From Halobacteriovorax marinus SJ (lineage in GTDB: Bacteria; Bdellovibrionota; Bacteriovoracia; Bacteriovoracales; Bacteriovoracaceae): DNA of 64,000 nucleotides. The stretch is taken from the NCBI RefSeq assembly GCF_000210915.2, contig NC_016620.1:806001-870000 (forward strand), given 5' to 3'. The notes under the pieces were generated by a model. It did no database searches. It was not told the origin of the DNA and saw only the letters and a list, made by a program, of their open reading frames with translations. A program made the translations under genes and the position numbers. How positions within the stretch are numbered: position 1 is the stretch's first letter; each line of letters begins with the position of its first letter. This document shows positions 1-64,000 of this stretch, one piece after another.

Positions 1-2
1 GG

Positions 3-671
3 AATCAACGTATTGGAAGTATCCTGTCTAATGATACACCTGTTGAACTTGTAAGTAGCCCAAAAATTATTCTTCACATAATTCCAATAGATAATTTTTT
101 AAATCCAAAGATCGACCTGTCAAAAATAAATCAGAATGATCGATTAGGTTACTTTCCAGTAACAGGAGCTTCTTGTAATGAAAGATTAAATTACGATGGG
201 TTTTATACATATTGGGCTAGTTCTTATGAAAGTGGAGGAGAAAATTATTCATATACTCAGGTATATAGGAATGGTGTGATCGAAAGTGTCGATGCGTTTT
301 CGATAGGAGAGAGGGGGGAAGACAAACAAAAGTTAATTCCAAGCGTTTCGTATGAAGAAGATTTGATTAAGTTCACTGATAGAGTTTTGGGCTACCTTGC
401 TAGAGATGGAGTTTCAGGTCCTGCAATTCTATACTTAAGCCTTTTAGGAGTGAGAGGTTATGAAATGGCTATAGGATCTGGCTTTCTTCCACGTTTTAAT
501 AAAACGACCATTGATAAGGATGACTTGATTTTGCCCGAAATATATATAGAAGATATTGAAAACTTTTCAGCTTTGTCAGTATTGAAATCTTCTTTCGATC
601 TTATATGGAATGCTTGTGGGTTCGAGCGAAGCTTTAACTTTGATGAAAATGGAAATTGGAAAAGACGATAA
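3..671 (+). CDS. AlbA_2 (Schlafen-type) ATP-binding protein, C-terminal part
   Basis: This reading frame is open from the left edge of the window and ends at 671, so the 5' part is missing. The visible 222 residues match the C-terminal part of AlbA_2/Schlafen-domain proteins: an RIG-(x)n-TPV-(x)n-PKIILHIIP segment near the start and a closing SSFDLIWNACGFERS-(x)n-NGNW segment. An internal ATG at 276 is not needed, because the frame continues in-phase upstream. These proteins occur in accessory and defence islands and may act as nucleic-acid-binding regulators or effectors. The stop lies 10 bases before the AbiGi-like gene, so the two are probably one operon. The family call is from recognition of the C-terminal motif; the AlbA_2 domain itself is outside the window. 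Confidence 0.72.
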   Translation, partial: NQRIGSILSNDTPVELVSSPKIILHIIPIDNFLNPKIDLSKINQNDRLGYFPVTGASCNERLNYDGFYTYWASSYESGGENYSYTQVYRNGVIESVDAFSIGERGEDKQKLIPSVSYEEDLIKFTDRVLGYLARDGVSGPAILYLSLLGVRGYEMAIGSGFLPRFNKTTIDKDDLILPEIYIEDIENFSALSVLKSSFDLIWNACGFERSFNFDENGNWKRR

Positions 672-681
672 GAGTTTTGCT

Positions 682-1458
682 ATGAGTAATTATAAAAGCT
701 TAAGTTATATATCTAAGATCTTTTGGCACTTTCTTGGGCCTAAACCTGTAGACTATGTAGATGCGAAAGATAGACTTAGTTCATATCGGGAAATCCTGAC
801 TAGACTTGAATCTATGATCAATGACTCAGAAGAAGTTGTTTTAGAACGATATATTGGGAATGGTAAGTTTTATGAGAGACAATTTGACTTTGCCGAAGAT
901 AATTTTATGGCAAACTGGGGGACATTGAATTCAATCTCTACTCTTGATGAGAATAAAACATACTTGATCGAAGAACCTAAAGCTCTATGTTTTTGTGATA
1001 TACCCATAAATCATTTACCTGAACATATGAAAAAGTATGGTGATATTGGGATTGGAGTAAGAAAAGATGTTCTTCAATCAAAAGTAAATGACTTTTTACC
1101 TGTACACTACAGGCCAATTAGAAATAAGAGTGACTTCTTAAACATGAAGGATCATTTCTCAAAGAAAGATCCAAAAGAACGTAAGTTTCGCTTAAAGAGA
1201 TACTCTAAGATACCTACAGAGTTTAGTGAGTATGATGATGGTTATACTTCTAAGTCAAATACAGAAACTTTCAGCCAGATATATGAGGAGAGAGAATGGA
1301 GGACTTTTGAGAAGGTAAAGCTAAAACGAAGCGATATTAGTTTTGTTCTTTTACCTGATCGTAATATATTAAAGGGAAAAACTGAATTCAGAAAAATACA
1401 AGAATTAATAAACTCCGAAATTGGAGTTATTTATGCAGAAGAGTTGTACGGAGAATAA
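682..1458 (+). CDS. AbiGi-family abortive-infection protein (antitoxin-like)
   Basis: The product is 258 aa from ATG 682; an in-phase ATG at 610 would extend it but overlaps the upstream gene. The start begins MSNYKSLSYISKIFWHFLG, with a weak purine-rich RBS (aagag) about 8 bases upstream. The pattern resembles AbiGi proteins: an N-terminal HFLG segment, a central CFCDIPINHLPEHMKKYG segment (short Cys/Asp patch followed by a helix and YGxxGIG), and an EREWR motif near residue 210. AbiGi is the antitoxin of the lactococcal AbiG phage-exclusion system. The usual AbiGii nucleotidyltransferase toxin is not next to it; the following gene is unrelated as far as can be seen. The stop TAA abuts the next gene's GTG, which implies translational coupling. 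Family assignment is by motif only. Confidence 0.62.
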   Translation: MSNYKSLSYISKIFWHFLGPKPVDYVDAKDRLSSYREILTRLESMINDSEEVVLERYIGNGKFYERQFDFAEDNFMANWGTLNSISTLDENKTYLIEEPKALCFCDIPINHLPEHMKKYGDIGIGVRKDVLQSKVNDFLPVHYRPIRNKSDFLNMKDHFSKKDPKERKFRLKRYSKIPTEFSEYDDGYTSKSNTETFSQIYEEREWRTFEKVKLKRSDISFVLLPDRNILKGKTEFRKIQELINSEIGVIYAEELYGE

Positions 1459-2172
1459 GTGAAAAGAAAAAATATATTAAAAGGTTTACATAAATTTCTT
1501 GCAAAACAAGATAGTGTTGGAGAGTTATTAGAGATTTTAGTGTTACCCCAGGTGGTAAACAATAGTGATCTGGACCTTCGTAGAAGTATTGTTTTTACAA
1601 ACGTAGATAACCCAGAACAGCTTCTAGATAAGATAAATGATGCAGGCATTTTAATCGAAGATCGTAATCATAGAACATATCAAGACGTAGATCAAATTTT
1701 GGAAAGTGATCTCATTGACCTAGGGGATTACTCTTTAGAGAATAATTGGAGGTGTCGGATTCTTAGGGAGGGGACTGATTTCACCTTGAATACACCAAAT
1801 GATGAGCTTTCTAACCTCTTGCTCAAGTCATATTGGAGGTTGGTAATAACGCGGCACGAAGATCGCTATTTTCCAAAATATAATTTACAGCCTGTCTTTT
1901 ATTACCCTGGGGACAGTGTTGGTGAGATGGAGGACTTCAAGAAAGGTATATCCCAATTTGTTGAGTATATTTTAAAGTCTAAAAAACTCGACGTTAATTT
2001 TGACTATGTTAAATTCTTTTCAATTGATAGAGGAAATGAAATTGAGACATCAGAACTTAATCCATTTGGAGACGAAGATTTCTTAATGACAGATTTCCTT
2101 AGTCGAATTACTGCAGAAAAATCTCAAACGATTGATACTATATATAGTGCCTATCAAGATATTTGGAGCTAG
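1459..2172 (+). CDS. Unrecognised 237-aa partner of the AbiGi-like protein
   Basis: The start is GTG 1459, directly after the TAA of the AbiGi-like gene, with GGAG at 1450-1453 giving a 5-base spacing. The 237-aa product has no signal peptide or membrane segment and is acidic, with charged mixed alpha/beta composition. It has an N-terminal basic stretch (KRKNILKGLHKF), a central LILxxGTDF-like beta region and an acidic C-terminus ending in SAYQDIWS. I do not recognise a family. The zero-gap coupling to the AbiGi-like gene and the AlbA_2 gene upstream suggest it is the effector or partner of a defence module. No catalytic motif is evident, so no activity is proposed. Confidence 0.6.
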   Translation: MKRKNILKGLHKFLAKQDSVGELLEILVLPQVVNNSDLDLRRSIVFTNVDNPEQLLDKINDAGILIEDRNHRTYQDVDQILESDLIDLGDYSLENNWRCRILREGTDFTLNTPNDELSNLLLKSYWRLVITRHEDRYFPKYNLQPVFYYPGDSVGEMEDFKKGISQFVEYILKSKKLDVNFDYVKFFSIDRGNEIETSELNPFGDEDFLMTDFLSRITAEKSQTIDTIYSAYQDIWS

Positions 2173-2193
2173 AGCTAATAGTAGTTTTATTAA

Positions 2194-2472
2194 CTAACTT
2201 TTGTTCTTTTTTCTCATCTTTTTAACTCTACTTCTTGAACCACAAGTTTTAGAACACCACTTTACATTAGATCGACCGATAAAGAATTTCTTGCATTCGG
2301 GACTTTGGCATCTCTTGAGCCCATCAAGCCAGCCAAGTGAGGTCATGCTTGAAAATAAGTAGCATGCAAATACAGCAGGCTCGGGATGATGTTGAAGATG
2401 TGCAATATGAGTCGTAATAAGTTTTTTATTTTCTCTACCGACAAAGCATTGGTGCCTTACCGGGTGACTTGC
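2194..2472 (-). pseudogene. CGNR zinc-finger protein, C-terminal relic
   Basis: On the minus strand an open stretch runs from 2472 to the stop at 2194-2196. It encodes GLKRCQSPECKKFFIGRS followed by WCSKTCGSRSRVKKMRKK. The C-x4-C ... C-x3-C spacing and the CGSR motif are those of CGNR zinc-finger domains, which sit at the C-terminus of ABATE/CGNR transcription regulators. The upstream part is interrupted by three stops at about 2473-2491, and no good start exists before an ATG at 2344-2346, which would give a product of about 50 aa. The simplest reading is a decayed regulator fragment in the island, though a short zinc-finger peptide from 2346 cannot be excluded. Confidence 0.6.
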
Positions 2473-2702
2473 CTACACTTTTGATTAGTATTAAAATGAA
2501 TTCACCCAAACGTTACACAAAAGAGTAGTGATAACGTTTATCGAAAGAATGGGCCGTCGTGGCTATTTTGGCTACACTTCGCTTTGTGCTCTTTATGAAA
2601 ACAGAGCGTCGCTAGTCTGTCGCACCTCCACCACTTAATTTACATCCAAAACCTCTCTAGTTAGACTATAGACCTAGTATTCAAATATCGAACTGAGGTC
2701 AC

Positions 2703-3824
2703 ATGATTTACAATCCAGAAAGACATGAAGAATTAACCACTGTTAATTGGGATGAAAGAAAAGTCATTGATTGTATAGAGTCTATATATGAGGACTCTCA
2801 GAAAAACTTTGATAGTATTGAAAAGCAAACAATGTACTTTGGAAAAGCTGGAGCTTTATTTGGTCTTTTAGAAATATCGAAATTCTTAAATAGGCCTTTG
2901 TCTCTAGATCCTAAGAAAGTTATTTCTGAAGTTTATGCGGCTTACTTAAAAAATCCAGATACAGAAAGTGTTGTCCCATCTCTATATTTAGGAGAAGTAG
3001 GAATATTACTCGTCGAATACTTGGTAAATCCGTCTAAGAATTTAGAGAATAAATTATTTCACTTAGTTAAAAGCAATATAGAAAATCCAACTCTTGAGGC
3101 CCTGTGGGCAGCTCCTGGGACAATGATTGCTGCGAGTTGGTTTTATGACAAAACTAAGAAAGATGAATGGAGAGAGCTATTCGTTGAGAATGCTGAGTAC
3201 CTTATTACTAAGCTAAAAGAACAGAGTGATGAAAACTTAATCTGGCAGCAGGACCTGTATGGAAAGAAAGTTCGATATACTGGAGCTGGGCATGGTTACT
3301 TTGGTAATATGTTTGGAATTTTAAAGAATATTGATTTGTTAAAATCTGACGATAAAGAGTATGTCCTATCGCATATAAAATTGGTGTTAGACGAATTAGC
3401 AATTGAAGAAGATGGCGCAGTTAATTGGGCGCCAGTATTTCCTTCGAACCCTGAACTTAAACCATTAACTCAATGGTGTCATGGAGCTCCGGGAATTATA
3501 AATAGTCTAAAGCGGTACCCTCAAAATGACCCTGTAGTAGAGAGCTTACTCGTAAAGGCCGGCGAACTCATATGGAGAGCTGGACCACTCACAAAGGGTG
3601 TTGGCATTTGTCATGGAACTGATGGAAATGGATTTTCATTCCTACAATTGAATAAAAGAACAGGGAATGAAATGTGGCTAGAAAGGGCGAGGAAGTTTGC
3701 CATGCATTGCCTTTCACAACGTAAGAACGAGTACACACTATTTACAGGTGATATTGGCTTGGCCTTATATCTAATTGCGTGCATAGAAAAGACAGATAAC
3801 TTTCCATTTCTTGATGATTTCTAA
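2703..3824 (+). CDS. LanC-like protein (orphan lanthionine synthetase C-like)
   Basis: A 373-aa cytoplasmic protein with the alpha/alpha-barrel repeats of LanC-like enzymes. The zinc ligands are visible: Cys259 in WCHGAPG and Cys303-His304 in GICHGTDGNG, 44 residues apart, close to the spacing in NisC. Additional LanC-type glycine-rich turns are YFGKAGALFGLLE near residue 48 and GAGHGYFGNMFGIL near residue 198. LanC enzymes cyclise dehydrated lantipeptides, and eukaryotic LANCL proteins add glutathione to dehydroamino acids. No LanB/LanM dehydratase, precursor peptide or exporter lies nearby, so a protein-repair or modification role of LANCL type is at least as likely as lantibiotic synthesis. 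The start ATG follows GAGG at 2694-2697. It stands alone between two defence-like segments. Confidence 0.82.
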   Translation: MIYNPERHEELTTVNWDERKVIDCIESIYEDSQKNFDSIEKQTMYFGKAGALFGLLEISKFLNRPLSLDPKKVISEVYAAYLKNPDTESVVPSLYLGEVGILLVEYLVNPSKNLENKLFHLVKSNIENPTLEALWAAPGTMIAASWFYDKTKKDEWRELFVENAEYLITKLKEQSDENLIWQQDLYGKKVRYTGAGHGYFGNMFGILKNIDLLKSDDKEYVLSHIKLVLDELAIEEDGAVNWAPVFPSNPELKPLTQWCHGAPGIINSLKRYPQNDPVVESLLVKAGELIWRAGPLTKGVGICHGTDGNGFSFLQLNKRTGNEMWLERARKFAMHCLSQRKNEYTLFTGDIGLALYLIACIEKTDNFPFLDDF

Positions 3825-3863
3825 TCGTTTATTTGAAGACTCTGACGGACTTAATGTTTAAAT

Positions 3864-3879
3864 GTCTACTCAAGTAGAC
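3864..3879. promoter_or_regulatory. Palindrome A, operator-like
   Basis: Arms GTCTACT and AGTAGAC flank a 2-base spacer (CA). The sequence resembles palindrome B at 3911-3930; both share the form TGT-n-TACT-nn-AGTA-n-AC. Centre-to-centre distance is about 49 bases. The GC-poor stems and absence of a T-run argue against a terminator. Confidence 0.5.
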
Positions 3880-3910
3880 TTTTGTTGAGAAAATCATGAA
3901 AAGGTATGTA

Positions 3911-3930
3911 ATGTATACTGGAGTATACAT
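3911..3930. promoter_or_regulatory. Palindrome B, operator-like
   Basis: The arms are ATGTATACT and AGTATACAT, a perfect 9-bp inverted repeat with a 2-base spacer (GG). It is the better of two similar sites in this gap. The cognate regulator and target gene are unknown; the nearest genes are the LanC-like gene upstream and abiEi about 210 bases downstream. Confidence 0.55.
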
Positions 3931-4027
3931 ATGAGTGGTGAAGTATCGCTACTCTTATGAGCCAATTTCTATATCTGCCTAACTATTTAATATTATTATA
4001 GGTAATGCTTTTGTATTTCATATTTTC

Positions 4028-4138
4028 TGTAATAACTTTATGTCGTGTATTATAATTGACATATATAAGTTACACTTTCTTGGTAAAGTAGTGTAATATA
4101 TTGATGTCATCATATTTTTTTGACATAGGTAAGTTACA
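4028..4138 (+). promoter_or_regulatory. abiEi promoter with repeated 19-bp elements
   Basis: A perfect -10 box TATAAT lies at 4051-4056, with a poor -35 (TGTAAT) 17 bases upstream. Two direct copies of a 19-base element starting TTGACATA and ending TAAGTTACA lie at 4056-4074 and 4120-4138 and differ at two positions. The first overlaps the predicted transcription start and the second reaches into the abiEi ATG. An inverted copy of the TGACAT core (ATGTCA at 4104-4109) lies between them. AbiEi antitoxins repress their own promoters by binding repeats, so autoregulation is a reasonable inference. Confidence 0.5.
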
Positions 4139-4815
4139 TGAGTGAAAACAAAATAAAAGAGCTTAGAGACATAATTGGGAATAGAAGTTTCCAAACAAAA
4201 GATGCATTAGAGCACGGAGTGAGTTCTCGAATGCTTTCTTTTTATACAAATAGAGGTGATATTGAGCGTATAGGCAGAGGTCTTTACATATTCTCAGATT
4301 ACGATGTCGAAGTTGATTATGAGTTTCATGAACTTGTACTGACAGCAAAGAGCATAAAGGGTTCTGTAATTTGCCTAGTTTCAGCACTTAGCTATTGGGA
4401 CATTACTGATGAGATTCAAAAGGATTATTGGCTAGCAATTCCAAATAATCATCCTATTCCAAAAGGTCGAAAGAGAACTAGATTTATTCGACCAAGGGAT
4501 CTTGTTACTGGAGTAATAAGTAAAAACATTGCTGGAGTTAAGGTGAAGATAACGACGCCTGAAAGAAGTGTCTGTGATGCTTTTAAATATCTCGACGAGG
4601 AAGCCGCGATCACTTCACTTCGCTCTTACATGAGTCAGGAAAAAGTAAATATTCCTGCACTTCTTAATACAGCAAAAAAACTTAAAGTAAAAAAGGTTCT
4701 AGAGATAATGAGAGAGATTGCTGAGGCAAGGGGCAAAGACTATCCTACAATTGATAGAGATAAGTTTAGAGACTATGTATCATGGCTCACTGATCAAAAG
4801 GAAAATACTAAATGA
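4138..4815 (+). CDS. abiEi: AbiEi-type antitoxin / transcriptional regulator
   Basis: This 225-aa protein has the AbiEi architecture: an N-terminal winged-helix (about residues 1-50, ending RIGRGLYIF), then a domain with VCLVSALSYWDITDEI-like and KITTPERSVCDAFKY segments. The phrase TTPERSVCDAF is a hallmark of AbiEi antitoxins. In type IV AbiE systems, AbiEi represses the operon and counters AbiEii, a nucleotidyltransferase toxin. Here it overlaps the next ORF by 4 bases (ATGA), as in intact abiE operons, but that ORF encodes only a gutted toxin. It may survive as an orphan regulator or as an antidote to related toxins. Start: ATG 4138 with AGG at 4127-4129. Confidence 0.85.
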   Translation: MSENKIKELRDIIGNRSFQTKDALEHGVSSRMLSFYTNRGDIERIGRGLYIFSDYDVEVDYEFHELVLTAKSIKGSVICLVSALSYWDITDEIQKDYWLAIPNNHPIPKGRKRTRFIRPRDLVTGVISKNIAGVKVKITTPERSVCDAFKYLDEEAAITSLRSYMSQEKVNIPALLNTAKKLKVKKVLEIMREIAEARGKDYPTIDRDKFRDYVSWLTDQKENTK

Positions 4816-5006
4816 GTGTTGAATCAATAAGGGCCAAGCTTAAAACAATCGCAAGAGACACTGAAATTCAGCTCATAGAAGATTTTAGTATAGAGCTTAG
4901 TTCAAATTGGGAGTTATTTATGAAGAAGCTTGATAATTGTCCTGAGACTATTGGTGAGGTCATTAAAGGTATAAATAATTATCTAGGTTCAAATAGAATA
5001 CTTTAA
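4812..5006 (+). pseudogene. AbiEii toxin remnant with internal deletion
   Basis: The 64-aa ORF starts SVESIRAKLKTIARDT, which is the typical N-terminus of AbiEii nucleotidyltransferases, and ends with W-x2-FMKKL-(x)n-EVIKGINNYL, which resembles their C-terminal end. Intact AbiEii is about 250-300 aa. The nucleotidyltransferase core, including the GS-x10-D-x-D-type catalytic region, is absent, so roughly 200 or more codons appear to have been removed in frame near residue 17-22. It overlaps abiEi by 4 bases. It is almost certainly non-toxic. The alternative is an unrelated small protein, but matching both ends of the family makes that less likely. Confidence 0.6.
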
Positions 5007-5031
5007 ATTTTCTTACGAATATTTAGCACTT

Positions 5032-5074
5032 GTTGCTTTAATCTCAATGTCAAAAAACATTCACTTAAAGCAAC
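5032..5074. repeat. Inverted repeat between the abiE remnant and the bicupin gene
   Basis: The arms GTTGCTTTAA (5032-5041) and TTAAAGCAAC (5065-5074) are a perfect 10-bp inverted repeat, with an inner AATGT/ACATT pairing. The right arm contains the stop codon of the minus-strand bicupin gene. There is no T-run on either side, so a factor-independent terminator is doubtful. Confidence 0.4.
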
Positions 5075-6501
5075 TCACCAATTCGATGAATGAAGAGGTT
5101 CATAATTGACCAGCTTTCTTTTTGCAGTTCAAAGTAGCGCTCGTATTTATAGTCTGGCTCGTCCCTAAGAAGGTCTAGTCCCATTTCATCGTGTCCTTCG
5201 TCGGCATGCATGTGGGAGTTAATATGCTCGCTCTTTTCTTGCAGAGTATTTGCAAAGTGTGAGTAGAATAAGTGGGCGCATTTTTCAAGGACCATTTGCA
5301 CCATGATGATTCGCTCGCTATTGTCTAGAAGATAATTTCTTTGAACAAACCAAGCACAACTTGACTCTAGAATTGGGTCCCAGATCTTTTCTCTCTTGCG
5401 CTCCTTTGCAAGACTTTTGTTATGACCTAGTTCTTCAAGAAAGTGTTCCATAAAGACTTTGCCATGGGCCTTAGAGTCACAAAGCCCCACTCTCAAATAC
5501 ATTAATCTTTGAAAGTGATCGCTCATAACCTGCAGACAATCGAGTAGGGTGTTTTGCTTTTCAAGTGAGTCGATACTTATTTTAAATGTGTGGTTATTAT
5601 TGTAGAAGTCCTGTGCTATCTGATTATTTCTTTCAATCAGCTGATCAAACTTGCTTAAGAAATTCACTCTTGGAGATTCTTGATTCTCATAAAGACCTGT
5701 AGGGTTAAATTGTACTGATAATGCCCAAAATGATTGATTGGCCTCAGTCTTAAAGCCATGGTTTGCACCTTCTGGAACGAAAACAATATCACCTTTCTTT
5801 AGCGGGAACTCCTTATCTGCTGCAAAACAACCTTTTCCCTCTGTAAGAATAATCATGCTATCTTCTTGATGACGATGGGGCGCAAGGCTTTGACCATTCT
5901 CAAGCTTTACCCAGGAGCAAGAGAAGTTACTTGGAAATAATTCCTGCAAAAGAGTATTACTTGAAAAGTTTTTTAAAGTTCCAAGGTTATGGTGAACACC
6001 ACCAACGATGGCCTCATGAATACTAGGGAGCTCTTCTCTGGTGATGATTTGAAGTTGTCTCTCTTCTAGAGGCACTGACTCACGATCAAAGTATGTCGTT
6101 TCAGGGTTTTCTTCTGATTCAAAAATTGCAGTTTCTTGAAATTGAATAGAGAGCGCTTTAAATCCGTTTTCACCTTTTCCGATAAAGCCGTGTAAATTCC
6201 ACTCAGGGATATACACTACGTCGCCGGCCTTAATATCCACTTGGCTGTCTCCGGTACTGCGCCCTTGGCCTTCTGTAATGATGAGAACACTGGCACATGG
6301 GTGATAGTGCTCCTTTAATGACTCGCCAGATCTAAGAGCGCTCCAGCTGATAGAAATATCCTCAGGAATATGTGTCTTTAAATATGGGTGAGACTTAAAG
6401 TTTCTAACTTCACCAAGCTGTGTGACTTCTCCTTCAAGTGTAATTTCCGTCATACAGGCCAGGTCTTGTCTATTTATTGTATGGACAGCAGTTTGATTCA
6501 T
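5065..6501 (-). CDS. Bicupin / heme-oxygenase-like diiron oxidase (HDO) fusion
   Basis: A 478-aa protein from ATG 6501 (RBS GGGAGAA); a further in-frame ATG at 6561 lacks an RBS. Two cupin domains come first: cupin 1 has HYH then E in EHYHPCASVLIITEG, cupin 2 has HRH then E in PHRHQEDSMIILTEG, so both keep metal ligands. The C-terminal helical domain of about 170 residues carries E357-x2-H360 (EELGH) and H430-x3-D434-x2-H437, the ligand pattern of heme-oxygenase-like diiron oxidases such as UndA and CADD; Glu406 may be the remaining carboxylate. Such enzymes oxidise or cleave small amino-acid- or fatty-acid-like substrates. A divergent LysR gene and a GNAT gene complete the locus. The substrate is unknown. 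The fusion is inferred from motifs, not from a search. Confidence 0.72.
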   Translation of the reverse strand: MNQTAVHTINRQDLACMTEITLEGEVTQLGEVRNFKSHPYLKTHIPEDISISWSALRSGESLKEHYHPCASVLIITEGQGRSTGDSQVDIKAGDVVYIPEWNLHGFIGKGENGFKALSIQFQETAIFESEENPETTYFDRESVPLEERQLQIITREELPSIHEAIVGGVHHNLGTLKNFSSNTLLQELFPSNFSCSWVKLENGQSLAPHRHQEDSMIILTEGKGCFAADKEFPLKKGDIVFVPEGANHGFKTEANQSFWALSVQFNPTGLYENQESPRVNFLSKFDQLIERNNQIAQDFYNNNHTFKISIDSLEKQNTLLDCLQVMSDHFQRLMYLRVGLCDSKAHGKVFMEHFLEELGHNKSLAKERKREKIWDPILESSCAWFVQRNYLLDNSERIIMVQMVLEKCAHLFYSHFANTLQEKSEHINSHMHADEGHDEMGLDLLRDEPDYKYERYFELQKESWSIMNLFIHRIGELL

Positions 6502-6581
6502 ATTCTTCTCCCTTTTGATTAGCTTACACAGGCAGATTAACAAACTAGAAAACTTGCGCATAATTCAAAAGAGATATATAG

Positions 6582-6600
6582 TGATTCTAAAAAGGAATCA
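6582..6600. promoter_or_regulatory. Operator-like inverted repeat at the LysR start
   Basis: TGATTC and GAATCA flank a 7-base centre ending just before ATG 6602. A second imperfect pairing, GCGCATAATTC (6558-6568) against GAATCATATGCGC (6595-6607), surrounds it. The location in the divergent bicupin/LysR promoter fits LysR autoregulation; the binding site itself is inferred. Confidence 0.4.
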
Positions 6601-6601
6601 T

Positions 6602-7465
6602 ATGCGCCTTCGCGATCATATAGAGAAACTCAATTATTTTGTGGCCTGTGTTGAGCATGGTACTCTTCGAAAGACCTCTGCTGCAATCGGAGTCGGACAA
6701 CCACAGTTAACTAAAGTCATCAAACAACTTGAAGACCTTCTTGAGACACAATTAATTATTCGCTCCCGTCAGGGAATTACAACCACAAAAGATGGGCAAT
6801 TACTTTACGATGAAGGTAAACGCATTTTGCAATCTGTGGATAAGTTAGAATTTTCTCTCAATCAAAGTGAAGAAGAGCTACACGGAGAGATCACGATTGG
6901 AACTTACGATAGTATCTCTCGATATTTCTTTCCTGACTTTATAAAGTATATGAATTCTCTTTTTCCAAAACTATCTATAAGTCTCTATACTAGTCGTAGT
7001 GATGATCTACTAAGTAAGCTTAAAAAAGGAAAAATAGACTTTGCTGTCTTTGTGGGAAAGAATAGAAGTAAAGAGATAGTATCTAAAGTTGTTTATGATG
7101 ATCACTTCTGCTTTTATCAATCAAATAAACTTGAAAAATCTTTTACTAAATCTCTCATCTACTTCCCATCGCCTCTAGAGGGGGACTCTATGAAGGAGAT
7201 GACCAAGAATTTCGAAACTTTTCATCATTGCATGAATCTTGAAACAGTTTTGAGTCTCACGAGTTCTGGACTTGGAGTAGGGCTCTTGCCAACGAAAGTG
7301 GCGCAGGAACAAATTCTAAGTGGTAAGCTCAAGTATATTTATCCCAGTCAAAAGTTTGCTCCTCATAGTGTTTCGATCGCTAAGTCAAAGAAGACAGACT
7401 CTACAGAGGTAAGTATCGTATACGATGAGGTGCTGCGCTTTCTCAATATTTGGCTTGGGCATTAA
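6602..7465 (+). CDS. LysR-family transcriptional regulator
   Basis: 287 aa from ATG 6602, with AAGGA just upstream; an in-frame ATG at 6515 lies inside the divergent gene and was not chosen. The N-terminal winged helix is clear (LNYFVACVEHGTLRKTSAA, then QPQLTKVIKQLED). The effector-binding domain follows from about residue 90 (GEITIGTYDSISRYFFPDF), with the family's C-terminal GLGVGLLP-type segment. It is divergent from the bicupin-HDO gene with about 100 bases between starts, the classical arrangement for a LysR activator and its target. A small-molecule effector related to the bicupin-HDO substrate is likely but unidentified. Confidence 0.9.
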   Translation: MRLRDHIEKLNYFVACVEHGTLRKTSAAIGVGQPQLTKVIKQLEDLLETQLIIRSRQGITTTKDGQLLYDEGKRILQSVDKLEFSLNQSEEELHGEITIGTYDSISRYFFPDFIKYMNSLFPKLSISLYTSRSDDLLSKLKKGKIDFAVFVGKNRSKEIVSKVVYDDHFCFYQSNKLEKSFTKSLIYFPSPLEGDSMKEMTKNFETFHHCMNLETVLSLTSSGLGVGLLPTKVAQEQILSGKLKYIYPSQKFAPHSVSIAKSKKTDSTEVSIVYDEVLRFLNIWLGH

Positions 7466-7474
7466 GGGAATGTA

Positions 7475-7999
7475 ATGAGTAAGATAATTTTAAGACATTT
7501 AAAAATTTCAGATGAAGAACAATTTCACAGGGCCAATAATGCACAATGGGGTGACTTTCCCTTTGCTCACTACTGGGAGACATTGGCTGAAAAAGACTTT
7601 TCTAGATACGTTAGAATTTTACCTGAATTTTCAAAAGGTCTTCATCTACCTAAAGGACATGTTCCTTGTACTTTCTTATTTGCCTTCAACGATAAAGGCG
7701 AAATTATAGGTCGCACCTCAATTAGGCATGAACTCACAGAGCATTTGCTTCAAGTTGGCGGACACATTGGATATGGTGTTGTTCCTGAGCATCGCCAAAA
7801 GGGTTACGCGACTAGTATTCTAGAGGAGTCATTAAAGTACATTAGAAGTAACTTAGCAGGAATTGATAGGGCCCTAGTCACTTGTGATGAGGGGAACCTT
7901 GGATCTCAGAGAACTATTGAAAAGAATAATGGTGTGTTAGAGAATATTATCGATACACCCAGTGGAATTAGAAAAATGAGGTATTGGATTTCACTGTAA
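7475..7999 (+). CDS. GNAT-family N-acetyltransferase
   Basis: A 174-aa cytoplasmic protein. The acetyl-CoA-binding motif A is visible in HIGYGVVPEHRQKGYATSIL (residues about 90-109), followed by ALVTCDEGNLGSQRTIEKN, the beta5-alpha4 segment of GNAT enzymes where an Asn precedes the binding helix. It lies 9 bases after the LysR gene and is probably co-transcribed with it. It could acetylate the product or substrate of the divergent bicupin-HDO enzyme, but the substrate cannot be read from the sequence. Confidence 0.85.
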   Translation: MSKIILRHLKISDEEQFHRANNAQWGDFPFAHYWETLAEKDFSRYVRILPEFSKGLHLPKGHVPCTFLFAFNDKGEIIGRTSIRHELTEHLLQVGGHIGYGVVPEHRQKGYATSILEESLKYIRSNLAGIDRALVTCDEGNLGSQRTIEKNNGVLENIIDTPSGIRKMRYWISL

Positions 8000-8227
8000 C
8001 TACTATGATATGCACTGCTGATTACTTCCGATCTATGTAATAATCTTAACTTTTGGACAAGGAATTGAACATGTCCCAAAAGAGAGGCCCTTTCCCTTGG
8101 ACGTGTCTTGATAAAAATAAGATTTTAACTCAATAAATTTACGAATAATTTTCCCTTTCCTATAACTCAGTCATCAAACAAATATAAGTTTTTAAAACTT
8201 AATAACTAACCTTATAGGAGAGGAAAC

Positions 8228-8632
8228 ATGAAAAAATTATTAGCGTTAACTTCAATTTTACTTTCAACTGCTTCATTTGCTTATGTAACTGGAGATAAGA
8301 TTCACTTTCAAAAAGATTCTACTTATGTTTCTGCGGCCTATAGTAAATCTCTATGCTTTGATGGTGAGAACTTTAAAGCAAATATTAGAAAGTGTACAAG
8401 ATGGACAACAAATGATGAGAGAAGATGTACTAGATACGGTGTATTTGCAGCGACTCAACCTCAAGAGTCTACAAGAAAGCGTTGTGCAAGATGGGGTGGA
8501 AGAGATGATAGCAACTGCCTTAAGTGGGAGACTGTAAGATACTTCCAATCTGAAGTTAGAACAGTAAAGTTTTACGGACAAAATGATGATCTTAGAAAAA
8601 CGGAAACGATCGTAATCCCAACTTGTATGTAA
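8228..8632 (+). CDS. Secreted Arg/Cys-rich protein, unknown function
   Basis: A 134-aa protein with a clear Sec signal peptide (MKKLLALTSILLSTASFA, cleavage near residue 18). The mature part is basic and has seven Cys. It contains an internal near-repeat, CTRWTTNDERRCTRYG and later RKRCARWGGRDDSNCLKWE, so C-x-RW modules may have arisen by duplication. It ends ETIVIPTCM. The RBS AGGAG lies 5-9 bases upstream. No family is recognised. The protein at 9606-10124 has a similar C-terminus (EEFRIPKC), so the two may be distant paralogues flanking the HTH gene. Confidence 0.75.
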   Translation: MKKLLALTSILLSTASFAYVTGDKIHFQKDSTYVSAAYSKSLCFDGENFKANIRKCTRWTTNDERRCTRYGVFAATQPQESTRKRCARWGGRDDSNCLKWETVRYFQSEVRTVKFYGQNDDLRKTETIVIPTCM

Positions 8633-8660
8633 GAAGATGAGATTGTTTTAGTGTGAAGTG

Positions 8661-8701
8661 TGAGAGGCGTCCTAGTAAATAGGGCGTCTCGTTCTTTATT
8701 T
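8661..8701 (+). terminator. Rho-independent terminator after the secreted Arg/Cys-rich gene
   Basis: GAGAGGCGTCCTA (8662-8674) pairs with TAGGGCGTCTC (8680-8690) around a 5-base loop with minor irregularity, followed by the T-rich GTTCTTTATTTT. Confidence 0.8.
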
Positions 8702-8806
8702 TAAACAAAGTCTGAGGCTTAAGTGCTTGAAATTGTGACTATTTGTCTCGCGTAAATATTACATATTGGGCCATCTGATAATTGTTTAATGCTATATTTC
8801 GACTCT

Positions 8807-9604
8807 ATGAATTTTGATACTGAAAATAGTGAGAAAACTCTTAGCGATTCTCACACCTGCTCTGACTACTGTGAGCAAATTCGACTAGACCTTGAGTCTT
8901 TTATTTCTAATTTTCCAAATAAGAGTTTTGCAATACGTGTCCTTGCTAAGGAATCTGCTATTAGTGAGAAGACCATCAAGCGTCTCTTAAAGAAAACCAA
9001 TAGACCGACATACGATACGATCTTTGCTCTCTATGCAGTGATTTTGGAAACTGAGGATGAAGAGTTAATTCTCTCTAAGGTTGCTCCATCTTTAAGTAAT
9101 TACTTAAATCAAATGACTGCGAGAAAACTTAAGAAGAAAAAGAATCTGGACTATGACTTCTTAGAAATGCTTAAAAAAGATCCAGTCATCTGTGAGCTCT
9201 TCGTTCAGGCAGCAACCGGTGGTGTTAATGAGAGCGCAATTGGCTATCGCTACGGTCAATACGGCCTAGAGCTCTTAGAGCGCATGAGTGAACTGAAAAT
9301 TTTAAGAGCTGTAGATAAGGGAGTTTATGAACTCTCTCCTCATGCTCCTAGTGTTGAAGGGGAAGTTCTTAAGTTTATTGGACTTCGATTTAGTGAGGTT
9401 TTCTCTAAACCAACAAACTCACAGGAAACAAATAATAACGTCATGTCATTCTATGCAAATTCTCTAAATGAAGAAGGTTATAAAGAATGGCTTCGCATAG
9501 ATACAGAGGCCTTCTATAAAAAGTTAGAAGTTGCAAAGATGAAAGAGTATAAAGGTGCCATGAGGTATTTTACGTTTAACGCTACAGATAGCATGAGCAA
9601 GTAA
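8807..9604 (+). CDS. HTH regulator of a Bdellovibrionota-type family
   Basis: 265 aa from ATG 8807; ATG 8789 is also in frame but overlaps the likely -10 element TATATT (8793-8798). No Shine-Dalgarno is visible before 8807, and the -10 lies 8 bases upstream, so the mRNA may be leaderless. Residues about 40-100 form an Xre-like helix-turn-helix (SAISEKTIKRLLKKTNRPTY). The C-terminal half has a winged-helix-like YGQYGLELLERMSELKIL region and a helical tail containing SFYANSLNEEGYKEW. It sits between two secreted proteins and ends one base before the next start region. A regulator of these envelope proteins is the simplest inference. The exact family is uncertain. Confidence 0.65.
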   Translation: MNFDTENSEKTLSDSHTCSDYCEQIRLDLESFISNFPNKSFAIRVLAKESAISEKTIKRLLKKTNRPTYDTIFALYAVILETEDEELILSKVAPSLSNYLNQMTARKLKKKKNLDYDFLEMLKKDPVICELFVQAATGGVNESAIGYRYGQYGLELLERMSELKILRAVDKGVYELSPHAPSVEGEVLKFIGLRFSEVFSKPTNSQETNNNVMSFYANSLNEEGYKEWLRIDTEAFYKKLEVAKMKEYKGAMRYFTFNATDSMSK

Positions 9605-9605
9605 T

Positions 9606-10124
9606 ATGATGAAGTATTTTATTTTTACATTAAGTTTATTAATAGGTCTTAGCTCATTAGCAAAAGATGGTATTGGTGGAATCATTGGTGGAACGGGGAG
9701 AACCTGGAAAGAGGAGATGAGTAGTAGGCGCAATTATATAGGTTGGCCAGAGATTCATCACGCCACTAATCCAAGATCATATAAAGTTCATGAATTATGT
9801 ATTAAAGATAATGAGACCCTAGCTAGTATTAAGACGCGAAAAGAATATGAGTGGAAGGTGAGTAATTGGAGACTTAAGCGAGAGCTCGTTAGAGAGTATC
9901 GTATGGAAGTGGAGCGTGTCTTCAATAGTAATAAGAACTGCGAAGCATCTTCTTATTATAATTGTCAGATTCAAGGTCAATATGTAGAGAATGTCGTTCA
10001 AGTCCCAATCTATAGAGGGTTTAATGAGAGACAAGATGGTGATAACCGTATCCAATTTCTTCATACTAATGATCCTCAAAGGGTTGAAGAATTTAGAATA
10101 CCTAAATGTAAAAAGATACAATAA
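9606..10124 (+). CDS. Secreted Cys-containing protein, unknown function
   Basis: A 172-aa protein with a Sec signal peptide (MMKYFIFTLSLLIGLSSLA, cleavage near residue 19). The mature N-terminus is glycine-rich (DGIGGIIGGTGRTW) and the rest is highly charged and Arg-rich, with four or five Cys. It starts immediately after the HTH gene (stop at 9604), so the two are coupled. An alternative ATG lies at 9609. The C-terminus (VEEFRIPKC) resembles the end of the 8228-8632 product. No family is recognised. Confidence 0.72.
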   Translation: MMKYFIFTLSLLIGLSSLAKDGIGGIIGGTGRTWKEEMSSRRNYIGWPEIHHATNPRSYKVHELCIKDNETLASIKTRKEYEWKVSNWRLKRELVREYRMEVERVFNSNKNCEASSYYNCQIQGQYVENVVQVPIYRGFNERQDGDNRIQFLHTNDPQRVEEFRIPKCKKIQ

Positions 10125-10184
10125 GAAGAGGATTAGGAATTACTACAGATTTGATGTATTTAGTTTTTAATAAGAGTTTTATCT

Positions 10185-10217
10185 AGAGTGAGGCCATAGA
10201 CCTCACTCTTTTAATTT
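10185..10217. terminator. Terminator between convergent secreted-protein genes
   Basis: A perfect 9-bp stem, AGAGTGAGG (10185-10193) with CCTCACTCT (10201-10209), has a 7-base loop and is followed by TTTAATTT on the plus strand. It ends the 9606-10124 transcript and may also serve the opposite gene. Confidence 0.75.
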
Positions 10218-10232
10218 AAATATTTTTTTGAA

Positions 10233-10592
10233 TTAATCGAGAAGGTTTTCATAATTTACTTTAACGCATTTTTCTACGAACTCGTTTAACTCTCTCTCTG
10301 TAGAGGCGAAACCTTCTTTGTCGGCCCATTCCTTACAGCTCGTTTCAAACTTACTATCTGTACAATCTACCCATGCATCCCACTGGTTTAATTCTTTTGT
10401 ACAAGCGCTACTTTCTTCTTGAGTATCAACTTCATAACACCAGTCTCCCCAGTTCGCATTTCCATTGTTGAGAGCGAATTGGTTGATAACCATTTCTTTA
10501 GTTGTGTAAACTTCAGAGGGAGTTGTACAGTTGAGTGATGCAAGTGTTGAATTCATTGCTAAGAAGATCAGAATTGCACTGATAGATTTCAT
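10233..10592 (-). CDS. Small secreted Cys-rich protein
   Basis: 119 aa from ATG 10592, chosen because it has AAGGA upstream and starts a signal peptide (MKSISAILIFLAMNSTLA); an ATG at 10712 adds 40 residues that overlap the neighbouring gene. The mature protein is acidic and contains six Cys (LNC, DWC, SAC, VDC, TSC, EKC), consistent with three disulfides. Trp-rich spacing (NWGDWCYEV, QWDAWVDC) is notable. No family is recognised. It is the third such small secreted protein in this stretch. Confidence 0.75.
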   Translation of the reverse strand: MKSISAILIFLAMNSTLASLNCTTPSEVYTTKEMVINQFALNNGNANWGDWCYEVDTQEESSACTKELNQWDAWVDCTDSKFETSCKEWADKEGFASTERELNEFVEKCVKVNYENLLD

Positions 10593-10699
10593 AAAAATGT
10601 CCTTTTTAGAGTTTGATGACGAGAATCTACCTGTGCAATTTTGGGAATACGAGATGGGTGTAAAAATTACTGGACCAATTAGTCTTGGGATTAGAAAAA

Positions 10700-11797
10700 C
10701 TAATCCCTCCACCAGAATTCATTAGTAAAGTCATTTGAGAGATTTACAATTTGTCCAATCTTAGGAACGACTAAGTTGACTTCATTATTTTCTGAGAGCT
10801 TGAAAATCTCTTGCATAGGTTCATTCCAAGTGTGCATAGATAGAACAAACATTCCCCAGTGAATAGGGAAGTACTTCTTGGCCCTTAAATCTTTATATGC
10901 TTGAATGGACTGCTTAGGCAGTAAGTGAACCTCTTCCCACTTTTCATTGTATTGACCATTTTCAATAAATGCGACATCAAATGGGCCATACTTATCTCCA
11001 ATATCTTTGAAGTGCGTATCATAGCCGGAGTCTCCACTGAAGTAGATATTATGATTTTCTGACTGAAGAACCCACGAGGCCCAAAGAGTTTTACATCTAT
11101 CCATTAATCCTCGACCTGAGAAGTGTTGTGAAGGAGTGGCAATAAATTTGATACCTTCAAACTCTGCACCTTGCCACCAATCTCTCTCTATGATTTTCTC
11201 TTTAGAGATCCCCCAGCCCTCGAGGTGAGCTCCAACTCCAAGAGGGGTAATGAACTTAATATCTTTTTCTTTAAAGAATTTAATAGATTCCATATCTAAG
11301 TGATCGTAGTGATCATGGGAAATCAAGATATAGTCTACCTTTGGAAGTTCTTCTAATTTTAAAACCGGTGGTTGAAAGCGTTGAACTGCAAAACTCACAG
11401 GGGAAGCGGCCTTTGAAAAGACGGGATCAACTAGAATAATTTTACTATCCATATTGAGAAGAATAGTAGAGTGTCCAAACCAAATGGACTTCAACTCTTT
11501 AGAAGGCTCAAGGAAGCTTGCAAGGTCTGGTTTTATTTCTGGTAATAGCTTCTCTGGTTTTCTATTTGGATGACTTTTGAAGAAGTTGAAGATGCTTCCA
11601 AAAGTAAAATTTCGATCCATCATTTCATCGACAATATTTGGAAGTCTATTTTCAAATTTCTCTTCTTTTAAATTATAATTCTTAGAAGACTTATACTTGT
11701 CTATTCTTTCTTTACTTGGGCTTGTCCCCAGTGCGCTACATCCAACCATGATTGTTCCTAGTCCTAAAAAGCTTAAGATGATTATTGTAAGTTTCAC
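10700..11797 (-). CDS. Metallo-beta-lactamase-fold lipoprotein (RomA / NAPE-PLD-like)
   Basis: 365 aa from a GTG start at 11797 (RBS GAGGAAAG). The N-terminus is a lipoprotein signal with a lipobox ending VGC (Cys20). The catalytic domain has the metal motif ISHDHYDHLD, then TPSQHFSGRG, YFSGDSGYD and a late PIHWGMF His. These are the signatures of the UlaG/RomA/NAPE-PLD branch of beta-lactamase-fold hydrolases, which act on phospholipid-like or lactone substrates. It is probably anchored facing the periplasm. It is divergent from a TetR gene with two operator copies between them, so it is likely part of that repressor's regulon. Confidence 0.85.
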   Translation of the reverse strand: MKLTIIILSFLGLGTIMVGCSALGTSPSKERIDKYKSSKNYNLKEEKFENRLPNIVDEMMDRNFTFGSIFNFFKSHPNRKPEKLLPEIKPDLASFLEPSKELKSIWFGHSTILLNMDSKIILVDPVFSKAASPVSFAVQRFQPPVLKLEELPKVDYILISHDHYDHLDMESIKFFKEKDIKFITPLGVGAHLEGWGISKEKIIERDWWQGAEFEGIKFIATPSQHFSGRGLMDRCKTLWASWVLQSENHNIYFSGDSGYDTHFKDIGDKYGPFDVAFIENGQYNEKWEEVHLLPKQSIQAYKDLRAKKYFPIHWGMFVLSMHTWNEPMQEIFKLSENNEVNLVVPKIGQIVNLSNDFTNEFWWRD

Positions 11798-11834
11798 AGC
11801 TTTCCTCTTGTTTAAAATTATTTAATACGATATG

Positions 11835-11852
11835 GTAAACATATGTGTTTAC
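11835..11852. promoter_or_regulatory. TetR-type operator, copy 1
   Basis: GTAAACA-TATG-TGTTTAC is a perfect 18-bp palindrome located upstream of the lipoprotein gene's GTG, in the divergent promoter region. Confidence 0.7.
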
Positions 11853-11886
11853 TTTATGTCTATTTGAGATCTGGATCAAGTTAAAA

Positions 11887-11904
11887 GTAAACATATGTGT
11901 GTAC
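11887..11904. promoter_or_regulatory. TetR-type operator, copy 2
   Basis: The same 18-bp element recurs with 17 of 18 bases identical (second arm TGTGTAC). It lies 52 bases from copy 1, close to the TetR gene start. Two copies placed one per promoter suggest control of both divergent transcripts. Confidence 0.7.
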
Positions 11905-11939
11905 TTTGATACGAAAGTCATTTAGTTTCAGTAGGTTAT

Positions 11940-12536
11940 ATGGATAGAAAGAAGGTGAAAACAGATCAAATCATTGGTGCGGCCATAGAGGAATTTCTCT
12001 TAAAGGGGATGGATGCAGCTTCCATGCATAATATCGCTGAGCAAGCTGAAGTCTCAAAGAGAACTCTTTATAAGTACTTTCCAAGTAAGGAAGAACTCTA
12101 CGACGCTCTTGTGGATGAGATCTTTAATCGCTTTGAAGACATGAGTCTTGAACTTTATAGCAGTAATGAGTCTGTAGAAGTTCAGATTGAAAAACTTATT
12201 TCTAAGAAGATTGAATTACTCCTTACTGAATCTTTTATAAAAATATCGCGTATTGCTATTGGTGAAATGTTTAAGGGAAGACAAATGTCTGTTGAGCAAA
12301 TGGAGCGAATGACAAAGTCTGAAAGCAATTTCCTACAGTGGATTCAAAAGGCACAACAAGATAAGAAGATACGAAGTGATATTGATAGCGAAATCATTGC
12401 CTCGCAGTTCCACTCAATTCTAAAAGGCCAAATCTATTGGCCGGTTCTCATGGGACTAAAGAGTAAAGAGAGCATTGACCGCGAACATGTAAAGAAGATC
12501 ACAATGAACTTCTTTATGAAAACATTTGTTTTGTAA
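11940..12536 (+). CDS. TetR-family repressor
   Basis: 198 aa. The N-terminal TetR helix-turn-helix is clear (ASMHNIAEQAEVSKRTLYKYF, residues about 27-47, then PSKEELYDALV). The C-terminal ligand-binding domain resembles AefR-like regulators (SQFHSILKGQIYWPVLMG). It starts 35 bases after the second operator copy. The SMR efflux gene follows 22 bases downstream, so the regulator probably controls its own operon with the efflux pump and the divergent lipoprotein. Confidence 0.92.
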   Translation: MDRKKVKTDQIIGAAIEEFLLKGMDAASMHNIAEQAEVSKRTLYKYFPSKEELYDALVDEIFNRFEDMSLELYSSNESVEVQIEKLISKKIELLLTESFIKISRIAIGEMFKGRQMSVEQMERMTKSESNFLQWIQKAQQDKKIRSDIDSEIIASQFHSILKGQIYWPVLMGLKSKESIDREHVKKITMNFFMKTFVL

Positions 12537-12558
12537 TTGGCTTACTCTAGGAGGTAGC

Positions 12559-12882
12559 ATGTCTTGGTTATATTTAGCTCTTGCAATAATTCTTGAAGTT
12601 GCGGGAACGACTTCAATGAAATTTTCGAATGGCTTTACTAAGCTCTTTCCTTCTATTCTAATGTTTGTCTTCTACATCTTATCCTTATCGACATTAACTC
12701 TTGCACTGAAGAAAATTGATATGGGAATGGCCTACGCTGTCTGGGCCGGACTAGGGACTGCTTTAATTTCAATTGTAGGAGTACTCTTCTTTAAGGAGTC
12801 CATTAATATAATGAAAGTGGCCAGCATCCTTTTGATAATTCTAGGAGTTGTAGGACTTAACCTCTCTGGAATGAAGCACTAA
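12559..12882 (+). CDS. SMR-family multidrug efflux protein (EmrE/QacE type)
   Basis: 107 aa from ATG 12559 behind a strong RBS (AGGAGGT). Four transmembrane helices are evident, with the conserved Glu14-type residue in ALAIILEVAGTTSMK and the SMR signature AYAVWAGLGTALI in the third helix. The latter fits the EmrE/QacE drug-proton antiporter branch better than the guanidinium exporter branch represented by the gene at 31490. It is in an operon with the TetR regulator. Confidence 0.9.
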   Translation: MSWLYLALAIILEVAGTTSMKFSNGFTKLFPSILMFVFYILSLSTLTLALKKIDMGMAYAVWAGLGTALISIVGVLFFKESINIMKVASILLIILGVVGLNLSGMKH

Positions 12883-12961
12883 ACCATTATTTTACTTGTA
12901 ACCCACTGTAATCATTTTAGTTTTATGAGTTTGGATAGACACGGGACGTGTTAACCTACTT

Positions 12962-12981
12962 TTGTTTGACTTGTCAAACAA
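12962..12981. promoter_or_regulatory. GTTTGA-N4-TCAAAC palindrome, heme operon
   Basis: TTGTTTGAC-TT-GTCAAACAA is a perfect inverted repeat with 9-bp arms. The core GTTTGA (12964-12969) and TCAAAC (12974-12979) is shared with sites at 17906-17921, 43114-43129 (one mismatch) and 63818-63833. It lies about 50 bases upstream of hmuT, in promoter position. Confidence 0.7.
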
Positions 12982-13032
12982 TGTCTCCTAGAGTTTTAAG
13001 TGAATCTTTACTTAATTCATAAGGGACTCTCT

Positions 13033-13854
13033 ATGAAGCTTCACTTAATTGCACTGCACTTCTTTCTTTTTCTTAGCATGAATACATTCTCGGCAGAGAA
13101 GAGAATTATTGTCTCTGGTGCGGCAGTCGCAGAAGTTGTGAGTCAACTTGGTGAGGCAGCTAATATAATTGCTAGAGATAGAACTTCTGTCGTTGTGGAA
13201 GAGATAGCGCATTTAAAAGACTTGGGAATGCCTTCGCAAATGAATGCTGAGGTTATTATTTCCATGAAGCCAGACCTTTTTCTATATGGCTCTAAAAATA
13301 AAAATGAGAAATTGGTAGGGCAATTAAATGCAGCGGGAATCAAGTCTTATGAAGTTAGGGAAAGTGATTCTGTTAAAAATATTCTAGAGAAAATTGATTC
13401 CGTTTCATCGATTTTAGATATTGATGAAGACAGAGTAAGAAAGCTTAAGAGCGAAGTTGAAAGTAATCTTACTAAGATTTCTAAATTAAATAAAATTAAA
13501 AGTAAGTCAGCTGTTTTTATCTATGCGCGTGGAGCAAACCATATATTTATGGCCGGAAAGAAAACTCCTGCTAACGAAATGATGAACTTAATAGGAATTA
13601 GTAATGCCTTTAATGAGTTCGATGGTTTTAAACCAATCTCTTTAGAAAGTTTGGTTAAGGCCAATCCTGATTATATCATTATGCTAAAGTCTGGAGTGAG
13701 AGGACTTAAGAATATTTGGAATATTCCAGGGTTAAAGCATACTACGGCAGGAAAGAACAAACAGTTAATTGAGACAGACACGTTGCCTTTTCTTGGCTTT
13801 GTGCCAGAGACTCTTCCATTAATAATGTCTTTAAATAAATCTCTGAGTAAATGA
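13033..13854 (+). CDS. hmuT: Heme ABC transporter substrate-binding protein
   Basis: 273 aa from ATG 13033 (AAGGGA upstream); a GTG at 13000 in frame gives a poor signal sequence. An N-terminal Sec signal peptide (LIALHFFLFLSMNTFSAE) is followed by the periplasmic binding fold of the HmuT/cobalamin-binding class III type: RIIVSGAAVAEVVSQLG, ARDRTS, then LGMPSQMNAEVIISMKPDLF and the C-terminal NPDYIIMLKSG and GLK-type segments. It delivers heme to HmuUV. The overlap with hmuU and the following hugZ gene define a heme operon. The GTTTGA palindrome upstream suggests regulation by iron or heme. Confidence 0.88.
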   Translation: MKLHLIALHFFLFLSMNTFSAEKRIIVSGAAVAEVVSQLGEAANIIARDRTSVVVEEIAHLKDLGMPSQMNAEVIISMKPDLFLYGSKNKNEKLVGQLNAAGIKSYEVRESDSVKNILEKIDSVSSILDIDEDRVRKLKSEVESNLTKISKLNKIKSKSAVFIYARGANHIFMAGKKTPANEMMNLIGISNAFNEFDGFKPISLESLVKANPDYIIMLKSGVRGLKNIWNIPGLKHTTAGKNKQLIETDTLPFLGFVPETLPLIMSLNKSLSK

Positions 13855-14912
13855 AAAAAGGTCCTCACAACAGTCTTTCATACGAGATTTACTCTCTTCA
13901 ACAAAGAAGAGAAGGCTTTATAACAAGCCTTTTTATTTTTATTTCTATAGCTTTAATGATAACTGCAACGTTTTGGGGTCCTATAGAAATTCACTTCTTA
14001 GACTTATTCTCAGTTGAGAGTATGGAGTTTGAAATTCTTTCAAATATTAGAATTCCAAGAGTGATCGCTGGATTTTTTATTGGAGGAGCTTTAGCAATTG
14101 TTGGAGCGGTTCTACAAATCATCTTCTCAAATCCTCTAGCTGATTCGGGACTGATTGGTATCTCAGCTGGAAGCATGGTTGCAGTAGTTATTGGGATTGT
14201 AATTGCACCTGTAATACCTGCACTTGATTACCTCTTTACTCAACTTGGAGTATATACTTTGCCTCTGCTTGCTTTTGCTGGCGGGCTATTTTTGGTGAGC
14301 ATTGTTTATAAACTCTCTCTTCATCAAGGAAGAGTTGATGTACGAACAATGTTATTGGCCGGAATTGCGATGAATTCATTGGCCGGAGCGGTAACAGGCC
14401 TTATTATATACATGGCCGATGATACTGAGATTCGCTCTATCACATTTTGGACAATGGGCTCTCTTGCTGGTGTCACTTGGAATGGTGTCATTCCTATTTT
14501 AATTATAATTATAGTTGGAGTCTTCTTTCTCTATCATCTGAGAGAGGATATTCACTGCTATATGGCGGGAGAGAAGCAGGCAATATGTCTTGGTGTAGAT
14601 GTTGAAAAATTAAAAAGAAGAGTTCTCATCATCTCAGCTCTTATCTCAGGAGCTTCAGTTGCGTTAACTGGTATGATTGGATTTGTTGGTCTGGTTGTTC
14701 CACATATTGTCAGGGGACTTTTTGGAGTAAAAGCAAGTGTTGTAATGCTTCTTTCATTTCTAATGGGAGGGAGCTTCTTGGTCTTGGCAGATCTTTTTTC
14801 AAAAACAATTGTTCTTCCCGCGGAACTTCCAATTGGTGTAACCACGAGTTTAATTGGAGCGCCATACTTTATCTTTCTTCTTCAAAGAATTAAAAGAGGC
14901 TCAAATGCTTAG
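13851..14912 (+). CDS. hmuU: Heme ABC transporter permease (FecCD family)
   Basis: 353 aa, overlapping hmuT by 4 bases (ATGA). A cytoplasmic N-terminus is followed by about nine or ten hydrophobic segments. FecCD signatures include RIPRVIAGFFIGGALAIVGA, NPLADSGLIGISAGS and FVGLVVPHIVRGLFG near the C-terminus, where the GLVVPH cytoplasmic loop contacts the ATPase. It forms the inner-membrane channel for heme with HmuV. Confidence 0.93.
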   Translation: MKKGPHNSLSYEIYSLQQRREGFITSLFIFISIALMITATFWGPIEIHFLDLFSVESMEFEILSNIRIPRVIAGFFIGGALAIVGAVLQIIFSNPLADSGLIGISAGSMVAVVIGIVIAPVIPALDYLFTQLGVYTLPLLAFAGGLFLVSIVYKLSLHQGRVDVRTMLLAGIAMNSLAGAVTGLIIYMADDTEIRSITFWTMGSLAGVTWNGVIPILIIIIVGVFFLYHLREDIHCYMAGEKQAICLGVDVEKLKRRVLIISALISGASVALTGMIGFVGLVVPHIVRGLFGVKASVVMLLSFLMGGSFLVLADLFSKTIVLPAELPIGVTTSLIGAPYFIFLLQRIKRGSNA

Positions 14913-15672
14913 GGTCGTTGATCTAAATTTCCATCGAGGAAAGAGAAAAATTATAGATAATGTTAGTCTATCTATAAAAGCGGGTGAGTTTGTTGCTATC
15001 GTCGGCAAGAACGGAGAGGGGAAGTCTACACTAGTGGATCTTCTTGCAGGTATATCAAAAGGACAGCACAAAGAGATTTCTTATAATGACACTCTCATTG
15101 AAGAGATGAGCTTAGAGGAGCTTGGAAGAATAAGGGCCCTCTTGTCTCAAAAAAGTAACTTACAATTTAGTATGACTGTCTATGAGTTTATTCTCTTAGC
15201 AAAGAGATCAAAGTCTTCTCTAAAATCAGATGACTTCACTTACTTAGATTTAATTATTGAAGAATTTGACCTAGAGAAATTTATTGATCGTGAGATCTCT
15301 TCTCTTTCAGGGGGAGAGTTTCAAAGAGTTATTTTGGCAAAGACAGTTTTTCAACTATATCCGTTTTCGAGTGAGAAGAGTGCCTTTCTATTTTTGGACG
15401 AGCCAATGTCTGCGATGGATCTAGAGGTTCAGCAAAAGATGATGAGAATTCTCAAAAGTTTGGTGGCAAAGTATAATCTCAGCATTATTGTCGTTTTACA
15501 TGACTTAAACCAAGTCTCTCACTATTGTGATAGAGTTTTGATTCTTTCACAGGGAAAGATTTGTATTAACGCAGATCCTGATGAGGCATTTACAGTAAGT
15601 AATTTGAAGAAGTTTTTTAATTTAGAAGTAATGATATCTAAGGTTGAAAATAAAAAAGTGATTTTATATTAG
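14905..15672 (+). CDS. hmuV: Heme ABC transporter ATP-binding protein
   Basis: 255 aa from ATG 14905, overlapping hmuU by 8 bases; a longer in-frame start at 14854 lies deep inside hmuU and was rejected. Walker A is GKNGEGKST, the signature is LSGGEFQR, Walker B is FLFLDEPMSAMD, and the H-loop is VVLHDLNQ. The order and the C-terminal length match the HmuV/FhuC group. It energises heme import. Unlike many HmuV genes it carries no extra domain. Confidence 0.93.
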   Translation: MLRVVDLNFHRGKRKIIDNVSLSIKAGEFVAIVGKNGEGKSTLVDLLAGISKGQHKEISYNDTLIEEMSLEELGRIRALLSQKSNLQFSMTVYEFILLAKRSKSSLKSDDFTYLDLIIEEFDLEKFIDREISSLSGGEFQRVILAKTVFQLYPFSSEKSAFLFLDEPMSAMDLEVQQKMMRILKSLVAKYNLSIIVVLHDLNQVSHYCDRVLILSQGKICINADPDEAFTVSNLKKFFNLEVMISKVENKKVILY

Positions 15673-15680
15673 GAGGAAAG

Positions 15681-16415
15681 ATGAAATTAGAAGTGAATGA
15701 ACAAGTGATTACGGATGCGAAGAACTTTATAAGAAGTATAGACGCCGGAGTTCTTTCTACAGTTATGAAAATTGATGAAGATACATATCCATTTGGAGCC
15801 ATGTGCCCATTCGTCCTTTCTTTAGAGGGAGAGGTTATTGTACTTATCAGTGATATAGCTATGCATACTAAAAATATTAAAGAAAGTAATAAAGTTTCGT
15901 TTAGTGTTTTTACTAATCATGCAAAGAATAAGCAGGCATCTTCAAGAATTTGTATCGTAGGGGATGCTCATAAAGTTGAAAAAGAGAGTGATAAGTATAG
16001 CCTTGTGAGCAAGAGATACTTGAGATTCTTCCCAGAGGCAAAGAGTTACTTTGAAGCACATAATTTTAACTTCTATACGATAACTCCTGTAAAAGCACAT
16101 TATGTACAAACATTTGGAAAGATCTATACTTTTGATGGAGCACTTTTAAGTGAAGGTCTTCCAGAGTGGGCCGGAGAAGAAAACTCTGTGATAGAGCATA
16201 TGAATAACGATCATCAAAACGTTTTTTCAAAATACCTTAGTGACGCTAAGATTGATTATAGTGGTGACGAAGAAAAATTGAAACTTGTAGACTTTGATCA
16301 ACATGGTTTTCACCTCTCATCGGGAAGAGGAGACTTCAATTATTTAAACTTTCCTAATCAAGCCTTAACTCTTGCAGACCTAAGAAAAGAATTTGTTGAT
16401 CTAGCGAGAAGATAA
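15681..16415 (+). CDS. hugZ: HugZ/HutZ-type heme-degrading oxygenase
   Basis: 244 aa, 8 bases after hmuV with an AGGAGG RBS. The N-terminal domain is the pyridoxamine-phosphate-oxidase-like split barrel (GVLSTVMKIDEDTYPFGAM, DIAMHTKNIKESNKVSF). The C-terminal DUF2470 domain has HMNNDHQNVF, containing the His used as a heme ligand region in HugZ. These enzymes open the heme ring and release iron in the cytoplasm, completing the import-and-degrade pathway of this operon. Confidence 0.9.
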   Translation: MKLEVNEQVITDAKNFIRSIDAGVLSTVMKIDEDTYPFGAMCPFVLSLEGEVIVLISDIAMHTKNIKESNKVSFSVFTNHAKNKQASSRICIVGDAHKVEKESDKYSLVSKRYLRFFPEAKSYFEAHNFNFYTITPVKAHYVQTFGKIYTFDGALLSEGLPEWAGEENSVIEHMNNDHQNVFSKYLSDAKIDYSGDEEKLKLVDFDQHGFHLSSGRGDFNYLNFPNQALTLADLRKEFVDLARR

Positions 16416-16420
16416 AAAAC

Positions 16421-16462
16421 ATGCCTATTGAAGAGAATTAAATCCTTCAATAGGCATAATTC
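16421..16462. terminator. Bidirectional terminator between hugZ and fumC
   Basis: A perfect 13-bp stem, ATGCCTATTGAAG (16421-16433) with CTTCAATAGGCAT (16445-16457), is followed by AATTCATTTTT on the plus strand and preceded by an A-run that reads GTTTTTTATC on the minus strand. It serves both convergent genes. Confidence 0.85.
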
Positions 16463-16470
16463 ATTTTTAC

Positions 16471-17856
16471 TTATGGATGTGTCATATCCTTTGGGACAAC
16501 TAGCTTGTCGAACTCTTCCTCTTTCATAAGATTTAGTTCAACAATAGACTCTTTGAGAGTAAGTCCTTTCTCAAACGCATTCTTCGCAACCTTTGCTGCG
16601 TTATCATAGCCAATGTGTTGGTTTAGAGCTGTCACTAACATAAGAGAGCTATTTAAATGCTTGTCTATATTCTCTCTATTTGCAGTGATTCCTACTGCAC
16701 AATTCGTATTGAAAGAGTTTAACCCGTCAGCAAGGAGTCTAATAGAGTGTAAGAGGTTGTGTATCATTAGAGGTTTGTAGACATTTAACTCGAAGTTTCC
16801 TTGAGAACCTGCAAAAGAGATGGCAGCATCATTTCCCATGACCTGAACGCAGACCATAGAGAGGGCCTCACATTGAGTTGGATTAACTTTTCCAGGCATT
16901 ATTGAAGAACCAGGTTCATTTGCAGGTAAGTTAAGCTCACCAAGTCCACACCTAGGGCCACTCGCTAGAAATCTGATATCATTCACAATCTTAAGAACTG
17001 AGCAGGCCAATCTTTTTAAGGCACCTGACGTACCTACAATTGCATCGTGAGCAGCGAGTGATTCAAACTTATTCTCTGCACTCATAAAACTGTGACCTGA
17101 AATTTCTGTAATTTTCTTTGCAACAAGCTCTGCGTATTGTGGATGGGTATTTAATCCTGTGCCGACAGCTGTACCACCTAGAGCAAGCTCTCTTAAGTAC
17201 TCGAGAGATAACTCTATCCACTTCTTTGCGTTTTTAAGTTGAGTTAAGTAACCTGAGAATTCCTGAGAAAGCGTTAGGGGAGTTGCATCCATAAGATGTG
17301 TTCTTCCAATTTTAACAATACCATCAAACTCAGTAATTTTATTTTGAAATGTCTCAATGATTTTAGATAAACTCGGAAGAAGAGTTTTCTCAATTTGTTC
17401 AACAGCTGCAATATGCATTGCCGTAGGGAAGGTATCATTTGAAGATTGAGATTTATTTACATCATCATTGGGATGAATTGTTTTATCTTCTCCAATGACT
17501 CCTCCAGATAGCTCAATGGCCCTATTGGCGATGACCTCATTGAAGTTCATATTACTTTGCGTTCCTGAGCCTGTTTGCCAAACGACAAGAGGAAATTGAT
17601 GATCTAATTTTCCTTCAATAATTTCGTCACAAGCTTTTGCGATAAGGTCTCTTTTTGTCTCCGATAATTTATCTAATTCAAAATTTGCTAGAGCAGATGC
17701 TTTCTTTAATATTCCAAATGCTCTGATGAATTCTCTATTAAATCTATCTTCGCCAATTTTAAAATTCTCTAAGGACCTCTGAGTTTGGGCCCCCCAGTAT
17801 TTGTCTGACTCGACTTGTATTTCACCCATTGTGTCTCTTTCAATTCTATAGTTCAC
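16471..17856 (-). CDS. fumC: Class II fumarase (fumarate hydratase, iron-independent)
   Basis: 461 aa from GTG 17856, chosen because GGAGG lies 5 bases upstream and the product then begins [18 protein letters not shown], like E. coli FumC. It interconverts fumarate and malate in the TCA cycle without an iron-sulfur cluster. Key features are [55 protein letters not shown] and the signature loop [14 protein letters not shown]. It is divergent from a small unknown gene, and the GTTTGA palindrome lies between them. Class II fumarases often replace iron-dependent fumarases under iron limitation, which fits the shared site with the heme operon. Confidence 0.95.
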
Positions 17857-17901
17857 CGCATCCTCCATTAATGTATTTACAATATGTTTGTATTTTATTA
17901 C

Positions 17902-17925
17902 AAAAGTTTGATAGGTCAAACTTTT
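17902..17925. promoter_or_regulatory. GTTTGA-N4-TCAAAC palindrome between fumC and 17938
   Basis: AAAAGTTTGA (17902-17911) and TCAAACTTTT (17916-17925) form a perfect 10-bp inverted repeat around TAGG. It is the longest-armed copy of the four-site motif. It lies 46 bases from the fumC start and 13 bases from the RBS-ATG of the 99-aa gene. Confidence 0.72.
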
Positions 17926-17937
17926 TATGGAGAAGTT

Positions 17938-18237
17938 ATGAATGAATTAAGAAAATATATATCTAACCAAAGAAAATCTTTAAAAAATTATCTGAGATCT
18001 GGGTACTTTGAGTACGCCTCCCAAATGTACTTCGTCCTGATAAAGTCTATCAAAAATGAAGTCCAAGACAAGGAATATAAAGCTGAAGACTTGCGGGAGG
18101 AGCTAGAGGGAATTGGAGAAGAGCTATCTCTCTTGAAAGAAGAGGGCTACGACGATGTTTATAGCTACTACTTCTTTGAGTCTAATCTAATGTCTAAAAA
18201 CCTTTCGTTAGAAATTGTGAGATCAATACAGATCTAA
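17938..18237 (+). CDS. Small cytoplasmic helical protein, unknown function
   Basis: 99 aa from ATG 17938 (RBS GGAGAAG); an in-frame ATG at 17884 lies across the palindrome and was rejected. The protein is helical and highly charged, with a predicted coiled coil around [20 protein letters not shown]. It has no signal peptide and no recognised family. Its position directly downstream of a strong GTTTGA palindrome marks it as a probable member of that regulon, possibly repressed by occlusion since the palindrome is very close to the start. Confidence 0.7.
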
Positions 18238-18272
18238 GCTCATGAATTTGTCCAACAGGGCACGTATGAAAT

Positions 18273-18293
18273 AAATGCAACTAAGTTGCATTT
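18273..18293. promoter_or_regulatory. Zur-like palindrome upstream of the candidate zinc operon
   Basis: AAATGCAAC and GTTGCATTT flank TAA, a perfect 9-bp inverted repeat. The TGCAAC/GTTGCA half-sites resemble zinc-uptake-regulator boxes in some proteobacteria, though I cannot confirm that here. It is 52 bases upstream of the His-rich protein gene and in promoter position. Confidence 0.55.
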
Positions 18294-18344
18294 TATGTTT
18301 TGCTGTGATATTTCTTTTTTCAATTGATCTATTATGGAGGAAAT

Positions 18345-18962
18345 ATGAAAGTTACATTTCTAAGTGCATTTATTTTATCATTATTATCTTTCGGGGCTTC
18401 GGCTTCACAAGTAAGCGGGCTAGACTTGGCCAAGGCTTTGAACTCTTCTCTAGAGGAAGCGTCTGTAGAAGTTGATGTAAATTCAATTTATGCCTTTCAA
18501 TCTATTGTTGAAGATCACGAAATTGAAGTTTCATTTTTAAGCGAAGATCACCTTCACCTAACTTATGGTTGTCACTACCATGGATCAACTATGGCCTGTC
18601 ACGAAGAGGGACATGATCATAAGAACCAAAGCGTATCAAAGTCTGGAGAAAAGACTTTCTCAAATATTTTAAGTGCTCACGAAAGTGCAGTTGCAAAGCT
18701 TACTAAGACTCTTACTAGAAGAGGTGCAGACTTTGGAGCAGTAAGTGCGCTTAAGGTATGGACTCATACAGATGATCACGATCATGGTCACGCACACAAG
18801 CTTTCTGATGATCACGATCACGGGCAAGATGTTTGGACAAAATTCAATTACACACTAGCTGGTAAAGATCAGGTTATCTATGTTCTTTGTCATACTCATG
18901 GTCACGACACAGAATTTAGCTGTCACTACAGTAAAACTGGTGAAGGTGAACCACAGTTCTAA
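18345..18962 (+). CDS. Periplasmic His-rich (zinc-binding) protein
   Basis: 205 aa from ATG 18345 (RBS GGAGGAAA). A Sec signal peptide ends near ASASQ (residue about 21). The mature protein is rich in His and Asp: EDHEIE, SEDHLHL, CHYHGSTMACHEEGHDHK, and two DDHDHGHAH/DDHDHG clusters, then CHTHGHD and CHYSK. Paired Cys next to His (CHYHG, ACHE, LCHTH, SCHY) suggest metal binding or disulfides. It resembles periplasmic zinc-trapping proteins. It heads a three-gene operon with a lipoprotein and an outer-membrane barrel. Zinc is inferred from His content and the upstream box. Confidence 0.75.
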   Translation: MKVTFLSAFILSLLSFGASASQVSGLDLAKALNSSLEEASVEVDVNSIYAFQSIVEDHEIEVSFLSEDHLHLTYGCHYHGSTMACHEEGHDHKNQSVSKSGEKTFSNILSAHESAVAKLTKTLTRRGADFGAVSALKVWTHTDDHDHGHAHKLSDDHDHGQDVWTKFNYTLAGKDQVIYVLCHTHGHDTEFSCHYSKTGEGEPQF

Positions 18963-18980
18963 TTAAGCTAGGAGCTCAAA

Positions 18981-19616
18981 TTGAAGAATATAATGAAGCT
19001 ATTTCCATATATATTTGTTCTCTTATTATCAGTGTCTTGTGGTGAGTTAACTGGGGAGAGTACAGGTGCAAATATTTTAGATAAGACCTCTGATTTAATT
19101 GGTGGTTTAAGCTCTGTGTCTGCTGGAGAGAATAAGTATCTTCTAAGTGGTACGGCAAAAAATGGTGGAAATGCAGGTCATTACTTTCGTTTAAAATTTG
19201 AGCTTCCTGAATCTGAAAAAATAAGTTTCTACTTCTTTAGTTCAAGATCATTGAACACAGGTGTGAAGTACTCTTTTAAAAGAGAAGCAGGATCTGTCTT
19301 ACTTACGATGTCTTTAAATGGTTTAGAAGATACTGTTGAACTTCAGTCTTTCTCTGACTCTTTAGAGGTTGATGTTGCCATTGATATTCACAATGATCAC
19401 ACAGACGCTCATATGTTGGTATGGGATTTCAATGGTCCAAGAGGGGACCGTGAAGATTGTAGCTTTGACGGTGGTTGTCTTTATAACACAGAAGATTTTG
19501 CATTTGATGTTTGGCTTGGCGTAGGAAAAGCAAGTGGAACTTTCTGGGGATTTGAAGGCGATAGATCATTAATTAAATTATTAGAAGGTCCACTGGATGC
19601 TATTTCAGATGTCTAG
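18981..19616 (+). CDS. Lipoprotein of the candidate zinc operon
   Basis: 211 aa. TTG 18981 is preferred as start because AGGAG lies 6 bases upstream; ATG 18993 is too far from it. The signal ends in a lipobox (LLLSVSC), so the protein is lipid-anchored. The mature part has beta-rich segments and a His/Asp patch (DIHNDHTDAHMLVWDFNGP) and a short disulfide-like CSFDGGC. No family is recognised. It lies between the His-rich periplasmic protein and the barrel gene and overlaps the latter by 8 bases, so a role in the same transport process is inferred. Confidence 0.7.
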   Translation: MKNIMKLFPYIFVLLLSVSCGELTGESTGANILDKTSDLIGGLSSVSAGENKYLLSGTAKNGGNAGHYFRLKFELPESEKISFYFFSSRSLNTGVKYSFKREAGSVLLTMSLNGLEDTVELQSFSDSLEVDVAIDIHNDHTDAHMLVWDFNGPRGDREDCSFDGGCLYNTEDFAFDVWLGVGKASGTFWGFEGDRSLIKLLEGPLDAISDV

Positions 19617-20679
19617 AAATATAAAAGTCTTAATTACATTTCTTTTTACAATTTATTCTTTAAATTCTCTCGCACTGAAATTTTCTGACGTAGAAATTTC
19701 AGCCGCGGGTGACTTTATTTATGAGCACGGTTTAAATCAAGAGAGTGAGGCAGGGGATAGGCTTGTCATGCGAGGAGTTGAACTCTCTGTCTTTGCACCC
19801 GTAGATAATAATTTTAGTGGAGTACTTACGGCGGCTGCCCACGATGAACATGGTGAAACAGTTGTAGAGCTACATGAACTCTACCTCTCAAGTTTCTCAC
19901 TCTTTCCGAGGACAAATATTAGAGTAGGGCAGTACTTCTTGGCTATTGGTCGACTGAATCGCTTTCATCAGCATGATTGGGTTTTCACTAGAGCGCCAAA
20001 ATTCTTTAGAACTTTCTTTGGAGAAGAAGGAGTTCTCGACTCTGGTGTCGAAGTTGATTATCTTCTTCCGTTTGAGAGCGTCTATAATTTCACTTTTGGT
20101 TTCACTAGTGGACATAAGTGGGGACACTCTCATACTGAGGGAAAAAAGCCAAAGACTCCAACTCACTACGCTCGCTTATCAAACTTCATTGAGTTAGATG
20201 GAGCGAATGGTGTTGAAATTGGACTCACTTATTTAGGGAGAGTCGATGCCAATGATAATGCAAATAAGTTAATTGGAATTGATACGACAGCGAAATGGAG
20301 AAGAGGAAGGCTCACAGAGTTTCTAATTCAAAGTGAGCTTTGGTATAAGAATGAGAAGGATCAAAGTGGAGAGCGAAAGGAGTATCTCGGATGGTATCTC
20401 TTTAATGAATATGGTGTTTCTCTCTCTCATAGTTTGGGAGCAAGACTAGATGCCTATAAAGATCTCTCTAAGAGAAATGCAATAACAAATAAGAAGTCCA
20501 ATAATATAAGTTTGGGCGCTTCTTTACAGCATACCTATACTTCAAGTGAATTTCTAAAGATACGAACAAGTATGGCCCACGAATTTGATAGGGAAGAGGG
20601 GCTAACAACGAATAAGGACACTAGGGCCATGTTGCAATTTATCTTTATTCTCGGAAGTCATCCCGCCCACAGTTTTTAG
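19609..20679 (+). CDS. Outer-membrane beta-barrel protein, zinc-locus type
   Basis: 356 aa from ATG 19609, overlapping the lipoprotein gene. A Sec signal peptide (ITFLFTIYSLNSLA) precedes a barrel-like mature protein with alternating amphipathic strands and a terminal Phe. The segment RVGQYFLAIGRLNRFHQHDW followed by APKFFRTFFGEEGVLDSG is typical of a family of outer-membrane proteins found next to ZnuA-like genes. His residues are frequent (HDEHGE, HQHDW, GHKWGHSH). It is not TonB-dependent by sequence (no plug domain seen). It could be a channel or porin for metal entry. Confidence 0.7.
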   Translation: MSRNIKVLITFLFTIYSLNSLALKFSDVEISAAGDFIYEHGLNQESEAGDRLVMRGVELSVFAPVDNNFSGVLTAAAHDEHGETVVELHELYLSSFSLFPRTNIRVGQYFLAIGRLNRFHQHDWVFTRAPKFFRTFFGEEGVLDSGVEVDYLLPFESVYNFTFGFTSGHKWGHSHTEGKKPKTPTHYARLSNFIELDGANGVEIGLTYLGRVDANDNANKLIGIDTTAKWRRGRLTEFLIQSELWYKNEKDQSGERKEYLGWYLFNEYGVSLSHSLGARLDAYKDLSKRNAITNKKSNNISLGASLQHTYTSSEFLKIRTSMAHEFDREEGLTTNKDTRAMLQFIFILGSHPAHSF

Positions 20680-20769
20680 TTCAGTCTAAATGCCTCTTGT
20701 CTAATATAAGTTTTACACGTTCATGAGACTATTTCTACGCCTCTATATATAAGTACTTAGAGGTTTTTT

Positions 20770-21867
20770 ATGAAATTTATAATTCTAGCGATGTGCCTAG
20801 TGGCACCTGTTCATTTACTTGCCGCAGAGAGCTTTGGCGGGATCTTTCTCGACTCTTCAATTCCAAATTTTCAACTTCATGCCCTAAAGGGAGATTTAAC
20901 TTATCTCTATAGGAAAGAGAAGGTTGCTGATGACGAGAGTTTTCAAACGTTATTAGAACTTGAATCTATTGATGGACCGACACTTTATAATTGGATCTAC
21001 AACCGAGTGAAATATATTATCGGTGAAGAGTATCAGATTCGTGGCAGAAATTATGTGACCAGAAGAGATTTTCAATTTCCTTCTACACCTCTTCCTGAAG
21101 ATGCTTTTGATAGCCACGATGCCTATGGTGGTTCTGTTATTATGAGTAATATTGGAGCAGGACTATATCTAGATGGTAAAAAGAAGAAGATCTTAAAGGG
21201 AATCAAGCTTCAGCGCAAAAAAGTTTATGCCACAACTCCAAGGGTTGGAATTCTGCAAATTGGTCAAGGCCTTTTCGCTGATAGAATAATGATCAATGAC
21301 AATATAAATTCAGAGGCAAATACAATTAAGAGACTTGGTACTCTCTTCCATGAAGCTCGTCACAGTGATGGAAATGGAAATCATATTGGTTTCTACCATC
21401 ATCGTTGTCCAATTGGGCATAGTCTCTATGGTTTCTCAGCTTGCGAACCATATGCAAACGGATCTTATACAATTGATGCTGTTGCCACTAAGAAATTATT
21501 AGAAGACTGCAAGTCATGTTCTTTAGAAGATCGCTCTGCTTTAGAGGCAAAAATAGCAGATTCTTTTGATAGAGTCGTTGTTCTCTCTCACTTAAAAACT
21601 GAGCAAGAACTTCTAGAGGAAATGGAGTCGTATAAGAAAGTTATCGACGTTTATACAATGCTTTTAGAAACAAGTCCTTCGACAGCGCAAACATCACAGC
21701 AAGAGCTCGAGAGATGGAGTGCTAAGTATCAAGAGTGTGCCGATCAACTTGAAGAGCTAAGAAGTAATCCTCAACCCACTTCAAGAGATTCATCTCCAGA
21801 AGGGGACTTCTCTGAGCTCACTGTTGAAGAGTCGTCGAGACTAATAGAAAACTCTCTCAAGCGTTAG
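20770..21867 (+). CDS. Secreted HEXXH metallopeptidase-like protein
   Basis: 365 aa with a Sec signal peptide (IILAMCLVAPVHLLAAE). A zincin-type HEARH motif (HEXXH) lies near residue 198, followed by SDGNGNHIGF and YHHRCPIGHSLYGFSACE with further His and Cys. The C-terminal third is a helical, probably coiled-coil tail (residues about 270-365). The family is not recognised; similar secreted HEXXH proteins are plausible in predatory bacteria. The next gene starts 3 bases later, so the two form a unit. Enzymatic activity is inferred from the motif only. Confidence 0.65.
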   Translation: MKFIILAMCLVAPVHLLAAESFGGIFLDSSIPNFQLHALKGDLTYLYRKEKVADDESFQTLLELESIDGPTLYNWIYNRVKYIIGEEYQIRGRNYVTRRDFQFPSTPLPEDAFDSHDAYGGSVIMSNIGAGLYLDGKKKKILKGIKLQRKKVYATTPRVGILQIGQGLFADRIMINDNINSEANTIKRLGTLFHEARHSDGNGNHIGFYHHRCPIGHSLYGFSACEPYANGSYTIDAVATKKLLEDCKSCSLEDRSALEAKIADSFDRVVVLSHLKTEQELLEEMESYKKVIDVYTMLLETSPSTAQTSQQELERWSAKYQECADQLEELRSNPQPTSRDSSPEGDFSELTVEESSRLIENSLKR

Positions 21868-21869
21868 TG

Positions 21870-22373
21870 ATGAAAAGAGTTTCTACTGCCATTCTCATTC
21901 TAAGCTTTGCCTACTTGTTCAACTTTCTAGTGGGGCAAGATGAGCAATTGCTCATTAGTGAAAAGAAGACTGAATTGTCTAAGGTTGTACAAAGTAGACT
22001 CTTACAAGATTCTAGGGTCTCTAGAAAAGATGAGAGTACAGTGGACGAATTTTCTCTTAAGCTACAAGAGTTACCAACATTTTCTGAAGTTCAAAATCTC
22101 TCTAATGAAGATGTTCACCATACTCCTGATCTAGTAAAAAGAGCTGGAGTTGTTATCGGAGAGGTTCATCAAAGTGCTCAAGTAAGGCCAGTCCTAAGAC
22201 CAAGTGCTTTAAAGTTCTTTACTCAGTGTGCAGAAGATGATGAAACAATCCACTCAATTAGAGCGCTCTGCTTAAAGAAAGTTATCTCTCTTATTGCTGA
22301 GTGGAAGCTTTCCTCTCCAATATCTCTTTCAAAAATTCCACCAAGAGTTTTCACTCTCGCTTCTAAAATCTAG
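21870..22373 (+). CDS. Secreted or membrane-anchored protein of unknown function
   Basis: 167 aa from ATG 21870, immediately after the HEXXH gene (an overlapping GTG at 21867 is also possible). One N-terminal hydrophobic segment (TAILILSFAYLFNFLVG) acts as signal or anchor. The rest is charged and helical, with two Cys near the end (QCAEDDE, ALCLKK) and no recognised domain. The tight coupling suggests a partner or propeptide-like inhibitor of the HEXXH protein, which is speculation. Confidence 0.65.
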   Translation: MKRVSTAILILSFAYLFNFLVGQDEQLLISEKKTELSKVVQSRLLQDSRVSRKDESTVDEFSLKLQELPTFSEVQNLSNEDVHHTPDLVKRAGVVIGEVHQSAQVRPVLRPSALKFFTQCAEDDETIHSIRALCLKKVISLIAEWKLSSPISLSKIPPRVFTLASKI

Positions 22374-22463
22374 TCAAACCTCTAGTGTCCTACAAGTTTA
22401 CATTTTGAATAATTAGAGTCAGAATTTAATCAAATATTTCTATAAGGATTAGTAGGGAGAATT

Positions 22464-23237
22464 ATGATAATTTTGTTAATAGGATTTTTTAGTATTTTCA
22501 GCGTAAATGCAGAAATTTGTAGTTTTGATGATAATAGAGTTTCTTCAAGCGATCCAAGAGTTGGAAGACTTTCTGGACTAAAGTCAAACTCTGGTTGTAC
22601 TGCCACACTAGTAGGGAAGAGTTGTATTATTACATCGTCTGTTTGTGCAAAGTTAGATCGAGTTGTTGAATTTAATATTCCATCATCTGAAGATGGTGTT
22701 CCAGCACTTGCAAAAGCAGAGGACACTTACGAAGTTGATCCTTCAAGCTTCTCATATGATAATTCTGGAATTGGAAAGTTTTGGGCAGTTGCTAAGTTAA
22801 AGAGAAATGCACTCACAGGTAAGCTTCCAGGTGAAGTACAAGGTTACTTTCCTGTCATTTCTAAAAAGCCAAGAAAGAATGATAAAATTTATATTCTTCA
22901 ATACGCCAATACTAATCCTGACCGTTATGACGTTATCAGTGGTGAAGTTGGTGCGAATCCAAATGGCTATTCATTAAATTATTCTCAGTCATCTGCTAAC
23001 GGTGTACTTGTTAAGGCAGGTATTTTTCTAATTCCTGAAATTATATATCACAATGTAGATGTTAGTCATGGTGGGGCAGGGGCTCCTCTAATTAACTCTT
23101 CAACACACGAAGTTGTGGGGGTTCACACTCATGGTGGATGTCAGTCTGGACAAGGAAGAGGTAGAACAAATGCAGCCACTTCTATTTGGGGAAATAAGGA
23201 ATTTAAGAAAGCTATCTATCAATGTTTAAATAACTAA
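22464..23237 (+). CDS. Secreted trypsin-fold pseudoprotease
   Basis: 257 aa with a Sec signal (about residues 1-16). The chymotrypsin fold is visible: CTATLV at Cys45, then ITSSVCA, with Cys45 and Cys61 16 apart as in the Cys42-Cys58 pair of chymotrypsin. In active enzymes the residue before the second Cys is the catalytic His; here it is Val60. The GDSGGP loop reads GGAGAP with Ala205 in place of the nucleophile Ser. The Asp strand reads GKFWAVAKL with no Asp. All three catalytic residues thus seem lost, while the fold-stabilising sequence is kept. It may be a binding or scaffold protein. Confidence 0.78.
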   Translation: MIILLIGFFSIFSVNAEICSFDDNRVSSSDPRVGRLSGLKSNSGCTATLVGKSCIITSSVCAKLDRVVEFNIPSSEDGVPALAKAEDTYEVDPSSFSYDNSGIGKFWAVAKLKRNALTGKLPGEVQGYFPVISKKPRKNDKIYILQYANTNPDRYDVISGEVGANPNGYSLNYSQSSANGVLVKAGIFLIPEIIYHNVDVSHGGAGAPLINSSTHEVVGVHTHGGCQSGQGRGRTNAATSIWGNKEFKKAIYQCLNN

Positions 23238-23246
23238 TAAAAATCA

Positions 23247-23271
23247 GGCCCTCTTTATGAGGGCTATTTTA
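23247..23271. terminator. Terminator between convergent genes
   Basis: GCCCTC (23248-23253) pairs with GAGGGC (23259-23264) around TTTAT, followed by TATTTTATTA. It separates the pseudoprotease gene and the minus-strand gene 23272-23775. Confidence 0.75.
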
Positions 23272-23775
23272 TTAATACTTTTCAGATTGTACGTCACGAC
23301 AGTAGTACGAATCAGCAACTCCTAGATATTGGCACTGCTTATTTACACTTTCTCTTTCAACATTGCTATTAGGCTTGCAGAAGCCATCCATCGACATTTC
23401 TGTATAGATTAATTTTGATTTCATATCACCTAGAGCGAGGCTTCGATCTAGAACTATAAAACCCATCTCATAAACAACTTTCTTTGCAGCTTCTACTTGA
23501 TTTTCAAGGGTGTTTATCGATATGCAATCATCAAGATCTCCTTCGCCACTAAGGCAAAGTCTATTCGCTTGTGAAAGTCTTCTCTCATAATCTTTGAGGG
23601 ACTTTTTTTCATTTTCAAGTTTAACTTCCATTCTATCTATAGCATTTGACTCTCTTTTGATGAGTCTTTTCTGGTAAGTGTAGTCATCATACTTAACGAC
23701 ACATTCATCAACATTAATATTTGCAAATGCACTTAATGGACTAAGAATTAGGGTCATTAGTAAAATCTTCTTCAT
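23272..23775 (-). CDS. Secreted coiled-coil protein with Cys
   Basis: 167 aa with a Sec signal peptide (MKKILLMTLILSPLSAFA). Residues about 40-120 form a long charged helix, likely a coiled coil (ESNAIDRMEVKLENEKKSL). It contains six Cys, mostly toward the ends (DECV, RLCL, DDCI, GFCK, KQCQ, YYCR). No family is recognised. It stands alone with its own promoter region. Confidence 0.7.
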   Translation of the reverse strand: MKKILLMTLILSPLSAFANINVDECVVKYDDYTYQKRLIKRESNAIDRMEVKLENEKKSLKDYERRLSQANRLCLSGEGDLDDCISINTLENQVEAAKKVVYEMGFIVLDRSLALGDMKSKLIYTEMSMDGFCKPNSNVERESVNKQCQYLGVADSYYCRDVQSEKY

Positions 23776-23869
23776 ATATTTCCTCTTTATTTTTGATTTA
23801 GCTCATCATAGCTAAAATGATCTCAGCATTTAAGGGAATTGAATTCTTTTCATTTGAAGTGACTAAACT

Positions 23870-24901
23870 TTAGACAAAACCACGCAATAGACTAACAGCA
23901 TTCTTACCAAGGTCTTTAGTGAAGTAGCCACCTTCTTGGAGAACAACGGTTGGAAGATCTAGGGAAGAGATTAACTTTCCAATTTTCTCAAAGTCACTTG
24001 TCTCAAGTAGGAAATCTCCAACAGGATCAAGTTTATAGGTGTCAAAGCCTGCGCTTAGAATAAGGTAGTCGGGCTCAAACCTTTTAATTGTTGGAAAGAC
24101 TGTCTCAAGAAGTGCTTTCTTATATGCAGGGAATTTCGTTTTAGGAGGGAGAATAACATTTAAGTTATAGCCCTCTCCTTTGCCGGCACCAATCTCTGAA
24201 GAGAATCCCCAAAAAAATGGGAAGTAATCCCTTGGGTCTCCGTGAATAGAAATTGTGAGTACCTTATCATCTTTGTAAAAAACCTCTTGGGTTCCATTAC
24301 CGTGATGAAAATCAATGTCTAGTATAACCACGCGCCCTTTTTTCTTTAGTAGCTTGGCCACGATGGCAGCGTTATTAAAATAGCAGTAACCGCCGTAACT
24401 ATCTTTACTGGCATGATGTCCAGGAGGCCTAGAGATGGCGTAGGCGACAGAAGATCTTCCTTTATAAATTTCTTCTCCAGCAGCGTAGGCACTCGCCGCA
24501 CTCCAACTGGCCGCAAGCCAAGTCTTACTATCTAGAGGTGTTCCACTGTCAAAGCAGTAGAAACCTGCGTGCTTAATATTAGTCGGGTCGGGCCTGGACT
24601 TCTTCTTGTCTGGAAAGACACTGGGGTAGAAGGCCTGTCCGTCTGGCAGAGATGCTGCCGAATTATAGAGAGTGACTAACTCGTAGCTGTGGTTGGCCCT
24701 AATGCTAGCGAGGGGAATTCTCTCTGGCTCTTTAAGATCAAAGAGTTCCTTGTGAGACTTGATGGCCTTAAAGATGGATTCCGCGCGCTTAGTGCTCTCC
24801 GGGTGTTTAATCCTATTGCCGAGGGCCCATTCATACTTAGGGTGAAATTCCATTTGCTTAGTATGAAAGTAGACGGGAATTTTTGTTTTTTCTTTTTTCA
24901 C
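23870..24901 (-). CDS. Histone deacetylase / acetylpolyamine amidohydrolase family protein
   Basis: 343 aa, cytoplasmic. The class II HDAC fold is clear: RPPGHHA, DIDFHHGNGTQ with the Asp and His zinc ligands, GFDTYKLDPVG with the second Asp, and EGGY near the C-terminus. Bacterial members remove acetyl groups from acetylated polyamines or proteins. The insertion around PFFWGFSSEIG next to the active site is characteristic of the deacetylase group that includes AcuC/AphA. A polyamine role could connect with the speE locus at 43 kb, but they are 19 kb apart. Confidence 0.88.
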   Translation of the reverse strand: MKKEKTKIPVYFHTKQMEFHPKYEWALGNRIKHPESTKRAESIFKAIKSHKELFDLKEPERIPLASIRANHSYELVTLYNSAASLPDGQAFYPSVFPDKKKSRPDPTNIKHAGFYCFDSGTPLDSKTWLAASWSAASAYAAGEEIYKGRSSVAYAISRPPGHHASKDSYGGYCYFNNAAIVAKLLKKKGRVVILDIDFHHGNGTQEVFYKDDKVLTISIHGDPRDYFPFFWGFSSEIGAGKGEGYNLNVILPPKTKFPAYKKALLETVFPTIKRFEPDYLILSAGFDTYKLDPVGDFLLETSDFEKIGKLISSLDLPTVVLQEGGYFTKDLGKNAVSLLRGFV

Positions 24902-25078
24902 AAACTTATCTTAGCGAGAGTTTAAATTTGGGTAAAGCTCAGTTAGGATTTTATTTGAAATGCTGTGGTGCGAGGCAAGGGGTAAATAAAATAAGTGATA
25001 AGAGTATCCTAATAAAAAATATTAGTCTGGCCTGAAAAAGTTCTTGTTTTCGTACCAATTATTAGATAGTTTCCCACC

Positions 25079-25903
25079 ATGAAAAAATTACACTACACTA
25101 CACTTCTTTTAATTCTATCAATTTCTACTAGCGCTAACTGCGACATTGAAAGCTACTACTCAAAGCTGCCAACACACTTGAGCGGTTACGAGTTTAAGTC
25201 AAAGCTCTCAAGCCTCTTGGCCAAGACTCATAAGGGACTTTCTTATAGCGCACTTTTAAAGGCCTATAAAAAGACCGACAAGGATACGACTTACGACGTA
25301 GATAACTCAGTTATGGATATGTACTCTGAGCGTCCAGGTGGGAAAGATCCTTATCGCTACATTCACTCACAAAGAGTTTGTGGTTCTTACAAGAATGAAG
25401 GGGATTGCTACAATCGTGAGCACCTTTTCCCTCAAGGACTTTTTGATAAGAAGCGTCCGATGAAGACAGATATTTTCCACGTATACCCAACAGATGGAAA
25501 AGTAAATGGAATGAGAGGTTCGTACCCATTTGGTGAGGCGAAGGAAGTTCGTTGGAGTTCTAAGAATGGTTCTAAATTAGGTTATAGTAATAACCCTGAA
25601 TATAAAGGTTTAGTTTTTGAGCCTATCGATGAGTTCAAAGGTGATATTGCTAGAGCAATGCTCTACTTTGCAGTTCGCTACGAAAGTCAAATCCCACGCT
25701 TTGGATATACTCCAATGACAGATGGTTCTTATGAGCAAACTTATTCTACTTGGTTTTTAAAGACACTACTTAAGTGGCATAAGGAAGATCCGGTAAGTGA
25801 GCACGAAAGAAAGAGAAACGATGCAGCTTGTGGATTCCAAAGAAATAGAAACCCATTTATCGATCACCCTGAGTGGGCCCTCGCAATCTGGGAAGTGCAC
25901 TAA
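25079..25903 (+). CDS. endA: Secreted endonuclease I family DNase
   Basis: 274 aa with a Sec signal peptide (LHYTTLLLILSISTSANC, cleavage near residue 20). It matches the endonuclease I/NucM family: DCYNREHLFPQ with the catalytic NREH, DIFHVYPTDGKVN, and the closing NPFIDHPEWALAIW. Two Cys pairs are likely (VCGSYKNEGDC). Secreted nucleases of this kind degrade extracellular or prey DNA and supply nucleotides. Single gene with its own promoter. Confidence 0.92.
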   Translation: MKKLHYTTLLLILSISTSANCDIESYYSKLPTHLSGYEFKSKLSSLLAKTHKGLSYSALLKAYKKTDKDTTYDVDNSVMDMYSERPGGKDPYRYIHSQRVCGSYKNEGDCYNREHLFPQGLFDKKRPMKTDIFHVYPTDGKVNGMRGSYPFGEAKEVRWSSKNGSKLGYSNNPEYKGLVFEPIDEFKGDIARAMLYFAVRYESQIPRFGYTPMTDGSYEQTYSTWFLKTLLKWHKEDPVSEHERKRNDAACGFQRNRNPFIDHPEWALAIWEVH

Positions 25904-25917
25904 AATAAAGTGCACTT
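25893..25917 (+). terminator. Probable terminator of endA
   Basis: AAGTGCAC (25893-25900) and GTGCACTT (25910-25917) form an 8-bp stem that includes the stop codon of the gene; the downstream T-run is weak (GATTTGAT). Confidence 0.4.
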
Positions 25918-25955
25918 GATTTGATATTAAAGCTCTTTTGTAAGATCATAGTCTT

Positions 25956-27038
25956 ATGATTAAAAAAACTAAGAATACAAAAGACAGCAAAGAAATAAAA
26001 CACAAACCATGGATGCTTACTTATGTGGGAGATCATCAAGTCTCTCACGATGTTTCCATAGAGTCCCGCTCTTATGACAGAGCTTCTCTTAGTTTAAAAA
26101 CTTATTCTAGCTTAGATGAATATACCTCTCATAGTGAAAGTGATACGACGACATGGGTTGAGGTCAATGGAATTCATGATACAACGATTACAAAGTCGGT
26201 TTGTGAAAAGGCAGCTGTACACGGTGTAAATATTGAAGATATTCTCAATACAAAGCAAAGGCCAAAGATAGAATCCAATAATGAATATATCTTTGTGACT
26301 TTAAAAGCGATTAGCTATAACGAAGAAAAAGAAACGTTCATTAAAGAGCAGATCAGTATTATTTTAAAAGATAATTTAGTGATCTCTTTTAGCCAATTTC
26401 CAAATGATATTTTTAAGAGATTAAAGGCCGAACTCAGTGTTGAGGATAGCTTCCTTAGACAGAAGAATGCTGGTTTTCTCTTCTATAGAATTATCGATTT
26501 AATTGTCGACGGTTACTTTAAAGTTGGTGATCAAATTGATAGTGAAATCGCCATTATTGAAGATGCCCTAGATAATAGTGATAATGAAATTATTGAAGAT
26601 GTTTACTGGCTTAAAAAAGAGCTGCTCTACTTAAAGAAAGCGATTTATCCAATCAATGATATCGTTAAGCACTTAGTGAGAACAGAAAAGAAGAACTTTA
26701 GCTCTGAGACTATATTCTTTTTCAAAGATACTATGGATCACTGTCTTCAAATAAATGAATCAATAAGTCTTAATCAAGAGCTTGTAACAAGTTTCTATGA
26801 TCTCTACTTAAGTAATATCAATAAGAAGACAAATGAAGTGATGATGTATCTCACCCTGTTTTCAACGATCTTTATTCCTCTTACTTATATCGTAGGTGTT
26901 TATGGAATGAATTTTAAGAATATGCCGGAACTAGATTATAAGTATGGCTATATCGCAATAATGATCGTTCAATTTGTCATTGGTATTGGAATTTATAGTT
27001 ATTTCAAAAAGAAGAAGTGGCTTAACTCTTCTGAATAA
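25956..27038 (+). CDS. corA: CorA-family magnesium/cobalt channel
   Basis: 360 aa. A large soluble N-terminal domain precedes two C-terminal transmembrane helices. The pore signature YGMNF and the following MPEL loop are intact. A long helix rich in acid residues leads to the pore, as in CorA. It mediates Mg2+ (and Co2+/Ni2+) entry. It converges on cstA with only 3 bases between the stops. Confidence 0.93.
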   Translation: MIKKTKNTKDSKEIKHKPWMLTYVGDHQVSHDVSIESRSYDRASLSLKTYSSLDEYTSHSESDTTTWVEVNGIHDTTITKSVCEKAAVHGVNIEDILNTKQRPKIESNNEYIFVTLKAISYNEEKETFIKEQISIILKDNLVISFSQFPNDIFKRLKAELSVEDSFLRQKNAGFLFYRIIDLIVDGYFKVGDQIDSEIAIIEDALDNSDNEIIEDVYWLKKELLYLKKAIYPINDIVKHLVRTEKKNFSSETIFFFKDTMDHCLQINESISLNQELVTSFYDLYLSNINKKTNEVMMYLTLFSTIFIPLTYIVGVYGMNFKNMPELDYKYGYIAIMIVQFVIGIGIYSYFKKKKWLNSSE

Positions 27039-27048
27039 GAATTAAGCC
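27019..27048. terminator. Possible shared hairpin at the corA/cstA 3' ends
   Basis: GGCTTAA (27019-27025) and TTAAGCC (27042-27048) with an inner TTCT/AGAA pairing overlap both stop codons. No strong T-run follows, so the call is weak. Confidence 0.3.
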
Positions 27049-28502
27049 TTATAAGTTCTTCTATCAACAATAATAAGTGCAATGAGTAAAACTACTCCCG
27101 TAACAATTCCAATAGGAGTGCTCAAACTCTTATCAAAGTTTAGACCAATAGGTGCTGTGAAAATATAAGAGAGTGTCACCGCTGTTCCTACAATTGCTGG
27201 AAGACTTGCGATCCAATGGACTGTTTTCTTAGTGAATAAATACTTTGTAGCTAACCACATAACACTCGTTGAAAGTAACATATTAGAGAATGCGAAGTAT
27301 CTCCAAATAAGTGAGAAGTCGATCTTCGTCATGAAGTAGGCAATCGTTAAAATTGGAATGGAGACGAGTAATCTATTCTTTATGCTTTGAGAAACTTTAA
27401 AGGCATCAATGATAGTAAGTCTTAACGATCTGAAAGCAGTGTCACCTGAAGTAATTGGAAAAACTGCTACTGCTAGAATTGCCATGACCCCACCAATTGT
27501 ACCTAAGTATGAAGTGGCCACCTTATTGACTACAAGACCTGGACCTCCAAGAGCAATGACACTCTTAAGTTCAACGTATCCACCAGGAAAAGCAGAGATT
27601 CCCGCTAGGGCCCAAACCGCTGCAACAACACCTTCTGCCAGCATCGCTCCATAGTAAACAGGTCTAATATATTTTTCGTTAGTTAAGCATCTTGCAATAA
27701 TCGGTGCCTGTGTCGAGTGAAAACCACTAATGGCACCGCAAGTGATAGTAACAAAGAGTAAGGGCCACACTGGAGGTGCGCCCGGTGCTCTATCAAGTAA
27801 TTCATGACTGAGGTGTGAGTGCTTTAGAAAAGAGAAGACGCTTCCAACCTCAGGCAAGTGAGGTGCATTGATAAGTAGAGCAACTGCGATTGAAGTTGTC
27901 ATAACGACCATGAGTAGTCCAAAAATGGGATAGAACTTTGTAATGATTTTATCAATTGGTAGAAGGGTAGCAAGAAGATAGTATCCAAGAATAACTAAGA
28001 CCCAGAATGTGTTGTTGGCAAAAATAGTTCCCTGAAATGTTTCTAGATTACTTATAAGACCTGCTGGACTCATAATGAAAACAACACCAACAAAGAAGAG
28101 AAGCATCGCTGTAAAGATCAGCATGATTCCTTTGAAGTAAATATTAAAGTAGTGCCCGGCAATCTCAGGGAGACTTTGACCATCTTCTTTTATACTTAAT
28201 ACTCCTGAAAAATAATCGTGTACCGAGCCACCAATAATATTTCCAAGTACAATCCAAACTAGTGCCGATGGCCCATAGATTGCTCCAAGTATTGGACCAA
28301 AGATAGGTCCTACACCAGCAATGTTTAGAAATTGAATGAGAAACGCTTTTATTGGAGAAACGGCTACGTAATCAACTCCGTCTTCAAACCTTGTACAAGG
28401 TGTTTTAACAGAGTGGTCAATCTTGGCCTGCTTCTCCACAAATGGGCTATAGAACCTATAGGCGAGAACAAGGCAAATGATACAGATAAAGAATAAGAAC
28501 AT
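27042..28502 (-). CDS. cstA: CstA family pyruvate/peptide transporter
   Basis: 486 aa with about 12 or more transmembrane helices. The CstA signatures are clear: IAGVGPIFGPILGAIYG, SALVWIVLGNIIGGSVHDY and GFHSTQAPIIARC. It is the short form of the family, without the C-terminal extension of E. coli CstA (about 700 aa). CstA/BtsT-type proteins import pyruvate in symport with protons and may take up peptides. Confidence 0.92.
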   Translation of the reverse strand: MFLFFICIICLVLAYRFYSPFVEKQAKIDHSVKTPCTRFEDGVDYVAVSPIKAFLIQFLNIAGVGPIFGPILGAIYGPSALVWIVLGNIIGGSVHDYFSGVLSIKEDGQSLPEIAGHYFNIYFKGIMLIFTAMLLFFVGVVFIMSPAGLISNLETFQGTIFANNTFWVLVILGYYLLATLLPIDKIITKFYPIFGLLMVVMTTSIAVALLINAPHLPEVGSVFSFLKHSHLSHELLDRAPGAPPVWPLLFVTITCGAISGFHSTQAPIIARCLTNEKYIRPVYYGAMLAEGVVAAVWALAGISAFPGGYVELKSVIALGGPGLVVNKVATSYLGTIGGVMAILAVAVFPITSGDTAFRSLRLTIIDAFKVSQSIKNRLLVSIPILTIAYFMTKIDFSLIWRYFAFSNMLLSTSVMWLATKYLFTKKTVHWIASLPAIVGTAVTLSYIFTAPIGLNFDKSLSTPIGIVTGVVLLIALIIVDRRTYKA

Positions 28503-28680
28503 GTAGTTTTTCCAGAAAAAGATTTTCTTTTATTATAGCTACAATGAAAAAGAATCAGCAATGATTAAAAACCTATTAATTCTAGATATCTATAAGGCTT
28601 TCCTGTCTGGCCATAGAGAGTCTAGGCCCTTTAAAGAATACCTTAAATCAAGTATATTGTTTGGAAAGTTGAGGTTATAT

Positions 28681-30516
28681 ATGAGCACAATGAATTTTAT
28701 GAGAAATATTCTCTCCCATCTACCGTCTGATTGGTTGAAATTAACGACTCACAGACTAGATATCTACAATGAAGGTCTTGCTAAAGTTGAGTTCTTACAA
28801 AAGCTAGAAGCACTTCAATCCTTTGAAGGACAAGAATTATTTAGTGAATTAGAGAAGCTTCCAACAGCTTTTGATTATATAAGACTAGGCCATCCACTCT
28901 CTTGTTTACTTGAGTGGTATATTGCAAAAGAGAAGGGAATATCCAGCGAGTGCGTTGTTTCATTTTCTTCGGGTGCGATGTCAACTCTCGCAGTTCTTAG
29001 AAAGAATCTCTTTTTACAAAAATCTACACAGATTATTTATACTGATGAGTTACCAGATTTCTTTGATGAGAAGTCCCTTAGAGAAATCTATGGTTACCAA
29101 TTTGAATTGAAGAAAGTTTCCAATCTAGATGAGCTAGAAGACTTTAATGGGAGTCGTTTGCTTTTCACATCTCTTGAAAAGGTAAAGTCTGCTAACTTAA
29201 ATAATTCTGTGGACTTTATTGTAGGACTTGAGCAGGGACTTGGAAGTATTATCGTTATTAATACAGAAAATAATAAAGAATATATTTCAGAAGTTCAGCA
29301 CGTAAGAAGAAGAGAGTCTATTGCAATGACTCCTAAGAATTGTTTGTCTCTTTTAAAGAGAATTACCAATGAAAATGTAAGTGAAGAGAGTGGAGCTAAT
29401 AGAGAAGAACTCAGCTCAATCATCAATGAAGTTACGAATACGAAATCAAAAGTCGCACTAGGTTCAAGTGGACTGAGTGTTCAGTACGCAATCATGATGG
29501 GACTTGTTGATTACTCAAAGAATACTTTTCCTAATAAAGATATAAAATTCATTGTTCCACCAAATTGCTATGGGGGAACAAATGATCAGGCGAGGAGAGT
29601 GGCCGCTTGTATCGATAATGTTGAAATTGTCGATCTTCCTGTGGATAGTGGAAAAGATATGGTTGCAAGTCTTACGCATATCTTGGATGACGTTGCCAGT
29701 AAGGATGGGATGGCGTTTATTATCGCTGAGATTCCGACTAATCCAAGAGTTGAAGTACCTGATCTGATTAAACTTAGAGAAACTTTGGCCAAGGAACGTA
29801 AGACAAGTGATTCTAAAATTGCTAGTGAAGCAGTGTTTATTTTAGATCAAACTTTTTGCCCCAATGTAAAATTTCTTGGTGCCGGTGATTATCTTCATGA
29901 TGTGCCTACATTGTCTTATGTAAGTGGTTCTAAATTCCCAAGTGGAGGGCTTTGTACTGCTGGTTATTGTGTTGCAAATGAAAAGGCCTCTTCATTAATG
30001 GAGTATGTAAATAAGCACATCGAAATTTGTGATAATGGTGCAACTGATTTTCAGGTGAATACTTTAATTGAACAGATGCCTTCGATGAATAAGAGAATTG
30101 AAGATGCTTATCTAAATACGAGAGCGTTTGTTGATCATATAAAGCTAGAACTTCCAGAGGCTAAAATAAACTTTGTCTCACATGAGTTAGCAAGTGATGG
30201 GTTTACTCCATCTGTTTTTTCTCTCGACCTTCCTACAAAAGGGGAGACATACGAACAAAGAGAATCTCATAAGAGAGAGCTGAATCTATTATTAATTAAT
30301 ATGATGATAGAGGCCATCGCAGACGAAAGTAAATTCTGTGTGAGTTATGGACAGCTGAAAGGTTGTTACTGGACTATCCCAGCGACTTCTACACAGGGGA
30401 CAACGAAAGAAGGTGATAAAGATTATATTGTGAGAGTATCTCTCTCCCCAAAATTTGATCTTGAAAAGCACAAGAGTGTCTTCACTGAGTTTTGTAAGAA
30501 ATATATTAAGAATTAA
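28681..30516 (+). CDS. Large PLP-dependent enzyme with tandem Cys/Met-metabolism folds
   Basis: 611 aa from ATG 28681, with GAGG at 28669-28672 (the in-frame ATG at 28561 lacks an RBS). The C-terminal domain is a Cys/Met-metabolism PLP enzyme: NCYGGT, AEIPTNPRVEVPDL, ILDQTFCPNV and the Schiff-base lysine in YVSGSKFPSGG. The N-terminal half has a degenerate copy of the same fold: GHPLSCLLEW, VSFSSGAMST and VDFIVGLEQGLG where the lysine motif should be, so the first copy appears inactive. The substrate is unknown; it may be a gamma-synthase or lyase-like enzyme. The GST gene follows after 9 bases, possibly indicating a sulfur or thiol context. Confidence 0.72.
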   Translation: MSTMNFMRNILSHLPSDWLKLTTHRLDIYNEGLAKVEFLQKLEALQSFEGQELFSELEKLPTAFDYIRLGHPLSCLLEWYIAKEKGISSECVVSFSSGAMSTLAVLRKNLFLQKSTQIIYTDELPDFFDEKSLREIYGYQFELKKVSNLDELEDFNGSRLLFTSLEKVKSANLNNSVDFIVGLEQGLGSIIVINTENNKEYISEVQHVRRRESIAMTPKNCLSLLKRITNENVSEESGANREELSSIINEVTNTKSKVALGSSGLSVQYAIMMGLVDYSKNTFPNKDIKFIVPPNCYGGTNDQARRVAACIDNVEIVDLPVDSGKDMVASLTHILDDVASKDGMAFIIAEIPTNPRVEVPDLIKLRETLAKERKTSDSKIASEAVFILDQTFCPNVKFLGAGDYLHDVPTLSYVSGSKFPSGGLCTAGYCVANEKASSLMEYVNKHIEICDNGATDFQVNTLIEQMPSMNKRIEDAYLNTRAFVDHIKLELPEAKINFVSHELASDGFTPSVFSLDLPTKGETYEQRESHKRELNLLLINMMIEAIADESKFCVSYGQLKGCYWTIPATSTQGTTKEGDKDYIVRVSLSPKFDLEKHKSVFTEFCKKYIKN

Positions 30517-30525
30517 GAGGGCGTT

Positions 30526-31380
30526 ATGACAGAGAAATATACACCACCTAAAGTTTGGACTTATGAACAAGAAAATGGTGGGCAATTTGCGAGTATAAAT
30601 AGACCAACATCTGGAGCGAGATTTGAAAAGACTCTTCCCGTTGGTGAAAACCCTCTGCAGCTCTATTCTCTTGGAACTCCCAATGGAGTTAAAGTCACGA
30701 TAATGTTGGAAGAACTCTTAGAGCTAGGTATTAGTGAAGCAGAGTACGATGCTTTCTTAATTAATATTGGAGAAGCGGATCAATTTGGAAGTGGCTTTGT
30801 GGAGATTAATCCAAACTCTAAAATTCCTGCGCTCTTAGATAAGAATAATGGTGATCCGATTAGAGTTTTTGAGTCCGGATCAATTCTTCTCTATCTTGCA
30901 AATAAATTTAATAAATTTCTTCCGGCCGATATTTCTAAGAAGACGGAAGTTATGAATTGGCTATTCTGGCAAATGGGAAGCGCTCCATACCTAGGTGGTG
31001 GATTTGGTCATTTCTATTCTTATGCTCCAGAGAAGTTTGAATATCCTATCGACCGCTTTGCAATGGAGACTAAGAGACAGTTAGATGTTTTAGACAAGCA
31101 GCTCTCTAAGAATCAATTCATTGCTGGCGAGGAATACTCAATTGCAGACATTGCAATTTTTCCTTGGTACGGAGCTTTAGTAAAAGGGAAGCTCTATGAT
31201 GCAGCAGAGTTCCTCTCAACACATGAGTATAAGAATATTATCCGCTGGGCAGACGAGCTCATTGAGAGAAAGGCCGTCCTACGAGGAAGACTTGTTAATC
31301 GCACATGGGGAGATGAAGATCAAAGACTTGCTCAGAGAAACTCTGCTAAAGATTTCGACGGGCTACGACTAGATTTTTAA
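30526..31380 (+). CDS. yghU: YghU-type glutathione transferase
   Basis: 284 aa, 9 bases after the PLP-enzyme gene. The protein follows the Nu-class YghU pattern: an N-terminal extension, the thioredoxin-like domain (LYSLGTPNGVKVTIMLEEL, INPNSKIPAL, ESGSILLYLA) and a helical C-terminal domain (GEEYSIADIAIFPW). YghU has glutathione disulfide reductase activity and binds two glutathiones. The length matches E. coli YghU (about 288 aa). Confidence 0.9.
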   Translation: MTEKYTPPKVWTYEQENGGQFASINRPTSGARFEKTLPVGENPLQLYSLGTPNGVKVTIMLEELLELGISEAEYDAFLINIGEADQFGSGFVEINPNSKIPALLDKNNGDPIRVFESGSILLYLANKFNKFLPADISKKTEVMNWLFWQMGSAPYLGGGFGHFYSYAPEKFEYPIDRFAMETKRQLDVLDKQLSKNQFIAGEEYSIADIAIFPWYGALVKGKLYDAAEFLSTHEYKNIIRWADELIERKAVLRGRLVNRTWGDEDQRLAQRNSAKDFDGLRLDF

Positions 31381-31398
31381 ACTTAGATAATTTTGTGC

Positions 31399-31404
31399 TA
31401 TACT
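31399..31404 (+). promoter_or_regulatory. Promoter -10 of the gdx transcript
   Basis: TATACT lies just upstream of the riboswitch, with TTTTGTGC before it. The -35 box was not convincingly identified. Confidence 0.45.
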
Positions 31405-31420
31405 AATTTTGGATTTCTTC

Positions 31421-31461
31421 CCATGACGAGGGATGCCGTACCATGTAAGTAAAGACGGCTC
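31421..31461 (+). ncRNA. Guanidine-III (ykkC-III) riboswitch
   Basis: The segment CCATGACGAGGGATGCCG, then TACC, CATG, and AAAGACGGC matches the ykkC-III pattern ACGAGG-n-GCCGTACC-(x)n-AAGACGGC. CATG (31422-31425) can pair with CATG (31442-31445), and GCCG (31435-31438) with CGGC (31456-31459), as in the known pseudoknotted structure. It precedes a SugE/Gdx guanidinium exporter by about 30 bases, which is the classical target. The RBS GAGGAG (31480-31485) follows, so control may be at the level of translation. This is recognised from sequence; covariance was not computed. Confidence 0.85.
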
Positions 31462-31489
31462 TTACTATTAACTTAATAGAGGAGTCTTT

Positions 31490-31819
31490 ATGTCGACAAC
31501 AATTGCGTGGTTTATCTTAGTTTTGGCCGGTCTACTTGAAATATGCTGGGCCATCGGTCTTAAGTATACTGAGGGATTCACCAAATTTTACCCAACTATT
31601 TTTACCTTACTCACACTTGCGGGCAGTATGTACTTGCTGGCGAAGGCGAGTAATGTTCTGCCCATAGGTACCGCCTATGGTGTATGGGTTGGTATTGGAG
31701 CCCTAGGAGCAGCAGTACTTGGAATCTTTCTCTTTGAAGAGTCTGCGGGGCCAATGAGAATTTTCTTTTTGGTATTGCTCTTAATTTCCATCATTGGACT
31801 TAAGCTAACTGCTCGCTAG
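31490..31819 (+). CDS. gdx: SMR-family guanidinium exporter (Gdx/SugE)
   Basis: 109 aa, four transmembrane helices. The Gdx signature is present: AGLLEICWAIGLKY in helix 1 with its conserved Glu, and GTAYGVWVGIGALGAAVLG in helix 3. Gdx exports guanidinium in exchange for protons. The preceding guanidine-III riboswitch supports the function independently. The 3' end overlaps the convergent argP gene by 4 bases. Confidence 0.95.
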   Translation: MSTTIAWFILVLAGLLEICWAIGLKYTEGFTKFYPTIFTLLTLAGSMYLLAKASNVLPIGTAYGVWVGIGALGAAVLGIFLFEESAGPMRIFFLVLLLISIIGLKLTAR

Positions 31820-32679
31820 AGTTTCTTTGCGGCCTTGATTAATTTCTCACTAAAGATCTTTATATGATCTTGCTGGTATTCCCATTGGTGTAAGTAGAGC
31901 GGAATACTAAAGTCTTTGGAAGGGTTGAGCTGAATGAGCTTCTTTCTCTTTAGTTCAGATTCAATATCTATTAAAGGCAACAGTCCATAGCCAAACCCTC
32001 CAAGGATTGCGCGCTTAAAACTTGGCACTGAAGGCATGAGATTAATCTTAGCGAAAGTATCTAGCTTGTAGTGCTCTTTAAGATAGATATGCTGAACCTT
32101 ATCATACTTGTCAAAGACAACGAGAGGAGCGAGGGAGAGTGTTTTCTTATTTACTCCTTCGCTAAAGTATTTGGCGTAGAACTCATTAGAACAAATAAGA
32201 GTGTAGAGCATATCTCCTAGATGTGTTGAAGAATGATTGGGCAGAGCTTTCTTTTGCGAGCTAATACACATATCGACTTGGCCACTCTTTAGATAGCTCA
32301 ATGTATTTTCTTGATCGTCTGCGATTACTTGTAAAGTCACCGTATTTGCAACTTTTGGATCACTTAAAACATCAAGAAAGTAGAGGTCTAGACTATCTCT
32401 ATTGATTGCCAATTTGAGAATAGGTCTAATATTTTCTCGCTCCTCAAGCTCTCGCTCAAGGCTTGTCACCTTACGCAGTAAATTTAAATAGGTCTTTCCT
32501 GTACCTGTCGCCTTGTAGGGAGCTTTTCTAATAAGTAACTTCTTGCCCAAGTAGGACTCAAAGTTCTGTATTCGCTGGGTAACAGCGGATTGAGATATAC
32601 CTATTGCCTTAGAGGCGAGTTCAAAACTTTGGTATTCAATAACGGCCTGAAGCGCCCTAAGAGCGTGATAATCAATCAT
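31816..32679 (-). CDS. argP: LysR-family regulator ArgP (LysG-like)
   Basis: 287 aa. N-terminal winged helix: HALRALQAVIEYQSFELASKAIGISQSAVTQRIQ in split form (residues about 5-38), the ArgP type with SQSAVTQRI. The effector domain follows. It is divergent from argO/lysE with 79 bases between, the typical ArgP-ArgO (LysG-LysE) pair, which senses lysine or arginine and activates the exporter. Confidence 0.88.
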   Translation of the reverse strand: MIDYHALRALQAVIEYQSFELASKAIGISQSAVTQRIQNFESYLGKKLLIRKAPYKATGTGKTYLNLLRKVTSLERELEERENIRPILKLAINRDSLDLYFLDVLSDPKVANTVTLQVIADDQENTLSYLKSGQVDMCISSQKKALPNHSSTHLGDMLYTLICSNEFYAKYFSEGVNKKTLSLAPLVVFDKYDKVQHIYLKEHYKLDTFAKINLMPSVPSFKRAILGGFGYGLLPLIDIESELKRKKLIQLNPSKDFSIPLYLHQWEYQQDHIKIFSEKLIKAAKKL

Positions 32680-32689
32680 AAGTTTTCCT

Positions 32690-32713
32690 AATTAATGATT
32701 AAGAATATTAATT
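32690..32713. promoter_or_regulatory. ArgP-type operator candidate
   Basis: AATTAAT (32690-32696) and ATTAATT (32707-32713) form a 7-bp inverted repeat with a 10-base centre in the divergent argP/argO promoter, the spacing expected of a LysR-type activator site. Confidence 0.4.
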
Positions 32714-32758
32714 TAACTTATATCATGTTTTGCCGTAAATTAACATCAGGAGATCATT

Positions 32759-33394
32759 ATGATGGAAGTTTTTACTGAAGGTTTTTTATTGCAGGCAAGT
32801 TTAATCTTGGCCTTGGGTGCACAAAACTTATTTATTATTGATGTTGGTATAAAAAAGAATAATCATATCTTGGCCGCAACTATTTGTGCCATTTGTGATG
32901 TATGCCTCATTCTTTTAGGTGTTCTTGGTATATCGACACTTCTATCAAGTATTCCGACCTTTAAGATTTTCATTGGAGTATTAGGAGCGTTATTTCTCTT
33001 ATACTATGCAGTTCTAAAATTGAGAGAATTCTTTGTTGGTTCATTCGATTCAAAGAATAAAGCTCAATTAGTGCTCTCTAAGAAAATTATAATTCTAACG
33101 ACTCTGAGCTTCACTCTTTTAAATCCACACGTCTATATCGATGCCTTCTTTTTAATTGGCGGGTACTCTACAAAATTCGATTTCATGACGGATAAGTTAA
33201 GCTTTGGACTTGGGGCCGGAGTTTTCTCTATAATTTGGTTCTATTTCTTGGCGAGCTTTTCTTCTAAGTTTTCAACTTTTCTCTCTAGTGAAAAGAATAT
33301 GAGATGTACTTCACTTGCGACAGGACTTATTCTAACGATTTTAGCCTACAAGCTAGGTATGGAATCAATTGGAGAGATCCAGAAGATTCTATAA
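32759..33394 (+). CDS. argO: LysE/ArgO-family amino-acid exporter
   Basis: 211 aa with about six transmembrane helices. The LysE signature ILALGAQNLFIID is at residues about 16-29, and LLNPHVYIDAFFLIG (the NPHxYxD motif) at about 121-135. It exports arginine or lysine. Start ATG 32759 has CAGGAGA upstream; a second ATG follows at 32762. It is controlled by the divergent ArgP. In a predator digesting prey protein, export of excess basic amino acids is a sensible role. Confidence 0.9.
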   Translation: MMEVFTEGFLLQASLILALGAQNLFIIDVGIKKNNHILAATICAICDVCLILLGVLGISTLLSSIPTFKIFIGVLGALFLLYYAVLKLREFFVGSFDSKNKAQLVLSKKIIILTTLSFTLLNPHVYIDAFFLIGGYSTKFDFMTDKLSFGLGAGVFSIIWFYFLASFSSKFSTFLSSEKNMRCTSLATGLILTILAYKLGMESIGEIQKIL

Positions 33395-33457
33395 TAATCT
33401 TTTTCTATTGAGTGACCATTTTTAAGCTATACTATAATAGTTAAAAATAGGTTAGAG

Positions 33458-34747
33458 ATGATTAATAGTAATTTTCAAGGGTATAGTAAGTCACTAGTGG
33501 AGAGAATTGACCTAGGTTCTATTGAGGGACCTAGGGGATTTGATTATCTTCAATGGCTACAATTCTTTAAGGCTGATACTCTTGATGCCTTTATTCAACT
33601 ACAAAAAACGTATCCACGTATTGCAAGTTTTCCATGGCCTATGAATTCTGTGATTATTTATGATCCTGAACTTATAAATGATTTACTGGTGAAAAATTAC
33701 CGAGACTTCCAAAAGGGAGATCAAGTCTTAGAAGTAAGTGCTGTCATAGGAAGAGGGATTGCAGTTAATAATAATTTTAAGAGTTGGTCTAGAAAGAGGG
33801 CCATAATAGCTAAAGACTTTTCTCGTCCAAATATTGTCACATTTGAAAATGTCATTCGTAGAATAACTCAACAGAAATTTTCGTCTTTTAGCAGTATAGA
33901 AGAAGTTGAGATCTTTGATTTCTTTAAAGATATAACCTTTGAGATTTCCTGTGAAACACTACTTGGGAAGAGATTGAGCTCAGAGGAGAGTTCAAGATTC
34001 AAAGAAGCTCTTGAAGTGTGTTCAGAGATTTCATTTAAAAGAGTGTTTCAACTACTTCCTCTGCCTTATTGGGTCGCTACCAAAGATAATTTGGACTTTC
34101 AACATCACTATAAAATCTTAGAAAGTATTATTATAGAGATCATTGAGAGCTCAAACTCGTCTAACTCTAGTGGAGTGCTTCGAAGCTTACTAGGAAGTGA
34201 ACATCATCTATCACAAGAAGAGATACGTGATGAACTCTTAACTCTACTTATTGCTGCCCATGAAACCACCGCCTATACATTGGGCTGGGCAATTTGTTTA
34301 ATGACAAAAGAAGGGGGATTTGAGAGGGAGAATTACGAAGAGATCATCTATGAAACAATGAGGCTCTATCCAGCACTGCCACTCTTTTCTAGAAAGGCCG
34401 TCCAAGATACAGAACTTGGAAATATAAAAATACCAAAGAATACAAATATTGTAGTTCCCGCTCATGTCCTGCACCGTATGAATGAATTCTGGGAGAGTCC
34501 TGAGAGTTTTATGCCTTCTAGGTTTTCTGATATTACAATAAGCTCTCTATCTCACTACCTTCCCTTTGGTAAGGGAGCTCGAAAGTGCTTAGGTGAGTTT
34601 CTTAGTATGAATATAATGAAGGTCATACTAGAAGAGTTCTTCAAAACCTTTGAAATCGACACTCAGATATCGAGATTGCCAAAGGCGAAGATAAGCGTAG
34701 CACTATCGCCAAGTGAAGATATCTATCTCAAGCTTAAAAGAAAGTAG
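33458..34747 (+). CDS. Cytochrome P450
   Basis: 429 aa, soluble (no membrane anchor). The I-helix motif AAHETTAYTLGW, the K-helix EXXR (YETMRLYP) and the heme loop LPFGKGARKCLGE with Cys377 are all intact, so it should be an active monooxygenase. A -10-like TATAAT lies at 33433-33438. It stands alone, with no ferredoxin or reductase nearby. The substrate is unknown; fatty acids, sterols or prey-derived lipids are options. Confidence 0.92.
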   Translation: MINSNFQGYSKSLVERIDLGSIEGPRGFDYLQWLQFFKADTLDAFIQLQKTYPRIASFPWPMNSVIIYDPELINDLLVKNYRDFQKGDQVLEVSAVIGRGIAVNNNFKSWSRKRAIIAKDFSRPNIVTFENVIRRITQQKFSSFSSIEEVEIFDFFKDITFEISCETLLGKRLSSEESSRFKEALEVCSEISFKRVFQLLPLPYWVATKDNLDFQHHYKILESIIIEIIESSNSSNSSGVLRSLLGSEHHLSQEEIRDELLTLLIAAHETTAYTLGWAICLMTKEGGFERENYEEIIYETMRLYPALPLFSRKAVQDTELGNIKIPKNTNIVVPAHVLHRMNEFWESPESFMPSRFSDITISSLSHYLPFGKGARKCLGEFLSMNIMKVILEEFFKTFEIDTQISRLPKAKISVALSPSEDIYLKLKRK

Positions 34748-34815
34748 GCGAGTAATTTAGTTTAATGATTGATTAGATGAATTAGTCTATAATACTTCTA
34801 AGTAAAGAGGTGAAT

Positions 34816-35580
34816 ATGGTTTCTTATACAGCAATTGTATGGACATTAATTGCTGGTATTGCCACAGGTCTGGGTGCAATACCTATATATTTTAAAAAAG
34901 AATTTTCTAAGAAATCCCTAGATGTGGGGTTAGGCTTTAGCGCTGGAGTTATGCTGGTTGCATCTTTTCTATCTCTAATTATACCGAGTGTGTCTGAAGC
35001 AAAAGAAGTCTATACCTATAATGTAGGTCTACCAATAATTTTAATAAGTTTATTCACAGGCTATCTCTTTATTATTTTCATTCACGATATTCTTCCTCAT
35101 GAACACTTGATAAAGCATACTGATATGAAACATAGAAAGAAGATGAGCCGAGTTGCTTTGATCGTCTTGGCCATCTCTTTACATAATTTTCCAGAGGGGC
35201 TCGCCGTTGGAGTGGGATTTGGTTCTGGAGATGAGGGAAGTGGAATAGCTCTCGCTCTGGCCATAGCATTACAAAATATGCCAGAGGGACTTGTTGTTGC
35301 CTTTGGTCTTTTAAGCGAGGGAGCTTCTAAGCATAAGGCCTTTGCAATGGCGCTCTTATCTGGATTAGTAGAGCCTGTCGCGGCCGCAATTGGTTTTATT
35401 TCTTCTAGTGTGACTCATTATTCTCTTCCAATTGCTCTAAGCTTTGCAGGTGGAACAATGCTCTTTGTAATTTGCCAAGAAATGTTACCTGAGCTTTTTA
35501 GAGAGGGACATGAGAAGCATGCCACTCTTGGAGTCATTGTTGGAGTGATGTCCATGCTGGCAATTGATTACTATTTTTAG
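34816..35580 (+). CDS. ZIP-family metal transporter
   Basis: 254 aa from ATG 34816 (AAAGAGG upstream; a GTG at 34810 overlaps the RBS). Eight hydrophobic segments, with the ZIP metal-site motifs LHNFPEGLAVGVGFG and LQNMPEGLVVAF. A His-rich loop HEHLIKHTDMKHRKK lies between helices 3 and 4, as is usual. The protein likely imports Zn2+ or other divalent metals. No Zur-like box is visible upstream. Confidence 0.88.
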   Translation: MVSYTAIVWTLIAGIATGLGAIPIYFKKEFSKKSLDVGLGFSAGVMLVASFLSLIIPSVSEAKEVYTYNVGLPIILISLFTGYLFIIFIHDILPHEHLIKHTDMKHRKKMSRVALIVLAISLHNFPEGLAVGVGFGSGDEGSGIALALAIALQNMPEGLVVAFGLLSEGASKHKAFAMALLSGLVEPVAAAIGFISSSVTHYSLPIALSFAGGTMLFVICQEMLPELFREGHEKHATLGVIVGVMSMLAIDYYF

Positions 35581-35591
35581 GAAAGATAATT

Positions 35592-35894
35592 ATGTATGAG
35601 AGTACAAGAAGATATAGAAAGAATGATTGGTGGGACCTTGTTGTTGTTATTGATCAAGTCTTAGAGAAAGATAAGAGCTTTGAGAGTTTCTACTATATTG
35701 TAGATGAGCTAAAGTGGAGAATTGTAGACTCTGTTTCTGAAGGTGGAAATTTTAAAATTAGAAGTAAGGCAAAGGAAATTAAAAAGAGATATGAAGATAC
35801 TTGTGAAGAGATTGAGACATTATCTGAGACACAGAAGTGTGATATTGACGCTCTTTTTGACTTTATATTGAGTAGTAAGAATGATTCTTTTTAA
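35592..35894 (+). CDS. Small cytoplasmic protein, unknown function
   Basis: 100 aa, 11 bases after the ZIP gene. A charged, helical protein (RIVDSVSEGGNFKIRSKAKEI, split across two helices) without signal peptide. No family is recognised. It overlaps the next gene by 14 bases, suggesting co-translation with the LETM1-like protein. Confidence 0.6.
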   Translation: MYESTRRYRKNDWWDLVVVIDQVLEKDKSFESFYYIVDELKWRIVDSVSEGGNFKIRSKAKEIKKRYEDTCEEIETLSETQKCDIDALFDFILSSKNDSF

Positions 35895-36246
35895 GTGGAT
35901 TATTGATTTATATTTAGCTTTAATTCTATTGTTGGCCTCTAAGAAGAAAGGAATGCTTAAGAGAATTAGAAAAGCACTCGTTTCTCTTAAAGAGGGTCTT
36001 TCGCAGGAAGGTGTGGAGACGAGGGAGATGTTCCAAATCTATTCTCGCTACACTCAAGGAAAGGCGACAAAGAAAGAAATGAAAGTTGCTAATGAGCAAT
36101 TGAGAGATATTGTAAAGAGTCTTGGGCTAGGTGTTTTATTAGTGCTTCCCTTCGCTCCTTTAACTCTTCCTATAATTGTAAAATTAGGAAAGAGATTTGG
36201 AGTGGATATTATTCCATCATCTTTCAAGAAGCCCGAAGATGACTAA
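35881..36246 (+). CDS. Small LETM1-like membrane protein
   Basis: 121 aa with one N-terminal hydrophobic stretch (LYLALILLLASK) and a second near residue 83. The C-terminal segment GVLLVLPFAPLTLPIIVKLG followed by VDIIPSSF matches the core of LETM1-type proteins, which have a P-x-LP and PSSF turn. Eukaryotic LETM1 affects ion homeostasis; the role of short bacterial versions is not known. It overlaps the upstream gene by 14 bases. Confidence 0.6.
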   Translation: MILFKWIIDLYLALILLLASKKKGMLKRIRKALVSLKEGLSQEGVETREMFQIYSRYTQGKATKKEMKVANEQLRDIVKSLGLGVLLVLPFAPLTLPIIVKLGKRFGVDIIPSSFKKPEDD

Positions 36247-37023
36247 TCACTGAATTGGGTGATAATTCTCTAGGATCCTCTCCCTAGAGAGTAGAGCTAG
36301 GTTTGTAATATCATCACTAGGTTCTGTTTCAATAAATTCGCTAGAAGTTACTTCAACTATAAATTCACTTTGAGAAAAGACTGAAATTAGATGAGGAAGA
36401 AAGCTCATATCAGCATACCAAAAAGCTAAATCTCTATTTAAGGTAGTTACAGGCAAGGAGTTAATCTTTCTATAATTTAAAGTCAGAGGAATAATCGTGG
36501 CACCGCTCTCTATGGCCGCAGCGAAGAGAGGTCTTTTAAAATTCTTTATGCTCTCTCCATTAGTACTTGTTGCCTCGGGAAAAACTACTACATCAATTCC
36601 TGCCGCAAGGGCCTTGGTAATATCTTTAATTTCACTAGAGAGGTGAGCTCGACTTCTTCTCTCTACATAGAGACAGCCTGCTGCTTGGCATATTTGCCCC
36701 AGAAAGGGAGTGGTCTTCATTTCAATTGAAGTGACGAATGATTTCGGCCCTCTCGCTAAAAGAATAATTGCATCCAAATAAGAGAGGTGGTTTGCTACGA
36801 TAAGTCTACCTATCGCTTCTTTTTTACTCTTTATCTCTGTATCGTTTCTTATGACTTTTATAGCAAAGAGTTTCAAAGCTATTTTTGCCCAAAGGTGAGC
36901 GATGAGTGTTAGCTTTCTTATTGCGAGGTATCTATTAAAGTATCCTAAAACAAAGAAAGGAAGTGCACTAATAAAGTATCCACTAACTATGAGAGCAAAT
37001 AGAATTAATTTTAAATAAGCCAC
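36247..37023 (-). CDS. olsA: Lyso-ornithine lipid acyltransferase (OlsA/PlsC-like)
   Basis: 258 aa with an N-terminal transmembrane anchor. PlsC-family motifs: NHLSYLDAI (the H-x4-D catalytic motif), YVERRSR and FPEATSTNG. It transfers an acyl chain to a lysolipid. It overlaps the OlsB-like gene by 13 bases. That pairing supports OlsA, the second step of ornithine lipid synthesis, over general phosphatidic-acid synthesis, although the family alone cannot separate these. Confidence 0.68.
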   Translation of the reverse strand: MAYLKLILFALIVSGYFISALPFFVLGYFNRYLAIRKLTLIAHLWAKIALKLFAIKVIRNDTEIKSKKEAIGRLIVANHLSYLDAIILLARGPKSFVTSIEMKTTPFLGQICQAAGCLYVERRSRAHLSSEIKDITKALAAGIDVVVFPEATSTNGESIKNFKRPLFAAAIESGATIIPLTLNYRKINSLPVTTLNRDLAFWYADMSFLPHLISVFSQSEFIVEVTSSEFIETEPSDDITNLALLSRERILENYHPIQ

Positions 37024-37844
37024 TTAAAATACCTTTTCTTAAATAGAGAACTAACTTCATCTAAGTCAAGAATGGTAAAGTAATCAATACATTCAAATTC
37101 TTTATCCAATGCTGGAAGACCATGAACTTTAGCTCCTGCACAAATATAGCTCATGAGCAGAGAAGGAATATAGTCTCTTACTTCAATAGCAGATTCAGAG
37201 ATACATCCACTATAATCAATTTGGTACTTCTTAGTAGGTGAGATCTCAAAAGTATCTCTGAGGTAATTCTTATTTCTTAGATAATTTGTAATATTTGATG
37301 CCATTTGGGGTTCAATGGTACTTACGCTTGAGCAACCAAATAGATAGCGTGCACCAGTTTCTTCGGCATAAAAGGCAATCCCTTTCCAAAGTAAGTCAAT
37401 AACATTGCCGTTTCTATGGGACATATCAATACAGGCTCTACCAAGCTCTAGCTTAACGCCATCTAACTTCAAGAATCTCTCTAGTTTAAATTCTCCTTGA
37501 GAATAGAATGTGTCGCTATAAAGTGAGCAGATAAGTCGATAGGTTCCAATAATTTCCTGACTTTCTTTACAAATAATGATGAGGTGGTCACAGATATGGT
37601 CATATTCATCTAGATCGTAACTTAATTCACTCTCTTGATCGTCTTGTAGAAAATTAATATGTCTTAGTTTAAAAACTTCAAGTAATTCACTTGTACTTGT
37701 TGCAGTTTTTAGAAGGTAGCGTCCTGTTTCAATATGAACTCTATGTTTTGGAGTATATGAGAGAAATCTAGGTGAAAACTTTATGGCCATCTCACGTAGG
37801 GCGCTTTCAAAGAATTGCGTTTTAAATAAAGTTGTAGTGATCAT
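37011..37844 (-). CDS. olsB: OlsB-like ornithine acyl-ACP N-acyltransferase
   Basis: 277 aa from ATG 37844, with GGAG upstream (in-frame ATG 37880 overlaps the M20 gene). This is a GNAT-fold OlsB-type protein: FKLRHINFLQDDQESELSYD, then EYDHICDHLIII, GTYRLICS and ELGRACIDMSHRNGNVI. OlsB N-acylates ornithine with a 3-hydroxyacyl chain from acyl-ACP. The product is a phosphorus-free membrane lipid. It forms an operon with OlsA and an upstream M20 hydrolase that ends 1 base before its ATG. Confidence 0.78.
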   Translation of the reverse strand: MITTTLFKTQFFESALREMAIKFSPRFLSYTPKHRVHIETGRYLLKTATSTSELLEVFKLRHINFLQDDQESELSYDLDEYDHICDHLIIICKESQEIIGTYRLICSLYSDTFYSQGEFKLERFLKLDGVKLELGRACIDMSHRNGNVIDLLWKGIAFYAEETGARYLFGCSSVSTIEPQMASNITNYLRNKNYLRDTFEISPTKKYQIDYSGCISESAIEVRDYIPSLLMSYICAGAKVHGLPALDKEFECIDYFTILDLDEVSSLFKKRYFKWLI

Positions 37845-37845
37845 C

Positions 37846-39021
37846 TTATTCTCCTTGAATTCTTTTAAGAAATAATTCAATAGATCTTGAGCGAGTAATC
37901 AGACTCTCTCTTTCAATATATTCATGAGTAGTGTGCATGCCTCCTCCTATTGGTCCAAGACCATCAATAAGCAAACCTTTGGAAGAGGAAAAGTAGTTTA
38001 TATCAGCTGCACCGCCAGAGTGTTCACTGAAGATTTTTCTACCTTCTATTTTAGAAATTAAATTTAAGAGGAAATTAACCTCTTGGTTATTTCTTTTATT
38101 TTGAGACAGAGGAGGGCAGTCATCCTCTATGGTGAATTGGGTTTCACTCTTCAAGCTTGTATAGGGACATTGTAGATTGGAGTTCTCTATGGCCTCTAGC
38201 AGCTTTTGGTGAATCATCTCCCTACATTCTAAGTTTGAAAATCTAGCATCTAATTTAGCGAAGGCGTTATCGCAAATAGTATTAAAACCACCGTTGCCAC
38301 CTTGTATGCTTCCAACATTTAACCTTCGTAAGCTCTTCTCACAATTTAGAACTTGTAGTTGTGATATGAGTAGACAGAGTGAGTGAGCAGCGTTGATGTG
38401 GGGCTGGGAGAATCTTCCAGCGTGAGCGGCCAGACCTTTCACCTCTACGTTGTACCAGCGATTCCCACTTCTAGAAGAAATAATATTGCCAGTATGTAGT
38501 GCAGGCTCTAAACCTAGGACGTAATCTGATTGGGTGCCAACTTCTTTAAAATAGTCATGAAATCCTAAGGATCCAGTTTCTTCATTAGGTGATATGATGA
38601 CATTGATATTAAATTTATTTTTCTCTTTGGTTTGTAGTAGGGACTTTAAAGTACTTAGGCAAACAGCAATGCCACCTTTATCATCAGCACTTCCCGCACC
38701 GTAGATTCTCTTTCCATCAACCCTAAAGGGATTATCTTCTAAGTGAGTTACAACATCACTATGGGCAATGAAAGTTATACTTGGAAAATGGGGAGATTTA
38801 ATGAGACTTGCATGTAAGAGTTTAGGTGTATCCATCAATGAATTACTTATCCATTTGAAATGAAAACCTAGATCTTTTAGTTTATGGGCAACAAATTCTT
38901 GAACTAAGCTAATTCCTCTATGATTAGCGATCTGTGAATCTATTTCTATCAATTCTTTGAGGACTTCTTCTGTAGAGTTTAGTGTGAGATCATTCTTCAG
39001 TAGATTATGTACTTGCTGCAA
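37846..39021 (-). CDS. M20-family metallohydrolase (ArgE/DapE/CPG2-like)
   Basis: 391 aa. Metal and catalytic motifs are visible: ITFIAHSDVV, GAGSADDKGG (His then Asp), NEETGSLGF (catalytic Glu then metal Glu), GLEPA and EHSGGAADINYF near the C-terminus. The dimerisation lid contains VKGLAAHAGR. Family members remove acyl or amino-acyl groups (acetylornithine deacetylase, glutamate carboxypeptidase). Because its stop touches the olsB start, it could release ornithine for lipid synthesis, which is an inference. Start ATG 39021. Confidence 0.85.
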   Translation of the reverse strand: MQQVHNLLKNDLTLNSTEEVLKELIEIDSQIANHRGISLVQEFVAHKLKDLGFHFKWISNSLMDTPKLLHASLIKSPHFPSITFIAHSDVVTHLEDNPFRVDGKRIYGAGSADDKGGIAVCLSTLKSLLQTKEKNKFNINVIISPNEETGSLGFHDYFKEVGTQSDYVLGLEPALHTGNIISSRSGNRWYNVEVKGLAAHAGRFSQPHINAAHSLCLLISQLQVLNCEKSLRRLNVGSIQGGNGGFNTICDNAFAKLDARFSNLECREMIHQKLLEAIENSNLQCPYTSLKSETQFTIEDDCPPLSQNKRNNQEVNFLLNLISKIEGRKIFSEHSGGAADINYFSSSKGLLIDGLGPIGGGMHTTHEYIERESLITRSRSIELFLKRIQGE

Positions 39022-39148
39022 TTTTATTTCCTGCTAAATTACAACTAAATTTGAACATAGATAAATGAGATAGACTCATTAGTTTTGTGTCAGTTGATTG
39101 AGGAAATATTTTGATTCTATGTTTTTTGTTAGAGATCTATTTTCTTAA

Positions 39149-40075
39149 TTAGACTTTGAGGTGCCAAGGTTCAAAGCGGACTCCAAGAGTATTGCTTTGA
39201 GTGTAGCGAATATTGATATAGCCAAGGTCTACAAGTCTTTTAAACTCATCAGTTTGGGCAAAGTCTTGATCAAAATTTCTAAGACCCATATTTTTCTTAC
39301 CTACGTCAAAATCTCCAAGATAGTGGAAAGAATAACCAGGAGGGGCCAGTGACCTTGATGCTTTAGAAAGATTTCCCTTTGTCTCAAGAGCTTTTTCTAG
39401 GAAGAGGTGAAATTGCTTAGCAACACCTCTAATTCCCGAAGTGAGAATAAGACTCTCTCCAACATCACGTTGAACTTTCTTAAATAATTCTAGAGATTGT
39501 TCTCTCTTTAGGAAATGCCCAGAGTAGGGAACTTTTTCAACTTCTCTCTTTGCAATTGAATCCGTAAGGGCTGGAGCAGTTTTCTCTCCTCTAAATCCAT
39601 ATTTGTGAGCATCGAAGTAGAATAACTCTTCCATAAAGAGCTTCTCTTTCATCGTGACTGCTTCACAATTGGGAGCACTACTGGCAAAGAGATAAAAGTT
39701 ATCAACGCTAAGAAGGTTAAAATTTCCATGTCCAACATAGCGCTGTACTGCTCTAAACTTCTTAACTAATCCTTGAACTAGTAGATGATTCTCTGCCGAT
39801 AGGTAAATATCGTCAGGGAAGTTTTGAGAAAAGTATTTACTCTTAACTCTCTCATCTCTCATGAGTTCTTTAACTATTTCTTCATCATTTTTTACAATAG
39901 GAGCTGCCGGAGCTTTGGGAGCGGGTGCAGCAAAAGGATCAACACAAGAGCCGCACTTTTCACCGTGAGAGTTCCTGTGAAGGTGCTTTTCAATAAACGC
40001 GCATCCGCCAAGACTGCCAGAGGCTGCTAGTAGTGCACTATATTTTAAAAAGTCTCTTCTTTTCAAAGAAATCAT
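39149..40075 (-). CDS. Tat-exported lipoprotein, VanY-like M15 peptidase
   Basis: 308 aa from ATG 40075 (in-frame ATG 40096 adds 7 residues before the signal). The N-terminus has a twin-arginine motif (KRRDFLKY) and a lipobox (SGSLGGC), so it is a Tat-exported lipoprotein. The M15B domain is C-terminal: LILTSGIRGVAKQF, PPGYSFHYLGDFDVG and the final RFEPWHL with the zinc His. In typical VanY the first His and Asp are 7 apart; here the spacing is 6. D,D-carboxypeptidases act on cell-wall peptides, in the predator's own wall or the prey's. A helical linker lies at residues about 60-150. Confidence 0.78.
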   Translation of the reverse strand: MISLKRRDFLKYSALLAASGSLGGCAFIEKHLHRNSHGEKCGSCVDPFAAPAPKAPAAPIVKNDEEIVKELMRDERVKSKYFSQNFPDDIYLSAENHLLVQGLVKKFRAVQRYVGHGNFNLLSVDNFYLFASSAPNCEAVTMKEKLFMEELFYFDAHKYGFRGEKTAPALTDSIAKREVEKVPYSGHFLKREQSLELFKKVQRDVGESLILTSGIRGVAKQFHLFLEKALETKGNLSKASRSLAPPGYSFHYLGDFDVGKKNMGLRNFDQDFAQTDEFKRLVDLGYINIRYTQSNTLGVRFEPWHLKV

Positions 40076-40199
40076 CCTATTGATTTTTATGCGCAAAAAT
40101 ACGCAACTAATCTTAATAATACACTTTTACTAATTATATAGGCAAGAGGGTGCTTAGTGACTTTAAATAACAAAGTTCTTTAGTCTGATTTTGTTGAGA

Positions 40200-40541
40200 T
40201 TAGGCCTTTTTAACAACTGAGCACTTAAGGTACATCGAGCCATGTCCGTCAATCTTACAAGAGATATCGTGATCGTTGACTGGTTCCTCTAATAGACGAA
40301 TATTCTTAACTTTTGTCCCTGATTTAATGGTGCTCTTTCCGGCCTTTAGATCTCTAATCACAGTAACTGAATCACCATCTTGTAATTGATTTCCATTAGC
40401 ATCGAGAAATTTTGCGCTCGCTTCATCAGCTAGAGCATCGAGGCTCCACTCGTGAAAGCATTCTGGACAGACCCAGAGAGTTCCGTCGCTATAACCGTAA
40501 GGAGATGTACATTTTGGGCATGTTTGTGAGTCTGTAGTCAT
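40200..40541 (-). CDS. yjdM: PhnA/YjdM zinc-ribbon protein
   Basis: 113 aa. The N-terminal zinc ribbon has CPKCTSPYGY and WVCPECFHEW (four Cys). The C-terminal domain, DSVTVIRDLKAGKST and IDGHGSMYLK, matches YjdM (formerly PhnA) throughout its length. The exact biochemical role in bacteria is not settled. Confidence 0.93.
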   Translation of the reverse strand: MTTDSQTCPKCTSPYGYSDGTLWVCPECFHEWSLDALADEASAKFLDANGNQLQDGDSVTVIRDLKAGKSTIKSGTKVKNIRLLEEPVNDHDISCKIDGHGSMYLKCSVVKKA

Positions 40542-40590
40542 TCAAAAATAGTAGCTGCTTCATACACAGATGTAAATATGATAAATGTCT

Positions 40591-41151
40591 CTAACTGTGG
40601 GCAGAAAATGATTGGATATAATCACTTAGTTTAGTCCTATATAAGTGAAGAGTGTCATTATCAAATTCATAAGAGTGATATTTTGTGAGACTCATTCTCT
40701 TTGCTAGAAGCTCTCCTCTTCTGGTAACAACTTCTGTAAAAACCATAGAACTAGGATCCACTTGAGAATTATACTTCTTGGCCACTTCAATTGTAGAGGC
40801 GATAAGCTTCTTCGTTAATTTTGCAGACTCTGAATAAATTGAATAGACGAAGAGATACATTTTACTATCTTCTTCATCATTGAAGACATCTAAAGTAGAG
40901 AGGTCATTTTCTCGGTGGTTGGGGTTAATCATATTTTCGTATCCTCGTTCATTTAAAGGAATAAAGAAAATATGACCAACTTGTATATCAAGTTCATTCT
41001 TTGCAATTTGAATAAGGCCTGGATACTTTTTGGCAACAAACTCTATAACTGAGTATGGAAAGTGATCCTGGTCACTATAGAGTGTGTTCATCTGATTATA
41101 GATTTCAAAAACTTGCTCTTGAGTAGATATATTTAAAATACTATAAGACAT
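40591..41151 (-). CDS. GNAT-like protein of the speE-divergent operon
   Basis: 186 aa, overlapping the SemiSWEET gene by 11 bases. The C-terminal part (AKLTKKLIASTIEVAKKYN, VVTRRGELLAKRMSLTKY) looks like the helix and terminal segment of an acyltransferase fold, but the acetyl-CoA loop is not clear. I cannot assign a substrate. It is the third gene of the operon that begins with the Tat flavoprotein. Confidence 0.5.
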   Translation of the reverse strand: MSYSILNISTQEQVFEIYNQMNTLYSDQDHFPYSVIEFVAKKYPGLIQIAKNELDIQVGHIFFIPLNERGYENMINPNHRENDLSTLDVFNDEEDSKMYLFVYSIYSESAKLTKKLIASTIEVAKKYNSQVDPSSMVFTEVVTRRGELLAKRMSLTKYHSYEFDNDTLHLYRTKLSDYIQSFSAHS

Positions 41152-41419
41152 GCTTTGTCCTAAACTTTAAGTAGCCATAGAAGGCGAGAGCTCCCGCAGG
41201 AAGTTCTATTGAAGAGAGAAGTAGAATTGGCCATTCATCCAAGACTATTCCATAGTTGATCCAAGTGACTTGGCAACAAATAAGCGAGAGAATCATCAGC
41301 ATTGAAAAATCATCGGCACTCTTAGTCGTAAACATCTTATAGACTTGGTGATAGAGACCAATGATAAGTAAAATACTTGAGAAGGTAACGACGTATCTTG
41401 AGAAATCTATATAATTCAT
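41141..41419 (-). CDS. SemiSWEET-like (MtN3/PQ-loop) small membrane transporter
   Basis: 92 aa with three transmembrane helices. The pattern TKSADDFSMLMILSLI, then WINYGIVLDEWPILLLSSIE, resembles SemiSWEET half-transporters, which dimerise to move small solutes such as sucrose. It is 1 base after the flavoprotein gene and overlaps the next gene by 11 bases. The substrate need not be a sugar here, given the polyamine-related neighbours. Confidence 0.72.
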   Translation of the reverse strand: MNYIDFSRYVVTFSSILLIIGLYHQVYKMFTTKSADDFSMLMILSLICCQVTWINYGIVLDEWPILLLSSIELPAGALAFYGYLKFRTKHVL

Positions 41420-41420
41420 A

Positions 41421-43091
41421 TTAACCTAATGGAATTGATCTATTAGTGGCCTGAAAGGCCGCAAGTGTTCCTACGGCGTAACTAGTCTCAAAGCAAGGAT
41501 TGGCCCAGTTATCTTGATTCGCAAAGAAGATCTTATTATTTATTGGTTGGTGCGCTCGTTCAAGTAGACCTGAGGCTATATCTCCATGGCCTGCTACTGC
41601 AACGGCATGTCCGTAACGAGTGAGTCTGATTCCTTCAACATCATTCCAACTCTTATTTGATTTCTTTAGGAATGGATCGAGCGCTTTTTGAATTCTCTTT
41701 GTGTACTTCTCAAGGAGAATTGGACTGAAGAGAAATTGCTGGGCCATAGCGTAGGGAAGCGGAAGGTAGAGAGTGACGGCACTTCTCTGTGCTTGTTCTT
41801 TATTTGCCCAGTGAGCATAAGTTATATCACTAAAGACTCTCTTTTTAGAATCTTCATACTCACTTTTAGGAACATCACCTATGAGTGAGTAAATATCGTA
41901 GTGCTTAGCTTCGAGTTTATTCTTGAATAAAACATTGGCCACTAAGTAAGCGTGATAAACCATATCATCCATTGCAGAATGTTGTTTCTTATCTAGTCCT
42001 TCAATAATATGTTTTGCCACTAACTTTGGCGCAGTCACAATACATTTCTTAGCGTGAACTGCTTTTAGTTTTTGGTTTTGATCGTGATAACAAATATAGA
42101 CGCCATTCTTATCTTCTCTAATATCAGCAACAAATGAGTTTGAACTAACAGTGAAGTTTGAGTTCTTCATTTTCTCTAGTGTTTTTACAGCGATCATTCC
42201 ATTTCCACCTGGAAGAGCTTGTATGCCAGCTAGGTCGGCCGTAAAGAAATTTAAAAATTGTGCAGCAGAGATTTCATCGTATCCTGTACTAAAAGAAGAC
42301 CAGCAGTATTGGTGAAAGTATTCTTCAATATGAGGGTGAATAGTGCCAAACTCTGCGCGTACCCATTCACTTAGTCTTAGGTTATCAAGTTTATCAAGGG
42401 CCTTTCTATCGATATCCATACCGGGAATAAGAGGAAGCTCTGGGTATGAGTGTTGATAGATTTCTTTTAGCCTCTTGTAGACTCTTGCAAACTCATCAGC
42501 ATTTTTCTTATCTGTTGCACCCATCCAAAATGAATCTACAAATTCACCTTTATAAAGAATAGGGTGCTTTCCTTGAGGAACTTTTTTAAACTTTTGATGA
42601 ACTCCAATATCTTTAAAGTAGCTCTCAATGAGTCCACCTTCTTCGGGAACTGTGACATAAGCAGAACCTAGAGACATATAGGTGTCTCTATACTTTTCAA
42701 CTCTAGCGTTTCCACCTAGACGAGGATTTCCTTCGAGCATAAGAACTTTCTTATCTTGAAGGTGGTAGGCACTAGCTAATCCTGAAAGTCCTCCACCAAC
42801 TATAACAACATCGTAAGTTTCAGTGGCCTTTGGTAAACCACCTTTCTTCTTTATAAAGCCCGGTTTATTCCAAAAAACTTCGTGGGCCTCGTCGGGAGTA
42901 TCGCCACTAATTTCGCTAGTTCCCTTGAAGGCACTTAGTTCAATTAGCGGAGAGTATGAAGAAGAAATACTTTTATTTTTAAGAATCTTTGAAGCGCCAG
43001 AGAGTGCGTCCACACCAAAACTCAGATTAGAAAAAATCCCAGAGCTAGATAAGAGTGCAGATTTAATTAGAAAGTCCCGTCTGGAGTTCAT
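41421..43091 (-). CDS. Tat-exported FAD-dependent amine-oxidase-like flavoprotein
   Basis: 556 aa with a Tat signal (NSRRDFLIKSALLSSSG). The FAD-binding dinucleotide fold is DVVIVGGGLSGLASAY with GNPRLGGNARVEKY following, and the C-terminal FAD loop is FFANQDNWANPCFETSYAVG. It belongs to the flavin amine oxidoreductase superfamily. It faces a divergent speE, with a GTTTGA-type palindrome between, and heads an operon with a SemiSWEET-like protein. A periplasmic polyamine or amine oxidation role is an inference from this context. Confidence 0.8.
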   Translation of the reverse strand: MNSRRDFLIKSALLSSSGIFSNLSFGVDALSGASKILKNKSISSSYSPLIELSAFKGTSEISGDTPDEAHEVFWNKPGFIKKKGGLPKATETYDVVIVGGGLSGLASAYHLQDKKVLMLEGNPRLGGNARVEKYRDTYMSLGSAYVTVPEEGGLIESYFKDIGVHQKFKKVPQGKHPILYKGEFVDSFWMGATDKKNADEFARVYKRLKEIYQHSYPELPLIPGMDIDRKALDKLDNLRLSEWVRAEFGTIHPHIEEYFHQYCWSSFSTGYDEISAAQFLNFFTADLAGIQALPGGNGMIAVKTLEKMKNSNFTVSSNSFVADIREDKNGVYICYHDQNQKLKAVHAKKCIVTAPKLVAKHIIEGLDKKQHSAMDDMVYHAYLVANVLFKNKLEAKHYDIYSLIGDVPKSEYEDSKKRVFSDITYAHWANKEQAQRSAVTLYLPLPYAMAQQFLFSPILLEKYTKRIQKALDPFLKKSNKSWNDVEGIRLTRYGHAVAVAGHGDIASGLLERAHQPINNKIFFANQDNWANPCFETSYAVGTLAAFQATNRSIPLG

Positions 43092-43113
43092 TATGATTCC
43101 CTGTTATTGAATG

Positions 43114-43129
43114 GTTTGACTTGGCAAAC
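43114..43129. promoter_or_regulatory. GTTTGA-N4-TCAAAC-type palindrome, speE/flavoprotein promoter
   Basis: GTTTGA (43114-43119), CTTG, GCAAAC (43124-43129): one mismatch from the shared motif, with the same CTTG centre as the heme-operon site. It lies between divergent starts at 43091 and 43175. Confidence 0.6.
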
Positions 43130-43174
43130 ATTTATATAGTACACAATACATTTATTATCAATAAAAAGGCTTCT

Positions 43175-44056
43175 ATGAATTCTTCCAATAAGTCCCAATG
43201 GTTAACTGAGCAGAGCTTAGAAAATACAGTATCTCAATCATTTAAGGTAGTTGAGACTCTCTATGAGGGAAAATCTCCCTATCAAGATATTAAGGTTGTT
43301 TTGACAGAGCCCCTAGGAAAAGTCCTGCTCTTGGATGATATGTGCATGATTAGTGATAAAGATGAGTTTATTTATCATGAAGTAATGGCGCATATTCCAC
43401 TTCTATGTCAGGAGCAGACAAAGAGGGTTCTCGTTATTGGAGCTGGTGATGGAGGAGTGATTAGAGAGCTCGTTCGCTATAAGTGTATTGAAGAGATAAC
43501 TTTAGTTGAGATTGATGAAATGGTAACTACGACTAGTAGGGAGTTCTTCCCGAATGTGGCCAAGGGGCTCGATGATCCGAGAGTAAAAATCATCTTTGAA
43601 GACGCACTAAAGTTTATCGATAGAGAAGTCTTAATTCCAAATAATAAATATGACCTTATCATTTCTGATTCTACTGATCCGGTAGGCTTAGCGGAAAACC
43701 TATACAAGAGCGACTTCTATCAAAAGGTTAATTCCCTTTTAACTGATGAGGGAATCTTTATGTGCCAAACCGAATCTCCATTCTATGATGAATACGATAT
43801 TAGAAGTATCTATCAAAACTTAGAAAGTGAATTCAAAATTGTTCAGCCCATTTGCGCTCCTATTCTCATTTATCCTGGAGTTTATTGGACATTTGCATAT
43901 TGCTCTAAGAAGTGGCTGGGAACAGATATGAAAGAGAACAAAGTTGAGGACTATAAAAACTTTTCAGAGGATTTAATGTGGCACAACCTCAATTGGCATA
44001 GTAGCGCTTTTAATCTTCCTAACTTTGTTCTAAAAAAGCTTAAAGGTTCTTTTTAA
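43175..44056 (+). CDS. speE: Spermidine synthase (polyamine aminopropyltransferase)
   Basis: 293 aa from ATG 43175 (AAAAAGG upstream); an in-frame ATG at 43121 runs through the palindrome and was rejected. SpeE signatures: VLLLDDMCMISDKDEFIYHE, LVIGAGDGGVIRELVRY (SAM/decarboxy-SAM site), ITLVEIDEMVT, SDSTDPVGLAENLY and the catalytic Asp in that loop. It transfers an aminopropyl group from decarboxylated SAM to putrescine. The 3' end overlaps the convergent glutathione peroxidase gene by 17 bases. Confidence 0.95.
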   Translation: MNSSNKSQWLTEQSLENTVSQSFKVVETLYEGKSPYQDIKVVLTEPLGKVLLLDDMCMISDKDEFIYHEVMAHIPLLCQEQTKRVLVIGAGDGGVIRELVRYKCIEEITLVEIDEMVTTTSREFFPNVAKGLDDPRVKIIFEDALKFIDREVLIPNNKYDLIISDSTDPVGLAENLYKSDFYQKVNSLLTDEGIFMCQTESPFYDEYDIRSIYQNLESEFKIVQPICAPILIYPGVYWTFAYCSKKWLGTDMKENKVEDYKNFSEDLMWHNLNWHSSAFNLPNFVLKKLKGSF

Positions 44057-44570
44057 TTTCTTCTTCTAGTTCTGAGTTAAGGGGAAGAGTTTTTGAGTCG
44101 AATCTCTTAATGAATTTTCCCGATTTATCAAAGAGAAACTTTTCAAAATTCCACTTAATATCACCTTGCTTTGATTCACTTATCATATACTCAATAAGAG
44201 GATGCTTTTCTTTACCAAGAACTTTGACCTTTGTTGAAATAGGAAAACTTGCTCCATACTTTACTCGGCACATTTCAACTACTTCTTGGTTGGATTCAGG
44301 AGTTTGTCCACCAAAGTCATTGGAAGGGATGCCAATGATGACTAGTCCCTTACTTGAGTACTTCTTATAGAGTTTTTCAATATCATCTAGTTGACCTGTG
44401 TAACCACATCTCGTCGCTATATTTATAATTAAGAGAGGGCCATCTTTGTATTTCTCTAAGTTAATTTCGCTCTTTCTAGGGGCCTTTAATTTAAAGGCGT
44501 GAAGTTCGCTAGATTTAGCGAGAGTCGAAGTGATAGTAAAAAAGGCAATTATTAGCGTAAGAAGTTTCAT
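44040..44570 (-). CDS. Secreted glutathione-peroxidase-family protein
   Basis: 176 aa with a Sec signal peptide (TLIIAFFTITSTLA). The family motifs are NIATRCGYTGQ with the peroxidatic Cys, IPSNDFGGQTPESNQE, and IKWNFEKFLFDKSG with the catalytic Trp and Asn. It should reduce peroxides in the periplasm with a thiol donor, perhaps thioredoxin-type, as bacterial members use thioredoxin. It overlaps the speE 3' end. Confidence 0.93.
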   Translation of the reverse strand: MKLLTLIIAFFTITSTLAKSSELHAFKLKAPRKSEINLEKYKDGPLLIINIATRCGYTGQLDDIEKLYKKYSSKGLVIIGIPSNDFGGQTPESNQEVVEMCRVKYGASFPISTKVKVLGKEKHPLIEYMISESKQGDIKWNFEKFLFDKSGKFIKRFDSKTLPLNSELEEEIKKNL

Positions 44571-44685
44571 AAGTCGTTCCCAATTATAAGCATTAAAGCC
44601 TCGTAATTTCAGAAGTTTAGTTGATATTACAAGATTAAATAAATTAAAGCTATATCATTATATGAAAATCTTTTAAAATTGAGGA

Positions 44686-45888
44686 ATGAAATATCCAAAA
44701 TTTGTAAACGATGAAACCTTTTATTCTCTTCACGATGGTTTAAAAGAAATAGATCTTTTAAAGCAATTTGCTTCTAATCTAAAAACTATCCATAACTTAA
44801 CAACAAAGCACTTTCAGGACTTTGATACTCTTATTAAGGAGTATCTTATCGCTGGGTCTAGAATCTTTAATTTAGAGTTTGGAATTGTTTCAAATATCAA
44901 TGGAGAAGAGTACATCGTTTGCGATGCCGTCTCTCCAGAGAACGTACTTGAACCGGGAGCGATTTTTGAATTAGAGGGGACGTATTGCCGTGAAGTAATC
45001 TACACGAAAAGAGTCATTGGTTTTCCTCATGTTGGATCTATCGAGGAGATGAAGGGGCATCCTGTTTATATAAATATGAAACTTGAGTCCTATATTTCAG
45101 CTCCTATTTTTAAGGGAAGTGAAATTTTTGGAACACTTAATTTTTCATCTACAAGCATTAGAAGAAATGGTTTTTCAGAATATGAAAGAGAGCTGATTTC
45201 TATGATGGCCAACGCAATTGGATCTTTCTTACTACTTAAAGATAGAGAAGAGAAGCTTGCAAGTGCAAACACAAGAATAAAGAAGCTTACAGGTTTTGTC
45301 GCCCATGACCTAAGAACTCCTCTGGGAAATATAATGGGGCTTGCCGCTCTCATTCCAGACTTGAATAAGAGCGAGGCAGGGGAGATGAGTAAAGAAATTA
45401 TTAAAATTTCTAGTGAATCCATGGAGATGGTTCAAACAATTTTAGAATCCGCAATTCTTGGGGAGGGAAGTCTTCAGCTTGAGAAAGGGCTAGGTCTTCT
45501 TGGAGAAGAGTTTAAAAAATCGCTTAATCACCATTCCACAGCGATAGAAGTGGCAAAAATAAATTTTGATATTCAAGATGATCGTACCCAAGTCTCCTTT
45601 GATGAAAAGAGAATGTCTCAGGTCTTTAATAATCTTGTCGGTAATTGCTGTAAATATACAAAGAGTGGCACAACTGTAGAGGTTGATATTTCTAAGCAAG
45701 GTGAATTTGTCTTTTTTAAGATGAGCAGTATAATCAATAACGAAAATAAACAAGGTGATGAGAATTTCTTAATGCGAAGCTATGGGCTTGGAAATGAAAT
45801 CATCGATCAGGTTTTGAAGCTTCACTCTAGTCAGTTACAAATTGAAAATGATGGAGAGAGATATATTGCTTCATTTCTAATAAAATAG
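44686..45888 (+). CDS. GAF-domain sensor histidine kinase
   Basis: 400 aa, cytoplasmic. A GAF domain (about residues 20-180) includes YCREVIYTKRVIGFPHVG. The H-box is FVAHDLRTPLGNIMG and the N-box VFNNLVGNCCKYTKSG. The G2 region is SYGLGNEIID, but the usual DxGxG (G1) motif is not seen between them, so ATP binding may use a reduced version. No response regulator gene is adjacent. It is followed 6 bases later by the AsmA-like gene, which may be part of the same envelope-sensing unit. Confidence 0.82.
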   Translation: MKYPKFVNDETFYSLHDGLKEIDLLKQFASNLKTIHNLTTKHFQDFDTLIKEYLIAGSRIFNLEFGIVSNINGEEYIVCDAVSPENVLEPGAIFELEGTYCREVIYTKRVIGFPHVGSIEEMKGHPVYINMKLESYISAPIFKGSEIFGTLNFSSTSIRRNGFSEYERELISMMANAIGSFLLLKDREEKLASANTRIKKLTGFVAHDLRTPLGNIMGLAALIPDLNKSEAGEMSKEIIKISSESMEMVQTILESAILGEGSLQLEKGLGLLGEEFKKSLNHHSTAIEVAKINFDIQDDRTQVSFDEKRMSQVFNNLVGNCCKYTKSGTTVEVDISKQGEFVFFKMSSIINNENKQGDENFLMRSYGLGNEIIDQVLKLHSSQLQIENDGERYIASFLIK

Positions 45889-45894
45889 GTTCTC

Positions 45895-47184
45895 ATGTTA
45901 AAGAAGATATTCATAATTCTAAGTTCTGTTGTAATAATTTTACTTCTTACTCTTCTCTTTACTCCTTTTCATCTCTTTCAGAATACCCTCATTGATATTG
46001 TTAATAAGAAAGAGTTAGGTGTAGAACTAAGAGCGAGCAAGCCGATTTCTTATCGTCTTCTTAGCGCTAATGAATTACTGGTTGAAGATCTACAGTTAAA
46101 AGTAGATGGATTTGAAATCGATATTGAGAAAATTGATCTTGAAATTGATCCCAATTCAATCTTTGAGGATCATTTAAAATTTAGAAAATTTGATTTAATT
46201 GTAAAAAGTCTAAAAGAGGTTGAGTCTCAGAAAGAAGGGAAGAAGAAAGAGCTCAAGAAGAGTGATCAAACTCAAAAAGTGAAAGATGAGAAAAACTCAC
46301 AGGGGCGATGGCAGAAAGTAACTCTTTCTAATGCTGGAATCTCAGTTCATGAAATTCTATTAAAAAAGTACAAGCTAAATGAAATAAGTATTTCCTCTAA
46401 AGAAGTTGAGGTTTCACTCAAAGATCTTCTTGTCAGCGGTGAATTAAGTGTGAGCGCTCTAACTAAGAGTATTGTAGGAGAAGTCAATCTTACTAAAAAG
46501 ACTAATCAATCTGTTAAGGCAACTTTAGATGTAAAGAAATTAGAGGAAGTTCTTAAAATTTTCAAACTAGAGAATGTTAATATTTATGGAGACCTAAGAG
46601 TTGATTTCACTTCATCTATTAATAAGAGTAACGCTTTTCTAAAGAACCCAATGAGCTTAGCTGTAAATGGTAAGAAGCTTAAGTGGATTGGAAAAGACTT
46701 AGATAAGATTTTAGAAGCCTATATCGACAGTAAGAAGGTTGGGATTCTAGACGCCGCAGGCTTTCTAACTCTTGGGCCAATTGGTATTCTTGTGGCAAAA
46801 GGAGCTGATCTTGGCAATACAGGAATACGAGGGATTGTAAAAGGCGAGACTCATATTCGCGAAGTACATGTAGCAGTAAATCTTAAAGATGAGGTTGCAA
46901 AGCTTGAAGATGTCGCTCTCGCAACAAAGGAGCATAAAGTCGCCGTTCAGGGAAGTATCGACCTTTCTAAGAAAGTATTTAAAAATTTCTCTATAGCCTC
47001 AGTTGACGAGAAGGGTTGTAGTATTTTTGTTCAAAAAATAAGTGGGAGTTTATCTGATCCAGAGATAGGGGCCGTAGGCTCTTTTATGAACGAGGTCTTC
47101 TCTCCGGTAACAGATATATTTAATAAAGGACTATCCCTAGTTACAGATAATTGTGACGGTTACTACAAGGGAATTGTTAAATAA
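45895..47184 (+). CDS. AsmA-like inner-membrane-anchored protein
   Basis: 429 aa with an N-terminal transmembrane anchor (IIFLSSVVIILLLTLLF type, residues about 5-25) and a large beta-rich periplasmic part typical of the AsmA family (LSANELLVEDLQLKVDGFEI, IDLEIDPNSIF). A Lys/Glu/Gln-rich stretch around residues 105-140 is a likely flexible linker. AsmA-family proteins help outer-membrane lipid homeostasis or transport. It follows the histidine kinase by 6 bases and converges on the HAD gene. Confidence 0.7.
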   Translation: MLKKIFIILSSVVIILLLTLLFTPFHLFQNTLIDIVNKKELGVELRASKPISYRLLSANELLVEDLQLKVDGFEIDIEKIDLEIDPNSIFEDHLKFRKFDLIVKSLKEVESQKEGKKKELKKSDQTQKVKDEKNSQGRWQKVTLSNAGISVHEILLKKYKLNEISISSKEVEVSLKDLLVSGELSVSALTKSIVGEVNLTKKTNQSVKATLDVKKLEEVLKIFKLENVNIYGDLRVDFTSSINKSNAFLKNPMSLAVNGKKLKWIGKDLDKILEAYIDSKKVGILDAAGFLTLGPIGILVAKGADLGNTGIRGIVKGETHIREVHVAVNLKDEVAKLEDVALATKEHKVAVQGSIDLSKKVFKNFSIASVDEKGCSIFVQKISGSLSDPEIGAVGSFMNEVFSPVTDIFNKGLSLVTDNCDGYYKGIVK

Positions 47185-47884
47185 GCTTCTCAAGCAGGGG
47201 TTTCAATTCTGTCAGTTTTCTTATCTCATAAGTTTGTACTGAGTCTGACTTTGTTTCACCTTTTAAATTTATCCAACAAGAGTCGACTCCATAGTTATGG
47301 GCCCCTACGATATCTGCATCGTAGCGATCTCCAATAATAAGAGTCTCTTCTTTGATAATTCCTTTTGCTAACTTCTCACTGTACTCAAAGAAACGAATAT
47401 CTGGTTTTGAAAATCCACAGTCATCAGATATTGCGATGAAATCAAAATAGGGAAGAAGATTTGAAACTTCTAATCTCTTTCTTTGAATAATTCCAATACC
47501 ATTAGTAATAAGTCCAAGGCGCCCTTTTGACTTTAACCACTCACAGAGATCAATTGCTCCATCCATTAGCTCTACATTCTTAGGAAGAGCGTCTAGGTAG
47601 TAGTCGCTAGCAGTTTGTGGGTCTAGCTTCAGACTAAAATTTTCGAAGAGGAGCTTAAACCTCTCAACTTTCAAAAAATCTTTTGTAACTTTTCCGTACT
47701 CTAATTCTCTCCACAGTCCTTCATTTACTTTCTGATAGTAGCTAAAGAGTTCATCAAGTGGTGTCTTCACATCTAGTCTTTGAATGACATCTTTAAAGGC
47801 CAATCTTTCGGACTCTCTAAAATTTAATAAGGTATCGTCTAGATCAAAGAGAAATGTCTTATATTGTTTCGTTGTATTTTCCAT
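47177..47884 (-). CDS. HAD-family 5'-nucleotidase (YjjG-like)
   Basis: 235 aa. HAD motif I is FLFDLDDTLLNF, motif II is LITNGIG, motif III/IV is KPDIRFF with GDRYDADIVGAHNYGVDSCW. The cap domain is helical. YjjG/YfnB-type enzymes dephosphorylate pyrimidine nucleotides, including non-canonical ones, so it may remove toxic nucleotides derived from prey. The 3' end overlaps the AsmA-like gene by 8 bases. Confidence 0.9.
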   Translation of the reverse strand: MENTTKQYKTFLFDLDDTLLNFRESERLAFKDVIQRLDVKTPLDELFSYYQKVNEGLWRELEYGKVTKDFLKVERFKLLFENFSLKLDPQTASDYYLDALPKNVELMDGAIDLCEWLKSKGRLGLITNGIGIIQRKRLEVSNLLPYFDFIAISDDCGFSKPDIRFFEYSEKLAKGIIKEETLIIGDRYDADIVGAHNYGVDSCWINLKGETKSDSVQTYEIRKLTELKPLLEKLI

Positions 47885-47973
47885 AGCTAGATTATAATGG
47901 AGGCCCTTATAATTGAGAAATACTTTTTATATTTGTCTACGTCATATATAGTAGGGAAATAAGTGAGGAAGAA

Positions 47974-48774
47974 ATGAAAGAGAAATATGATAAGCATGCT
48001 TACTATCTTGCTGCAGTTCAGGACCCAATTTCTGATGTGGAAAGAATTTCTAAAATATATAGAGAAATCTTTAAAAAGGATGCACTCTCTCTTAGAGAGG
48101 ACTTTAGCGGAACATATGCTCTTAGTTGTTGCTGGGTTCAATCATCGAAAAATAGATCGGCTCTAGCAATAGACTTAGATCCTGAGGCAATTGCCTATGG
48201 AGATAATAGGTATAGAGCGAATCTTTCGGATGATGAGCAAAGTAGAGTAGAGTCCAGTGTCTCTAATTCTCTTCAGACAACCTCACCAAAAGATATTATT
48301 GCAACTTTTAATTTCTCATATTGTCTGCTGACTTCTAGAGCACTCCTGCTTGAGTACTTTAAGCACGCTTACTCTTCTTTAAATGAAGAGGGAATGCTTA
48401 TTTTAGATATCTTTGGCGGAAGTGATAGTGAAATTCCTGAAATTCAAGAGAGAGAAGTTGATGATCACGATCATCTTGAGAGTTTTCTCTTTGAATTTGA
48501 AAGAAAGGACTTTAACCCCATTTCACGTATCGCCAATTACGGAATCCATTTTAAATTCAATAATGGTGACGAGTATCTTGATGCCTTTACCTATTGTTTT
48601 AGAATGTGGAGCATTCCTGAAATTAGAGATCTTCTCGCCGAAGCAGGGTTCAGCTCATCAAAGGTTTACTGGGAAGACTTTGATGAAGAAGGACTTGGAA
48701 ATGGAGAGTTCTATCAAACTGAAAGTGAAGAAAATAGCGTAAATTGGAGCGCCTATATTGTAGGTATTAAGTAG
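47974..48774 (+). CDS. SAM-dependent methyltransferase
   Basis: 266 aa, class I Rossmann fold. The N-terminal segment YLAAVQDPISDVERISKIY then LREDFSGTYALSCCW carries the SAM-binding motif (DFxGT in place of DxGxG), with AIDLDPEAIAYG as the second motif. C-terminal elements FRMWSIPEIRDLLAEAGF are typical. RBS AGGAAG before ATG 47974. The substrate is not evident. Confidence 0.85.
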   Translation: MKEKYDKHAYYLAAVQDPISDVERISKIYREIFKKDALSLREDFSGTYALSCCWVQSSKNRSALAIDLDPEAIAYGDNRYRANLSDDEQSRVESSVSNSLQTTSPKDIIATFNFSYCLLTSRALLLEYFKHAYSSLNEEGMLILDIFGGSDSEIPEIQEREVDDHDHLESFLFEFERKDFNPISRIANYGIHFKFNNGDEYLDAFTYCFRMWSIPEIRDLLAEAGFSSSKVYWEDFDEEGLGNGEFYQTESEENSVNWSAYIVGIK

Positions 48775-48777
48775 CAG

Positions 48778-49005
48778 TTACTTTCTAATGCGATCGAAGT
48801 ATTTAAGAATATCGATACCTAGGTACCTAAGTCCTGCAAAAATTAAGTAGACTGCTGCTCCTTCATCTAAATTACCAATGATAGGAAGAGTGTCTGGGAG
48901 TAGTTCGAAGAGTCCCATGGTAGGATTTAAAAGGTATATGAATCCAAACACGACTCCAATAAGAGCTATGACTTTCTTAAAAAATGGCTTCTTTTCTTCT
49001 TCCAT
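48778..49005 (-). CDS. Small YkvA/DUF1232-like membrane protein
   Basis: 75 aa with two hydrophobic segments (IALIGVVFGFIYLLNP and EGAAVYLIFAGLRYL). The central NPTMGLFELLPDTLPIIGNLDE resembles the DPLDLIPDFIPGLGxLDD motif of DUF1232 proteins. Function unknown. Confidence 0.7.
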   Translation of the reverse strand: MEEEKKPFFKKVIALIGVVFGFIYLLNPTMGLFELLPDTLPIIGNLDEGAAVYLIFAGLRYLGIDILKYFDRIRK

Positions 49006-49111
49006 AGTCCTAGTTTATCACATTTTTTTAGATAATATTTCCAGTAGGTTAGGGAATCCTTGATTGTAATTTGGCATTACTCGGGCTATGGTCTGCGCCA
49101 CGAGTATATTT

Positions 49112-50146
49112 ATGAAGAGATCATTCTATAATTTAAATTATGACGAGCTAGTGACTTCACTCCAAGAGGAGGGACTGGGGACTAGTGCGGCATCTTTACT
49201 TTATAATTGGCACTATAAGAAAAAGCAGAGTTCTCCCTGCACTCATAATATTTCCAAGGCGACTCAAAAATTCTTAAGTGACAATTTTGACTTCTCTCTT
49301 CCAGAGATTGATGAAGTCCATATCTCTGATGATAGAACTGTTAAATTTCTCTTCAAATTACATGACTCTTCAAAAGTAGAATCTGTTTTGATTCCTTTTC
49401 ACAATAAGTACTCTATTTGTCTTTCTTCACAAGTTGGATGTGCAATGAAGTGCTCATTCTGTTTTACCGGTACGCAAGGACTTAAAAGAAATCTCGAAAC
49501 GAGTGAGATTCTAGGACAATTTCTTGCTGCGTGGAGATGGTTGGCCGAAAATAGACCAGGTGAGGAGAGAATTTTAAATATTGTTTTTATGGGACAAGGT
49601 GAACCTCTTCACAATTTTGATGCTGTTAAAAGGGCCTGCGAGATTTTCTTATCAAAGAATGGAGCATCTATTGGAACTCAAAAAATTACAATCTCTACTT
49701 CGGGGTACTTACCTGGCCTAAAGAGATGGGAAGAAGAGATTCCAGGAGTTAATCTGGCCCTTTCTCTACATTCTCCCTTTGAAGAAAAGAGAAATGAGCT
49801 TATTCCTGTAAATAAAAAGTATTCCCTCCCAGAAGTTCTGAAACATATAGACTCTATTACTCTTCAAAAGAAGCAGTTTATTACCTATGAATATCTATTG
49901 ATTAAAGATTTCAATGATTCAGTAGAAGATGCAAGGGCCGTAGGGGAGTTACTTAAGGGAAAAGAAGCCTATATCAATATAATTCCTTTTAATCCCTTCC
50001 CTGGTTCTAAGTACAAGAGACCTTCTGATAATGAAGTCTTAAGTTTCAAGTCTATTATTGATGAATACAAAATCCCTACATTAGTTCGCATAACTAAAGG
50101 TGATGATGTCTTGGCCGCTTGTGGGCAGCTCAATACCAAGAGTTAG
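49112..50146 (+). CDS. rlmN: 23S rRNA/tRNA methyltransferase RlmN
   Basis: 344 aa from ATG 49112 (an ATG at 49088 in frame adds 8 residues without an RBS). Radical-SAM motif CAMKCSFCFTGTQG (CxxxCxxC), FMGQGEPLHNFD, TISTSGYLPGL, LALSLHSPFEEKRNELIPVN and the catalytic Cys near the C-terminus (LAACGQL). It methylates A2503 of 23S rRNA and A37 of some tRNAs at C2. Length and order are standard for RlmN. Confidence 0.96.
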   Translation: MKRSFYNLNYDELVTSLQEEGLGTSAASLLYNWHYKKKQSSPCTHNISKATQKFLSDNFDFSLPEIDEVHISDDRTVKFLFKLHDSSKVESVLIPFHNKYSICLSSQVGCAMKCSFCFTGTQGLKRNLETSEILGQFLAAWRWLAENRPGEERILNIVFMGQGEPLHNFDAVKRACEIFLSKNGASIGTQKITISTSGYLPGLKRWEEEIPGVNLALSLHSPFEEKRNELIPVNKKYSLPEVLKHIDSITLQKKQFITYEYLLIKDFNDSVEDARAVGELLKGKEAYINIIPFNPFPGSKYKRPSDNEVLSFKSIIDEYKIPTLVRITKGDDVLAACGQLNTKS

Positions 50147-50172
50147 AAAATATACTTAAAATTGACACAATC

Positions 50173-50188
50173 TTGACCAAGTGGTCAA
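50173..50188. promoter_or_regulatory. TetR-type operator upstream of the 50209 repressor
   Basis: TTGACCA-AG-TGGTCAA is a perfect 7-bp inverted repeat. It overlaps the likely -35 region; a -10-like TATGAT lies at 50198-50203. The same element recurs at 50805-50820. Confidence 0.72.
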
Positions 50189-50208
50189 AAACTCTGCTAT
50201 GATTACTT

Positions 50209-50787
50209 ATGGCAAGAGCAAGTGATTTTGACAGAGATGAAGTAATTTTAAAGGCAATGGAAGTCTTTTGGGAAAAAGGTTTTCATGGGACAAGTATGTC
50301 CGACCTTATGGAGGCTACAGACCTACATAAAGGATCTCTTTATAATGCTTTTGAGTCAAAAGAAAACCTCTTCTTACTTGCTTTAGAGAAGTATGGTGAT
50401 GTTTCTAAGAGTAACTTCTATAAAGATGAATGCCCTATGCTCTATCTTAAGAAGTTCTTCCAAAGACTGGTAAAGCAGGGAAGCACAGATAAGAATTACA
50501 AGGGATGTCTTGTGATGAATACTTGTTTAGAGTTTGGTCAAGATAAGTCAAAGGCACAAAAGCTCTCTAAAGTTCTCTATGAGAGAGTAGGAGATAACTT
50601 TCTCCGTACTTTAACTATAGCTCAAGAAAGAGAGAAGTTGGAAAAGAAGGCCAACTTAAATGATCTAAGAGAAAGACTCCTCGTAGCAGCTTTTTCAATT
50701 AGAGAAATTTCAAAGTTTCAAAAAGATAAAGTGATTTTAAAAAATATCGCAAATAATGCACTAGAGCCTCTGGGGATAAGAGTGTAG
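50209..50787 (+). CDS. TetR-family repressor of a redox operon
   Basis: 192 aa. HTH: TSMSDLMEATDLHKGSLYNAF with SKENLFLLALEKYG following, the type found in Cys-sensing or AcuR/NemR-like TetR proteins. Cys residues in the regulatory domain are close to each other (KGCLVMNTCLEFG). The ATG is only 5 bases after the putative -10 and has no RBS, so the mRNA may be leaderless. Copies of the same palindrome lie before this gene and before ccdA, so it likely represses both itself and the ccdA-thioredoxin operon. Confidence 0.9.
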   Translation: MARASDFDRDEVILKAMEVFWEKGFHGTSMSDLMEATDLHKGSLYNAFESKENLFLLALEKYGDVSKSNFYKDECPMLYLKKFFQRLVKQGSTDKNYKGCLVMNTCLEFGQDKSKAQKLSKVLYERVGDNFLRTLTIAQEREKLEKKANLNDLRERLLVAAFSIREISKFQKDKVILKNIANNALEPLGIRV

Positions 50788-50804
50788 ATTTTTTTATTTT
50801 ATAT

Positions 50805-50820
50805 TTGACCGACTGGTCAA
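50805..50820. promoter_or_regulatory. TetR-type operator upstream of ccdA
   Basis: TTGACC-GACT-GGTCAA, a 6-bp inverted repeat closely matching the site at 50173-50188. It lies 15 bases before the ccdA ATG, so binding would block its promoter or RBS region. Confidence 0.72.
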
Positions 50821-50835
50821 GTATTGGAGTTTTAG

Positions 50836-51570
50836 ATGGAAATTAGTTTATATTTAAGTGCATTCATGGCCGGAGCGATCACATTACTGTCTCCGTGCAT
50901 ACTGCCAATAATACCGTTTGTTGCCTCATCTTCTCTTAAGCAGAGTAAGTTTGGGCCAATCTTTCTTGGGTTAGGAGTAGTTCTTAGTTTTAGTGTAACG
51001 ACTTTCTTTTTGGCGAGAAGTGGACAATTCATTGGTCTCGATCCTTCTCAGATAAAGTACTTCTCTGGAACTCTCTTATTTATATCTTCTTTGCTTTTTA
51101 TTTTTCCAAAGCTTACAGATTTTATTTCAAAGAGCTTTGCTCCTGTGATGAATAAGTTTCAAAACCTTTCGACACGTTCAAATGAAAAAGAGAATGGAAA
51201 TGCAGTATGGGGAGAATTTGTTAATGGTCTTATGCTCGGACCGATTTGGACTCCTTGTAGTGGGCCAACTCTCGCTGTAATTATGGGACTATTGGCAGCA
51301 CAGGAGGACTCTCTAAAAGCTCTAAGTCTTCTTGGATTCTTTGCGGTAGGATCGCTTATTCCAATGATTATTCTTAGCTATGGTGCTTCAAAACTTGTTT
51401 CAAAGATTAAGAACTTTAGTTTAAATCACGCTAAGAAGATTAAACTAGGCTCTGGGATTCTATGTCTAATGATGTCGATTATGCTCTTAACTAATTATGA
51501 CAAGAAAGTAGAAGCCTATCTCTTAAGTGTATTACCAGAATCAATTATCAACTTTACAATTTCAATATAG
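50836..51570 (+). CDS. ccdA: CcdA/DsbD-type thiol transporter
   Basis: 244 aa with six to eight transmembrane helices. The conserved Cys pair is visible: ITLLSPCILPIIPF in helix 1 and LGPIWTPCSGPTLAV in the middle. CcdA passes electrons from cytoplasmic thioredoxin across the membrane. The partner thioredoxin-peroxiredoxin follows 8 bases later, so this operon moves reducing power to a periplasmic peroxidase. Confidence 0.93.
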   Translation: MEISLYLSAFMAGAITLLSPCILPIIPFVASSSLKQSKFGPIFLGLGVVLSFSVTTFFLARSGQFIGLDPSQIKYFSGTLLFISSLLFIFPKLTDFISKSFAPVMNKFQNLSTRSNEKENGNAVWGEFVNGLMLGPIWTPCSGPTLAVIMGLLAAQEDSLKALSLLGFFAVGSLIPMIILSYGASKLVSKIKNFSLNHAKKIKLGSGILCLMMSIMLLTNYDKKVEAYLLSVLPESIINFTISI

Positions 51571-51578
51571 GAGAATTT

Positions 51579-52577
51579 ATGAAGAAGTTGTTTTTATTAT
51601 TAAGTATGGCCCTTGGGCTTGTTTCAAATGCGCAGGCAAAGTTTGATCAATCTCGTTTTGATAAGCTCTTATCTGAAGGTAAGAATATTCTCATTCATGT
51701 TCATGCCGATTGGTGCCCAACATGTAAAGTTCAGAAAAAAGTTTTAGATAAGCTTGAGCACAAGAACTATACATTACTTGAAGTTGATTTTGATAAAGAT
51801 AAGAGTTTCTTAAAGAAGTATAAATTATTTCAACAATCGATGCTTTTAAGTTTCTCAAAAGGAGTAGAGGTGAAAAGAGTCTTTGGTAAGACAAAAGAAA
51901 AAGATATCGTTGAATTTATAAATACATCTTTCTCTGATGACTCTCTACAAGCTGTATTAGATGAGAGAAAAAATAGCAGACCTCCATCAAAGGAGAGAAT
52001 GACTATGGCAGAGGCAACTGAGAAGCTAAGAAAGTCAGGAATCTTAGATGGTGCTCATAAGAAAGGTGATTCTATTGTTGACTTCACTCTACCTAGTGCT
52101 ACAGGAAAGAAAGTGAAATTATCTGATGAGCTTAAGAAGGGCGCAGTTGTACTAACTTTTTATAGAGGAGGATGGTGCCCATACTGCAACTTGCAACTTA
52201 AGGCCTACCAAGAAAAACTAGACGAAATTGAAGCGACAGGGGGACAGTTGATTGCAATTTCTCCAGAAAAAATGTCTGAGGCAGATACAACAGTTAAGAA
52301 GAATGAACTTAAATTTGAAATTCTATCTGATGAAGATAATAAAATTGCAAGAAAGTATGGACTTGTATTCCATGTTGAAGATGATTTAAAAGAAGTCTAT
52401 TTAAAATTTGGAATTGATCTAAATAAGAGTCAAGGTAATAGTGCTTGGGAACTTCCAATCCCTGCGACTTATGTTATCTCTAAAGAGGGAAAAATTGTTT
52501 ATTCATTCTTAAATGTTGATTACGTAAAAAGAGCAGAGCCAAGTGATATTATTAATGCACTAAAGTCTTTAAAATAA
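51579..52577 (+). CDS. Periplasmic thioredoxin-peroxiredoxin fusion
   Basis: 332 aa with a Sec signal peptide (LLLSMALGLVSNAQA). Residues about 20-125 form a thioredoxin domain with WCPTCK. Residues about 145-332 form an AhpC/TSA-type peroxiredoxin with GGWCPYCNLQL and GDSIVDFTLPSATGKK at its start. The two domains in one chain would let the thioredoxin recycle the peroxidase directly with electrons from CcdA. The PYC Cys pair in the peroxiredoxin resembles the CxxC type. It lies under TetR control by context. Confidence 0.88.
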   Translation: MKKLFLLLSMALGLVSNAQAKFDQSRFDKLLSEGKNILIHVHADWCPTCKVQKKVLDKLEHKNYTLLEVDFDKDKSFLKKYKLFQQSMLLSFSKGVEVKRVFGKTKEKDIVEFINTSFSDDSLQAVLDERKNSRPPSKERMTMAEATEKLRKSGILDGAHKKGDSIVDFTLPSATGKKVKLSDELKKGAVVLTFYRGGWCPYCNLQLKAYQEKLDEIEATGGQLIAISPEKMSEADTTVKKNELKFEILSDEDNKIARKYGLVFHVEDDLKEVYLKFGIDLNKSQGNSAWELPIPATYVISKEGKIVYSFLNVDYVKRAEPSDIINALKSLK

Positions 52578-53291
52578 TTATTCAGGCGTGAGGTCTTCCT
52601 CGCGCCTTTTTAATTTCTCTTCTTTCTTTATTTTGGCGGCCAATTCTTTATTTCTTTTTCTTAGCTCTCGGTCCTTTAGCCTTTTGGCCTCTTTCGCCTT
52701 TTCGTAGAACTCATTTCCTTTGAATTGCTTTTTAATACTGGAAGTTGTTGAGCTTTCTTTTATTTTTTTTCGAAGTTCTTTATCTCGCTCATTCTTAAGC
52801 TTCTTTGCAACCTGATAGTAGTTACTCTCTGTAATACTAACTTTAGGTGTTGCTGGCTTCTCTTTTGGCTTTTGACGTTTAACTTTCTTGATTGGCCTAT
52901 CAATTTTACTTTCAATAATAGTAATAAGATCAAAGAGAACTTCTTCGTCTGACTTATTATTTATTCCATAGAGGATATCGTAATTTTCAGAAAGATATTT
53001 TCTTAGAAAGTAGATAAATATTTTTTTGGAATCAATTTTAAATTGAGCTAGAAAAGTTTCTTCTCCAATAATGTGAAGCGCGCTACTACCAGTTGTGTGA
53101 TACTCATTTAAAAGTGGAATACAAAAGTAGTCTGAAGGCTTTAGTCCTGTTCCGCCATTTGTTCCAAGTCTAATGTGATGAGCGCATTGGGCCTTCTTTC
53201 CAGATACGACACAACTTTGCTCTCTCAGCCAAGCTAGATACTTTTGATTTCTATGAGCGGTGTACTTTGATAAATGCAATGCTTCTTCCAA
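52578..53291 (-). CDS. HNH-type nuclease-like protein with a charged C-terminal tail
   Basis: 237 aa. The N-terminal domain has YLAWLREQSCVVSGKK, AHHIRLGTNGGTGLKPSDYF and the following His-containing NEYHTTGSSALH, an arrangement seen in DUF968-like HNH nucleases of phages and bacteria. Only one Cys pair is incomplete (CVVSG rather than CxxC), so zinc binding may be modified. The C-terminal half (about residues 130-237) is Lys/Glu-rich and probably a long coiled coil. It may be a phage-derived gene. The last 15 bases overlap the terminator of the opposite operon. Confidence 0.62.
   Translation of the reverse strand: MEEALHLSKYTAHRNQKYLAWLREQSCVVSGKKAQCAHHIRLGTNGGTGLKPSDYFCIPLLNEYHTTGSSALHIIGEETFLAQFKIDSKKIFIYFLRKYLSENYDILYGINNKSDEEVLFDLITIIESKIDRPIKKVKRQKPKEKPATPKVSITESNYYQVAKKLKNERDKELRKKIKESSTTSSIKKQFKGNEFYEKAKEAKRLKDRELRKRNKELAAKIKKEEKLKRREEDLTPE
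52584..52613 (+). terminator. Terminator of the ccdA-thioredoxin operon
   Basis: AGGCGTGAGG (52584-52593) pairs with CCTCGCGCCT (52598-52607), one G-T pair, loop TCTT, then TTTTTAA. It lies within the 3' coding end of the opposite-strand HNH gene. Confidence 0.85.
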
Positions 53292-53417
53292 TTAATTCAT
53301 TTATTTAATCTTAATAACTTTTTAGTCATTTGAAAAGAAAGCGAAGTGCTCTAACTAGCTGATTACATGTTCATATTTACTCTTGTCACTTTGAAAGATG
53401 GTTTTTAGAATTTATAG

Positions 53418-53927
53418 ATGAACAAATTAACTATTCTTTTTCTATTTATCTTTTCACTCAATTTACACGCTTTAGAGCTCGTTCAATCAAAGGGAGAAAT
53501 TCAAATTAATGCTCCTATTGATAAAGTCTTTGACCTTGTTTCGAGCCCAATGAATGACCATCTGTGGAGAAGTGAAGTGAATGATATGACGACCAATAAT
53601 GAAGAGGTTATTGTTGGAAGTTGGTACCGGGAAGATGCTTGGATTGGTATTAGAAAGAACTTTATTACAACAACTGAAGTTGTTTCCATTAATGCTCCTT
53701 ATAACGTTACTTTTATTACACCAAAAGAAAGTCCATTCTACTTAAAAAGTAGAAGGTTCTTCGAACACCAAAATGGCATAACTACATTTAAGTATATTGT
53801 TGATTTTGATAGAAAGATGATTAAAGAAACATTTGGCCTTAATGTCTCACCAAAGATCGTGATGAAACTCTATTCATTTCAAATGAAACGGTATCTAAAG
53901 AAACTCAAGAAAATCTTAGAACACTAA
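53418..53927 (+). CDS. Secreted START/SRPBCC-like protein
   Basis: 169 aa with a Sec signal peptide (ILFLFIFSLNLHALEL). The mature sequence has the SRPBCC (polyketide cyclase/START) start: EIQINAPIDKVFDLVSSPMN with W following, then the beta-rich body. This fold binds hydrophobic ligands. The periplasmic location of such a protein is unusual but fits lipid handling. Its 3' end overlaps the next, minus-strand gene by 4 bases. Confidence 0.7.
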   Translation: MNKLTILFLFIFSLNLHALELVQSKGEIQINAPIDKVFDLVSSPMNDHLWRSEVNDMTTNNEEVIVGSWYREDAWIGIRKNFITTTEVVSINAPYNVTFITPKESPFYLKSRRFFEHQNGITTFKYIVDFDRKMIKETFGLNVSPKIVMKLYSFQMKRYLKKLKKILEH

Positions 53928-54439
53928 TCCTTTTTCTGATAGATAATTCCCTTATTCTTTAGAATAAAGATATCAATCATAGGAAAGGTTAGAAGTGTGA
54001 GTATTATCGAGATTGCCGCACTTATAGAAAGTTGTGTGAAGCTTATCTTATCGCTGTAGTGAGCAATAAATCCTAGTGCAATAATTGCATTATTTGAGCT
54101 GATAATAGAGATTAGCTTTTTAAAGTAATTAGATAAGAGCAGTGTGAAGACTTGCTCATTCCCTTTAAAAGAACTTGAGACTTGATCAAACTTTGACTGC
54201 GAGTTGATATCAGAGCTCTTTTCATTTTGAAAATGAATTAAAAGAATTATTGAAAAGGCAATCGGAACGATACTATAAAGTTGGTAGGTTGAGAAAATGA
54301 AGCCTTGCGTTTCATTTTTTGGGATTAAATCCATGTAGGCGAGAAAGAGTACGCCTAAGTTAATAAGTATTGTTGTAAAACAGCCAAGACGTATAATAAC
54401 TCTGCTAAATGATATAAAGTGGTCTAATTCGCTAGACAT
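53924..54439 (-). CDS. Polytopic membrane protein, unknown function
   Basis: 171 aa with four hydrophobic segments (VIIRLGCFTTILINLGVLFL, IVPIAFSIILLIHF, ISSNNAIIALGFIA, ISAAISIILTLLTFP). A cytoplasmic or periplasmic loop between helices 2 and 3 is rich in Ser and Lys. No family is recognised. Confidence 0.6.
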   Translation of the reverse strand: MSSELDHFISFSRVIIRLGCFTTILINLGVLFLAYMDLIPKNETQGFIFSTYQLYSIVPIAFSIILLIHFQNEKSSDINSQSKFDQVSSSFKGNEQVFTLLLSNYFKKLISIISSNNAIIALGFIAHYSDKISFTQLSISAAISIILTLLTFPMIDIFILKNKGIIYQKKD

Positions 54440-54581
54440 TTCTTCTCCTAGGTTTTCCTAGTATAGATTAGCGTTTTTGATTGAAATGACACCTTAAGAT
54501 ATCTCGAGGAGAAAATTGTACAATAGGCTATAAATTGCTAAAAATATTTGCTAAATAGATGAAAAACAAAACAGGATTTAT

Positions 54582-54821
54582 ATGGCCCTTACAAATAATG
54601 ATATTTTAAAAAAGTTGAGAATTGCACTATCTTATAGAGATGATGATATTATTGAAGTTTTAAAGTTGGCCGACTTTGAAGTCAGTAAGTCAGAATTAGG
54701 GGCCCTTTTTAGGAATGAAGACCACCCTAAGTATATGGATTGTGGTGACCAACTGCTTAGAAACTTTCTAAATGGACTCATTATAAAGATGCGTGGTCCT
54801 CGTCCACCAAAGAGTAAGTAG
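54582..54821 (+). CDS. DUF1456 (YehS-like) protein, single-repeat form
   Basis: 79 aa. It matches one copy of the DUF1456 repeat: TNNDILKKLRIALSYRDDDI, VLKLADFEVSKSELGALFRN and DQLLRNFLNGLIIKMRG. E. coli YehS has two such repeats; this protein has one plus a short basic tail. Function unknown. Confidence 0.78.
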   Translation: MALTNNDILKKLRIALSYRDDDIIEVLKLADFEVSKSELGALFRNEDHPKYMDCGDQLLRNFLNGLIIKMRGPRPPKSK

Positions 54822-54891
54822 GGCGAAACTAGCGGCCATAATAGGCCTTTCTTGCCCCTATACACTATTTCAATTCAATTAAATTAAAACT

Positions 54892-54923
54892 TCTCATAAG
54901 GCTCCGAAGAGCCTTTTATGAGA
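54892..54923 (+). promoter_or_regulatory. Hairpin sequestering the GH25 start codon
   Basis: TCTCATAA (54892-54899) and GGCTC (54900-54904) pair with GAGCC (54909-54913) and TTATGAGA (54916-54923), loop CGAA, with a 2-base TT bulge on the 3' side. The ATG of the GH25 gene (54918-54920) lies inside the 3' arm. It may hide the start codon or act as a weak terminator for the preceding gene; no long T-run follows. Confidence 0.5.
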
Positions 54924-55832
54924 GAAACTAAGAAATTAAAATTTATTTTATTGGCAGTCGCATTACTATCTTTTTCTTGTGTAAAGGAAGATGATACGTG
55001 CGGTAATAAGAACTCTGAGACAAAGATTACTAAGTCATCAAATAACTCTTCGCTAGAAGCAGATGAGAAATGTGATGATGATAGCGGAACTCCTGATGAT
55101 GGAGATAACGATACTGTAACTCCACCTCCATCAAGTGGCGATCCAGATGAGACTGATGAGGCATCTCTAAATAGACCTTGGGAGAGAGAAGACACTTCCA
55201 TTGTAATTGATGCTTATGAAGGAAATGGTATTGATTGGAATAAAATGGCCACTGACACAAAGGTTATTGGTGTTATTCACAGATCAAGTATTGGCGCTAG
55301 AATTGATAAGAAATACTTTGAAAGAAAGAAGATCGCTCTAGAGAGGGGATATCTTTGGGGAGCTTATCACCTTGGAAGAAGAGGGAATACTAAGGCCCAA
55401 GCAGATCTCTTTCTCGATTTGATTGGAGAAGATGAAGATACTCTAATGATTTTAGATTTAGAGGATACAGCTTCAAGTAGTTTCATGAGTATTGAAGAGG
55501 CCATCGTATTTATGGAATACGTATACGAGAAGACTGGTAAAATTCCAACTGTCTATGCCAATCATACGACGACTAAGAAGTTAAACTCTTTGGTAAAAGA
55601 TAATCCAATTTTTCAACAGTCAAAGCTTTGGTATGCGAGATTTAAGTCTCATGTCACGGACTATCCGGGATCATTGTGGAAGAATTACTTTCTTTGGCAA
55701 TTCTCAAGTGAGATCAATTGTTCAAGAACTGGAACATGTCTCTACAATGTACCAGGAACTGAATACGATATGGACGTAAATGTCTTCAATGGTCCTCCAG
55801 GTGAGTTAACTGCGAGATGGAATAACGACTAA
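54918..55832 (+). CDS. GH25-family muramidase lipoprotein
   Basis: 304 aa. The signal ends in a lipobox (LLSFSC), so it is lipid-anchored. A Ser/Pro/Asp-rich linker (about residues 22-90) leads to the GH25 domain: VIDAYEGNGIDW, RGYLWGAYHLGRRGN, LMILDLEDT with the catalytic D-x-E, IPTVYANHTT, LWYARF and the terminal DMDVNVF. GH25 enzymes cut the glycan backbone of peptidoglycan. In a predator this may open or modify prey walls. The start codon lies inside a hairpin. Confidence 0.87.
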   Translation: MRETKKLKFILLAVALLSFSCVKEDDTCGNKNSETKITKSSNNSSLEADEKCDDDSGTPDDGDNDTVTPPPSSGDPDETDEASLNRPWEREDTSIVIDAYEGNGIDWNKMATDTKVIGVIHRSSIGARIDKKYFERKKIALERGYLWGAYHLGRRGNTKAQADLFLDLIGEDEDTLMILDLEDTASSSFMSIEEAIVFMEYVYEKTGKIPTVYANHTTTKKLNSLVKDNPIFQQSKLWYARFKSHVTDYPGSLWKNYFLWQFSSEINCSRTGTCLYNVPGTEYDMDVNVFNGPPGELTARWNND

Positions 55833-55857
55833 TTATTCTTAATTTAAACCGAATTAT

Positions 55858-55890
55858 AACCCTAAATAAAACGATTATTTAGGGTTTTCT
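55858..55890 (+). terminator. Rho-independent terminator of the GH25 gene
   Basis: A perfect 12-bp stem, AACCCTAAATAA (55858-55869) with TTATTTAGGGTT (55875-55886), loop AACGA, followed by TTCTTTTTA. Confidence 0.85.
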
Positions 55891-55922
55891 TTTTATAGTA
55901 CATTCTCATTATTGAGGTCTAT

Positions 55923-56531
55923 GTGCTAAGTGAAATCTGTCTAGAGCTAGAGAATAAAGGGTGGTCCATTGTTGATCACTTTCTAACTGATTCTGAATGT
56001 CATCAATTGATGGAACATCTCTTGGTTAAAGAGAACGAGGACTCATTTAGAAGTGCTGGTGTTAGCCGTCATTTAAATAAGCAAGTAAATTCAAGTATAA
56101 GAGACTCAAAGATCTTTTGGATTAATAATTTCGAAGAAAATTCTGCGCTACAATGCTACAAGGCGAAGGTCTCAGATCTAATGATTGAACTCAATCAATA
56201 CTTCTTTCTTTCAATGAAGCGATTTGAATCTCAATTCGCTATTTATGAGAGAGGAGGATTCTATAAAAAACATGTTGATCAACATCCAGAAACTCGTCAT
56301 AGGCAAGTGAGTTGTGTTCTCTACCTTGAAGATTGTAAAGAAGGTGGAGAATTGGTTATTTATAATAAGTCGAATAGACTTGAAGTCGATAAGTGCGTGA
56401 CTCCAAGAAGAGGGAGAATGGTTGTGTTTTTCTCTTCTGGTATTTTTCATGAAGTTCTTCGTGCCTGTGAAAAGAGGTTTTCTCTTACTAGTTGGCTTCG
56501 AGATGATGAACAACTTCCTTTTACGATTTGA
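55923..56531 (+). CDS. 2-oxoglutarate/Fe(II) oxygenase (prolyl-4-hydroxylase-like)
   Basis: 202 aa from GTG 55923; GAGG lies 5 bases upstream, whereas the overlapping ATG at 55921 hits a stop at once. Fe(II) ligands: His-x-Asp in FYKKHVDQH and the distal His in IFHEVL, with Arg for 2-oxoglutarate in EKRFSLTSWLR. The fold is the P4Hc type. It could hydroxylate a protein or a small molecule. No partner gene is adjacent. Confidence 0.88.
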   Translation: MLSEICLELENKGWSIVDHFLTDSECHQLMEHLLVKENEDSFRSAGVSRHLNKQVNSSIRDSKIFWINNFEENSALQCYKAKVSDLMIELNQYFFLSMKRFESQFAIYERGGFYKKHVDQHPETRHRQVSCVLYLEDCKEGGELVIYNKSNRLEVDKCVTPRRGRMVVFFSSGIFHEVLRACEKRFSLTSWLRDDEQLPFTI

Positions 56532-56609
56532 AACAAATTGAAAAGAGATTTGGAACAAGTGGAATATAATATTAAATTATATCGTCCTAAAAATTAGTAC
56601 AATTACTTA

Positions 56610-57350
56610 ATGAAATTGATCTTCTTACTTTTTATTTCTCTACTTCTAAACTCTTGTGGAGATGATGATAGTCCTGCCGTTGCAAGTGGCTCTTCTCCGT
56701 CTACTGATCCTGTGACAATAATCTTAGATAGCGGTGCTTATAAGTACTCCGATCAAAGTGTCGATCGTGCGTGTAGTGATTATTATACTAAAACAAATGT
56801 TGATGGAAATTATTGGATAGATCCAAATGGAGGGAGTAGTAGTGATGCGTTCATCGCCTCTTGTGATATGAGCGGAGGTGGGTACACCGTTTTTGAAAAG
56901 AGCTTTAACTATACGAGTGCCACAGATCAAACAATAGAATTCTTTAACGCTAGCGAGATAACTCAACTTAACTCCATAAGAAATATTTCCTCTGAAATTG
57001 AAGTCACTTCCGATTTGGCCATTACCTTTGAGACAGATTCTACTGCTGGTGGATGTGGAGGCTCTCCCGTGATTGGCGCTTCTCAAATGGGGGCAACGAC
57101 TCTTAGTTTAACTGATCTTTCTGATAATACTGAGACGACTAGGGAATTTAAGGGAAGTAGTGATTGGGAAGAGATGAATTTTAATAATTCAACCAATGAA
57201 TTTAGCTATAGTTTTACCTCTGACTGTGGAGCTTCTACTGGTTTTGGTGTGAATGAGAAGATGATCTTTAGAAGTATTCTCCTGCGCACTATTTCACCTA
57301 GAGGCTTCTCCAACTTAAGTGGAACTTTCTATAAAATAAAATTGAAATAA
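56610..57350 (+). CDS. Lipoprotein with a fibrinogen-like (YCDxxxxGGGW-type) domain
   Basis: 246 aa; the signal ends in SLLLNSC, a lipobox. The mature part has a short Ser/Pro linker and then a fibrinogen-like start: ACSDYYTKTNVDGNYWIDPN, ASCDMSGGGYTVFEKSF, which corresponds to the CDMxxxGGGWT motif (Tyr replacing Trp). Several Cys are present (CGGSP, DCGAS). In animals such domains bind carbohydrates; bacterial versions are likely surface adhesins. It may contact prey. Confidence 0.75.
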   Translation: MKLIFLLFISLLLNSCGDDDSPAVASGSSPSTDPVTIILDSGAYKYSDQSVDRACSDYYTKTNVDGNYWIDPNGGSSSDAFIASCDMSGGGYTVFEKSFNYTSATDQTIEFFNASEITQLNSIRNISSEIEVTSDLAITFETDSTAGGCGGSPVIGASQMGATTLSLTDLSDNTETTREFKGSSDWEEMNFNNSTNEFSYSFTSDCGASTGFGVNEKMIFRSILLRTISPRGFSNLSGTFYKIKLK

Positions 57351-57436
57351 TTTTTGCTTCGCATATACCAATTGGAATAAGAAAGATTATTCACTCAAAA
57401 CTCTTCTTGCTAGTATTAAATGCTAAGGAGAGCTCT

Positions 57437-57847
57437 ATGAAAATATTAATCACATTTTTTATTGTTTTTTCAACTTACTCTATGGAGTGTGTAAGCCATT
57501 CTTTAAAAGAGATTGGTTTCTCATTTGCCACTAAGAAAGAGTTCTCGGTTATTGAAAGTGATCTGGACAAGTGGATTAAAGAGAATCAAGATGATTTTAT
57601 CTTAGATTATCAATCGAGAATGTTCTCTAGCGTACATAAGAAATTTGTCTCAGTACTCTCTTTGGATAATATTCAAACTAGTGAAGAAGAAATGTTTGGA
57701 GACCTGATTCTTATAAGGGACCTTGCTTCTGGTGATCTACTTGAGGCGAGATGGTATAAGTACGGACTTAAAATTATTGCTTTTGATAGAAAGAAGGCGA
57801 ATTGCCCTGTGGCAGTAGTACCAATAGCGGTTAATACACTGTTTTAA
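57437..57847 (+). CDS. Small secreted protein, unknown function
   Basis: 136 aa from ATG 57437 (AAGGAG upstream; in-frame ATG 57407 adds a non-signal stretch). It has a Sec signal peptide (ILITFFIVFSTYSMEC). The mature part is charged, with two Cys (MEC and ANCP) near the ends, possibly one disulfide. No family is recognised. Confidence 0.68.
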   Translation: MKILITFFIVFSTYSMECVSHSLKEIGFSFATKKEFSVIESDLDKWIKENQDDFILDYQSRMFSSVHKKFVSVLSLDNIQTSEEEMFGDLILIRDLASGDLLEARWYKYGLKIIAFDRKKANCPVAVVPIAVNTLF

Positions 57848-57919
57848 ACTAATTTTCCCTATACTATTTATTTAAATTTCCGATATCATATTAGAAAGTA
57901 ATTCGAATTAGGAAGTTTA

Positions 57920-58609
57920 ATGGACCAAGAGCTTTTAAAGAAGATGGTATGGGAAAATGATTTTCAGTCTCTCTGTGATTGTATAGAGAGAACCATGGAA
58001 AATATTGAAACAATACTTCTCTGGCAAGCTAACTCTAAAAATCCTCGTCTTAAACACGAAGCCTTCATTCAAAAATTTTCTGCTGATAAAGGTGTACTTC
58101 AATTGATTGAAGTGGATCAAAAGGCGTTTGATTTCAAAGAGGATGAAGATATTTATATCCGATTCAATGATCGCTCGCTTTTATTTAAGGCCAATATTCG
58201 AAAAATGAGCAACTCTAAGATTCAAGTCTTGGTTCCAAAGAAGTTTAGAATAATTGAAAATAGAGATAACTCTAGAAACCTTCTGATAGAGCAAGATATC
58301 AAAGTAAAAGTTGAATTGGATATGAATAATAGATCTAGAGCAAACTCATTTGACTTCAGTGTCTTTGATTTAAATACAGATGGAATTGCTGTGGTGATGA
58401 GTGTTTCAAAAGTAAATAACTTCAAAAGAGATCAAATTATTTACTTAACTAGTTTCGGGGAAGTCACATTGGATACCCCTGTAAGATGTAAAATTGCTCA
58501 CATCTCTAAGGTTGATAGGCGTGCAGAGCTTGTAACGAGTAGAGAGTATAAAATGGGGATGAAGTTCCTTGATGATATCCCTTTCTTTATGAATAGTTAC
58601 GACGCCTAA
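57920..58609 (+). CDS. PilZ-like domain protein
   Basis: 229 aa, cytoplasmic. Residues about 110-215 resemble a PilZ domain: RIIENRDNSRNLLIEQD contains an RxxxR, and FDLNTDGIAVVMS resembles the D/N-x-S-x-x-G motif with Asn in the Ser position. If real, it would bind cyclic-di-GMP. The N-terminal about 100 residues are helical and have no recognised domain. Confidence 0.6.
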   Translation: MDQELLKKMVWENDFQSLCDCIERTMENIETILLWQANSKNPRLKHEAFIQKFSADKGVLQLIEVDQKAFDFKEDEDIYIRFNDRSLLFKANIRKMSNSKIQVLVPKKFRIIENRDNSRNLLIEQDIKVKVELDMNNRSRANSFDFSVFDLNTDGIAVVMSVSKVNNFKRDQIIYLTSFGEVTLDTPVRCKIAHISKVDRRAELVTSREYKMGMKFLDDIPFFMNSYDA

Positions 58610-58652
58610 AATTTCAAGTGACGATTACTAAAATCATTAGTAGAAATAGATT

Positions 58653-59186
58653 ATGTTTCTAGTTCCATTTGTTGTTGCATTTATTTGTCTTCTCTTGTTC
58701 TTTATCTATATGAACTACTCTTTAGTGTATAAGAGAACTCGCTATATTAAGAAGATGAGAGGGGAGAGAGAGAATTGGAGAGTGCTTCTATCTAAAGACT
58801 TTTCATACCTCTCTAATCTCACTGCTGAACAACTTTCTCTACTCTTAGATAAGATGGCCATCTTCTACTGTGAGAAAGATTGGAGAGAACAAGTGTCAAA
58901 AGATCAAAGAGTACTTATTTGTGCTTTGGCCTGTCTTCCTCTTATTAATCGAAATACAAATTTCTATCCAAGTGTGCGCTCAGATTTCGAAGACTTCTCA
59001 CTCTCAGATTGGGTGAAATTAAATAAGCTACAATTTGAAAAAGAAGTTGGAAAATTGGCCCTCAAAGAATTAAAGGGCCAATTTGTTGAACTCTCTCTTC
59101 TTTACCTTGAGTCTCCAAGACGAATGAAGGAGAGTGATCCAAAGAGTTTTAAAATTTTAAATCACTATTACAGATTCTCAGTGTGA
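58653..59186 (+). CDS. MtfA-like protein lacking the peptidase core
   Basis: 177 aa with an N-terminal membrane anchor (VPFVVAFICLLLFFIYMNY). It resembles M90 MtfA in two blocks: the N-terminal block NWRVLLSKDFSYLSNLTAEQ, with QRVLICALACLPLINR, and the C-terminal block QFVELSLLYLESPRRM then DPKSFKILNHYYR. Between them the MtfA HEXXH region (HEFAH) is absent, so about 70-80 residues appear missing. It is probably not a peptidase and may act as a binding protein. The 3' end overlaps the ankyrin gene by 9 bases. Confidence 0.58.
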   Translation: MFLVPFVVAFICLLLFFIYMNYSLVYKRTRYIKKMRGERENWRVLLSKDFSYLSNLTAEQLSLLLDKMAIFYCEKDWREQVSKDQRVLICALACLPLINRNTNFYPSVRSDFEDFSLSDWVKLNKLQFEKEVGKLALKELKGQFVELSLLYLESPRRMKESDPKSFKILNHYYRFSV

Positions 59187-59738
59187 GTATTTCTCTAATA
59201 GGGTTACCATCTCTTGATTGAGTTGCGTTTTAGCAACATCTACCGCTGACTTACCACTATTGTCTTTGAGCGTCTTACTTGCTCCTTTTCTGATAAGCTC
59301 CTTGGCAATTTCTTGTCTATTAAAGAGTGAGGCATACATTAAAGCAGTTTGGTTTGCATTATTCTTTTGGTCTAACTTACAATCTGTCTTCATTAATTTA
59401 TAGGCGATCTTTAAGTTTCCTTTAAATATTGCACCCATGAGAGCAGTATTGCCTTTATTATCTTTTATGCAAGCATTAGCACCCTCTTTTAGAAGATAGT
59501 CTACAGTGCTCTTATGACCGTAGTAGGCGGCAAAGATGAGGGGAGTATATCCCTTCTCATCTTTAACATTTAAGTTTCCTCCGTACTTTCTATATTCTTT
59601 TATAAGAGCTAAGTTATTTTCTTTTGCTGCACGTGTAACCATTTTTATGAGCTTCGTTTGATCTTTAGAGCTATCTGCTGAATAAATATTCTGTGCAAAA
59701 ACTAAGCTAAGTATAAGTAGTGTTATTTGCTTCTTCAT
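59178..59738 (-). CDS. ankB: Periplasmic ankyrin-repeat protein (AnkB-like)
   Basis: 186 aa with a Sec signal peptide (LLILSLVFAQNIYS). Four ankyrin repeats follow: KGYTPLIFAAYYGHKSTVDYL, KGNTALMGAIFKGNLKIAYK, NQTALMYASLFNRQEIAKEL and a final partial one. The gene follows katB by 14 bases in the same direction. In Pseudomonas, AnkB is linked to KatB and supports its activity; the same partnership is inferred here. Confidence 0.87.
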   Translation of the reverse strand: MKKQITLLILSLVFAQNIYSADSSKDQTKLIKMVTRAAKENNLALIKEYRKYGGNLNVKDEKGYTPLIFAAYYGHKSTVDYLLKEGANACIKDNKGNTALMGAIFKGNLKIAYKLMKTDCKLDQKNNANQTALMYASLFNRQEIAKELIRKGASKTLKDNSGKSAVDVAKTQLNQEMVTLLEKYSH

Positions 59739-59752
59739 GCCTCACTCCTTTT

Positions 59753-61315
59753 TTAGTCTCTAAGTTTTACTACAACACTCTTTACTTTGTTTAAGTCAGT
59801 GTTTGTAAACTTTGCCAACTTCTCACCGTACTCTTTATCTGCTTTGTAAGCGTAGGCAATCATTTGAGTCACAATTAATTTATTTTTAATTTGATTTAGT
59901 GTTCCACCAAAGTTCTTAATTAAGTGTTCTTTATCAAAATCACTATAAGATCTATAAGTTTCACCTGCTTGCTTAAAGTTTTGAGTTTTAGCAATCATTT
60001 TCTGTTGTGTTGATCCAGAGAGCTTGTGCTGGCTATACTTATATTGTTGATCTTCGTGAAGAGTTCCTCGGTCTCTATTTAAGCTTCCATCAAAGTGGTT
60101 TGGTTGATAGTTAATATGCTCTTCATTGGCTACTCTTGTTGAGAGAGAACCGTCTTGAGCGTAAGTATTAATCTCAACTTTAGCTTTATTTACAGGTAAG
60201 TATTGGTAGTTAACGCCAAGTCTATACCTCTGTGTATCAGAGTAAGCGAATAACCTTCCTTGAAGTAATCTATCCTCTGATGGCTCGATACCTGGAACAA
60301 AAACTGCAGGTGAAAAGGCCGATTGTTCTGTAAATTGAAAGAAGTTTGTTGGAACTTTATTCAATGTCATTAAACCTAGTTTTGTACATTCAATTGAACT
60401 CATTTCACACTTCCAATCTTTAGTCACATCGAGCGGGTTGAAGTCATGTTTATCTAATTGGTCTAATTCCATGACAAGAGCTACGAGTTCCCAAGATGGG
60501 TAATTTCCTTTTTTAATATTGTCGTAGAGATCAGTTGTTAAATAAGAGAAGTCTTCCCCTTGTACCTTTTGCGCTTCTTTTGCAGTTAGGTTCTTTACTC
60601 CTTGCTTAGATACCCATCTAAACTTTACATAGCGAACCTTATTGTCTTTATTTACAAATTTGTAAGCGTGAACTCCGTTTCCATCCATTGTTCTTAAGCT
60701 GGCAGGAGTTCCCTTATTAGACATGAGATGTGTCCACATATGAATACTCTCTGGGTGATGGGCCATAAAATCAAAGATTCTATTTGGATCTTGCTTATTC
60801 GTTTTTGGATCAGGCTTTAATGAATTCACCATGTCTGGAAATTTAATCGCATCCCTTATAAAGAAGACGGGTAGGTTATTACCAACTAAGTCCCAATTTC
60901 CTTGATCAGTATAGAATTTAGTTGCAAACCCTCTAGGATCTCTCAATGACTCTGGAGATCCTTTAGAGTGAATAACTGAAGAGAATCTAACAAAGACAGG
61001 AGTCTTCTTATTCTTTCTATTAAAGAGGGAAGCTCTGGTAAGCTTTGAAAAGTCTCCATATGATTTAAAAACTCCATGCGCTCCAGTTCCTCTGGCGTGA
61101 ACAACTCTCTCAGGAATTCTCATTCTATCAAAGCGTGCTAACTTCTCAATGAGGTGTGCATCTTCAAGAAGAACCCCACCATTTGGACCCGCTGTTTTTG
61201 AGTTTTGATTATCTCCGACTGGGGCACCTGTTTCACGAGTAAGTGTTGTTGCATGGGCCGGTAGGGATAAAGTTGAAAGGACTACTAATGTTGTGCTCAA
61301 TTTCTTTATATTCAT
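59753..61315 (-). CDS. katB: Periplasmic catalase (KatB-type, monofunctional heme catalase)
   Basis: 520 aa from ATG 61315, with GGAGAAAG upstream (in-frame ATG 61327 lies before the RBS). A Sec signal (TTLVVLSTLSLPAHA) is present. Catalytic His is in RVVHARGTGAHGVF, the distal Asn in VGNNLPVFFIRDAIKFPD, and the heme Tyr in GRLFAYSDTQRYRLG. It breaks down hydrogen peroxide in the periplasm. It is in an operon with ankB, and a candidate OxyR-type site lies upstream. Confidence 0.95.
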   Translation of the reverse strand: MNIKKLSTTLVVLSTLSLPAHATTLTRETGAPVGDNQNSKTAGPNGGVLLEDAHLIEKLARFDRMRIPERVVHARGTGAHGVFKSYGDFSKLTRASLFNRKNKKTPVFVRFSSVIHSKGSPESLRDPRGFATKFYTDQGNWDLVGNNLPVFFIRDAIKFPDMVNSLKPDPKTNKQDPNRIFDFMAHHPESIHMWTHLMSNKGTPASLRTMDGNGVHAYKFVNKDNKVRYVKFRWVSKQGVKNLTAKEAQKVQGEDFSYLTTDLYDNIKKGNYPSWELVALVMELDQLDKHDFNPLDVTKDWKCEMSSIECTKLGLMTLNKVPTNFFQFTEQSAFSPAVFVPGIEPSEDRLLQGRLFAYSDTQRYRLGVNYQYLPVNKAKVEINTYAQDGSLSTRVANEEHINYQPNHFDGSLNRDRGTLHEDQQYKYSQHKLSGSTQQKMIAKTQNFKQAGETYRSYSDFDKEHLIKNFGGTLNQIKNKLIVTQMIAYAYKADKEYGEKLAKFTNTDLNKVKSVVVKLRD

Positions 61316-61401
61316 ATCTTTCTCCATTTCTTTCGAGCATTATTGGTTGATTAATAATCGCAAGAAACGGTGATAGAATAAAATATTACTTTCTTATGTC
61401 C

Positions 61402-61428
61402 TGATAGGATATATCTATCAGGTTTTTT
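61402..61428. promoter_or_regulatory. OxyR-like ATAG-N7-CTAT element or terminator upstream of katB
   Basis: ATAG (61404-61407), seven bases and CTAT (61415-61418) match one half of the OxyR consensus, inside a longer inverted repeat CCTGATAG/CTATCAGG, about 90 bases from the katB start. A second ATAG-N7-TATT is at 61373-61387. TTTTTT follows the hairpin on the plus strand, so a terminator is possible, but no plus-strand gene ends there. The regulatory reading is preferred, weakly. Confidence 0.45.
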
Positions 61429-61448
61429 ATTCCTGTAGTTTTAGTGGT

Positions 61449-62237
61449 TTAGCTGAAGAAAATCATCTTAATTGCTACAATAGAAAGAAAAATAGCGAAG
61501 CCTTTCTTCATCTTTTGCTGAGGTAGCCTGTGAGAGAGTTTCGCTCCAATATGAGCAAAGAATGAACTAGTAATGATCACACCGATGAAAGCAGGAAGGT
61601 ATATATAGCCTAGACTATGCTCGGGGAGACCTTGAACTTTTAATCCTGAAACGATGTAGGAGATTGATCCTACTATTGAAATAGGTAGTCCCAGGGCGGC
61701 AGATACACCTACAGCTTTCTTCATAGAGAAACCTCTCCATGAGAGAAAGGGAATACTAATTGTACCTCCACCAATACCAAGGATTGCAGACTTAAATCCT
61801 ATCAATGCTCCAACAAAAGAGTAGAGGATTAGTGAAGTCTCTTTTTGAACTTTATCAACCTTTACATCGAGAAACATTTTTATGGATACGAGTACGACAT
61901 AGACAGAGAAAACTATTTCTAAAAAGCTTGCTGAGAGCTTACTAGAGATCATCCCTCCGAAATAGGTACCGATAACTAAAGGGAAGAATATTTTCTTAAA
62001 GACTTGCCAGTCAATACCTTTTCTCTTTTGGTGTCCATAAACTGAGTTTGTCGCTGTTACTACAATGATTGAGAGGGAAGTTCCAATGGCCATATGGATG
62101 GCAATTTCAGGTGAAAATCCTAAGTACTTAAAACAGAAAAGTAAAGTTGGGACAATAACGAGTCCTCCGCCAATACCAAAAAGTCCAGAGAGTGTTCCTG
62201 CGAAGACACCGAGAAAGAGATAAATTAAGTATGTCAT
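61449..62237 (-). CDS. TauE/SafE-family permease
   Basis: 262 aa with about eight transmembrane helices. The TauE/SafE repeated motifs are present: GLFGIGGGLVIVPTLL at the start of the first half and GFKSAILGIGGGTISIPFL in the second. Family members move sulfite, sulfoacetate or other sulfur anions. It overlaps the rlmM gene by 4 bases. No sulfur pathway genes are nearby. Confidence 0.9.
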   Translation of the reverse strand: MTYLIYLFLGVFAGTLSGLFGIGGGLVIVPTLLFCFKYLGFSPEIAIHMAIGTSLSIIVVTATNSVYGHQKRKGIDWQVFKKIFFPLVIGTYFGGMISSKLSASFLEIVFSVYVVLVSIKMFLDVKVDKVQKETSLILYSFVGALIGFKSAILGIGGGTISIPFLSWRGFSMKKAVGVSAALGLPISIVGSISYIVSGLKVQGLPEHSLGYIYLPAFIGVIITSSFFAHIGAKLSHRLPQQKMKKGFAIFLSIVAIKMIFFS

Positions 62238-63253
62238 GATTGCTTACTTCCCATAATTGTAACTTCATTCTTATTGGCATTTAGTTGTTTAAGAATGATA
62301 TTAAATGTGCATTTCTTCGCTAGGTCTTTGAACTTTGTTAAGATATTGTACCCATCACTTCCTTGAAATTTAATGGTGAAAATGAAGTTGTGGCAAAGCT
62401 CTCCAACAACCCAAGTTTCGATCAATTCAATAACTCTCTCAGGTGTGGATATTATATCTGAGACTGCCCAATCGAGTGTTTCCTCTGGTCTATATTTAAA
62501 GGCATCGGTTTGTAAGAAAGTTACCTCTGGGTCAAGCATTAAGTCCTCTCGAAGTTCTGAGCGATCTATTGCAATGACACTGGCACCATTTTTTCTCGCA
62601 ATATAGGTCCAACCTCCAGGGCAGGCCCCAAGGTCAATAAGAGTTTCCCCAGCAGATATTTTCTTGCCCATAATCTCTTGAGCTTCAACAATTTTTTTAA
62701 AAGCACGGGATGGAGCTTTCTTGTCGTCTTCAACATTATTGAATCCCCCAATATAGGGAGAGTATAGAGTGCGATAGTTAGAAACTTCCTCTTTTGATTG
62801 AATAGAAATAACTGCACTACGATCATCTAAGATCATAACTTGAGCATGGGCCTTACTTGGGTTGAATTCCTTGCGCAAGATTTTAACTCTCTCTTTTCTA
62901 AGAGACTTATATATTTTGTCTTTTAAAATTTCTGCTCTACCTGTCTCTATAACACCATATTTCTGGGTCATACTAAAGACATGTAAATTTAAGAACTCTT
63001 CACTCTCGACTTTTTCTTTTATAAGTTCAACAATTTGATTGGCCTGCTTAGAGATAGAGTCCTCTGGAATAAGTTTCGTATTGATAAGTGCACTTGTAGA
63101 AAAAGCAATATATTTATTTTCTAGATTTACTGTCTCATCAATTGTTACAACAGGCAGACCTCTTAGCTTTTGTGATTGAGTATCAAGGTCTTGGATGAGC
63201 TCTCTTTGAAGAGGCTCAATCCACTGAGTATTTTTCGTAAGGATATAGTGCAA
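62234..63253 (-). CDS. rlmM: RlmM-like rRNA 2'-O-ribose methyltransferase
   Basis: 339 aa. An N-terminal THUMP-like region is followed by a FtsJ/RrmJ-type domain: LIDLGACPGGWTYIARKNG (SAM motif), ASVIAIDRSEL, then the catalytic tetrad elements Asp in DWAVSDII, Lys in IFTIKFQG and the Lys in SRAFKKIVEA. RlmM methylates C2498 of 23S rRNA. The order and length match RlmM. It shares 4 bases with the TauE gene. Confidence 0.87.
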   Translation of the reverse strand: MHYILTKNTQWIEPLQRELIQDLDTQSQKLRGLPVVTIDETVNLENKYIAFSTSALINTKLIPEDSISKQANQIVELIKEKVESEEFLNLHVFSMTQKYGVIETGRAEILKDKIYKSLRKERVKILRKEFNPSKAHAQVMILDDRSAVISIQSKEEVSNYRTLYSPYIGGFNNVEDDKKAPSRAFKKIVEAQEIMGKKISAGETLIDLGACPGGWTYIARKNGASVIAIDRSELREDLMLDPEVTFLQTDAFKYRPEETLDWAVSDIISTPERVIELIETWVVGELCHNFIFTIKFQGSDGYNILTKFKDLAKKCTFNIILKQLNANKNEVTIMGSKQS

Positions 63254-63329
63254 GTGAACTCCAATTTTCTTCCTAATAAGCCTAGCATTTAAATTTTAAT
63301 TTAACGAGGAAGAATGCTAAACTATAGCT

Positions 63330-63782
63330 ATGCAATTAATAGAAAAGGGAAGAACTCTTAAAATTAAAACCTCAATTATAACATTACTTTTTTGTGGAGT
63401 GATTTTTATCACAGGACTCTATCAGGTCTATAGATTTATTGATGGCCAAAATTACGATTTACTTGGTCTCTTTCTTTGCCTGAGTTTACCAATATTAGTT
63501 CTTGGATTTATTTATCCAAGAGAAATTCTTATAACAAAAGATAGTCATTTAACGATTAAGAGACTTTTTTTATTTAGAAGTGACAAGCACCAGTATGAAT
63601 TGACTCAAATTGATGGGGTAATGCTCTCAAGAGGTAAAGGGGACGGTGCTGCAAGTAATTATGGTGTCATCGTCATGAAAGGTAATGCTGTTATTAAGTC
63701 ATTTGGGCTTTTTTCAAAGCTTTCTAAGACAAAAGACAGAGAGACGGTATTTAATTTCTTCTCTGATATCTTGCTGCGTTAA
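63330..63782 (+). CDS. Small membrane protein with a PH-like domain, unknown function
   Basis: 150 aa with two adjacent transmembrane helices (TSIITLLFCGVIFITGLY and LLGLFLCLSLPILVLGFIY), followed by a beta-rich cytoplasmic part (LTIKRLFLFRSDKHQYEL then QIDGVMLSRG) that resembles the short PH-like domains of bacterial membrane proteins. No specific family is recognised. Confidence 0.65.
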   Translation: MQLIEKGRTLKIKTSIITLLFCGVIFITGLYQVYRFIDGQNYDLLGLFLCLSLPILVLGFIYPREILITKDSHLTIKRLFLFRSDKHQYELTQIDGVMLSRGKGDGAASNYGVIVMKGNAVIKSFGLFSKLSKTKDRETVFNFFSDILLR

Positions 63783-63817
63783 CTTTTCGCATGGCAAATA
63801 CTCTAAAATTGACTTTT

Positions 63818-63833
63818 GTTTGACTACTCAAAC
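63818..63833. promoter_or_regulatory. GTTTGA-N4-TCAAAC palindrome upstream of the right-edge gene
   Basis: GTTTGA (63818-63823), CTAC, TCAAAC (63828-63833) is a perfect 6-bp inverted repeat. Its flanks (TTTTGTTTGACT and CATTGTC) also resemble the heme-operon site (TTTTGTTTGACT and AATGTC). It lies 59 bases before ATG 63892. Confidence 0.68.
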
Positions 63834-63891
63834 ATTGTCATCGTAATCTCAGCCTCCACACACTACACATATTTCTACTGGGAAAGAAGAG

Positions 63892-64000
63892 ATGATCTTT
63901 AAAGTTTTACTACTGATTTTTGCCTCCAATTCTATCACTTTGGCCAATACTGTCTTAGATCAAAGATTAAAGTCTTATATTAAAACTTTTCAATTAAAGG
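63892..64000 (+). CDS. Secreted protein, 5' end only (runs off the window)
   Basis: The ATG at 63892 has GGGAAAGAAGAG before it. The first 36 residues are visible: a Sec signal peptide (MIFKVLLLIFASNSITLA), then NTVLDQRLKSYIKTFQLK. The mature N-terminus resembles the start of secreted di-heme cytochrome c peroxidases, but too little is present to decide. It carries a GTTTGA palindrome in its promoter. Confidence 0.6.
   Translation, partial: MIFKVLLLIFASNSITLANTVLDQRLKSYIKTFQLK

Follow-up and report, generated by a model that had tools for sequence, protein, structure and literature searches.

A predicted Zur-regulated operon for a porin, a lipoprotein and a Cys/His-rich protein as the probable outer-membrane and periplasmic half of a zinc importer in Halobacteriovorax marinus SJ

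Introduction

Zur boxes, ZnuABC and porins are already known, and the crossing of the outer membrane by zinc under starvation has so far been attributed mainly to TonB-dependent receptors. A 2018 review tabulates Zur regulons, and the entries for the outer membrane in its Gram-negative rows are TonB receptors (PMC6103462). With reference to the regulatory DNA, Rodionov et al. (2004) predicted ATGCAACNNNGTTGCAT computationally as a Zur box upstream of znuABC-zur in two Desulfovibrio genomes (PMC545781). With reference to the periplasm, the closest described protein is ZrgA, which has a ferredoxin-like fold, and whose His-rich loops in V. cholerae contribute zinc sites yet are dispensable (PMC9820375). 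Among the papers covered by our literature search, none on zinc uptake in the group to which Halobacteriovorax belongs was found.

In this study, a stretch of 64,000 nucleotides of the genome of Halobacteriovorax marinus SJ (NC_016620.1, positions 806,001 to 870,000), referred to as the window, was investigated. An initial annotation of its sequence had proposed an outer-membrane zinc system in which a palindrome precedes the genes of a His/Cys-rich periplasmic protein, a lipoprotein and an outer-membrane barrel. We compared this locus with the systems above and with loci of the closest relatives, and then of up to 369 genomes of the phylum, the barrel being searched in named genomes.

Results

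The palindrome and the three genes proposed by the initial annotation were recovered at the following positions of the window:

18273-18293 (no strand): predicted Zur-type operator, palindrome AAATGCAAC-TAA-GTTGCATTT, with the core ATGCAACTAAGTTGCAT at 18275-18291
18336-18340 (+): Shine-Dalgarno sequence GGAGG of the His-rich gene, read from the sequence
18345-18962 (+): His/Cys-rich exported protein, 205 aa with a signal peptide; two alpha+4-beta repeats with Cys-His motifs
18981-19616 (+): lipoprotein, 211 aa; TTG start, AGGAG at 18970
19609-20679 (+): predicted outer-membrane porin (barrel), 356 aa, 16 predicted strands; alternative start at 19597
20739-20769 (+): possible intrinsic terminator, 7-bp stem CCTCTA../..TAGAGG followed by TTTTT

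The barrel reading frame overlaps the lipoprotein stop by 8 nt, and because of this close packing the three genes look like one translationally coupled operon. The hairpin at 20739-20769 is weak (-8.3 kcal/mol, z -1.35).

The palindrome is exact, has a spacer of 3 bases and ends 51 bp before the ATG of the His-rich gene. It is unique in the window even when up to 3 mismatches are allowed (shuffle mean 0.02), and the contiguous 18-mer obtained by leaving out the spacer was searched for and found to be absent. The comparison with known Zur motifs that had been recommended earlier gave a clear result, as the 17-bp core ATGCAACTAAGTTGCAT is identical to the Desulfovibrio consensus ATGCAACNNNGTTGCAT (PMC545781). 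The Desulfovibrio box shares this 17-bp palindrome and likewise lies upstream of a zinc ABC operon; it is a computational prediction. The Halobacteriovorax box fronts a split envelope operon, and the consensus across the family is looser, WTGCAA-N5-TTGCAW. The palindrome upstream of the three-gene operon is thus assigned as a predicted Zur-type box, to which Zur would bind.

The looser consensus occurs at 4 exact sites in the 3.44-Mb genome, where a Markov model expects about 1.3. Three of these lie outside coding ORFs: at the His-rich operon, at a barrel-znuACB operon, and at a MerC-family gene that neighbours the only gene of the FUR family found. The fourth, at 356554 (L025), was rejected as a regulon member because it is inside a 432-aa ORF. 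The one-mismatch sites of the genome that were examined were mostly within ORFs, and none of the few intergenic ones was near recognisable zinc genes. At the second locus, situated approximately 70 kb from the three-gene operon, the box is 43 bp upstream of the start of a barrel paralogue, which is followed by znuA, znuC and znuB; ZnuABC is therefore not missing. The initial annotation had made its proposal depend on the box recurring at zinc genes and had advised a search for ZnuABC under the same box elsewhere; the box does recur at zinc genes, and the search for ZnuABC was positive. Its remark that neither an ABC transporter nor ZnuA is present was correct for the three-gene operon, but not for the genome, which has ZnuA, ZnuC and ZnuB under the same box, nor for the window, which contains a heme-type ABC system at 13000-15672.

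Among relatives, a box with at most one mismatch within 250 bp of the first gene was detected in 19 of 21 family-type operons, against 0.09 expected from shuffles, and in 6 of 14 more distant barrel operons by the same limits. The full operons L037 and L043 showed no recognisable box at the start used.

The sole FUR-family gene that was found in the genome is the following:

L023:3613-4029: FUR-family regulator (candidate Zur), PF01475 E 1.7e-25

It is divergent from a CobW/COG0523 gene, and its best PDB matches are Fur (E 7e-19), FurB/Zur of M. tuberculosis (E 1e-13) and Zur of E. coli (E 4e-4). By sequence, the regulator is nearer to Fur than to Zur of E. coli, so that a role in zinc sensing is proposed from its context. 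In G030, its relative (61%) is divergent from a six-gene zinc operon with a box between them. The MerC-family gene (PF03203; L023:4030-4491 (-), which is C1:2346029-2346490) carries the box at its start and is convergent with the FUR-family (zur) gene; an exact box is found upstream of the MerC-family gene in all five genus genomes and in G107. The product is a candidate Zur-regulated inner-membrane zinc importer.

The barrel was modelled with AlphaFold from an alignment of 24 sequences, yielding a mean pLDDT of 91, 16 strands and no plug. With residues numbered from the Ser at 19612, the inward loop L3 between strands 5 and 6 comprises residues 110-141 and contains the conserved LNRFHQHDW. 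The closest solved folds by VIA-align were OprO/OprP (Z 27.9), followed by many general porins (Z 23-25), and Foldseek matched Omp32 (E 4e-12). The predicted model has the 16 antiparallel strands and the long inward L3 of general and OprP-type porins. No Plug or TonB_dep_Rec match was obtained for the barrel, and a profile search against PDB sequences found nothing. The sequence match of the barrel to the BBP2 porin family (PF07642) is below the Pfam cut-off (19.1 bits against a gathering threshold of 26.2), and 12 of the 24 homologues match this family (best E 2e-4). By prediction, the barrel is a 16-strand porin and not a TonB receptor. The 16 strands and inward L3 are common to it and to the phosphate-selective porins OprP and OprO, but the identity to these is only 10-12%, and the conserved His/Asp residues are a feature of the L3 of the barrel. 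Residues invariant among the 24 sequences include His77, Glu86, His88, Glu89, His119, His121, Asp122, Trp123, His350 and His353; going by loop position and strand alternation, the conserved His/Asp would line the pore. The earlier designation of the barrel as of the zinc-locus type is right, because its paralogue in the same genome, with 46% identity, lies directly upstream of znuA. This znu-locus paralogue has a His/Asp-rich insertion, HEHDHDEDDAGHDHD, in the loop between strands 7 and 8.

Like ZnuD and other Zur-regulated TonB-dependent zinc receptors, the barrel would be an outer-membrane component of zinc starvation expressed alongside ZnuABC; unlike them, it is a predicted plug-less 16-strand porin. 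None of the three TonB receptors of the genome has a box of one mismatch or fewer within its 1.5 kb flanks, and no TonB receptor is part of the system, in line with the initial annotation.

The lipoprotein aligned with 15 others down to 18% identity, and in these 16 sequences the lipobox Cys20 is invariant, as is a patch of Asp135, His137, Asn138, His144 and Trp148. There was no convincing Pfam match, and profile matches to PDB sequences were rejected as chance matches to antibodies only; going by these searches, the lipoprotein is a new family. With GE after the lipobox Cys, the lipoprotein has no Asp+2-type signal for retention in the inner membrane, and thus placement at the outer membrane is likely.

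Of the 183 residues of the mature His-rich protein, 20 are His and 4 are Cys, consistent with its earlier description as His/Cys-rich. Its AlphaFold model (pLDDT 82) shows two alpha+4-beta repeats with one Cys-His motif each, CHYHG..CH at 76-86 and CHTHG..CH at 182-194, and Cys76, Cys85, Cys182, His183 and His194 are invariant in 10 sequences. The stretch DDHDHGHAH, of low complexity, lies in a loop modelled with low confidence and lacks conservation. Searches against Pfam, NCBIfam and PDB sequences gave no convincing match; Peptidase_M6 (E 0.011) and DUF5640 were rejected, being below the cut-off and not shared by the homologues. Foldseek gave nothing at E 0.001, and the best VIA-align match of the model was 4EXR at Z 6.9, ahead of cystatin-type folds at Z about 4; as common arrangements occur in the range of Z 6.9, the likeness to 4EXR is only suggestive. 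The His-rich protein is therefore also assigned to a putative new family. Like ZrgA of Vibrio and Pseudomonas (zrgABCDE), it is an exported, His-rich, predicted periplasmic protein linked to zinc starvation in the context of an ABC transporter. It differs in that its model has two alpha+4-beta repeats with CH.H..CH motifs and in that it is encoded alongside a classical ZnuA operon, and none of ten homologues matched the ZrgA-family profile at E 0.1. Some short exported proteins, around 90 aa long (L074-L077, L080, L081), resemble the first repeat and are missing the second; they may represent a one-repeat ancestor of the fold.

Comparatively, the gene order His-rich, lipoprotein, barrel, znuA, znuC, znuB was noticed as a single six-gene operon in G002, G015, G010, G013 and G030 and at further loci among L037-L043 (L038 and L044 being copies of G010 and G030), as well as in less closely related families of the phylum (L166, L167, L168). 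The FUR-family gene (zur) adjoins the six-gene operon in several relatives. Directly downstream of the barrel, znuA was present at 22 of 24 named loci, the other two being L036, the G004 counterpart of the three-gene operon, and L050, which is cut off by a contig end; it was also present at all 20 of the further family and phylum barrel loci. Within the genus, the operon is fused in G002, divided into two separate boxed loci in G000 and G004, and represented by barrel-znuACB alone in G003. In the tree, the barrel of the window groups with its G004 counterpart inside the clade of the six-gene operons, and a separate clade with full support and a long stem is made up of the znu-locus barrels from G000, G003 and G004. 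The operon could have been split after a barrel duplication; since the barrel paralogues fall in separate clades, the apparent split could instead be a partial loss, in which the znuACB half was lost while a second znu locus took over.

The His-rich gene was also discovered in a different company. In G082 it stands last in an operon that has an exact box and also includes a TonB-dependent receptor and an unrelated lipoprotein, and a divergent TonB gene adjoins; this pairing with a boxed TonB receptor offers a parallel to the ZnuD-type systems. In G087 it has a one-mismatch box and is followed by a NicO/DsbD-like membrane protein, with zur and two DUF1826 genes nearby. Neither G082 nor G087 has a detectable ZnuA, and the family search reported no barrel for either of them. 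The loci of these two ZnuA-less relatives, in which the His-rich gene is accompanied by a boxed TonB receptor or a NicO/DsbD-like membrane protein, are L169:3100-6618 and L170:4548-7785. The His-rich protein is therefore not strictly dependent on ZnuABC; its ties are to zinc regulation and, at the majority of loci, to an outer-membrane translocator, and less to ZnuABC as such. A role as periplasmic carrier or acceptor is accordingly favoured.

Regarding the neighbours in the window, the gene directly 3' of the operon, at 20770-21867 (+), encodes a 365-aa protein that is exported and, by its HEARH (HExxH) motif, may be a zinc metallopeptidase; it had no Pfam match at E 0.01, and in G004 the gene is not adjacent to the barrel. 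A histone-deacetylase-family gene (PF00850) lies at 23870-24901 (-), and its homologue in G004 directly follows the barrel, so the extra genes between the barrel and the PF00850 gene are found only in the Halobacteriovorax window. On the other side, 13000-16415 (+) holds a heme-type uptake locus consisting of a binding protein, a FecCD permease, a heme ABC ATPase and a HutZ/HugZ-like protein with DUF2470. It was rejected as part of the system, given that no Zur box of one mismatch or fewer stands in front of it and an unrelated gene lies between.

Discussion

We consider it probable that the three-gene operon encodes the half of a zinc importer that lies in the outer membrane and periplasm; the importer would be repressed by Zur, and this half would feed ZnuABC. 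The computed basis of this reading comprises the box and its recurrence, the conserved operon linkage to znuACB, the classes of the proteins, the predicted porin fold, and the conserved His, Asp and Cys residues. From these we infer the binding of Zur, the zinc specificity of the pore and of the system as a whole, the order of hand-over, and the carrying rather than storing of zinc by the lipoprotein and the His-rich protein. When zinc is plentiful, Zur-Zn would sit on the box and repress. When zinc is short, three transcripts would be released together, namely the three-gene operon, barrel-paralogue-znuA-znuC-znuB and the MerC-family gene. Zn2+ would then enter via the 16-strand porin, past conserved His/Asp in the extracellular loops and the L3 constriction, and on the periplasmic side the outer-membrane lipoprotein and the soluble Cys/His-rich protein would take it up; from there it would pass to ZnuA and be pumped in by ZnuB/ZnuC.

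Four other explanations were weighed against this importer. The first gives the His-rich protein and the lipoprotein a role in the buffering, storage or detoxification of periplasmic zinc, with no hand-over. The low-complexity stretch DDHDHGHAH would suit such a role, and the V. cholerae ZrgA loops offer a precedent for zinc sites that are added and yet dispensable (PMC9820375). We nevertheless hold storage to be unlikely, because starvation-type regulation is expected, the operon position next to an outer-membrane translocator is fixed, and the strong conservation is in the folded CH.H..CH motifs, with none in the His-rich loop.

Transport of another metal (Fe, Mn, Ni or Cu), with the lone FUR-family regulator acting as Fur and the pump being a cluster A-I transporter of different specificity, has a somewhat smaller chance still. 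The PF01297 family also covers Mn/Fe binding proteins, the regulator has Fur proteins as its nearest relatives of solved structure, and no other FUR-family gene was found. Against this, the box is identical to a predicted Zur box (PMC545781), the CobW/COG0523 gene adjoining the regulator belongs to a class that is often zinc-linked (PMC2770081), and the boxed His-rich locus of G087 is flanked by DUF1826 genes. Iron in particular is opposed by the heme-type locus of the window, unboxed as described above, and by the three TonB receptors of the genome, which had no box of one mismatch or fewer within their 1.5 kb flanks.

Only slightly below this in probability, and improbable likewise, is a barrel that serves as a receptor for a zinc metallophore or a zinc-loaded protein, with the lipoprotein as its partner, instead of a channel for free zinc. 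Pairs of a surface lipoprotein and a barrel occur in other metal systems, and the znu-locus paralogue does possess its His-rich insertion in an extracellular loop; the predicted fold is, however, that of a 16-strand porin and lacks both a plug and a TonB signature.

Finally, the initial annotation had suggested that zinc may cross the outer membrane by a passive or chaperone-assisted path; such a path, self-contained and independent of ZnuABC, is very improbable: the three-gene operon does lack a ZnuABC gene and G082 and G087 do carry the His-rich gene with no ZnuA detected, but relatives hold these genes as the front half of a znuA-znuC-znuB operon, whose other half stands under the same box in the Halobacteriovorax genome itself.

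In relation to the described systems, what appears to be new is that a porin, instead of a TonB receptor, is a fixed member of the znu operon, and that two uncharacterised protein families stand between the porin and ZnuA. A wider proposal, that a zinc-selective, TonB-independent porin and two undescribed families of periplasmic zinc carriers make up a complete relay from the outer membrane to ZnuA in Bdellovibrionota, with a Cys/His-rich carrier that can take either a porin or a TonB receptor as its outer-membrane partner, is put forward tentatively, as an idea with a little less than an even chance. The fixation of a porin in the znu operon across relatives of predatory bacteria yields candidate proteins that can be tested as a zinc-selective porin and as periplasmic carriers of zinc, and the box gives a ready Zur motif for the annotation of zinc genes in Bdellovibrionota.
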